Positions 1 through 32,159 of a DNA stretch of 32,159 bases are shown piece by piece (within the stretch, counting starts at the first letter, position 1; the number at the start of each line of letters is the position of its first letter). Origin of the DNA: an uncultured Deinococcota bacterium (GTDB lineage Bacteria; Deinococcota; Deinococci; Deinococcales; Trueperaceae); contig CAMZLP010000067.1 of assembly GCA_947311535.1 (NCBI GenBank), forward strand, positions 1 to 32,159, given 5' to 3'. A model generated the notes under the pieces. The model worked only from the letters and a program-made list of their open reading frames with translations, was not told where the DNA came from and did no database searches. Both the position numbers and the translations under genes were made by a program.

Positions 1-312
1 AGGCTTCAGCCTCGGCTAAAACGCGGAAATTGCTTTTGATGAAGTAATTCATTAAGTTTGCCATTATTTAAACGGAGGAGATGTTAGCGGATAGATTTGT
101 CGGGTCTAAAGCCCCGATTCTGTAACCTTTTACAAACACTCGGAACCGAGGCTTCAGCCTCGGCTAAAACGCGGAAATTGCTTTTGATGAAGTAATTCAT
201 TAAGTTTGCCATTATTTAAACAAAGGAGATGTTAGCGGATAGATTTGTCGGGTCTAAAGCCCCGATTCCATACCAAGTCTTTAGCCTCGGCTAAGACGCG
301 GAAATTGCTTTT
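1..312. repeat. Tandem 148-bp intergenic repeat with hairpins
   Basis: Positions 1-120 and 149-268 are nearly identical (differences seen around 74-76 versus 222-224). They are separated by a unique 28-bp spacer, giving a 148-bp period. A third, truncated copy covers about 281-312. Copy 2 starts in a perfect stem, CCGAGGC (146-152) / GCCTCGG (157-163), with a TTCA loop. Each full copy ends in TCGGG...CCCGA (100-104/113-117 in copy 1). The partial copy forms GTCTTTAGCC / GGCTAAGAC (277-286/289-297) with one bulge. No ORF of note crosses it. A related GGGGCTTTAG-CCC hairpin lies near 7679-7692, so this may be a REP-like family. The array may extend beyond the window's left edge. Confidence 0.85.
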
Positions 313-338
313 AAACAAACAATTCATTGGTTTTGTTA

Positions 339-1043
339 TTAGTTTTTTAGATAGATATCAAAGCGGGTTGTTTTGCCTTTTATTTGGGCAGCTGGTTTTT
401 TATTGTTTAGATAATCAGCTTTGATGGGGCGTTTTACAATTACTCGTTTTGTGGCAGTGATTAGTGCTTGTTCTAAGAGTTTGTGGCTATTATCATCATC
501 TTTTAAAATTTCACGAAAGAATTGCATGCCCTTTTTTTGAGCGGCTTTTTTATTTGTTTTGGGGTACATGGGGTCTAGGTAGATTATTTCGGGTTTTGGA
601 TTGATTTCTTTTAATACTGCTAGGGCATCGCCATAGATCAGTTTTAGATTGCTTTTGCTCTGTCTAATGGCATCATCTAATAGGGCTGCCACAATATTAG
701 AACGTTCAATTAGGGTCAAATTATGCCCTAAAGACGCCAATAAAAATGCATCTTGGGCGAGGCCAGCTGTGGCATCTATGATATTCATATTCTTATTTTT
801 TTTGCCAATGGCTTTATTTATTAGTTCTTGCTTGATATTTTTATGGCGATATTGCAGTTTGGCAGAGTTAAAGTCTATACTCAAGGGTTTTGTTTGGCTA
901 TTTGATTGGACAAGCTCGAGCCTATCCAAATTCAAATAGAGTTCAAATCTACTATTACTATCTTCCAATAAAAAGCCGTATTTCTTTACAAAATATTCTA
1001 GTTCATGTTCTCTGGCTGGACAGGCTCTAATACTAATTTCCAC
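339..1043 (-). CDS. rsmJ: 16S rRNA (guanine-N2) methyltransferase, RsmJ family
   Basis: A class I SAM-dependent methyltransferase of the RsmJ (YhiQ) family, which methylates the exocyclic amine of G1516 in 16S rRNA. The 234-residue length is close to the usual ~250. Visible motifs are the SAM loop DATAGLAQDAF (residues 90-100), the acidic ER at 113-114 ending strand 2, the family catalytic motif LDPMYP (156-161) and a C-terminal KGKTTRFDIY (222-231). The N-terminal half is shorter and more divergent than in enterobacteria. RsmJ is best known from gammaproteobacteria, so it is a taxonomic clue. The gene diverges from the hydrolase at 1122 across a 78-bp gap and is followed by the repeat array. 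The family call is confident; exact base specificity is inferred. Confidence 0.88.
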   Translation of the reverse strand: MEISIRACPAREHELEYFVKKYGFLLEDSNSRFELYLNLDRLELVQSNSQTKPLSIDFNSAKLQYRHKNIKQELINKAIGKKNKNMNIIDATAGLAQDAFLLASLGHNLTLIERSNIVAALLDDAIRQSKSNLKLIYGDALAVLKEINPKPEIIYLDPMYPKTNKKAAQKKGMQFFREILKDDDNSHKLLEQALITATKRVIVKRPIKADYLNNKKPAAQIKGKTTRFDIYLKN

Positions 1044-1121
1044 GATTACATTCTAACTCAGTAAAAAAGCTATGTAGTCTATTTGCTATATAAAATAACT
1101 TTAGAAGCGTAAAAATGACTT

Positions 1122-1874
1122 ATGAAAACTCTTATTATGCTTATTTTTATTTCTTTGCTAAGTAGTTCTATGGCTCAAAACCCAGAAACTATTCATTTTG
1201 CATCAGCAGATATGCTCGAGCTGACTGCGGATTTATACATTATCAACCCTGATAAATCTACGTCTTTTATTGTCTTATTCCACCAAGCAGCTTGGAGCCG
1301 TGGTGAATATTTAGAAACTGCCCCCAGATTAAATAAAATGGGTTTTAATGTCATGGCAGTTGACTTGCGCTCGGGCGGGGCAGTAAATGGCATAGAAAAC
1401 CAAAGTCATAAAAAAGCTAAAGAAGCAAAACTATTAACTACCTATGCTCACGCTTATCCTGATATTGGGGCAGCTGTTGAATATGCTCGAGCCCATTATG
1501 CCGATGCTAAGCTAATAATTCTGGGTAGTTCTTATTCTTCAGCTTTAGTTTTAAGATATGCTGGCGATAATCCGGAAGCTGTTGACGGAGTTATTTCATT
1601 CTCTCCAGGAGAATATTTTGCTAGCTATGGCAAAAGTGACCATTGGATTTTAGATGCTGTTGCTAATATAACTGTCCCTGTGTTTATTAGCTCAGCTAAA
1701 AATGAAAGCTCTAATTGGCAGTTTTTTTATGATCTGATTAAAAGCGAAAAAGTTTCCTTTTTACCCAAAACAAGCGGTAATCACGGTTCCCGAGCCTTGT
1801 GGAGCCAATTTGATGATAGCGAAGCTTATTGGCAAGCCCTTAGTGGGTTTTTAGATGAATATTTCCCTAGATGA
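1122..1874 (+). CDS. Secreted alpha/beta hydrolase
   Basis: A 250-residue protein with a Sec signal peptide (MKTLIMLIFISLLSSSMAQ, likely cleaved near residue 19), so periplasmic or exported. The nucleophile elbow G-S-S-Y-S (135-139) gives Ser137 as the likely nucleophile and the late H221 (GNHGSRA) the likely catalytic histidine. The acid is probably in the ITVPVFISSAKNES segment around 183-196, where dienelactone-hydrolase-type enzymes place it, but no clear Asp is visible there. The oxyanion loop reads VLFHQAAWSRGEY (51-63), where many relatives have HG. The substrate cannot be told; lipase, esterase or peptidase are all possible. There is no obvious Shine-Dalgarno next to the ATG. Its stop lies 2 bp from the stop of the convergent gene at 1877. 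Confidence 0.75.
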   Translation: MKTLIMLIFISLLSSSMAQNPETIHFASADMLELTADLYIINPDKSTSFIVLFHQAAWSRGEYLETAPRLNKMGFNVMAVDLRSGGAVNGIENQSHKKAKEAKLLTTYAHAYPDIGAAVEYARAHYADAKLIILGSSYSSALVLRYAGDNPEAVDGVISFSPGEYFASYGKSDHWILDAVANITVPVFISSAKNESSNWQFFYDLIKSEKVSFLPKTSGNHGSRALWSQFDDSEAYWQALSGFLDEYFPR

Positions 1875-1876
1875 AA

Positions 1877-2188
1877 TTATTGACACCAAGTTTTAAAGTC
1901 AGTTTTTAAAAAGCCTTCACAACTGCTACTATCTTTTTTGGCAAAAACTTTGAAGCCATTATTATCTTTATAATAATAGTTTTTGCCATCATGGCCATAA
2001 AACCACCAATTGTCTCGCTCATTGTTGACCTTATCAGCCCTAAATGACCAAAATGAAGATTCTTTGGGGATATCAAAATCTTTTTGAGTGATTAGCATCC
2101 AAAAATTAAGAGTAAAAGGCATTTGCAGAATTGCAATAACTGCAATTGAGAGAGCAATAATAGCTATATTTCTATTTTTATTATCCAT
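1877..2188 (-). CDS. Small membrane-anchored protein of unknown function
   Basis: A 103-residue protein I do not recognise. One hydrophobic segment at about residues 8-33 probably anchors it, with the rest outside the cytoplasm. That remainder is rich in aromatic and charged residues (WWFYGHDGKNYYYKDNNGF) and ends with two cysteines (C90, C102) that could form a disulfide. It lies 29 bp downstream of the gene at 2218-2931 and is probably its operon partner. Its ribosome-binding site AAAGGAG sits in the loop of a hairpin at 2191-2212. Confidence 0.6.
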   Translation of the reverse strand: MDNKNRNIAIIALSIAVIAILQMPFTLNFWMLITQKDFDIPKESSFWSFRADKVNNERDNWWFYGHDGKNYYYKDNNGFKVFAKKDSSSCEGFLKTDFKTWCQ

Positions 2189-2190
2189 TT

Positions 2191-2212
2191 ATTGTGGCTC
2201 CTTTGCCACAAT
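2191..2212 (-). promoter_or_regulatory. Shine-Dalgarno presented in a hairpin loop
   Basis: On the minus strand the mRNA reads ATTGTGGC-AAAGGA-GCCACAAT, a perfect 8-bp stem with a 6-nt loop, just before the ATG of the 1877-2188 gene. The Shine-Dalgarno AAGGAG lies in the loop and first stem base, about 9 nt from the start codon. This could set translation initiation or attenuate readthrough from the upstream gene. The structure is seen directly; the role is inferred. Confidence 0.5.
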
Positions 2213-2217
2213 TTATA

Positions 2218-2931
2218 TTATATCGATATTGCCTTGTTGGCTAGGCGGTTGCGCCTGACAAAGTACCAATAAAAGCCTCTGTGTTGCCAAAAGGGGATTG
2301 TTTTTATGTGTTTCGTTTGTTTTTTGACGGCAGTAAGCACATAAAAAATAGTATTTCGTACCATTTCTTTATTATCTGCTTGAATAATACCCTTACTAAA
2401 AAGCCTTTCTTCTGCCTCCAAATGCTTGGTATAAAGATCATTTAAATCTAGGCTTTCAAAAACTTGTGCAAAGACAGTAGGTGCTGTCGGAAGTACTAGA
2501 AAATCTCTAGAACTACTGCTCATTAGTGATTTGTCATCTAAATATCCAGAGGAGAATTCACGTGATATTTTTTTACCGTTAGGGTCATAATAAAGAATCA
2601 AGAATTGCTTTTTAGCTGTATTCCGCCAGACTGCAGCCCGAATTGCTATGCCATTAATTATCGCATGAAAATCAAAAACAATATCATCGTTAAAACCATG
2701 TTCTTGGGCCCAAGTTTGAGTTTCTATCAAAGAATCAAGCAGTAGCTCATTATCTTTGTAATCAGAAAAAGCCTCTATAAAATAGCTTTGATCTGAGCCA
2801 TTAGTTTGGGCTAGTATTTCAAAAAGTGATTCGGGTTGAGATAAGAGACTAACGGAGCGAACTAAGGTTTTATTTACTAAAAAAGCAATGAATAAGATAG
2901 TCAGTATTATAAAAGAAAAAAAGTAAACCAT
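2218..2931 (-). CDS. Membrane-anchored protein of unknown function
   Basis: A 237-residue protein not recognised as any family. An N-terminal hydrophobic stretch of about 18-20 residues (VYFFSFIILTILFIAFLV) is a likely uncleaved anchor. The remaining soluble region, about residues 25-237, has mixed alpha/beta character, with a central segment IINGIAIRAAVWRN and an aromatic, basic end (RGFYWYFVRRNRLANK). The start is well supported: AGGAG lies 8 nt upstream of the ATG and a TATAAT-like box lies further up. It is probably the first gene of a two-gene unit with the small membrane protein at 1877-2188. Confidence 0.6.
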   Translation of the reverse strand: MVYFFSFIILTILFIAFLVNKTLVRSVSLLSQPESLFEILAQTNGSDQSYFIEAFSDYKDNELLLDSLIETQTWAQEHGFNDDIVFDFHAIINGIAIRAAVWRNTAKKQFLILYYDPNGKKISREFSSGYLDDKSLMSSSSRDFLVLPTAPTVFAQVFESLDLNDLYTKHLEAEERLFSKGIIQADNKEMVRNTIFYVLTAVKKQTKHIKTIPFWQHRGFYWYFVRRNRLANKAISI

Positions 2932-2969
2932 TTAAAACTCCTACTTCCAAAGGCTTTCCCTTTTGCAAT

Positions 2970-2975
2970 ATTATA
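2970..2975 (-). promoter_or_regulatory. Candidate -10 box for the 2218-2931 gene
   Basis: The minus strand carries a consensus TATAAT here, about 40 nt upstream of the start at 2931, in an 87-bp gap. No good -35 hexamer is visible at the usual spacing, so this is tentative. Confidence 0.35.
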
Positions 2976-3018
2976 GGGTATTCATTTACCTAATTAAGTG
3001 AAAAAATAGACTGCTAAG

Positions 3019-3789
3019 TTATTTGCTATTGATTAACTTTAGAATAGGCTCGAGCAAATTCCCATTAATACTCATAGCTTCGTTGCCGTAAATTGTTTGC
3101 TCTCCAGACCAGTTACCAAAATAGCCAGCAGCTTCTTTTAAAATAATTGCAAAAGGCCCACAATCCCAAGGGTTCATAATAGGGTCAAACATGGCTTCTA
3201 CTCGACCTGTAGCCACCAATGCATGGCCATAAGCATCACCCCAGCCAGCTCGGTAATAGCTAGCTTTTTTTAATATTTGCCACTCTTTTGTACGCTTAAA
3301 ATTATCAAAATTAGCTACATCAGTAAAGGCGAATACTGCCTTTTTTAAGTCATTTACTTGGCTCACATAAGCCCTGCGTCCATTAAAATATGCCCCATTA
3401 TTTTTGCTAGCATATAGGATCTCATTTAATGCTGGAAAGTAGCTAACTCCAAGCTCAATTTTACCTTCGATTTCTAGAGCAATTAGTACCGAATAGAGCG
3501 GTACGCCCCGCATAAAGCTCTTGGTTCCATCAATAGGGTCTATTATCCATTTGTGGCTAGATCCTTTATTGCTTTCACCAAATTCTTCACCCAAAATCCC
3601 ATGTTGAGGGTATTTATCTTCTATTTCACTGCGGATAAATTCTTCGGCTTTTTTGTCAGCAATGGTTACAGGTGAGTCATCATTTTTGAAATCAATATCA
3701 ATTTCACGCTGAAAATAGCCCAGAGTTATTTGTCCAGCAGTATGAGCCATACTAAGTGCAAAATCTAGAGTTTTTGTAAGTTCTGTCAT
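3019..3789 (-). CDS. Inositol-monophosphatase-family phosphatase, probably HisN-type histidinol-phosphatase
   Basis: A 256-residue, Mg2+-dependent, Li+-sensitive-type phosphatase fold. Metal-binding residues are in place: GEEFG (67-71), the signature WIIDPIDGTKSF (81-92; D84, D87) and the late WDCGP with D209. The segment WGDAYGHALVATGRVEAMFDP (183-203) matches the HisN subgroup, which removes phosphate from L-histidinol phosphate in histidine synthesis. No other his gene is in the window, so a different sugar- or inositol-phosphate substrate remains possible. The family call is firm and the substrate is moderate. It lies 30 bp downstream of the MFS gene on the same strand. Confidence 0.8.
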   Translation of the reverse strand: MTELTKTLDFALSMAHTAGQITLGYFQREIDIDFKNDDSPVTIADKKAEEFIRSEIEDKYPQHGILGEEFGESNKGSSHKWIIDPIDGTKSFMRGVPLYSVLIALEIEGKIELGVSYFPALNEILYASKNNGAYFNGRRAYVSQVNDLKKAVFAFTDVANFDNFKRTKEWQILKKASYYRAGWGDAYGHALVATGRVEAMFDPIMNPWDCGPFAIILKEAAGYFGNWSGEQTIYGNEAMSINGNLLEPILKLINSK

Positions 3790-3819
3790 GGCTTTGATAA
3801 TAACAGTATTTTTTTGTTT

Positions 3820-5073
3820 TTAATGGCTATTAACAGGTTTTATAAAAGGTGCTGCAATAGCTATCGCTAAAGGTATTAGTGCAGATAAAAGAATTACTTT
3901 TGTATAACTGCCAAAAAGATCGTAACCAAAAGAATAAAGTACAGGCCCCAGTGCCGAGCCAGCCACCGACAAGGTTGTAACCAAGCCTTTTATTGCTCCT
4001 AAATGCCTACGACCAAAGTGGTGGGCAAATACAGTTGATGAAATTGTACCGGCTGTGCCTTGCATGGTGCCCAAAAGTGCACCATAAATATAGATACCAG
4101 TGATGTTTGATATCTGGGTTGAAATCCCTAATGCAGATACCAATAGCAGCATAGCAACGCTTAAAACATAACGTGGTGCAATTCTATCTAATAAGTAGCC
4201 AGTTATTAAGTTAGCAGCAGCAGCTAAAAAGCCAAGGGGGATAAACACTTTAGTGGCTAAGTCTCGGCCTAAGCCGTTTTCGGCTAATATATCGTAATTG
4301 TGAAACAAAAGCCCTGTTGCAAGCATAGAAGTGGTAATTGTGGCAGCGGTGAATAACCAAAATACACCTGTTTTTCTGGCTTCTTGGGCAGTGTAATTTG
4401 TTTCTAGAGGTTTATTGGGTTTTTCTTTGGCTCCGTCAGGCTCGAGCCCAAAGCTCTCAGGGTGCCCACGAAACAACAACGCTCCAAGCGGTAATATAGT
4501 AACAGCAACAATTAAACCCAAAATAATATAAGCCATACGCCAATCGTATTTAGTGATTATACCGTCAATTAGACTTGGTAAAAATGCAACACCCATAGCA
4601 AAACCAACTCCAGAAATACCGATAGTCAGCCCACGTTTCCTAATAAACCACAAATTAATTACATGTTGGCTTACCAAGGATAAAGAACCTTGGCCAAGGC
4701 TGCGTATTAGCACAAAGCCAATAAATAGCATTACTAAGCCATTTATAAAACTCATATAAACACAGGCCAGAGCAAATAATATAGAAATAATTATCACCGA
4801 TAATCTGGGCCCGCGCTTATCAATAAAACGCCCAACAAAAGGTAAAATAAAAGAACCAAGCAAGGTAGCCAAAGCATACATTATAGAAACTTTTGTTCGT
4901 GATTGACCAAGGTCAGTTATTATTTTATCAATAAAGACCGAAACTATTACAGTTTGCCCTGGTAAAGTCATAATTAAGCCAATTGTGGCCGCAAATAAAA
5001 CTAACCAACCATAATAAACAGGTGAAGATTTAATAATTTTACTTTTTTGAATTTTTTCGTTATTTGTATTCAT
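3820..5073 (-). CDS. Major facilitator superfamily transporter
   Basis: A 417-residue polytopic inner-membrane protein with about 12 hydrophobic segments in two halves, split by a hydrophilic central loop around residues 200-235. The MFS motif A is visible between helices 2 and 3 as GRFIDKRGPR. The start (YYGWLVLFAATIGLIM) and overall pattern resemble the monocarboxylate / oxalate-formate antiporter group, suggesting an organic-anion substrate, but this is inference. The gene may share transcription with the downstream phosphatase at 3019, 30 bp away. A CTCGAG palindrome lies in the central loop region. Confidence 0.85.
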   Translation of the reverse strand: MNTNNEKIQKSKIIKSSPVYYGWLVLFAATIGLIMTLPGQTVIVSVFIDKIITDLGQSRTKVSIMYALATLLGSFILPFVGRFIDKRGPRLSVIIISILFALACVYMSFINGLVMLFIGFVLIRSLGQGSLSLVSQHVINLWFIRKRGLTIGISGVGFAMGVAFLPSLIDGIITKYDWRMAYIILGLIVAVTILPLGALLFRGHPESFGLEPDGAKEKPNKPLETNYTAQEARKTGVFWLFTAATITTSMLATGLLFHNYDILAENGLGRDLATKVFIPLGFLAAAANLITGYLLDRIAPRYVLSVAMLLLVSALGISTQISNITGIYIYGALLGTMQGTAGTISSTVFAHHFGRRHLGAIKGLVTTLSVAGSALGPVLYSFGYDLFGSYTKVILLSALIPLAIAIAAPFIKPVNSH

Positions 5074-5156
5074 TAGCTAATCCTAATTTAAATATATTTA
5101 AGCTCTAACCTTACTCTTTTTTTCAGCTTTTAAGCGTCTTATAAGCACTAAAAATT

Positions 5157-5193
5157 CCCCTTAAGACTTTAAGGGGTGGCAGCCGTTAGGCTG
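5157..5193. repeat. Two adjacent hairpins in the MFS-glyS gap
   Basis: CCCCTTAA-GACT-TTAAGGGG (5157-5176) and CAGCC-GTTA-GGCTG (5180-5193) form two perfect stems back to back. No strong T-run follows on either strand, so they are not textbook terminators. They lie upstream of the T-box leader, between two divergent genes. Confidence 0.5.
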
Positions 5194-5252
5194 ACGGGGT
5201 AGTTGAGTACCCAAACCGCTGCTCTAGTTCATCACCCAAACCGTCTATACTC

Positions 5253-5281
5253 TTGCAATTTCTACAATTCTTTGCCACAAT
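5253..5281 (+). promoter_or_regulatory. Candidate promoter for the T-box/glyS transcript
   Basis: TTGCAA at 5253-5258 and CACAAT at 5276-5281 with a 17-nt spacer, each matching four of six consensus bases. This places the transcription start about 15 nt before the T-box Stem I. Confidence 0.35.
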
Positions 5282-5299
5282 AAGTTTCAAGCGTTGATC

Positions 5300-5500
5300 C
5301 GCAGGAGTAACGCAAAAATTCAGATATGAGCTAGCTCGGGGTGGTGAGAGCCGAGCATTTGGATTTGCGTGAATGGCAGTGGAGAGCTTTTTTTAAACAA
5401 AGTGCCCTAATTTTTAGGGAACTGGGGTGGAACCGCGGATTCTTTAATTCTATAAAAGAAAATTCGTCCCTAGGTTTTAATCGCCTAGTGAAGGCTGATT
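5300..5500 (+). promoter_or_regulatory. Glycine T-box riboswitch leader
   Basis: A tRNA-sensing leader. In Stem I the loop-E AGTA (5306-5309) is followed by ACGCAAA (5310-5316), which pairs with TTTGCGT (5364-5370). Next come GAA (5371-5373) and the specifier codon GGC (5375-5377), glycine, followed by A. An inner arm GCTCGG...CCGAGC lies between about 5333 and 5356. The T-box core GGGGTGGAACCGCGG is at 5424-5438. Its UGGA would pair with the UCCA end of glycine tRNA, whose discriminator base is U. TAGGGA (5415-5420) can pair with TCCCTA (about 5467-5472), giving the competing stem; CCCTAA...TTAGGG (5405-5419) is another alternative. Uncharged tRNA-Gly should raise expression of the synthetase gene that follows. 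Confidence 0.9.
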
Positions 5501-5514
5501 AATTGGAGGTTTAT

Positions 5515-7026
5515 ATGCCAGCTAAGACAATGGATGAGATAGTAGCACTTTGTAAACGCAGAGGTTTTATTTTTCAAGGCTCTGATATTTACGGTGGCTT
5601 ACAAGGTACTTATGATTATGGCCCGCTTGGGGTAGAGCTAAAAAACAATCTTAAAGCCGCTTGGTGGAAGTCAAATGTTTATGAGCGTGATGACATGGAA
5701 GGATTGGATGCGTCAATTCTTACGCATAAGCTCGTCTTAAAGCATTCTGGTCATGAGGCAACATTTGTTGACCCATTAGTTGATAACAAAAGCACCAAAA
5801 AACGTTATCGTTTAGACCATTTGTTAGCTGATCAAAAATTAGCTGTCTTAAAAACTTTGGCCAAAGAACTCGGGCTAGCAGATGATGATGCCATACCTGA
5901 AATCTCAGCGGCACTAATAGATTCGGACAAGGCTGCTGAGATTATGAAAAACTCAGGAGTAATTGATACTGCTAATGCTAAAGTTGGCGATTGGACTGAG
6001 CCACGCAGCTTTAATATGATGTTTAAAACAAATGTTGGCCCAATTATTGATGAAGACTCTTATGCTTATTTACGCCCAGAGACCGCTCAAGGGATATTCT
6101 CTAATTTTAAAAATGTTGTCGATTCTACATCACGCAAATTGCCATTTGGTATTGCCCAGATTGGTAAATCATTTCGTAATGAAATTACCCCACGTAATTT
6201 TATATTCCGAGTTCGTGAATTTGAACAAATGGAAATAGAATTTTTTGTTCGCCCTGGCGAAGATGATGCCTGGCACAAAATTTGGGTAGATGAACGCTTG
6301 CGTTGGTGGCAAGAGCAGGGTTTAGAGAGTGACAATTTAGAACTTCTTTGGGTAACAGGTGCAGATCTTGCCCACTATTCAAAGTCAACCGCTGATATTA
6401 TGTACAAATTTCCCCATGGCACAGAAGAATTAGAGGGTGTGGCTAACCGCACTGATTATGACCTTGGCTCGCATACCAAAAACCAGCACAGCTTTAATTT
6501 AACTGCCAAAGTAGAGCCAAATAAAGATAGCACTGCCAAACTATCAATTGCCGACCCAGAAACAAACAAACAAATTGTGCCCTTTGTTATTGAACCATCA
6601 GCAGGGGTAGATAGGGGAGTGCTAGCAGTTTTAACTGAGGCATTTACACGTGAGCAGCTAGAAAATGGCAAAGAGCGTATTGTACTAAAACTAAAACCGC
6701 ATTTGGCACCAATTAAAGTGGCAGTAATTCCTTTAGCTCGCAATAAAGCATTAATTACTGATAAGGCCAAAGAAATTAAAAAAGAATTGCAGTCAATTGG
6801 CTTTGGGCGAGTTTTTTATGAAGCTAGCGGTAATATCGGTAAAAGCTACCGTAAGCATGACGAAGTAGGTACGCCATTTTGCCTCACAGTGGATTTTGAC
6901 ACCATCGGCCAAGGTGATGACCCAGCCTTAACTAATACTGTGACTATAAGAAACCGTGACACAATGATACAAGAAAGAGTTGCAATTGCTGATTTGCCTG
7001 CATTCTTTCAAAAAAATCTGAGATAA
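5515..7026 (+). CDS. glyS: Glycyl-tRNA synthetase, single-chain (alpha2) type
   Basis: A class II aminoacyl-tRNA synthetase that charges tRNA-Gly. It starts at the ATG of [10 protein letters not shown], preceded 5 nt upstream by GGAGG; the TTG further upstream overlaps this ribosome-binding site and is not the start. The protein has 503 residues. It shows the N-terminal [20 protein letters not shown] block, [14 protein letters not shown], motif 2 ([21 protein letters not shown]), motif 3 (EPSAGVDRG) and a C-terminal anticodon-binding domain. This is the bacterial-dimer/eukaryote-like form, not the alpha2-beta2 GlyQ/GlyS form of most proteobacteria. It is controlled by the glycine T-box directly upstream and ends at a strong terminator. 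No CTCGAG palindrome occurs in it. Confidence 0.96.
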
Positions 7027-7035
7027 TTTATTTTG

Positions 7036-7072
7036 TGTAAAGACAAGGACTGCCTTGTCTTTACATATTTTT
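7036..7072 (+). terminator. Rho-independent terminator of glyS
   Basis: A perfect 13-bp stem, TGTAAAGACAAGG (7036-7048) and CCTTGTCTTTACA (7053-7065), with a 4-nt loop, followed by TATTTTTTT. It lies between the glyS stop and the stop of the convergent gene. The T-run is good only on the plus strand. Confidence 0.93.
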
Positions 7073-7492
7073 TTATGAACTATCCATATTTTTAAGAGAA
7101 TTCATAAATATGCCTAAGCCACCAAAAAACAAAACTAAAATCATCAATAAATCAAAGAGTGACATACCGCTAAGACTAAAGCGAGTTGAAGCAATTACAC
7201 CCAAGACAAGTGCCAAAACCGAGCCAACTGCTAGAACCCAGCCAAAGTAATTTTTAGAATCATAAAAAACAAGGGCAATACCAATCATAAAAGGTATTAG
7301 CACCATACCAGTAGTTATGCTCATGCCACCCATACGGTAAAGCCCACGCCCCATGCCAAAGTTAGACATAACATGGATGGAGTTCAAAAATAAATAGCCT
7401 CCGCCAATCATCATTGCTAAGCCGATTATAAATTGAATAATTCCGCCTTCGCTGCCACCTGCACCTTTTATTTGTAAGCCGTTATTTGCCAT
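7073..7492 (-). CDS. Small polytopic membrane protein of unknown function
   Basis: A four-helix membrane protein of 139 residues if started at ATG 7492 (MANNGLQIKG); a TTG at 7531 would add 13 residues. The ATG is preferred because the upstream segment is poorly hydrophobic and the TTG has no ribosome-binding site. Hydrophobic helices are separated by short glycine-rich turns. The beginning, GGSEGGIIQFIIGLAMMIGGGYLF, resembles conserved uncharacterised membrane proteins I recall from Gram-negative bacteria. No function can be given. It is monocistronic and convergent with glyS. Confidence 0.65.
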   Translation of the reverse strand: MANNGLQIKGAGGSEGGIIQFIIGLAMMIGGGYLFLNSIHVMSNFGMGRGLYRMGGMSITTGMVLIPFMIGIALVFYDSKNYFGWVLAVGSVLALVLGVIASTRFSLSGMSLFDLLMILVLFFGGLGIFMNSLKNMDSS

Positions 7493-7531
7493 AATAGCTA
7501 TTCTACCTAATTTGGCGGATATTTTCCTCAA

Positions 7532-7912
7532 TCAAAAGTATCAGATACTATATTTATGATATTTATTTTTGCAATTTAAAGCCTCATAAGCTGTCAATGA
7601 TTTATAATCTACAGCTAAAATAGGATAAGATGACATAGTATTTTTCTAAAATCAACCATAAAATCCTACATTGAAACTGGGGCTTTAGCCCTGCTCATTG
7701 GATTATTTGTTATTAAGAAAAAAATTAACTATTATAAAGATTATCAATTTCACGAGCCAAGCCTAGAATTTGATAACGAATATTAAAGAGAAGTAAGTTA
7801 AGAATTAAAAGAGATTTTAGAATAAGAAATAGCGAATTAAAATTTTGGAAGTAAAAACCTCTGTTGGTATTAAATAAAAATGCTGAGATGGGATAAATAG
7901 ATTTTTATAAGT
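7532..7912. other. 380-bp gap without a supported gene
   Basis: An AT-rich gap between lipA and the small membrane protein. It contains a GGGGCTTTAGCCC hairpin-like motif near 7679-7691 that resembles the ends of the 1-268 repeats. A frame from about 7638 to 7786 could encode about 48 residues with a hydrophobic stretch (GALALLIGLFVI), but it has no ATG, GTG or TTG start. Confidence 0.5.
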
Positions 7913-8851
7913 TTATTCTAAGCCTACATTGTTTTTTTCTAAGGCACGCTCAGCTCGGTAGCTACTACGCACTAATGGCCCCGAGACGACTTCTAAAAAA
8001 CCTTTTTCTAAACCGAGTTTGCGGTATTCTAAAAACTCTTCTGGGCTTAGATAACGCTCCACTGCTAAGTGGCTTTTGGTAGGTTGTAAATATTGACCAA
8101 GTGTCAAAATATCCACTTTTATTTTGCGTAAATCGTCCATCGTTTCTAAAATTTCTTGCCTTGTTTCACCCAAACCAAGCATGATACTTGTTTTGGTCAA
8201 AATCTTAGGATGGCTTAGTTTGGCATGCTCGAGCACATTCAAAGTTTTATTGTAGCCAGCCCTAGGGTCTCTTACTCTTTTAGTGAGCCTTTTTACCGTT
8301 TCAATATTTTGAGCATAAACCTCTATACCACTATCTAAAACCAAATCAATATGTTCAAAAACAGCGTCAAAGTCAGGTGTGAGTGCTTCTACGGCAGTGT
8401 CCGGATTTAGCTCTTTGATTTTTTTAACTACCGCAGCATAGTGACTAGCTCCACCATCTGGCAAATCATCTCTATCCACCGAGGTTAAAACAACATATTT
8501 TAAAGCCATGGCTTTTACACTTTCTGCAGCTAGCCTTGGTTCGTCTTTATCTAACCAGCCTTGTGGGTTGCCGGTTGCCACGCTACAAAATTTACAAGCT
8601 CTGGTACAAACAAAGCCCATTAACATAAGGGTTGCTGTGCCGGCGTCCCAGCATTCTGCTAAATTTGGGCACATGGCCTCCTGACAGACTGTGCTCAAAT
8701 GGCTGGACTTTAAGTTTCTTTTTATTTCATTATATTTTTCACCAGTTGGCAGTTTTACTTTTAACCAATCTGGTTTTCTTTCAAATTTGTTGCTTAGGTT
8801 TTTTCTTTGAATACCGTTTTTTATATATTTAATGTCTTTTTGTTCTATCAT
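7913..8851 (-). CDS. lipA: Lipoyl synthase
   Basis: A radical-SAM enzyme that inserts two sulfurs into protein-bound octanoyl groups to make lipoyl cofactors for 2-oxoacid dehydrogenases and the glycine cleavage system. The 312 residues match the family. Auxiliary-cluster cysteines C56, C61 and C67 lie in [12 protein letters not shown]. The radical-SAM CxxxCxxC is C82-C86-C89 (CTRACKFC). The C-terminal RSSY signature, whose Ser ligates the auxiliary cluster, is present ([11 protein letters not shown]). It lies 20 bp downstream of lipB on the same strand and is surely cotranscribed, so the two form the de novo lipoylation pathway. Confidence 0.97.
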
Positions 8852-8871
8852 GGCTTGCTCCTAGATGTATT

Positions 8872-9498
8872 CTAACGAAAGCTTTCTCGCAATGCTGTAA
8901 TCAGCTTGGGTTTTATTTCTTCAATTGTTATTTCTTTATCTAATATCGATGACAAACTAGCTACGCCTTTGTCTTTTAGGCCGCAAGGTACTATATAATT
9001 AAAATCATTTAGATTAGTTGAAACGTTTAATGCAAAGCCATGAAATGAAATATTCCTTTTTATGCTCACACCAATTGCTGCTACTTTATTGTTGCCAACC
9101 CAAACGCCTGCATAACCTGGGCTACCTATGCTTTTGATGCCATACTGGGCCAAGAGATTTATGAGGGCCTGCTCGAGCCTACGCAAATAATTATCCGCTT
9201 TTATGCCTACTTTAAAAATAGGATAGCCAACTAATTGCCCAGGGCCATGATAAGTAACATCACCACCACGTTCTATGTCATACAGCGAAAAGCCTTTTTC
9301 TGCTAAAAAATCTTCTTTTACCAAGAGGTTTTCTCGACCACCCTTTCTACCAAAAGTAATAGTTTTGGGGTGCTCTACTAAAATCAGTGTTACAGGTTCT
9401 TTATTTTCAACAAGCTTTTTGTGGCTATCAAGTTGTATTTGATAGGCTTTTTTATAATCAAGAAAGCCCAAATCTTTTACGATAAATTCACTATTCAC
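8872..9498 (-). CDS. lipB: Octanoyl-[ACP]:protein N-octanoyltransferase
   Basis: Transfers octanoate from acyl-carrier protein to lipoyl-domain lysines, the first step of lipoate assembly. The 208-residue protein carries the family signature RGGDVTYHGPGQLVGYPI (77-94), the catalytic lysine K138 in NNKVAAIGV and the acyl-thioester cysteine C172 in VPCGL. It is the first gene of the lipB-lipA pair. The upstream 235 bp are shared with the divergent cold-shock gene. Confidence 0.96.
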   Translation of the reverse strand: MNSEFIVKDLGFLDYKKAYQIQLDSHKKLVENKEPVTLILVEHPKTITFGRKGGRENLLVKEDFLAEKGFSLYDIERGGDVTYHGPGQLVGYPIFKVGIKADNYLRRLEQALINLLAQYGIKSIGSPGYAGVWVGNNKVAAIGVSIKRNISFHGFALNVSTNLNDFNYIVPCGLKDKGVASLSSILDKEITIEEIKPKLITALRESFR

Positions 9499-9598
9499 AG
9501 CTTAAGCATAACCTGTTTTTAGCCGTTTGAATTGTTGTTTTGTTGCATAAACAATAATTCACTAAGCGTTAATTTGTCTACATAGACCTAATAAACCC

Positions 9599-9627
9599 TT
9601 GCTTTTTCTTAAATTCTAGGCTAAAGT
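9599..9627 (+). promoter_or_regulatory. Candidate promoter of the cold-shock gene
   Basis: TTGCTT at 9599-9604 and TAAAGT at 9622-9627, spacer 17 nt. This would give an mRNA leader of about 100 nt, as is common for cspA-type genes. Confidence 0.35.
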
Positions 9628-9669
9628 AAATTTGCCCCACAAAAGTCTCAAGAAAAATGTTTGTGAGGT

Positions 9670-9689
9670 TCGAACATAGTTCGATTTTT
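9670..9689 (+). promoter_or_regulatory. Hairpin with T-run in the csp leader
   Basis: TCGAAC (9670-9675), ATA, GTTCGA (9679-9684), then TTTTT. This is a small intrinsic-terminator-like structure 45-60 nt before the cold-shock start codon. It could attenuate transcription or act as a thermosensitive element melted or bound by CspA-type proteins. The stem is only 6 bp, so the function is inferred. Confidence 0.4.
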
Positions 9690-9733
9690 ATGTAGGATGG
9701 CTCTGCCAGGTTCGTCTTACAGGAAGGTTTAAA

Positions 9734-9955
9734 ATGGCAACAGGAAAAGTTAAATGGTTTAGCAACGATAAAGGTTATGGTTTCATAGCACAATCAGAAG
9801 AAAGTGGAGATGACGTATTCTGTCATTTTTCTGCAATTCAAGGTGACGGCTTCAAAACTCTTAATGAAGGTGATGAAGTTGAGTTCGAAATCGAACAAGG
9901 GGATAAAGGTTTACAAGCTAAGAACGTATACATCACTAACTCAACAGAATATTAA
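9734..9955 (+). CDS. Cold-shock domain protein (CspA family)
   Basis: A 73-residue single cold-shock domain that binds single-stranded RNA/DNA as an RNA chaperone. RNP1 is KGYGFI (13-18) and RNP2 is VFCHF (28-32), with Cys where many members have Val. The start follows AGGAAGG, 6 nt upstream. It has a long leader with a hairpin and its own strong terminator, so it is monocistronic. Autoregulation through the leader is known in this family and is plausible here. Confidence 0.95.
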
Positions 9956-9973
9956 TTTAAACTAATATTTTAG

Positions 9974-10006
9974 AAAAGCCCCTTGCATTTGCAAGGGGCT
10001 TTTTTT
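9974..10006 (+). terminator. Rho-independent terminator of the cold-shock gene
   Basis: A perfect 13-bp stem, AAAAGCCCCTTGC (9974-9986) and GCAAGGGGCTTTT (9991-10003), with an ATTT loop and a run of seven T. Confidence 0.95.
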
Positions 10007-10111
10007 ATTTAACTGTATATATTGTGCCACTGTGGTCAACAATAGACTTCTTTCAAAAGTAATCAAAACTTGCTAATATTAAAAATGAAATATGCGAACA
10101 TAAGTAAACTA

Positions 10112-11020
10112 TCAGATAAAAACTTTAAAAGGCTCGAGCCTTTTAAAAATATCCTCATCACCAAACAGTTTTAGGGCAATAATAGCGTCATCAGCATAAG
10201 CTTTTTCATTTTCTAAAATACTAAAAAGATAGTCTATTGCTGGCTCGCAGCGGAGCATGGCAATTGCCGTAATTATTGTTTTTTGTAAATCTTTATCAAT
10301 AGTTTTTTCTAAGCTATTTGTTAAAATCTGCAAACTACCCTCTATGCGTGCTTCAGATAGGCTCAAAGCTGCTGTTTCAGCGATTAAAATAGATTTATCT
10401 AAAAACTGAGCTACAAAATCACGTGATTCATAAGGCTCTAAAGCCAATAAGCTATCAAAACAAGCAGATAAAACTCGGCTGCTTGGGTCACCAATGATTG
10501 CTTTATAACGCAGTATTGGTACTACTGCCAAAGCATTGCAATTAGCAAGGGCAGAAATTGCAGCGGCTCGAGCCTGTATTTCTTTATCGGCTAATAAGGC
10601 GGCTAGTTCATTAATAACGCCATAGTAGTTAGATTTTATAAGCCCGTAAGCAGCGGTAGCTCGAAGTTTTACGGCAGTATCCTCTTTAGCACCATAGATA
10701 GGTTCTAACTGAATGTATTTAATAGCCTTTAAATAAATCCCAATCTCTTTGCTACCCAAGCTAATAAGAGTTTCTAAAATTGCGATTTTAGCAGCGCAGC
10801 TAGGGTCACTTTTTAAGGGGGTTTTTAGTAATCGCTCAAAGCTTAGAATTAGCTCATTTTCTAATTCAGTTATATCTTCTCGAGCGATTATTCTAGCGGC
10901 ATTTGCCACTAGGAAATTGCTTTTAGCCTGTAAGCTTTTAGCCAAATATTGAGTTCTTTCATCTCCTGCTAGGCCTAAATTGTTTAATTCTGCTAGTCTA
11001 TCTTTTAGCTTTTTAGCCAT
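10112..11020 (-). CDS. HEAT-repeat protein coupled to the ABC-F gene
   Basis: About 302 residues of tandem alpha-helical pairs of HEAT/PBS-lyase type (for example VKLRATAAYGLIKS and IQARAAAISALANC), forming a solenoid probably used for protein-protein contact. No catalytic motif is seen. The start is ATG 11020: its ATGGCTAA overlaps the stop of the upstream ABC-F gene by 8 bp, with GGAG about 10 nt upstream; the TTG at 11026 is less likely. The tight coupling suggests a shared role with the ATPase, perhaps at the ribosome (inference). The last codons lie in a 24-bp perfect palindrome (10124-10147) centred on GGCTCGAGCC. Confidence 0.75.
   Translation of the reverse strand: MAKKLKDRLAELNNLGLAGDERTQYLAKSLQAKSNFLVANAARIIAREDITELENELILSFERLLKTPLKSDPSCAAKIAILETLISLGSKEIGIYLKAIKYIQLEPIYGAKEDTAVKLRATAAYGLIKSNYYGVINELAALLADKEIQARAAAISALANCNALAVVPILRYKAIIGDPSSRVLSACFDSLLALEPYESRDFVAQFLDKSILIAETAALSLSEARIEGSLQILTNSLEKTIDKDLQKTIITAIAMLRCEPAIDYLFSILENEKAYADDAIIALKLFGDEDIFKRLEPFKVFI
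10124..10147. repeat. 24-bp perfect palindrome centred on GGCTCGAGCC
   Basis: Core 10131-10140 extended by TTTAAAA on the left and TTTTAAA on the right. It falls inside the C-terminal codons of the HEAT-repeat gene (residues FKRLEPFK). It is the longest fully perfect member of the palindrome family seen here. Confidence 0.9.
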
Positions 11021-12905
11021 TAGCAATTATCTCCGAGAGCTCTTCCCAGTTTTCCATGGCTTTTAGGAGTTTTTGCTCGAGCACAGTGTAGCTTTTACTA
11101 GCTTCAATGACCTCTTCTGCCAAAATGCCTTCAGCTCCGCTTAGTTTGTGGTTCAAATCTTCTAACTCAGCCTCTAAACCTGCAATATTCTCTTCGAGCA
11201 ATACAATATCTTGCTTAGCCTGCCATTTAGAAAGCTTATTTTTTATTTGAGATTTTTCTGTAACTACTGTTTTTTTCTTTTCCTGAGTTTTTTCTTTTTC
11301 TAAGCTGCTCTTTTTATCTTGTAAAAATTGATAATAGCTCCAATCACCATCATATTGAATTAGTTTTTGATTGCTAATTTCCCAAATTGTATTGCTTATT
11401 TTATTAATAAAACGCCTATCGTGAGAGACGATAAAGATTGTGCCAGTATAAGCAATTAGAGCATTTTCTAAAGCCTCAATCATTTCTACATCAAGGTGAT
11501 TAGTAGGCTCATCTAAAACTAAAAAGTTATATTCACCGAGCGTGAGTTTTAATAAGGCTAGCCTAGCTTTTTCTCCACCAGATAGGTCTTTAATTTTTTT
11601 GTATTGAGCATCATATGGAAACATGAATTGACCCAAAAGATTATGGGCTTTTGTAATTCCAACTAGACTTATCATTTCTTCGATTAAAGTATTTTCAGGA
11701 TTTACACCTTTTAGCTCTTGGTCATAATAGCCTAAACGAACTCGTGAGCCATATTGAATAATTGCGTTTGGGTTATCGCTGGGCAAATTACCTAAAAGCA
11801 TTTTTAAAAATGTAGATTTACCAGCCCCATTGGCACCAACTAAAGCTATGCGTTCAGCTTTGCGAATGGTAAATTCTGTATCGCTATAAAGCAAAACATC
11901 ATTAAAAGATTTACTAAGCCCTTTTGCCTGTATAACTATTTCACCACTAGGGCCACAATTAAAGTTAAATCTGCTTTTGCCAGCTATTAAGTCAGCATCG
12001 GCAATCATAGTACCTTCATAGCGTTCTAACCTGCGCTCCATAGCTTTAGCCCTACGATGAAGTTTGGCATTTTGCCCAGCCCATTTTTTCATTCTTTTAG
12101 CAGCTGTGTCTAAGCGCTCATGCTCGGCTTGTTGATTTTTGCGAGTTAGCTCTTCTAATCTTAATTGCTCGGCACGATAAGCCCGATACTGAGAGACATT
12201 GCCGTTAAAATTACGCAACTTAGCCATGGCAATTTCAGAAGTTTGGCTACAAGATTTATCTAATAACTCACGGTCGTGTGAGACTATAAGCACAGCTCCT
12301 GGATAAAAAGATAAATATTTTTCTAGCCAAGAACGCATATTCATATCTAAGTGATTAGTAGGCTCATCTAAAAGCAATACATCTGGCTGGGCCATTAGTA
12401 TTTTTGCTAAACCTAATCTTGTTTTTTCTCCACCGGAGAGGCTGCTAGCTAGCTGCTGTTCTCGACCACGAAAGCCAAGAGCATATAAAACAGCATCACG
12501 CCGTGAACGGCGCTCGTAGCCACCACGGCGTTTAAATACTTCGTGCAATAATTCCCATTTTTCATATGTTTCTGGTTTGTCTAGGTCTTTTTCTAAAATT
12601 TCTAATTCTTTTTCTATTTTGTCTAATTCGCTAAAGGCTTGCTCAGAGATTTGCTCGACAGTTAAGTGATTGGCAAAATTAGGATCCTGCTCGAGCTTAG
12701 CTACACTAACCCCATCACGCAGATATATTTCACCTCGGTCAGCTTCTACTAAATTAGTCAAAAGATTTAAAATCGTTGACTTACCCGCACCATTGCGGCC
12801 AATTAAGGCAGTACGGGTCTTATCTCTTAGCTCCAAATTGGCATTTTCTAAAACAGTTTGTTCGCCATAAAATTTTTCAACGTTGCGCAAGGCGGCTAAA
12901 AGCAT
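11013..12905 (-). CDS. ABC-F family ATPase (Uup/EttA-like)
   Basis: A soluble protein of 630 residues with two ABC ATPase domains and no membrane segments, the layout of ABC-F translation factors that bind the ribosomal E site. Domain 1 has Walker A GRNGAGKST (36-44), signature LSGGEK (156-161) and Walker B LLLDEPTNHLD (177-187). Domain 2 has GANGAGKST (357-365), LSGGEK (441-446) and LVLDEPTNHLD (462-472). A charged linker (about 240-305) corresponds to the P-site tRNA-interaction motif. Residues about 530-630 are a Lys/Glu-rich coiled coil as in Uup/YdiF-type members. Whether it resolves stalled ribosomes, acts as Uup or protects against an antibiotic cannot be told. It is cotranscribed with the HEAT-repeat gene. 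Confidence 0.92.
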   Translation of the reverse strand: MLLAALRNVEKFYGEQTVLENANLELRDKTRTALIGRNGAGKSTILNLLTNLVEADRGEIYLRDGVSVAKLEQDPNFANHLTVEQISEQAFSELDKIEKELEILEKDLDKPETYEKWELLHEVFKRRGGYERRSRRDAVLYALGFRGREQQLASSLSGGEKTRLGLAKILMAQPDVLLLDEPTNHLDMNMRSWLEKYLSFYPGAVLIVSHDRELLDKSCSQTSEIAMAKLRNFNGNVSQYRAYRAEQLRLEELTRKNQQAEHERLDTAAKRMKKWAGQNAKLHRRAKAMERRLERYEGTMIADADLIAGKSRFNFNCGPSGEIVIQAKGLSKSFNDVLLYSDTEFTIRKAERIALVGANGAGKSTFLKMLLGNLPSDNPNAIIQYGSRVRLGYYDQELKGVNPENTLIEEMISLVGITKAHNLLGQFMFPYDAQYKKIKDLSGGEKARLALLKLTLGEYNFLVLDEPTNHLDVEMIEALENALIAYTGTIFIVSHDRRFINKISNTIWEISNQKLIQYDGDWSYYQFLQDKKSSLEKEKTQEKKKTVVTEKSQIKNKLSKWQAKQDIVLLEENIAGLEAELEDLNHKLSGAEGILAEEVIEASKSYTVLEQKLLKAMENWEELSEIIANG

Positions 12906-12971
12906 AGCTACTAGTTTACGCTATAAAGCCAAAATACTAAGGTAAAAGATAACGAAATTTTTATGATTAGC

Positions 12972-13003
12972 TGATTATAAGAAGTTAGATGATTATAAGA
13001 AGT
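12972..13003. repeat. Two direct repeats TGATTATAAGAAGT
   Basis: The 14-mer occurs at 12972-12985 and 12990-13003, an 18-bp period, in the divergent gap between the ABC-F gene and the protease gene. It could be a regulator-binding repeat or a slippage duplication. Confidence 0.6.
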
Positions 13004-13050
13004 CTGGTATATTACATCGCTACTTATAAATATACTTAAACTTAAAGATG

Positions 13051-13078
13051 TTGCCAGTGTTTGTTAAAACCTTATAAT
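13051..13078 (+). promoter_or_regulatory. Promoter of the SDH-family protease gene
   Basis: TTGCCA (13051-13056), a 16-nt spacer and a consensus TATAAT (13073-13078), about 65 nt before the start codon. This is the best sigma70-type promoter visible in the window. Confidence 0.65.
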
Positions 13079-13143
13079 GGTGTTTGGAGTAGAGATTTCA
13101 ATGATTTTATTTATAAAGCTAGCAACTATTTATAGGAGGAAAA

Positions 13144-14166
13144 ATGTTTGATAAAAATACTGATGAGAAAACTAATTCTCATATAAAAACCCCACCTGTT
13201 CTTTTTGATGCTACTCAAAGAATCATAGCTGAGATAGAAAATATTACCGCTAAAAAGTTGCTAAGTTATTGGACATCTCATAGTGGTGGAGTTTGCCAAA
13301 ATGATGTTATTGCCCTTTATGAAATATTAGAAAATTTGGACGGTCAAGGTGAGCTTGTACTATTTATTAAATCTCAAGGTGGAGATGTTGAAGCGGCTTT
13401 GCGAATTGTTCATTTAATAAGAGAGAAATATACTAATGTAACTGCTTTGGTTGCGCTCGAGTGTGCCTCGGCAGCTACTATGATTGCCCTTGGTGCTAAC
13501 CGTATAGAAATGGGTCCTATGGCTTATATTACAGCTGTTGATTCATCATTGCGGCACTCGATGTCACCAATAGATAATACAAATTCTCGGGTTAGTGTTT
13601 CGCAAGATGAAGTCTCGCGCATTATTAGTCTTTGGGATGAAAGCGCCAATGAAAGCCATGCCAACCCCTACAGCGAATTATTTAAATATGTACACCCACT
13701 AGTAGTCGGTGCGCTTGATCGCTCGAGCAGTTTGTCGGTAAAGATTTGCAAAGAAATACTCTCTTATCATATTACTGATACTGAATTAGCCGAAAAAATC
13801 AGCTTTACCCTAAATTCTAATTATCCTTCACATGGCTACCCTATTACTGCCAAAGAAGCTAAGAGCATAGGTTTAAATGTTCACGCTATGGATGCTAAAT
13901 TAAATAAGCTTCTGCTCGAGCTAAACGAACACTACTCAGAAATGGCACAACGTGCTGTAACTGATAGAGATGAGTTTAACCATCATGATAATGAGATATT
14001 AAATATTATTGAAGGCAAGGATATTCAAATATATTATCAAAATGATAAAGATTGGCACTATATCCAAGAGGAGCGTCGCTGGCGCACTCTAAACGATGAG
14101 AGCTCTTGGCGCAAGATTCAAAATAAAAATGGTGAAAAGAAGTTTTCTCGTTTACATATGAGGTAG
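13144..14166 (+). CDS. ClpP-fold serine protease of the SDH (serine dehydrogenase proteinase) family
   Basis: A 340-residue cytoplasmic protein with the ClpP/crotonase fold seen in SppA and SDH-type proteases (PF01972-like). The oxyanion glycines are IKSQGGDVEAALRI (75-88). The nucleophile is likely S109 in ECASAATMIALGANRIEMG (106-124). A later block, PSHGYPITAKEAKSIGL (228-244), matches the family, and H184 (VHPL) or H230 may be catalytic. There is no signal peptide or membrane segment. The last ~70 residues are hydrophilic and end in a W/R/K-rich tail (WRTLNDESSWRKIQNKNGEKK). The start is preceded by AGGAGG and a strong promoter. It faces two clpS genes, so a link to ClpS/N-degron turnover is possible but unproven. 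Confidence 0.8.
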   Translation: MFDKNTDEKTNSHIKTPPVLFDATQRIIAEIENITAKKLLSYWTSHSGGVCQNDVIALYEILENLDGQGELVLFIKSQGGDVEAALRIVHLIREKYTNVTALVALECASAATMIALGANRIEMGPMAYITAVDSSLRHSMSPIDNTNSRVSVSQDEVSRIISLWDESANESHANPYSELFKYVHPLVVGALDRSSSLSVKICKEILSYHITDTELAEKISFTLNSNYPSHGYPITAKEAKSIGLNVHAMDAKLNKLLLELNEHYSEMAQRAVTDRDEFNHHDNEILNIIEGKDIQIYYQNDKDWHYIQEERRWRTLNDESSWRKIQNKNGEKKFSRLHMR

Positions 14167-14188
14167 TTTTTTAGGTTTATATAGGCAA

Positions 14189-14232
14189 TAAGTTGCAACT
14201 CGGCTGCAACTTAAGCCGTAGCTCTAACGGCT
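14189..14232. repeat. Tandem hairpins after the protease gene
   Basis: TAAGTTGCA (14189-14197) / TGCAACTTA (14205-14213) is a perfect 9-bp stem. It is followed immediately by AGCCGT (14214-14219) / ACGGCT (14227-14232). Both loops are 7 nt. No T-run follows. They lie between convergent genes and may end transcription in a factor-assisted way or stabilise the mRNA 3' end. Confidence 0.55.
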
Positions 14233-14281
14233 AGTTTGTAAACTCTAGGCAATGGAAGCGATGTTTTGTGAAACTGCGTCT

Positions 14282-14575
14282 TTATTCAGGCTCGAGCATA
14301 CAGCTAAGAGGATAACCTTTGTTACTGGCATCTTTCATTGCTTGGTTGGCCTTAGTTTCTGCAATTTCAAAACTGTAGACACCAGCTACACTTACGCCAC
14401 CTTGATGAGCCTCGAGCATGACTTTGTTAGCAGCAATGTCATCTAAGCCAAAATAACGCTTTAAAACATAAAGTACAAAGTCAACTGGGGTATAGTCATC
14501 ATTTATTATCAAGACCTTGAATTTTGGCGGCTCAAGAGTTGTGGTTTTGGTTTTCTTTAAAGTCTCTGTACTCAT
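14282..14575 (-). CDS. clpS: ClpS adaptor, second of a tandem pair
   Basis: A 97-residue N-recognin adaptor that docks on ClpA-type ATPases and delivers N-degron substrates. The core PPKFKVLIINDDYTPVDFVLYVL (residues 16-38) aligns with E. coli ClpS, including the amino-terminus-binding Asn-Asp and the later conserved His in EAHQGG. The C-terminal block VAGVYSFEIAETKANQ matches the ClpA-contact region. The specificity gate residue, Met40 in E. coli, is Val here. Its ATG shares one base with the stop of the preceding clpS (TAATG), so the pair is translationally coupled. Confidence 0.93.
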   Translation of the reverse strand: MSTETLKKTKTTTLEPPKFKVLIINDDYTPVDFVLYVLKRYFGLDDIAANKVMLEAHQGGVSVAGVYSFEIAETKANQAMKDASNKGYPLSCMLEPE

Positions 14576-14868
14576 TATTCCTTCTCTACTACTGCTCTAA
14601 ATGGATGGCCAGCCTTTTGAGCGCTTGTTATAACCTGATTTGCTTTTGTCTCGGCAACTTCGTGCTCATAGACACCTGCTAATACAATACCCTTTTGATG
14701 CACATCCAAGGTAAGCTTGTTTGCTTCTGCTTCTGATTTACCAAAAAATCGTACCAGCACAAAAACTACAAAATCCCAAGTTGTGTAGTCATCATTTAAT
14801 AAAAGCACTTTGTACATTGGTGGCTTGGTGGTTTTAGTTTTGGTTTTAGTTTTGGTGTCTGTTGCCAT
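14575..14868 (-). CDS. ClpS adaptor, first of a tandem pair, divergent
   Basis: A 97-residue ClpS-family protein upstream of the canonical copy. The N terminus is a low-complexity TKTKTKTKTT tail, comparable to the flexible N-terminal extension of ClpS. The core PPMYKVLLLNDDYTTWDFVVFVL retains the Asn-Asp pair, and DVHQKG retains the His. The usual TPM is replaced by TTW, putting a bulky Trp at the gate position. VAETK of the ClpA-facing end is conserved. This suggests a paralogue with a different N-terminal-residue preference, as in organisms with ClpS1/ClpS2 (inference). Confidence 0.9.
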   Translation of the reverse strand: MATDTKTKTKTKTTKPPMYKVLLLNDDYTTWDFVVFVLVRFFGKSEAEANKLTLDVHQKGIVLAGVYEHEVAETKANQVITSAQKAGHPFRAVVEKE

Positions 14869-15103
14869 ATCTGACCGTATTTTAGCAGTTGATAGTAAGA
14901 TACTATTGTCATATTCAGCACGAATAATGAAAATTTTTACTTGAATATGACCAAACTAGGCTCTAAATGTTGACGTATCAGTGTATTTAACTCAGAAAAA
15001 ATAAAATAGAGTTGTTACATAATATTTCAAATTATAAGGTCTATCCAGTACTATAGCAAAAGATGAAAATAGGCTCGAGCTATTGCTAAACTATGCTTAA
15101 GAG
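14869..15103. other. Gap between hemJ and the clpS pair
   Basis: 235 bp without a gene. It holds the clpS upstream region and, next to the hemJ stop, a CTCGAG-centred stem that may end the heme operon. No clear promoter hexamers for clpS were identified. Confidence 0.4.
15068..15084 (-). terminator. Possible terminator of the heme operon
   Basis: On the minus strand AATAGCTCGAGCCTATT forms a short stem around TCGA with one bulge and is followed by TTCATCTTTT. It lies about 20 nt after the hemJ stop. The stem is short, so this is tentative. It is one more use of the iterated CTCGAG palindrome at a gene end. Confidence 0.4.
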
Positions 15104-15607
15104 CTATTTTTTCTTTGTCAAAATCTTATAAATAATAAATCCAAAAAAAGCACTTATCCCAATTGAAAAGTAAATGGGTATATGCTTTAAAATCACAAAT
15201 ACTACAATTAAAATTGCCAAAATTGTTGGTACTTCGTTGTAAGCCCGAAAGAATTGACCACTTCTTGTACATTTATCTGCTAATAAGACCTTTCTAAAGT
15301 ATTCTAAGCTATAAGAATAAGCTATCAAAAAGACCAATACTATAAGCTTGGCCCACATCCAATTTTGGCTAAGCAGAGCGGGGTTTAGTAGCAACATGCT
15401 CGTACCGCTAATAATGGTTGCCCACATAGCAGGCATACCAATTACTTTGTAAAGCATGCGTTCTTGGGTTTTAACAACTGTTGTGAAGTCTTTTTTGTCT
15501 TTGTTTTCTTGATGATAAACATATAACCTAGGTAGATAAAAGAGCATGGCCATCCAGCTCATCCAAGACATAATATGAAAAAATAAAATCCATCTGTAAT
15601 ATTGCAT
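15104..15607 (-). CDS. hemJ: Protoporphyrinogen IX oxidase, HemJ type (membrane)
   Basis: Oxidises protoporphyrinogen IX to protoporphyrin IX in the inner membrane, passing electrons to the quinone pool in this family. A 167-residue polytopic protein with the UPF0093 signature: the conserved His (H11), SWMAMLFYLPRLYVYH (17-32), the conserved Lys (K87) in WMWAKLIV and RAYNEVPTILAI (121-132). It is slightly longer than the ~140-residue norm, with an extra C-terminal hydrophobic segment (KHIPIYFSIGISAFFGFIIYKIL). It starts 5 bp after the hemH stop and is the last gene of the heme operon. Neither HemY nor HemG is present in the window. Confidence 0.93.
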   Translation of the reverse strand: MQYYRWILFFHIMSWMSWMAMLFYLPRLYVYHQENKDKKDFTTVVKTQERMLYKVIGMPAMWATIISGTSMLLLNPALLSQNWMWAKLIVLVFLIAYSYSLEYFRKVLLADKCTRSGQFFRAYNEVPTILAILIVVFVILKHIPIYFSIGISAFFGFIIYKILTKKK

Positions 15608-15612
15608 TTTAG

Positions 15613-16668
15613 CTACCTAAATGGCCTTATTATTTGTCGGCATTGCTCATTTGTACAGCCTGGGCATTTTAGTTTGTATTGCTGCGAATACAGCTCATTT
15701 AATTTTAGATGCTTGTTTACAATGTGGGCAAGTGCTTCTATGAAATCTTGCGAAGCGTTCATAGCGGGGGCACGTTTAAAATTGATAATGCCTTTTTTGG
15801 CAGCGAGTTCAGCGTATTCTATATCTAATTCATGCAGGGTTTCTATGTGATCACTTGTAAAAGCAATTGGCACTACTAATACATTTTTATGGCCTTGTTC
15901 AGCTAGTTTTTCTATTACTGACTCGGTGCTTGGACCCTGCCAAGGTACTGGTCCTACCTCTGACTGATAGCTGAGAATGTAGCTATATTTATAGTCTAAT
16001 TGCTTCATGACTTCGTGCACGCTTGCTCCAATTTCGGCCGGATATGGGTCACCCCTTTTTATTATGTTTAATGGCAAAGAGTGGGCACTAAATAATATAA
16101 CTGGCTCTTGCTCGCCAAAGCCTTCTAAGCCTTGCTTTACGGTTTTAGTCATAGCTTTTATAAAACCAATATCACTGCCCCAGCGGTCAATTATGCTCCA
16201 AGAAAATGCATCTTCCAAATTCAAATATTTGCTTGCTCGCCATAGTTCATTTAATGATGAGCCAGTAGTAGCACAGCTGTACTGAGGATATTGAGTGAAA
16301 GCAATAGCACGGTTTACTCCGTCTGCTTTCATGGCTTTTAGTGCATTTTGAGAGTCTGGCTTAGCATAGCGAAAGGCTACATAAAATTTATGTGGGGCAG
16401 TCTCGGGTGAAATCTGGTCTAATATATCCACCATGCCTTGAGCTTGCTTATTGGTCCAATCCAAAATTGGTGAACCGCCACCAATATCAAGGTAGTTTTG
16501 TTGGACTGCTTTTACTCGTTTTTTGGCAATAAATGGACCTAACAAATCTTGGGCTGGTAATTTTATTATTTCTCGATCATTAAAAAGCTCGAGCAAAAAG
16601 GGGGCAACCTCAGCTAAGTTTTTGGGCCCTCCCAGATTTAACATGACTATTGCTGTTTTTACTGACAT
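15613..16668 (-). CDS. hemH: Ferrochelatase with [2Fe-2S] cluster ligands
   Basis: Inserts Fe2+ into protoporphyrin IX, the last step of heme synthesis. In 351 residues it shows the family blocks LGGP (12-15), QYPQYSCATTGSSLN (126-140), the catalytic histidine H196 in SAHSLP, and FTSDHIETLHELDIEY with E276. Four cysteines match the ligands of animal-type [2Fe-2S] ferrochelatases: C132 (QYSC) and the C-terminal C335-x2-C338-x4-C343 (KCPGCTNEQCR). The protein looks strikingly close to mitochondrial enzymes along much of its length. It follows hemN by 28 bp. Confidence 0.96.
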   Translation of the reverse strand: MSVKTAIVMLNLGGPKNLAEVAPFLLELFNDREIIKLPAQDLLGPFIAKKRVKAVQQNYLDIGGGSPILDWTNKQAQGMVDILDQISPETAPHKFYVAFRYAKPDSQNALKAMKADGVNRAIAFTQYPQYSCATTGSSLNELWRASKYLNLEDAFSWSIIDRWGSDIGFIKAMTKTVKQGLEGFGEQEPVILFSAHSLPLNIIKRGDPYPAEIGASVHEVMKQLDYKYSYILSYQSEVGPVPWQGPSTESVIEKLAEQGHKNVLVVPIAFTSDHIETLHELDIEYAELAAKKGIINFKRAPAMNASQDFIEALAHIVNKHLKLNELYSQQYKLKCPGCTNEQCRQIIRPFR

Positions 16669-16696
16669 AATTCAAGCTCCGGGTATTTGGATTCCC

Positions 16697-18049
16697 TCAT
16701 ATCGTCATAGAAAATATTCTGGTAGAGGGTTTAGAGGCATGTAGTTTTAAATCAAAAGCCATGCAGATATTTCTTATAAATACTCGGCCCTTTTCGTTTA
16801 CAATGAGCTTTTTGTCTTTAATTTCTAATAAATCATCAGATTGCATTTCTTTTAGCCTTTCTAAAATAGCAGGCATTTCTGCTAGCTCCATATTTTTCTC
16901 TTGCCAACTGGTTTCTAAGCTGCACATAAGCTCAAGAATATGCTTGCGTACTCGCAAATCGGTTTCATCTAAAAGATGGCCGCGGAAAACGGCCAATTCA
17001 TTATTGTCAATTCTTTGGTAGTAGTCAGCTAGGCTTTTTTCATTTTGAGCAAAGCCATACCAACTATCAGAAATTGCTGACATACCTAGGCCAATCATCA
17101 ACTGCGTTTTGGACGATGAATAACCCATAAAATTGCGGTGAATAGTTTTATTTTTTAGGGCAAGGCTCAAGCTATCATCAGCCAATGCAAAATGATCCAT
17201 GCCAATTTCTAAATAGCCTGCTTCATTTAACATGGCTTTACTAAGTTCATAAAGATGTCTTTTCTCGTCGTCATGAGGTAAGTTTTTTTCTGAGAATTTG
17301 CGTTGGCCGTTGCCTTTTATCCAAGGAACGTGGGCATAGCTATATAGGGCAATGCGGTCGGGCATTAATTCTAGAGTCTTTTTAATGGTAAAATGCATAT
17401 CCTCGGCATTTTGAAAAGGCAAACCATAGACTAAGTCATGATTAACCGAGCTAAAGCCTAGCTCACGTGAAGTGCTAGTTACAAATTCAACATTTTCAAA
17501 TGACTGAATTCGGTTAATGGCAATTTGAACTTTTTCGTTATAGTCTTGCACGCCATAGCTAACCCGCCTAAAGCCCAAATCTGCTAGAGTTTGCAAATGC
17601 TCTTTTGTGGTGTTATTGGGGTGGCCTTCAAAACTAAATTCAAATTCTTTGCTTTGTTTACTACCTTCTAAGAGACCTTTGATTAGCTTATCTAGGTTTT
17701 TAGCAGAAAAGAACGTGGGTGTTCCACCACCCAGATGAATTTCTTTGATAACAGGAGCTTTGTCAAAATTATTTTTGTAAAGTTGCCATTCTTTTAAAAG
17801 ATAATCTATATAAGGCTCTTCTTCTTCGTGGTTTTTTGTTATGTGCTTAAAGCAGGCACAAAATGTGCATAAGCTCTCACAAAATGGCAAGTGAATATAT
17901 AAGCTGATTTCTTGAGATTCAGCAAAAGACTTCTTTACACTTTTTAACCAATCATTATGAGCAAGTTTGCCCTTATCCCAATAGGGGACAGTAGGATAGC
18001 TGGTATAGCGGGGCCCGGGGACATTGTATTTTTGAATTAGTTTAGACAT
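16697..18049 (-). CDS. hemN: Oxygen-independent coproporphyrinogen III oxidase
   Basis: A radical-SAM enzyme that decarboxylates coproporphyrinogen III to protoporphyrinogen IX without oxygen. The 450 residues match E. coli HemN length. It has the N-terminal GPRYTSYPTVPYW, the cluster motif C57-x3-C61-x2-C64 with the extra C66 (CESLCTFCAC), GGGTPTF, and the C-terminal HemN domain. The full-length N terminus and four-Cys motif argue for true HemN rather than the heme chaperone HemW. Its start overlaps the hemE stop by 8 bp. No oxygen-dependent HemF is in the window, so the pathway could run anaerobically at this step. Confidence 0.95.
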   Translation of the reverse strand: MSKLIQKYNVPGPRYTSYPTVPYWDKGKLAHNDWLKSVKKSFAESQEISLYIHLPFCESLCTFCACFKHITKNHEEEEPYIDYLLKEWQLYKNNFDKAPVIKEIHLGGGTPTFFSAKNLDKLIKGLLEGSKQSKEFEFSFEGHPNNTTKEHLQTLADLGFRRVSYGVQDYNEKVQIAINRIQSFENVEFVTSTSRELGFSSVNHDLVYGLPFQNAEDMHFTIKKTLELMPDRIALYSYAHVPWIKGNGQRKFSEKNLPHDDEKRHLYELSKAMLNEAGYLEIGMDHFALADDSLSLALKNKTIHRNFMGYSSSKTQLMIGLGMSAISDSWYGFAQNEKSLADYYQRIDNNELAVFRGHLLDETDLRVRKHILELMCSLETSWQEKNMELAEMPAILERLKEMQSDDLLEIKDKKLIVNEKGRVFIRNICMAFDLKLHASKPSTRIFSMTI

Positions 18050-19082
18050 TTATAAGCCCTAGCTCTTGTCTGGCTTTATCACGGTCAAAATTTTTGACAA
18101 AGTCCACTAGATATTTGGCTTTCTCAGGGTCGCTTTGTCGCATAATGCCGTGGCCCAGATTAAAGATATGAGTACCACCAAGACCACTTATCAAAACATC
18201 TTGAGCTTCTTTGGCTATGAGCTTCTCTGAAGCCAATAAAACAGCTGGGTCTAGGTTGCCCTGAATTACTTTAGTGGGCAATAATGGCCTGACTTTATCA
18301 ATTGGAACTCGCCAATCAATACTTATTACTTCAGCAGAGAGCTGATTTATTTCTGAATATAAGTGTAGAGCATCTACGGCAATATACAAACGTGGGATTT
18401 GGTATTTGCCTAAAGCCTTAAAAATACGCTCATTATAAGGTTTGGCAAATTCACTGTAAATTGCTGAACTATGAATACCTGCCCAAGAGTCAAAGAGCTG
18501 AATAGCCTGAGCACCCGCTTCGATTTGCATGCTTAAGTAGTCTATTGATAAGTCAGTCAGTTTGTCTAAGAGCTTATGGGCTTGCTGAGGGGCATAGCGT
18601 AAAAACTGCCTGAACTCAGCGTAATCTTTGCTGCCACTACCTTGGATAAGATAAGTTGCCAAAGTGAGCGGTGCGCCTCCAAAGCCGATTAATGGAGTCT
18701 TGCTTTCCTTTCTGATTAGCTTGATGGCCTCGGCAACAAAGGGGGCGATTTCTTCTTTTTTTGGTTTTAAAAGTTTGTCAATGGCTGTTTGTGAGCGAAG
18801 TGGTGATTCTATAACTGGCCCTGGGGAAAAATCAATTTTTATGCCCATAGAGGGTAGTGGAGTCATAATATCTTGAAATAAGATAGTTGCATCTACGTCA
18901 AATCTTTTAACTGGTTGCAAGCTCACTTCGGCAGCTAAAGCCGGGGTACGACACATTTCCCAGAAATTGGATTTTTCTTTAATTGCTAGGTACTCAGGCA
19001 AATATCTGCCGGCCTGACGCATCATCCAGATAGCTGCCTTATTGCCATTTTTGCCAAAAGCAGTGTCTATAAATAAACTCAT
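18042..19082 (-). CDS. hemE: Uroporphyrinogen III decarboxylase
   Basis: Removes four carboxyl groups from uroporphyrinogen III to give coproporphyrinogen III. The 346 residues are typical. The N-terminal signature MMRQAGRYLPEY lies near residues 19-30. It is followed by VKRFDVDATILFQDIMTPL with the substrate-binding Asp, and by GFGGAPLTLATYLIQG and IQGNLDP later in the chain. Its start overlaps the response-regulator gene by 4 bp (ATGA-type), and its end overlaps hemN by 8 bp. Confidence 0.97.
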   Translation of the reverse strand: MSLFIDTAFGKNGNKAAIWMMRQAGRYLPEYLAIKEKSNFWEMCRTPALAAEVSLQPVKRFDVDATILFQDIMTPLPSMGIKIDFSPGPVIESPLRSQTAIDKLLKPKKEEIAPFVAEAIKLIRKESKTPLIGFGGAPLTLATYLIQGSGSKDYAEFRQFLRYAPQQAHKLLDKLTDLSIDYLSMQIEAGAQAIQLFDSWAGIHSSAIYSEFAKPYNERIFKALGKYQIPRLYIAVDALHLYSEINQLSAEVISIDWRVPIDKVRPLLPTKVIQGNLDPAVLLASEKLIAKEAQDVLISGLGGTHIFNLGHGIMRQSDPEKAKYLVDFVKNFDRDKARQELGLINV

Positions 19083-19750
19083 TCTTGTCTTCCTTTGGGG
19101 TTGAATTTATAACCTTTGCCTAAAATACTGCAAAAGTATTGGGGTTTATTGGGGTTTGTTTCAAATATTTCTCTTAGTTTGTTGACCTTTCTTTCTATGC
19201 TCAAGCTGCTGGGGTAGATGCCATCTTGCCAGACTGTTTCTAAAATTTCTTCTCTTTTAATCAGTTGCTTTGGCTTAGATGCAAAGAGTCTAAAAATACC
19301 GATTTCATGCTCGCTTAAATACTGTTCTAGTTTGTTTTTGTTGATTGCTTTATAGTTTTTGTAGTCTACGAGATGACCGTCAAAAGAGTATTCATGTTTG
19401 CTACTACTTGCTAATAGATTTTCGATACCGTTAATTATAAGCTGGATTTCTTGCTCGTTTTTATGATTGATATTATTGCTAATTGCCTGAATTTTGTGCT
19501 TTTCTGAATTTATGAATAAGACTTTGCTTTGGTCATTTTCTTCTTTCATGATTTGGCAAATGTCTAAACCGTTTAGCTGTGAGAGATTGATATCTAAAAT
19601 GACTAAGTTGGGCTTAGTATTTTGCCATAGGGCTAGTCCTTGGGCTGCTGTGGGGGCTTGCTCGAGCCTGATCGAAGTATTATCCAAGTAGTGAATTATT
19701 TTTTCTTTTATACTCTTGTGTTTGCTAATAAGTAATATAGTATGCAGCAT
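19079..19750 (-). CDS. OmpR-type response regulator with degenerate receiver, inside the heme operon
   Basis: 223 residues: an N-terminal receiver-like domain (about 1-113) and a C-terminal OmpR/PhoB winged helix (about 130-220) with VNKLREIFE and ILGKGYKF near its end. The phospho-acceptor-position Asp is present (D53 in LVILDINL). The acidic pair normally after strand 1 is replaced by SKH, and the Ser-to-Lys interval (S82 to K97) is shortened. Phosphorylation may therefore be weak or absent. It follows hemB by 6 bp and overlaps hemE by 4 bp, so it is made with the pathway enzymes. It may regulate the operon in response to heme, a porphyrin or redox (inference). No histidine kinase is nearby. 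Confidence 0.82.
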   Translation of the reverse strand: MLHTILLISKHKSIKEKIIHYLDNTSIRLEQAPTAAQGLALWQNTKPNLVILDINLSQLNGLDICQIMKEENDQSKVLFINSEKHKIQAISNNINHKNEQEIQLIINGIENLLASSSKHEYSFDGHLVDYKNYKAINKNKLEQYLSEHEIGIFRLFASKPKQLIKREEILETVWQDGIYPSSLSIERKVNKLREIFETNPNKPQYFCSILGKGYKFNPKGRQE

Positions 19751-19756
19751 GATTTA

Positions 19757-20779
19757 TCAGTCTAGCCAGCCCTTCTCTAAGGCTTCTAGGGCGTAATAAG
19801 TAATTATTAAATCAGCCCCAGCTCTTTTGATTGCTGTCAAAGCTTCATGAACTGCTAATGGCTCATCTAGAGAGCCAATTTTGGCGGCGGCTTTAAACAT
19901 TGCATATTCACCACTTACGTTATAAGCAACTAAAGGCAAGCTAGTTTGTGGTCGTAAACGTGCTAAAACATCTAAATAGGGCAGAGCTGGTTTGACCATG
20001 AGCATATCAGCACCTTCTTCTTCGTCTAATTTGGCTTCTCTAAAGGCAGTTCGGACATTACGGTAGTCCATTTGATAAGTTTTACGGTCTTTGGGCGGGC
20101 TAAATTCTTGCTCTAAAGATTTATTTGGTGATGAGCCAGCAGCTTCACGAAAAGGGCCATAAAATGCTGATGCGTATTTGACCGCATAAGACAAAATACC
20201 CACATTATTAAAGCCTTGGCTATCTAAGCTTTCTCTAATTGCCCCAACTCGGCCATCCATCATATCAGATGGTGAGACAATATCAGCACCGGCTTCGGCG
20301 TGCATAACCGCCATTTGGGCCAAATGCTCTAGGCTGCTGTCGTTGTCGATAATATAGCCTTGCGAGGTCTTTTTTAAAATCCCGCAGTGACCGTGGTCGG
20401 TATAGCCACACAAGCAGACATCAGTTATCAAATTGATATCACTGCCAAAAGCAGCTTTGGCAGCTCGCAGAGCAGTGGCAACGGGGCCATTATGGTCATG
20501 CGAGCTCTTACCTAAAGCCGATTTTTGTTCTGAATCAACTACTCCAAATAAAACTGCCGAATTAATACCTAGCTTTAGGGCTCTCTCTAAGTCTTTTAGT
20601 AAGTTGTCGGTGCTAAGGCGGTAAACATTGGCTAAAGATTTTATGGCTTGCTTTTGATTTTTGCCATCGACTACAAAAAATGGGGCGATTAAATCGTTTG
20701 CTCCAACCGAGATTTCAGCCAGAGAGTTTCTTAATGCCTGATTTAAGCGTAAACGGCGGGGTCTTTTAGTTATTTTCAT
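19757..20779 (-). CDS. hemB: Delta-aminolevulinic acid dehydratase (porphobilinogen synthase)
   Basis: Condenses two 5-aminolevulinate molecules to porphobilinogen. 340 residues. The Schiff-base lysines are K201 (LSYAVKYASAFYGPFREA) and K263 (MLMVKPALPYLD). The metal site DVCLCGYTDHGHCG holds C122, C124 and C132, the zinc-binding three-cysteine form rather than the aspartate/Mg form. The start overlaps hemD by 4 bp. Confidence 0.97.
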   Translation of the reverse strand: MKITKRPRRLRLNQALRNSLAEISVGANDLIAPFFVVDGKNQKQAIKSLANVYRLSTDNLLKDLERALKLGINSAVLFGVVDSEQKSALGKSSHDHNGPVATALRAAKAAFGSDINLITDVCLCGYTDHGHCGILKKTSQGYIIDNDSSLEHLAQMAVMHAEAGADIVSPSDMMDGRVGAIRESLDSQGFNNVGILSYAVKYASAFYGPFREAAGSSPNKSLEQEFSPPKDRKTYQMDYRNVRTAFREAKLDEEEGADMLMVKPALPYLDVLARLRPQTSLPLVAYNVSGEYAMFKAAAKIGSLDEPLAVHEALTAIKRAGADLIITYYALEALEKGWLD

Positions 20780-21441
20780 AATAATCCTTCTATGGTTTTA
20801 ATTATTGAATTGACACTTGGCTCCTTTGCCATATAGCTTTGCCAGCCTTTATTTGCAATTGCTTGGGCAGTAGTACTGCCAATTGAGATTAGTTTGGCTT
20901 GGCTTAGTTTTGGGGGCAGGGCATCAACCGCCGAGGGGCTAGCCAAGAGCACAATATCGGCTGATTTGCAAGTAATTTTTCTTTTGGCAGTGAGATAAGC
21001 AGTGAGTGAGCGGTATTCAATATTATTTGCTTTCAGGCCTTGCTCTAAAATATTTAATGACAAATTTCCTTTTATGATTCCTACGGGAGCTTGTTTGTCG
21101 GGGTGCTGCAAAAAACTATCCAAGAGGCCTTTGGCATTGGCTGTTTGTGCTATTATTTCTGGCTTTTTATATTTTAACAGGGCTTTGGCAGTGCTTTTGC
21201 CAACTACTGCCAGACGGCTATTAAAAGGCATTTTTAAGTAATGCCAAAATTCAATTGCCTTAGAGCTGCTAAAAAATAGCCAAGGATAATTCTGGATTTT
21301 TTTGGCCTCGTTATAACTATGATTACCTAAAACTAAGGCAGTAGCTATAAGAGCTTGATGGACTACTTTTAAACCTAGTTCTTCTAGTTTAGGCTCGAGT
21401 CCAAGCAATTTCCCTTCAGATTGAGTTAGTAAGATTTTCAT
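20776..21441 (-). CDS. hemD: Uroporphyrinogen-III synthase
   Basis: Closes and inverts ring D of hydroxymethylbilane to make uroporphyrinogen III. 221 residues, slightly short of the common 240-260. Sequence in this family is weakly conserved, but the two-lobe pattern and the late blocks VLLASPSAVDAL and LISIGSTTAQAIANKGW are recognisable. The position between hemC and hemB, with 4-bp overlaps on both sides, strongly supports the call. Confidence 0.9.
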   Translation of the reverse strand: MKILLTQSEGKLLGLEPKLEELGLKVVHQALIATALVLGNHSYNEAKKIQNYPWLFFSSSKAIEFWHYLKMPFNSRLAVVGKSTAKALLKYKKPEIIAQTANAKGLLDSFLQHPDKQAPVGIIKGNLSLNILEQGLKANNIEYRSLTAYLTAKRKITCKSADIVLLASPSAVDALPPKLSQAKLISIGSTTAQAIANKGWQSYMAKEPSVNSIIKTIEGLL

Positions 21442-22331
21442 TTTTCCTCTGTATGGGGAGATGGCCTCCCTAGTGCGTCATAGACCAAGTGGGCCAAATA
21501 TTCGATATTTGCTTCTTCTTTTTCAACTAGAAGCCCGTCATAATAGGCGAGCATTTTTAAACCCTTGCTAGTGGCAAATGCATGAGCCCCAAGAGCAAGT
21601 TGGCAGCCACCTTGTAGCATAGCCATCAGGCCACGTTCAGCAGAAATAGCTTTTTGACTAGGGATATGATTGAGGCTATTTAACAAAAAATTGAGTTCAA
21701 GCTCATCTCTTTGTATTTCTAAGGCAAGAGCACCTTGGGCTGGGGCTGGCACGATAAGCTCGGGTTCTAAATACTGCAAAATCAAGCCATCGGTATTTAC
21801 TGAAATCCGCTCTATGCCGGCAGCCGCCAAGACAATGGCATGATATTGCCCAGCCTGAAGTTTTTTGACTCTATTAGGTACGTTGCCACGCAATTCTTTT
21901 ACTTCTAAATCAGGCCTTAGAGATAAGATTTGGGCTTTTCTTCTGGCGGCACTTGTGCCTACAGAAGCATTTGGTAGTATTTTTAGTTGCTCGTTTTCTT
22001 TATAAAATTCTTTTCTAATCAGTAAAACATCTCTGGGGTCAGCCCGCTTGGTAATTGCAGCCAGCTCGAGCCCAGCGGTTTGCAAACTAGGTAGATCTTT
22101 AAATGAATGCACTGCAATATCAGCTTTTTCTTCTAAGACGGCTTGCTGAATTGCTTTGGTAAAAAAGCCCTGACCATCTAAGTTCATAAATGGCTGATAA
22201 TTTCTATCGCCCTGAGTTTCTATTAAAACTAGCTCGCTTTTTCTACCTAGTTTTGCTAACTCAGACTTTAACCAATTGGCTTGCCACAAAGCCAGCTCAC
22301 TTTTACGGCTGGCAATTCTAATTGTTTTCAT
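21438..22331 (-). CDS. hemC: Porphobilinogen deaminase (hydroxymethylbilane synthase)
   Basis: Polymerises four porphobilinogens into hydroxymethylbilane. 297 residues. N-terminal RIASRKSELALWQA, ETQGDR (38-43), HSFKDLP with catalytic D79, SVGTSAARRKAQ, and the dipyrromethane-cofactor cysteine C243 in LQGGCQLALGAHA. Its start overlaps the end of hemA by 14 bp and its end overlaps hemD by 4 bp. Confidence 0.97.
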   Translation of the reverse strand: MKTIRIASRKSELALWQANWLKSELAKLGRKSELVLIETQGDRNYQPFMNLDGQGFFTKAIQQAVLEEKADIAVHSFKDLPSLQTAGLELAAITKRADPRDVLLIRKEFYKENEQLKILPNASVGTSAARRKAQILSLRPDLEVKELRGNVPNRVKKLQAGQYHAIVLAAAGIERISVNTDGLILQYLEPELIVPAPAQGALALEIQRDELELNFLLNSLNHIPSQKAISAERGLMAMLQGGCQLALGAHAFATSKGLKMLAYYDGLLVEKEEANIEYLAHLVYDALGRPSPHTEEK

Positions 22332-23481
22332 TGGCTAGTAATCCCGAAGCATTTAAAAAAACTTTGGCAGCATCTAGACCATATTCTCGGGCTAAGGCCC
22401 GCAAGCCTTTGCTGGGGATATGGGCAAATTTGTGAGCCAAGCGTTGGGCATCATCTGCTGCTAAGCTATCCGAGATGGTCTCGGTATAGAGGTTGCGTAA
22501 ATTACTAATAATAGGGCCAAGCTCTTTTCCTGCCCAATCATCAAGAGCAATTATTAGCTCTGCCTGAATTATTAATTCAGCTTGGGCAAGCTTATCAATT
22601 AGTTTTTGCTGCCTTAGTTGGCCGGCTTCTTTTAAGCTGTCAACATCTAAAATTAGGGCTTGGGTCTCAGGCTTTGGAGCCAAGTTTTTAGGAATACCAA
22701 GATCAACAATTATTTCTAAATTATCTAATTGCTCCAAAATTTGCTTAGTTATAAGAGATTTTATAGGGGTTGCTAAAACCAGTATTTCATTATTGACTGG
22801 GTTTTGCAGATATTCGGCTAATGAGATTGCGTGGCTGTTTAGGTTATTTGCTAATTTTTGAGCATTTCCCAAGCTTCTATTGACTACTAATAATTCAATA
22901 TTTTTTAAAGAAGCCAGCGACTTGGCGGCCAAACTGCCCATTTCACCGGCTCCAATCACTGTTGCTGTTTTGGGGCTTGTGGTTAGCTTTTCTATGCTTG
23001 GTCTGGCTAGGCTAAAAAGGGAAGTATTTAGTGGGGCTAGCTTTACTTCTCTTCTTATTTTTTTAGCAACACTAAAGGCGGTCTGAAAGACAAATGATAG
23101 CTTCTTGGCTACGGTATTTCTGGCTTTTGCTTCGGCAAAGGCTTGTTTTACTTGATTCATTATCTGGTCTTCGCCAGGATTTAATGAATCAAGTGATGAT
23201 GTAATTCTAATCAATTGCTCTAAAGCAGCGTCAGCACTATAAGCATAGAGTTGCTGAGGCTTGTTTTCTAGTTTTAATGACTGCCTAAATTCTCGAACAT
23301 CCAAATTATTAGGTAAAACTGCTACTAAATCCCAGCGATTACAAGTAGAAATTAGTACCCATTCTTTTATACTACCGAGTTTAGATTGCAAGACATCTAT
23401 ATTGAGAGTACTTTGGTAAGACTCGAGCTCAATCGAAGAACTTTTTTTATGAGAGATACCTAGTAGTACTAATCTTTTCAT
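22318..23481 (-). CDS. hemA: Glutamyl-tRNA reductase
   Basis: Reduces glutamyl-tRNA to glutamate-1-semialdehyde with NADPH, the committed step of the C5 heme pathway. 387 residues. The active-site cysteine C47 lies in ISTCNRWDLV; the residues after CNR are W-D where T-E or V-E are common. LNPGEDQIMNQVKQAFAEA and the dinucleotide fold VIGAGEMGSLAAKSL are clear. The C-terminal dimerisation region is short. The 4-bp overlap with hemL fits the known physical partnership of the two enzymes, which channels the labile semialdehyde. In many bacteria this enzyme is heme-feedback regulated. Confidence 0.95.
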   Translation of the reverse strand: MKRLVLLGISHKKSSSIELESYQSTLNIDVLQSKLGSIKEWVLISTCNRWDLVAVLPNNLDVREFRQSLKLENKPQQLYAYSADAALEQLIRITSSLDSLNPGEDQIMNQVKQAFAEAKARNTVAKKLSFVFQTAFSVAKKIRREVKLAPLNTSLFSLARPSIEKLTTSPKTATVIGAGEMGSLAAKSLASLKNIELLVVNRSLGNAQKLANNLNSHAISLAEYLQNPVNNEILVLATPIKSLITKQILEQLDNLEIIVDLGIPKNLAPKPETQALILDVDSLKEAGQLRQQKLIDKLAQAELIIQAELIIALDDWAGKELGPIISNLRNLYTETISDSLAADDAQRLAHKFAHIPSKGLRALAREYGLDAAKVFLNASGLLANENN

Positions 23482-24770
23482 AGTTTTATCTCGGCAAAGG
23501 CTTGCTCGGCTGCAGCAATTACTTGATCTATCTCAGCTTCGCTATGGCTATAAGAAATAAAGGCGGCTTCAAAGGCACTGGCTGGCCAATAAATACCACG
23601 TTTTAAGAGACCATGAAACCACTGCTTAAACTGTTCTTTATCGCTTGAAGAAGCAGTTTTTAAATCAACTACTTTTTGCTCGCTAAAAAAGACAGTAATC
23701 ATAGAGCCAACTCGGTTTATGGTGATGGGCACATTGCTGTTTTTGGCAGCTTTTAATAGGCCCTGCTCGAGCCTATTCCCCCGAGCTTCTAAAACTTCAT
23801 AGAAATCAGGCTGTTTGTCAATTTGATTAAATGTTTCAATGCCCGCGGCCATAGCTAAAGGGTTGCCGGAGAGCGTGCCTGCCTGATAAACCTTGCCAAC
23901 TGGTGAGACTTGCTTCATGAATTTGGCTTTGCCACCATAAGCCCCAACTGGTAAGCCACCACCTATTATTTTGCCCCAACAGACAATGTCAGCGTCGATA
24001 TTGTAGCGTTCTATTGCTCCGCCAGCAGCTAATCTAAAACCAGTCATTACTTCGTCAACTATCAATACAGCTGAGTACCGGTCAGCAAGATTTCTTAAGC
24101 CAGTTAGAAATTCGGGGCTTGGTTCTACTACGCCCATATTGCCTACAACAGGCTCGAGTATAATTGCAGCAATCTCATCGGGTCTTTCTAGAAATAGTTT
24201 TTCAACACTACCTAAATCGTTGTAGTTGGCAACTAAAGTAGTTTTGGCGGTGTCATTTGGAACTCCAGCACTAGATGGTACACCAGTAGTAATTGCCCCA
24301 GAGCCAGCAGCTACTAATAGTTGATCGGCGTGGCCATGGTAGTTGCCAGCAAATTTAATAAAATAATCTCGACCAGTAGCAGCACGAGCTAATCTAATAG
24401 CACTCATGGTTGCTTCAGTGCCTGAGTTTACAAATCTTATTTGCTCAGCTTTTGGGTATTTTTTTAATACCGCTTGAGCCAGTACAATCTCATTTTGAGT
24501 GGGTGCACCAAAGCTTGTACTTTTGCTAGCAGCATTTTGAATGGCTTTAATAACATCTTCTTGAGCATGGCCTAAAATCATTGGCCCCCAAGAGCTAACC
24601 ATGTCTATATATTCATTATCATCTTCATCCCAAAGGCGGCTTGCTTTAGCTTTTTTTATAAATACTGGGGTCCCTCCAACGCTGCCAAAGGCTCGAACCG
24701 GTGAATTTACGCCACCTGGTATTAGTTTGTTAGCCTTTTGAAATAATTCTTTTGATTTGTCGAAATTCAT
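23478..24770 (-). CDS. hemL: Glutamate-1-semialdehyde 2,1-aminomutase
   Basis: A PLP enzyme that converts glutamate-1-semialdehyde to 5-aminolevulinate. The start is taken as ATG 24770 (MNFDKSKELF), giving 430 residues; a TTG at 24797 lies upstream of the GGAGGT ribosome-binding site and is rejected. Typical blocks are LIPGGVNSPVRAF, SGTEATMSAIRLARAATGRD, NYHGHAD, LIVDEVMTGFR and the PLP lysine in CWGKIIGGGLPVGAYGG. It is the first gene of the heme operon, with a possible TATAAT about 95 bp upstream. Confidence 0.97.
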   Translation of the reverse strand: MNFDKSKELFQKANKLIPGGVNSPVRAFGSVGGTPVFIKKAKASRLWDEDDNEYIDMVSSWGPMILGHAQEDVIKAIQNAASKSTSFGAPTQNEIVLAQAVLKKYPKAEQIRFVNSGTEATMSAIRLARAATGRDYFIKFAGNYHGHADQLLVAAGSGAITTGVPSSAGVPNDTAKTTLVANYNDLGSVEKLFLERPDEIAAIILEPVVGNMGVVEPSPEFLTGLRNLADRYSAVLIVDEVMTGFRLAAGGAIERYNIDADIVCWGKIIGGGLPVGAYGGKAKFMKQVSPVGKVYQAGTLSGNPLAMAAGIETFNQIDKQPDFYEVLEARGNRLEQGLLKAAKNSNVPITINRVGSMITVFFSEQKVVDLKTASSSDKEQFKQWFHGLLKRGIYWPASAFEAAFISYSHSEAEIDQVIAAAEQAFAEIKL

Positions 24771-24797
24771 ATTGTTTTTATTACCTCCAAAGCCCAA

Positions 24798-25315
24798 AAT
24801 GGGTTTTATGGTTTAACATAATAAATAAGATGATTATTGAAATTGTCACAAATATGTTTGCTGCAAATCAATTATAGTGAAATTTGTTTGCTAGCTACAG
24901 TGTTTTTGCTAAATATGTGGTCAATTTAATAATATCTTTAACTAAGACGATTAAGAGAAGAGGCAAATAATGAGAGTGCGCAAAAATAATCTTGCCTTTT
25001 TTTTAATAAACATCTAAGAAAATTTTAAGCCAAAGTTTAACTATTACCTAGCTACTTTAGTTGTAGATGGCGATAGTCCAAAGCATTACTCTAGTCGGGG
25101 TGCTTGCCCTTGTTTAGGCTCGTGTAGATTTTATAGATTGCTTTTATGTTAATTAAAGTTTATGGCAAATTGAAATTTTAGGAGTGGAACTGGGTATCAA
25201 TATTAATAGAATTGGCTGTAGCTGTGGTTTCTAGCAATTCACCCCAAAGGCTATCCAAAGGCTATGTCAGGTAATTAGCTAAACTTTCATAAATTAGGAG
25301 TAGGCTTAACAAATA
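24798..25315. other. Divergent 518-bp gap upstream of hemL
   Basis: No supported gene. A minus-strand TATAAT at 24871-24876 is a tentative hemL -10 without a good -35. AGGCAA (24961-24966) and TTGCCTTTTTTTT (from about 24993) could pair across a 26-nt loop. A degenerate palindrome relative, TTTAGGCTCGTGTAG, lies at about 25113-25127. The 11-mer CCAAAGGCTAT is repeated near 25243-25264. The gap is long enough for regulatory sites of the heme operon. Confidence 0.4.
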
Positions 25316-27838
25316 ATGCGGTATTTAATTATTTTATTATTATTTTTTGGCTGGGCTTTTGCCAGCGAAGAAATTGAGACCGAGCATTTCAGCATTATTT
25401 TTGACAAAGAATATATTGAATACGCCCAAAGAATAGCTGCTGAAGCGGAGCAAGCACTGTTGGTTTTAAGCCCAATATTTGCTAGCCCAAAAGAAAAAAT
25501 AGTTATTAGGATTTACCCTAAAACTGATACTTTTAATGCTTCGGCCAGCCCGTATCCACGCTCTACAATGGTTTTTAGAACAGTAAGGTCTGCTAGTTTT
25601 AGATCTGTTTATACGGTAATTATTCATGAATTAACCCATATTAAACAGCTTGCTTTTACTGAGGGTGTAGATGGCAAGGCTGGCTTGCTATTAGGTTTGG
25701 ATTTGGGCACTGGTTTTGAAGATATTTCTGCAATTCCACCGGCTTGGTTTATAGAGGGCATTGCAACTTGGGTTGAATCTCACTATGCTATCAATGGTCG
25801 TTTGTATTCTTCTTTTACTAGCGAGCTAATAGATAGCCTTGTTTTGGGTGATAATTGGCCTAGTTTAACTGACTTGAGTTTGGCTAATTTGGAAAGCTGG
25901 CCCGCAGGCGCTGCTAGATATTATTTGGGAGTTGGCTTTATAGAGTATTTAGTAGAAAAATACAGCTTTGAAACCATAATTGATTTATTAAAAAACTATA
26001 ATTCCAGTTATTACAAAGACTCGTTTTCTCAGAATTGGCAAAAATTAACAGGCTCGAGCCTGTTCTCAGAATACGCAGACTGGACTGCCATCACAAAAGA
26101 AAATGCTCTAAAACGTAAAGAAAAAGCTCAACTAGAATATCAACTCAGCCAAAGTGGCTGGTTTAAATCTGGCTTAGCAATTAGCCCTGATGGTCGGAGA
26201 ATTGCTTACGGCTATATTGACGCTGAGTTAAAGGAAAGCTATTTAATTTTGGCAGACTATGACGGCAAAAACTTGAGCAACAGAAAAGTCTTGGCAAATA
26301 TTAAAGCCATAGACATAGCTTGGTTAGACAATAATAGCCTTGTCTACAACCGTATATTCAGTTTTTTGGACAGTGACAGTTTTTTAGATTTATTTAGTTT
26401 CGATTTGCAAACTAATAGTGAAAAAAGATTGACCAATAAGGCTCGAGCCTTATTTCCTAGTAGTTATAATGGCTGTATTTACTATGTCCAAAACTCAGTT
26501 GTGACAGGCTCTAGCATCAAAAAACTTTGCCAAAATGAAACAACAACAATTTATGAAACAAAAAACCAAACTTATCTAGGCTCTTTGGCTATTAGCCCCA
26601 ATGGTCAAATTATTTTTAGCCTAGTTTATGACAATGCTACTGATATTGTACTTTTGAAAAATGGAGAGTTTGAATTTATTACCGATGATCATTTTTCTAG
26701 ACAAGCAGGTTGGCTAAATCAAGATGAGATTTTATTTATTAGCAATGCTAGTGCTGGCGACCAGCTTTATAAATATAACTTACTGACAAAAGAATTAACT
26801 CAGCTTTCAGATAGCTTTGCTGGTGTGCTTAAATATAGTAATTTTAATGAGCAGATAGTTTACTTCTCGCTAACTGGAGAGGGTTATGATTTGTTTAGGC
26901 TCGAGCCTTTAGCAATTAGCAGCACATTGCCAAAAAATGATTTGGTAGTAGCAGATATAAGTTATAAGAATTACCCCGTCGGTCAATACAATCCGATTAA
27001 TTCATTGTTGCCATTTGCTTGGTACCCAGATGTTTCTTTTGCTAATAATCCACTACTTGTGGGCTTAGGTGCTAATATTTTGGGCGAAGATTATTCGGGC
27101 AAGCACAGCTATTTAATCAACTTCGGTTACAGATTTGGCTCAGCTACATCAGCCGGCTATTATTCAGCTCTTAATTACTATTACAAAGAGAATTATACAA
27201 ATTTGATTTTTTCGCTTGCCAAAGAGCAAAATACCGATAGCCAGATTAAATTTGGCATTAGTCAATATATCCCGCTAGATAAGCAAGCGCTTTATTTCTC
27301 GGCTAGTTTAGACAGCTCGCTGGCAATTCCTGATTTTAAACTAAAGCCGCAGCTGCGGTTGCTTGCCAGCTTTACAGCCGTTAAAGGCAGCGCTGATGAT
27401 AAAAGGGGTTTTTCTTTTGCCCTGAGTAGTTACTCTGATATTAGGCATGAGCTTTTGTACAGCAAACTTAGTGCTTTTGCAAATTATTATTATCCACTAA
27501 AAAAGCTTGATTTAGTTGGAAACATTGCTCTTAATCTTAATATGTCTACAGATTTTGAAAAGCTTTATCCGCTTAATTTTAGGCTAGTTTACAACTACCG
27601 TTTGCCGCTTAAGCTCCGCTATGATGACGGTTTGTATGGGCTCGAGTATATCCGAATTAGCCCCAGTATTGCTACAAGCTACAACTTTAACGATTCAAGC
27701 ATAAATTTTTCTTCAAGCATTGCTTTAGGGGCAGAGCTTATGCTTTTTTACAATCTGCCAATTAGCTACGGCATAGAGATTCCAATTTATAATACTGCTT
27801 ATAAATTAAGCCTTAAAACAGCACTTGATTTACCATAA
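25316..27838 (+). CDS. Exported gluzincin-like peptidase fused to a TolB-like propeller and a C-terminal barrel-like domain
   Basis: 840 residues with a signal peptide (MRYLIILLLFFGWAFA). Residues about 20-260 are a zinc metallopeptidase domain: HELTH (104-108), with a third ligand likely E148 in WFIEGIATWVE, the gluzincin / peptidase-MA pattern. Residues about 275-560 contain repeated blades such as SGLAISPDGRRIAYGY and LAISPNGQIIFSLVY, as in TolB/PD40 propellers. Residues about 595-840 alternate hydrophobic and polar residues with many aromatics (YLINFGYRFG, YYSALNYYYKENY), consistent with an outer-membrane beta-barrel of surface-antigen type. The protease may work at the cell envelope or surface. 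The barrel is inferred from composition. Four CTCGAG palindromes lie within it. Confidence 0.75.
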   Translation: MRYLIILLLFFGWAFASEEIETEHFSIIFDKEYIEYAQRIAAEAEQALLVLSPIFASPKEKIVIRIYPKTDTFNASASPYPRSTMVFRTVRSASFRSVYTVIIHELTHIKQLAFTEGVDGKAGLLLGLDLGTGFEDISAIPPAWFIEGIATWVESHYAINGRLYSSFTSELIDSLVLGDNWPSLTDLSLANLESWPAGAARYYLGVGFIEYLVEKYSFETIIDLLKNYNSSYYKDSFSQNWQKLTGSSLFSEYADWTAITKENALKRKEKAQLEYQLSQSGWFKSGLAISPDGRRIAYGYIDAELKESYLILADYDGKNLSNRKVLANIKAIDIAWLDNNSLVYNRIFSFLDSDSFLDLFSFDLQTNSEKRLTNKARALFPSSYNGCIYYVQNSVVTGSSIKKLCQNETTTIYETKNQTYLGSLAISPNGQIIFSLVYDNATDIVLLKNGEFEFITDDHFSRQAGWLNQDEILFISNASAGDQLYKYNLLTKELTQLSDSFAGVLKYSNFNEQIVYFSLTGEGYDLFRLEPLAISSTLPKNDLVVADISYKNYPVGQYNPINSLLPFAWYPDVSFANNPLLVGLGANILGEDYSGKHSYLINFGYRFGSATSAGYYSALNYYYKENYTNLIFSLAKEQNTDSQIKFGISQYIPLDKQALYFSASLDSSLAIPDFKLKPQLRLLASFTAVKGSADDKRGFSFALSSYSDIRHELLYSKLSAFANYYYPLKKLDLVGNIALNLNMSTDFEKLYPLNFRLVYNYRLPLKLRYDDGLYGLEYIRISPSIATSYNFNDSSINFSSSIALGAELMLFYNLPISYGIEIPIYNTAYKLSLKTALDLP
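26047..26064. repeat. 18-bp perfect palindrome on the GGCTCGAGCC core
   Basis: AACAGGCTCGAGCCTGTT inside the peptidase/propeller gene, read there as T-G-S-S-L-F. The arms AACA/TGTT differ from those of other copies. Confidence 0.9.
26435..26454. repeat. 20-bp perfect palindrome on the GGCTCGAGCC core
   Basis: AATAAGGCTCGAGCCTTATT inside the propeller part of the same gene, read as N-K-A-R-A-L-F. The arms are unrelated to those at 26047. Confidence 0.9.
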
Positions 27839-27950
27839 TTAGCTGAATTCATAATGTTTGACAAGTGATATGTTGGTATTAACCATGAAAGTGCTAAAAA
27901 GTATTTAATTGAGTTTGCTATAAGCTATCTCGTGAACTTATATGTATTTG

Positions 27951-29078
27951 CTAATTATCGTTTTTAGCTGATTTAAAGACTGCCAGAAACTCAGTAGCTA
28001 GATTGCTAATTGGCTCATTATTTATAAGAACGCTTGCTGCATTGTCAAGCTCTAAATAAAGAGGCAATGCAAACACTAGCTCTTCATTTTTCTTAGCTAA
28101 CTTATCTAATAGCAAATTTTCAGCCTTAGGGCTAGTGCCTGAGTATATTTTGATTTGAGCATCAGCAAGAAAAGAAATTGAGATGCTAGTTTCTTTTATT
28201 ATTATTTCTTTAATTGTGCTTTCAAGTTTTCTATCATTTTGCGGTATTGTTTGCTCTGGGTTGGCATTAGCTGCCGAGCCGCTAACGCCAGTAGGCCCAG
28301 TTCCTACGATTGAAGTAGCTGCGGATCTAGCTACGGAGCCTACACCACTAGCAGTTGTTTCAGCAACAGGATTTTGTTCTTCTGTCGCTTCAAAAGCAGC
28401 AGTGTTAGTTGCTGAGCCGGTATTAATTTCTGCTTCAGCTTGCAGTACTTCGTCATTTTCTGGCGGGCTTACAGCAGTAATAGTAGTAGGGCTGTCAGCA
28501 AGGTTTGGCTCTAGTTCTTCTTCTGGTGCTTCTACAATGTTTGCTAAATCAGCAACAGATGTATTTACTCCATCTATTTTTAAATTAGGATTGCTAGGCT
28601 CAACTGGGCTTGGAGCACTGATGACTGGGCTATTTGCTGGGCTTTGGCTGTCTGTTTGGATATATTCTTTATCATTAGCCGTTATTTCAGCTGCTCTGCT
28701 GCTTAGCTCGCTACTAACCTCAGCTCCACTAGGAGCTACGGCAGCCTGAGGTGCTGGGGCTGGCACTGGCATAGTTTCTAAGATTGGGCTTGAACTTTGA
28801 TTTGAGTTTTGTGGAAACAAGGTATTTTTGTAAGGTAGTACAAAAATACCTGCTAAAACAGCAGCTAGTGCAAAGCTGGTAAAAGCAAGCTTCTGGGGAG
28901 ATTTGAGCTTGATATTTGTAAAACGCTGTTTTATTGCAAAGTTTAAAGCTCCAAGCTGCCAAGCCATTCTATTATTTCTAACAAAGTTTAGCTCATTATT
29001 CATATCATCAACCCAGCTTTTGGCATCTTTTGGGGCAATTATTTTAGCAAGTTTTATCAATAGTGGTTTTTTGTTCAT
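27951..29078 (-). CDS. PadR-linked single-pass membrane protein with RodZ-tail-like domain
   Basis: 375 residues. An N-terminal cytoplasmic part (APKDAKSWVDDMNNELNFV...AWQLGALNFAIKQRF) resembles proteins encoded next to PadR regulators. One transmembrane helix lies near residues 64-82 (LAFTSFALAAVLAGIFVLP). A long, low-complexity Pro/Ala/Ser/Glu-rich linker covers about 90-285. The C-terminal domain (about 290-370, ISFLADAQIKIYSG...LELDNAASVLINNEPI) looks like the DUF4115 tail of RodZ. The outside domain may sense or bind an envelope ligand while the inside contacts PadR (inference). Its ATG overlaps the padR stop by 4 bp. Confidence 0.65.
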   Translation of the reverse strand: MNKKPLLIKLAKIIAPKDAKSWVDDMNNELNFVRNNRMAWQLGALNFAIKQRFTNIKLKSPQKLAFTSFALAAVLAGIFVLPYKNTLFPQNSNQSSSPILETMPVPAPAPQAAVAPSGAEVSSELSSRAAEITANDKEYIQTDSQSPANSPVISAPSPVEPSNPNLKIDGVNTSVADLANIVEAPEEELEPNLADSPTTITAVSPPENDEVLQAEAEINTGSATNTAAFEATEEQNPVAETTASGVGSVARSAATSIVGTGPTGVSGSAANANPEQTIPQNDRKLESTIKEIIIKETSISISFLADAQIKIYSGTSPKAENLLLDKLAKKNEELVFALPLYLELDNAASVLINNEPISNLATEFLAVFKSAKNDN

Positions 29079-29368
29079 AATTTGCCTTTTATGCCTTGTT
29101 CGTATTCGTTTTCCATAATTGCTCGTTCAGCGTATTTTATTCCAGCTATAGAGAGTTTATAATTAATGCGGTTTCTACCATCAATTAGCGTTGAGCTTTT
29201 TAGCAAATAGCCCTCGTCAAATAGTTTTTTTAAAAGTCCGTACAAGGTTCCTGGACCTATTTTAATCGCAGTCATAATCTCATAGCCATAAGTCTCTTCT
29301 TTATCTAGGATATGCTCGAGCAGATTGATTTGCTGTTGAGAGGGCATACGGTAGCGTTTTTTTGCCAT
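29075..29368 (-). CDS. PadR-family transcriptional regulator
   Basis: A 97-residue winged-helix repressor of the PadR type, lacking a long C-terminal dimerisation arm. Visible signature: YGYEIMTAIKIGPGTLYGLLKKLFDEGYL (27-55), then the wing LIDGRNRINYKLSIAGIKYAE. It is the first gene of the pair with the membrane protein at 27951 (4-bp overlap) and diverges from the DUF2330 gene. The shared region contains inverted repeats at 29430-29439 and 29446-29469, plausible operators. Confidence 0.9.
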   Translation of the reverse strand: MAKKRYRMPSQQQINLLEHILDKEETYGYEIMTAIKIGPGTLYGLLKKLFDEGYLLKSSTLIDGRNRINYKLSIAGIKYAERAIMENEYEQGIKGKL

Positions 29369-29429
29369 CAGGCGTAAGCAATCCTTGTCATGGTTATATT
29401 CTACAATGCTTATTAAGTCAATAAAACTC

Positions 29430-29469
29430 GATATATATCAATTTTGCTTAGTAATGGCTTATACTAAGC
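29430..29469. promoter_or_regulatory. Inverted repeats and -10 box in the padR/DUF2330 intergenic region
   Basis: GATATATATC (29430-29439) is a perfect 10-bp palindrome of the AT-alternating kind. GCTTAGTA (29446-29453) and TACTAAGC (29462-29469) form a perfect 8-bp inverted repeat with an 8-nt spacer. The second overlaps TATACT (29460-29465), a good -10 for the plus-strand gene. Binding here could repress the DUF2330 gene and padR itself. Confidence 0.5.
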
Positions 29470-29544
29470 TGTAAACTCTAAACTATGCTAGTCAAGAGCA
29501 AGAATATTTCTTTGCACTTGTGGGCAATTTTCAAGGAGGGTTTT

Positions 29545-30858
29545 GTGAAAAAGAGAGCATCGTTAATTCTATTGATAAGCATAATGGGTAGTATTGGCTT
29601 GGCATTTTGCGGTTTCTATGTCGGCAAAGCAGGTACTGATTTATTCAATGAGAGTTCAGAAGTAATTATAGCCCGAGATGGTAACCGCACAATTTTGACC
29701 ATGTCTAACGATTACCAAGGTGAAATGAGCGAGTTTGCAATTGTAGTGCCAATCCCTTATGTATTTAGCGAAGACCAAATACAAGTTGGTGACCCTTTAA
29801 TATTTGATAAAATTGATGCCTATAGCGCACCAAGATTAGTAGAGTATTTTGATTCTGACCCTTGTTATGTCCGTGAATATGAAAAGCGTAATCTTAATAC
29901 TCCAGTACAACCTGTTGCTAGATTTGCTGATGATTCTGAGCGTGCAGGATCCCTAGGTGTAACCATTGAAGACAAATTTACAGTAGGCGAATACGATATA
30001 TTGATTTTGGGTGCTGAGGAATCTAATGGTTTAGAAACTTGGTTAATAGAAAATGGTTATAAAATACCTAAGGGCGCTCGTGAAGCACTTGCTCCTTATA
30101 TAAAAATGGGCATGAAATTCTTTGTGGCTAAGGTCAATCTAGAAGAATTTGATAAATCAAATTCAAACCAATTAAGACCAATTATGATGGCTTTTCAATC
30201 TGATGATTTTATGTTGCCAATACAATTAGGCATGGTAAATGCTAAAGGTCCACAGGATTTAATAGTTTATTTGCTATCACCAGAAGGTAGAATAGAACTG
30301 GCCAATTATCGTACTGCAAAAATGCCAAGTGATGTCTATGTACCAGAATTTGTAGAAAATGAATTTGGTGAAGTTTATACAGCTATGTTTGAGAATATTT
30401 ATGAGCGAGAGGGCAAAAATGTTGCTTTGTTAGAATATGCTTGGGATATGGCATGGTGTGATCCTTGTGCTGCTGACCCTCTTAGCCAAGAAGAATTATT
30501 ACAAGCAGGGGTATTTTGGTTAGATAGTAGTTTTGAGAGTGCCCCAAATGTTTATCTTACTCGTATGCATGTGCGCTATACGCCAGAGAAATTCAAAAAT
30601 GACTTAATGTTTAAAGTGACCCAAAACCGTGATAACTTTCAAGGTAGATATATTATGCAACGCCCGTTCAAAGGAGAAATAACTTGTGAGGTCGGTAAGG
30701 ACTATGTCCAACAAGTTCGCGATAGGCAAGAAAGAGAAGCTAGAAATTTAGCAAATTTAACTGGCTGGAAATACTCGGATATTTGGGCAAAAATAGAGCT
30801 GTTTAACCCACCTGTAGAGATACCAAATTGGTGGCAGAGGGTATTTAAGAAGCCTTAA
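29545..30858 (+). CDS. DUF2330-family exported protein
   Basis: Start taken as GTG 29545, preceded by AAGGAGG 6 nt upstream; the ATG at 29485 has no ribosome-binding site and would place 20 polar residues before the signal. The 437-residue protein begins VKKRASLILLISIMGSIGLA, a clear signal sequence. AFCGFYV then matches the DUF2330 family start, followed by ARDGNRTILTMSNDYQGEMSEFAIVVPIP. A CDPC motif (C305, C308) lies in AWCDPCAADPLS. The family is of unknown function and typically exported. It ends at the long CTCGAG-containing hairpin. Expression is possibly controlled by the divergent PadR. Confidence 0.82.
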   Translation: MKKRASLILLISIMGSIGLAFCGFYVGKAGTDLFNESSEVIIARDGNRTILTMSNDYQGEMSEFAIVVPIPYVFSEDQIQVGDPLIFDKIDAYSAPRLVEYFDSDPCYVREYEKRNLNTPVQPVARFADDSERAGSLGVTIEDKFTVGEYDILILGAEESNGLETWLIENGYKIPKGAREALAPYIKMGMKFFVAKVNLEEFDKSNSNQLRPIMMAFQSDDFMLPIQLGMVNAKGPQDLIVYLLSPEGRIELANYRTAKMPSDVYVPEFVENEFGEVYTAMFENIYEREGKNVALLEYAWDMAWCDPCAADPLSQEELLQAGVFWLDSSFESAPNVYLTRMHVRYTPEKFKNDLMFKVTQNRDNFQGRYIMQRPFKGEITCEVGKDYVQQVRDRQEREARNLANLTGWKYSDIWAKIELFNPPVEIPNWWQRVFKKP

Positions 30859-30881
30859 TTAGTTTTGCTGCTGGCATGGAT

Positions 30882-30920
30882 AGGCTCGAGCTTATTGCAA
30901 TAGGCTCGAGCCTGTTTTTA
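30882..30920 (+). terminator. Terminator hairpin built from two iterated palindromes
   Basis: Positions 30882-30913 form a 32-nt palindrome, AGGCTCGAGCTTATTG / CAATAGGCTCGAGCCT, with a single T-G mismatch (a U-G pair in RNA). It is followed by GTTTTTA. It lies 24 nt after the DUF2330 stop. Each half contains one CTCGAG core. Confidence 0.75.
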
Positions 30921-31111
30921 TAACGGGTTAAACTGAATCTAAAAATACTAATTATTATTTTAAAAAAGCAAATAGCAGTCTAAAAATGTTGAAATTCAGC
31001 TTATTTTTTTGCTGTAACTGCTCTATTGCTCCTAAGCAAATTTGTAGATAAACCCCAATTAGGTTATTATTTCACTCAGGATATGAAATAGTTAACATTT
31101 TGGGGGGCAAA
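30921..31111. other. Leader region of the lipoprotein gene
   Basis: About 190 bp of AT-rich sequence between the DUF2330 terminator and the next gene. No gene or clear promoter was recognised. A GGGGGG stretch just before 31112 serves as the ribosome-binding site. Confidence 0.4.
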
Positions 31112-32029
31112 ATGCGTAATTTTTATAATTTTAGTAGTTTCTTGCTTTTGGTTTTTATATTGCTTTCTTGTAGTCCTACAAAAAAGCCTGATATTGATAA
31201 TCCACCAATTTCTTATAATGCCAGAATTGGTGACAAAGTTTGGCAAGATAGCAATGCAGACGGCATAAAACAAAAACCCGAAGCAGGTTTTGCAAATGTG
31301 AAAATAAACCTTTACGAAGATAAAAATAATGATGGTAGAGCTGATTCTGGCATTATTAAAAGCACTCTTAGTGATGTCGGTGGATATTATCAGTTTAGAG
31401 ACTTAAACCCTAATATCAACGATTTAGTTGAGGTTGTAGCACCAGCAGGCTATGAGTTTTCTAAAAAGCACAACCCTTTAGCTAAAAATAAAGATTATGA
31501 CTCAGACATAAACCCCAATACCGCTTTTAGTGATAGCATAAATTTGGAAGATAAATACTTTTATTGGATTGATGCTGCTTTAAAAGAAAAGAAAATAGAC
31601 AGCGATAAGATGGCAAGCGTTGGCGATAAGGTTTGGTTAGATGAAAATCGAGATGCTGTAAAACAAAGCTCTGAGCCTGGTTTGGCAAATATAGAAATAC
31701 ACCTTTGGCAAGGCAGCAATAAACCAGAAGATAAAATTGCTAGCACCAAAACCGATAGCCTTGGCTATTATCGCTTTGATAATTTGAATCCAGATTTAGA
31801 TTACTATTTAGAAATAGTACTAGCTTCTGACTACCAGCTTTCTAGGCAACATAATCCAGCAGCAAGTGGAAGAGATTGGGATTCTGACTTTAACCCAGAA
31901 ACTTGGACAACTGAGCGTTTGGATTTGGAACGCGGCAAACATAATTATTGGCTAGGTGATGCAGGATTATATAAAGATGATTCACCATTAGAGCCACCTT
32001 GTGAAGATGATGAAGCTTGTAATTTTTAG
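31112..32029 (+). CDS. Lipoprotein with two SdrD-B-like repeats
   Basis: Start ATG 31112 with GGGGG just upstream; a TTG at 31100 overlaps that site. 305 residues. The signal peptide with lipobox FILLSC puts the lipidated Cys at 20. Two collagen-binding-B-like (SdrD B) domains follow. Repeat 1 is about 39-156 (IGDKVWQDSNADGIKQ...DYDSDINP) and repeat 2 about 169-287 (VGDKVWLDENRDAVKQ...DWDSDFNP). Both keep the Asp/Asn-rich Ca2+-binding-type loops and a closing YWIDA / YWLGDA. The tail is acidic and ends CEDDEACNF. It is probably a surface or periplasmic adhesin-like or structural protein. The stop codon lies in a 14-bp tandem repeat. Confidence 0.85.
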   Translation: MRNFYNFSSFLLLVFILLSCSPTKKPDIDNPPISYNARIGDKVWQDSNADGIKQKPEAGFANVKINLYEDKNNDGRADSGIIKSTLSDVGGYYQFRDLNPNINDLVEVVAPAGYEFSKKHNPLAKNKDYDSDINPNTAFSDSINLEDKYFYWIDAALKEKKIDSDKMASVGDKVWLDENRDAVKQSSEPGLANIEIHLWQGSNKPEDKIASTKTDSLGYYRFDNLNPDLDYYLEIVLASDYQLSRQHNPAASGRDWDSDFNPETWTTERLDLERGKHNYWLGDAGLYKDDSPLEPPCEDDEACNF

Positions 32030-32052
32030 CTTGTAATTTTTAGTTTGTAATT
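32016..32052. repeat. 14-bp tandem repeat across a stop codon
   Basis: CTTGTAATTTTTAG at 32016-32029 and 32030-32043, then a partial copy at 32044-32052. It covers the last codons and the TAG of the lipoprotein gene, a recent slippage-type duplication. Confidence 0.85.
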
Positions 32053-32159
32053 CTGCTTTAGCCATATGCTTGCCAAGATAGCGGTTTTTTTGGTTTGTGC
32101 TACTCATATCCTCTCAATTTTGTTTAATTTGTCAATTTCCCATTTTTTGGGGTTGTTGA
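32053..32159. other. Right edge, no gene seen
   Basis: The final 107 bases are T-rich and show no supported coding start or RNA feature. Confidence 0.4.

Follow-up and report, generated by a model that had tools for sequence, protein, structure and literature searches.

Two described kinds of system come closest to the regulator considered here. In Leptospira, the HemKR two-component system regulates heme genes through HemR, an OmpR-type regulator whose phosphorylated form binds the hem-box TGACA-N6-TGACA, and the system responds to 5-aminolevulinate through its kinase (PMC11426443). Atypical regulators with pseudo-receivers constitute the other kind and include HP1043, ChxR, RitR, WhiI, and CmrT (PMC12632262, PMC4395418). 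Mixed dimers (WhiI/BldM) and models based on interaction or expression level (CmrT) provide precedents for their action, and the switching mechanism of pseudo-receivers is still debated as an open question (PMC12632262). HemKR and pseudo-receivers are already known kinds. In the non-subscription literature searched, "hem-box" and "heme biosynthesis" occurred together only in the Leptospira paper, no paper joined HemKR with Deinococcus, and neither HemKR in Deinococcota nor an orphaned HemR paralogue was found. Leptospira HemKR was also sought in plasmid records, and none was found.

The DNA analyzed here, referred to as the window, is a 32,159-nucleotide stretch (contig C67) of a 2.72 Mb Deinococcota genome that is 92% complete. 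The exact box described in Leptospira stands before hemA in Deinococcota operons with an orthologous regulator, and kinase and regulator are paired in relatives; the comparison with Leptospira covers box and gene setting. The window copy, unlike HemR of Leptospira, has no adjacent kinase, no receiver chemistry, and a different recognition helix. Like the atypical regulators, it lacks several of the five residues that receivers conserve, and like HP1043 and ChxR it has an OmpR/PhoB-type output domain, but it differs from them in keeping the phospho-acceptor Asp, in having an intact paralogous pair in the same genome, and in sitting within a heme operon. With the canonical Deinococcota arrangement hemB-kinase-regulator-hemE it shares the slot and the two-domain family, but not the complete receiver and the near-invariant recognition helix that mark the canonical members. 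The comparison would extend HemKR-like control, including the binding box of Leptospira, to Deinococcota heme operons.

The regulator in the heme operon

The regulator is part of a tightly packed minus-strand operon with the order hemL-A-C-D-B-[regulator]-E-N-H-J (Table 1). Pfam recognizes both of its domains above the gathering thresholds (Response_reg, 2.7e-12; Trans_reg_C, 7.1e-12), and this combination of receiver and winged helix, also seen in the structure model and by Foldseek, assigns it to the OmpR/PhoB type. Its place among the heme biosynthesis genes, between hemB and hemE, is that of a HemKR-like regulator, but its neighbor 6 nt away is hemB and not a cognate kinase.

Table 1. Features of the heme operon and its embedded regulator, in window positions.
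Feature	Position	Strand	Basis
Degenerate HemR-like OmpR-type response regulator, 223 aa	19079..19750	-	ORF, Pfam, ortholog set
Receiver domain, residues 4-117, pseudo-receiver	19400..19741	-	Pfam; structure model
Residues 9-11, Ser-Lys-His in place of the (nearly) invariant Glu-Asp-Glu of relatives	19718..19726	-	
Asp53, kept phospho-acceptor position	19592..19594	-	
Asn81 at Ser/Thr position	19508..19510	-	
Residues 83-98, shortened alpha4-beta5, K-P-F motif lost or displaced	19457..19504	-	alignment; low model confidence
Winged-helix DNA-binding domain, residues 120-217	19100..19393	-	Pfam; model; Foldseek
Recognition helix, residues 182-196, diverged DNA-facing residues (SLSIERKVNKLREIF vs SRTVDNFVMRLRKLF)	19163..19207	-	alignment; model
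hemL, first gene of the operon	23478..24770	-	ORF list; search query
hemA	22318..23481	-	
hemC	21438..22331	-	
hemD	20776..21441	-	
hemB, stop 6 nt ahead of regulator start	19757..20779	-	
hemE, ATG in 4-nt overlap with regulator stop	18042..19082	-	
hemN, oxygen-independent coproporphyrinogen oxidase	16697..18049	-	TIGR00538 E 2.2e-130, above cut-off
hemH, ferrochelatase	15613..16668	-	
hemJ-like protoporphyrinogen oxidase	15104..15607	-	UPF0093 E 1.3e-47; TIGR00701 just below cut-off
Putative HemR-box-like site, weakened (CAAACATATTTGTGACAATTTC), ahead of hemL	24839..24860	-	matrix from relatives' boxes

The regulator family in related genomes

A search of 60 related genomes yielded one clear regulator family, whose neighborhood was inspected in 31. 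The orthologous canonical regulator adjoins hemB in 24 of these 31 genomes, usually with hemE next, and all but one of the 24 (23 genomes) have a kinase gene inserted between the two. The link to heme metabolism made in the original prediction is supported, and the family is conserved within hem operons. The hem-slot kinase of relatives is about 380 aa long, with HisKA and HATPase_c domains and two predicted membrane segments (assigned by eye), and no tested genome contains more than one close orthologue of it. Where the pair stands outside the hem operon, its neighbors in G040 are hemH, protoporphyrinogen oxidase-like, and hemF-like genes (named by eye), and in G007 it adjoins genes for ABC uptake of heme/B12/siderophore type (heme reading by eye). 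The kinase/regulator pair of relatives probably controls heme synthesis. The window gene is roughly 26-34% identical to canonical Deinococcota members.

The one exception among the 24 is G002 (L042 / G002:C28), in which an orphan regulator adjoins hemB and E-S-E replaces E-D-E. No kinase orthologue was found at E ≤ 1e-30 in this 96% complete genome. The G002 regulator retains the family helix, as the genome does the exact hemA box, and it may represent an earlier stage on the path taken by the window copy. An intact and a degenerate copy in one genome, with this milder orphan in a relative, constitute a natural experiment on regulator evolution after kinase loss.

The intact copy of the window genome (G000) is on contig C169, where a kinase (1018-2118) precedes a regulator (2248-2949). 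The kinase matches the hem-slot kinase at E 7.7e-115 with 52% identity, and the regulator shows 61% identity. GC content (0.374 vs 0.378) and tetranucleotide composition (correlation 0.988) agree, which argues that C169 comes from the same organism as the window. Among the 39 genomes of its family, only the window genome has two family members at E ≤ 1e-15. A GAF-HisKA_3 sensor kinase gene begins 3 nt after the intact pair (L032:2953-4743) and is possibly co-transcribed with it.

In the tree, four other regulators encoded by this genome fall outside the group formed by the window gene and all HemR-like sequences (support 100/99). Its branch is extremely long and its amino-acid make-up differs from that of the family. 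The data allow a grouping with the C169 regulator (p-AU 0.22) and weakly favor one with G005 (93/76), both being exposed to long-branch artefact; given the long branch, the window copy may be either the gene that first occupied the slot or the product of a later duplication. A search of the genome contigs with the window protein alone returned a single, unrelated match. As judged from its sequence, the window gene is a fast-diverged HemR paralogue with a pseudo-receiver and an altered recognition helix.

The receiver and DNA-binding domains

Residues were compared with 33 canonical orthologues in a MAFFT alignment, with family numbering (E10 to K104). In the window copy, E10 (33/33), D11 (32/33), and E12 (33/33) are replaced by Ser, Lys, and His, respectively, S82 (33/33) by Asn, and Y101 (33/33) by Lys, while D54 (33/33) is retained as D53. 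K104 (32/33) aligns with Gln, and a gap shift would put Lys97 at this position. The canonical receiver set D-D, D, T, and K is thus reduced to its single D, with S-K for the acidic pair, N for T, and Q or a displaced residue for K. These results agree with the original prediction that the Asp is kept and the acidic pair after strand 1 is absent. Its shortened Ser-to-Lys interval corresponds to the alpha4-beta5 deletion, but the Ser that was probably meant (S82 of the window copy) lies one residue past the true Ser/Thr position. With four of five active-site positions in its receiver altered, the regulator is probably phosphorylation-independent, as had been proposed. A linked histidine kinase shown to phosphorylate it would have refuted that proposal, and here the outcome is divided: a kinase is linked to the orthologue in almost all relatives, but in the window genome it is linked to the intact paralogue on another contig.

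Divergence is not confined to the active site. Of the 101 alignment columns that at least 90% of the 33 canonical regulators share, the window copy matches 41; the receiver accounts for 16 of these (out of 55 columns) and the DNA-binding domain for 25 (out of 46). The latter domain had been described as apparently intact, which holds for its fold signatures but not for its recognition helix, where the family sequence SRTVDNFVMRLR has become SLSIERKVNKLR, nor for the wing, where Trp has become Leu. The helix changes affect R195 (33/33), T196 (32/33), D198 (32/33), N199 (31/33), and R203 (31/33). Since these residues are (nearly) invariant in the family, binding of the HemR box by the window copy is doubtful.

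An AlphaFold model that drew on nine remotely related regulators encoded on viral contigs has a mean pLDDT of 74.5 and contains both folds; a single-sequence model (pLDDT 38) was discarded. In the receiver, beta1-beta4 and alpha5 are predicted, whereas alpha4 is not modeled as helical, with low confidence in that region. The winged-helix domain matches the C-terminal domains of YycF, VicR, and OmpR with Foldseek TM scores (target-normalized) of about 0.8, and the best matches of the whole model are ordinary full-length OmpR-type regulators.

The HemR box

The box of Leptospira recurs in Deinococcota. Among 12 relatives in which the sequence ahead of hemA could be read, 10 carry exact TGACA-N6-TGACA within 120 nt of that gene, whereas dinucleotide shuffles predict 0.0045. 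The G016 box upstream of hemA has one mismatch. In G005 (L036 / G005:C41), which has kinase and regulator in the slot, no box was found upstream of hemA and the recognition helix is altered (SRTLERLVTRLR); the helix may have changed in step with the box. In G007 an exact box (L048:5434-5449; G007:C1:1720433) lies about 100 nt before the cluster of uptake, kinase, and regulator genes. At L035, L037 (one mismatch), L041, and in other relatives the box follows a consensus of about TGACACTTTCRTGACAC, roughly 45-50 nt ahead of hemA, and boxes are so placed across Trueperaceae-, Meiothermus-, and Deinococcaceae-like genomes. A -10-like TAnnnT, noted by eye about 20 nt past the second half-site in relatives, fits a directly activated promoter.

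No exact box occurs in the hem promoter of the window. The candidate site there carries two mismatches to TGACA-N6-TGACA, and at this tolerance the 16-nt pattern, taken alone, turns up in the window about as often as chance predicts. When scanned with a matrix trained on the boxes of relatives, the site at 24839-24860 ranks first among 64,276 window positions, and the region 24771-25315, suggested as a target in the original prediction, holds the best HemR-box-like site of the window. The site has only one good half-site and scores 10.3, compared with 21-32 for the training boxes in a run of slightly different background. A HemR box is thus probably present at this promoter in weakened form.

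The window genome contains just four exact boxes, one of which is intergenic and lies ahead of the C169 kinase. A second site before this kinase matches the window box at 17 of 21 nt, a likeness equaled by 3 of 60 shuffles and suggestive only. A genome search with the derived pattern, which is circular, gave two matches. Another exact box (G000:C106:2219-2234; L070:1501-1516) falls around the start of a gene that, by eye, encodes a CRP/FNR-like regulator.

Function of the operon copy

The preferred reading, to which we give about an even chance, is that the window gene is a kinase-independent modulator of HemR or the hem promoter, diverged from the HemR of an ancestral HemKR-like system. Beyond homology, position, and residue loss, we infer the steps of this model, including any regulatory activity. 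An ancestral HemKR-like two-component system would have stood between hemB and hemE in Deinococcota, and the window gene would descend from its HemR. The working kinase-regulator pair is at the C169 locus, and the operon copy has lost its kinase neighbor, the phosphorylation chemistry, and the DNA-reading residues of the family. It would act without phosphorylation and in proportion to hem operon expression, by competing for the weak box, by forming mixed dimers on it, or through a shifted DNA target. A phosphorylation-independent role is most likely because the gene is co-translated with heme enzymes and its frame stayed open. A narrower version is tentative and somewhat doubtful: a duplicated HemR would now be a kinase-independent, operon-embedded partner or antagonist of phosphorylated HemR, and the resulting feedback on the hem operon would be dosed by the operon's own expression, with kinase loss and receiver decay at least twice in the family (in the window genome and, mildly, in G002).

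The open frame bears directly on whether the gene functions at all. When the C169 regulator was allowed to diverge neutrally to 40% identity, none of 300 simulated runs remained without a stop (mean 8.6 stops), and 38 of 45 conserved hydrophobic positions are still hydrophobic in the window copy, which argues that the frame was under selection through most of its history. A kept frame is compatible with present loss of function, as the early divergence may have been constrained, and the degenerate copy is seen in one genome. The slot copy might accordingly be a relic that has decayed since HemKR was duplicated or moved, regulates nothing, and stays open mainly through translational coupling to hemE. 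The disappearance of input chemistry along with output specificity, the extreme branch length, the deviant amino-acid make-up, and the intact pair elsewhere all fit a relic. We nevertheless consider it an unlikely account, since no stop or frameshift has arisen at about 33% identity, neutral runs do not stay open, and the hydrophobic core pattern, Asp53, and wing signatures are retained; coupling to hemE would guard against some frame damage, not all.

Alternatively, the altered helix could read a new site and control other genes without phosphorylation. The substitution of five helix residues within a kept fold points this way, as does G005, whose changed helix accompanies the missing hemA box, but no target motif was found, and the sole direct repeat around the hem promoter, 13 nt long, has a spacing of 30 and not the usual one, which makes retargeting rather improbable. 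Less probable still is the one-component sensor of heme, a porphyrin precursor, or a metal that the original prediction suggested, with the ligand bound in a remodeled receiver pocket. Such a sensor would suit a gene in a heme operon, could make use of the His and Lys at the former acidic positions, and would parallel the 5-aminolevulinate response of Leptospira HemKR, though that response runs through the kinase (PMC11426443). The sequence gives no pointer to a ligand site and contains no recognized ligand-binding motif, the closest structures are ordinary regulators, and the family in relatives senses via a kinase. A new heme sensor was rejected as the main reading because relatives have an ordinary kinase-regulator pair in the slot; with a kinase linked to the orthologue and to the intact paralogue, the window gene is better described as a diverged two-component regulator paralogue than as a primary sensor.

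Two features of the surrounding genes were also observed. In the window hemE is followed by hemN, whereas in several relatives a hemF-looking gene takes that place. Farther along the window, two adjacent clpS genes with a one-base overlap (14282-14868) lie close to a gene for a ClpP-like SDH-type protease (13144-14166).
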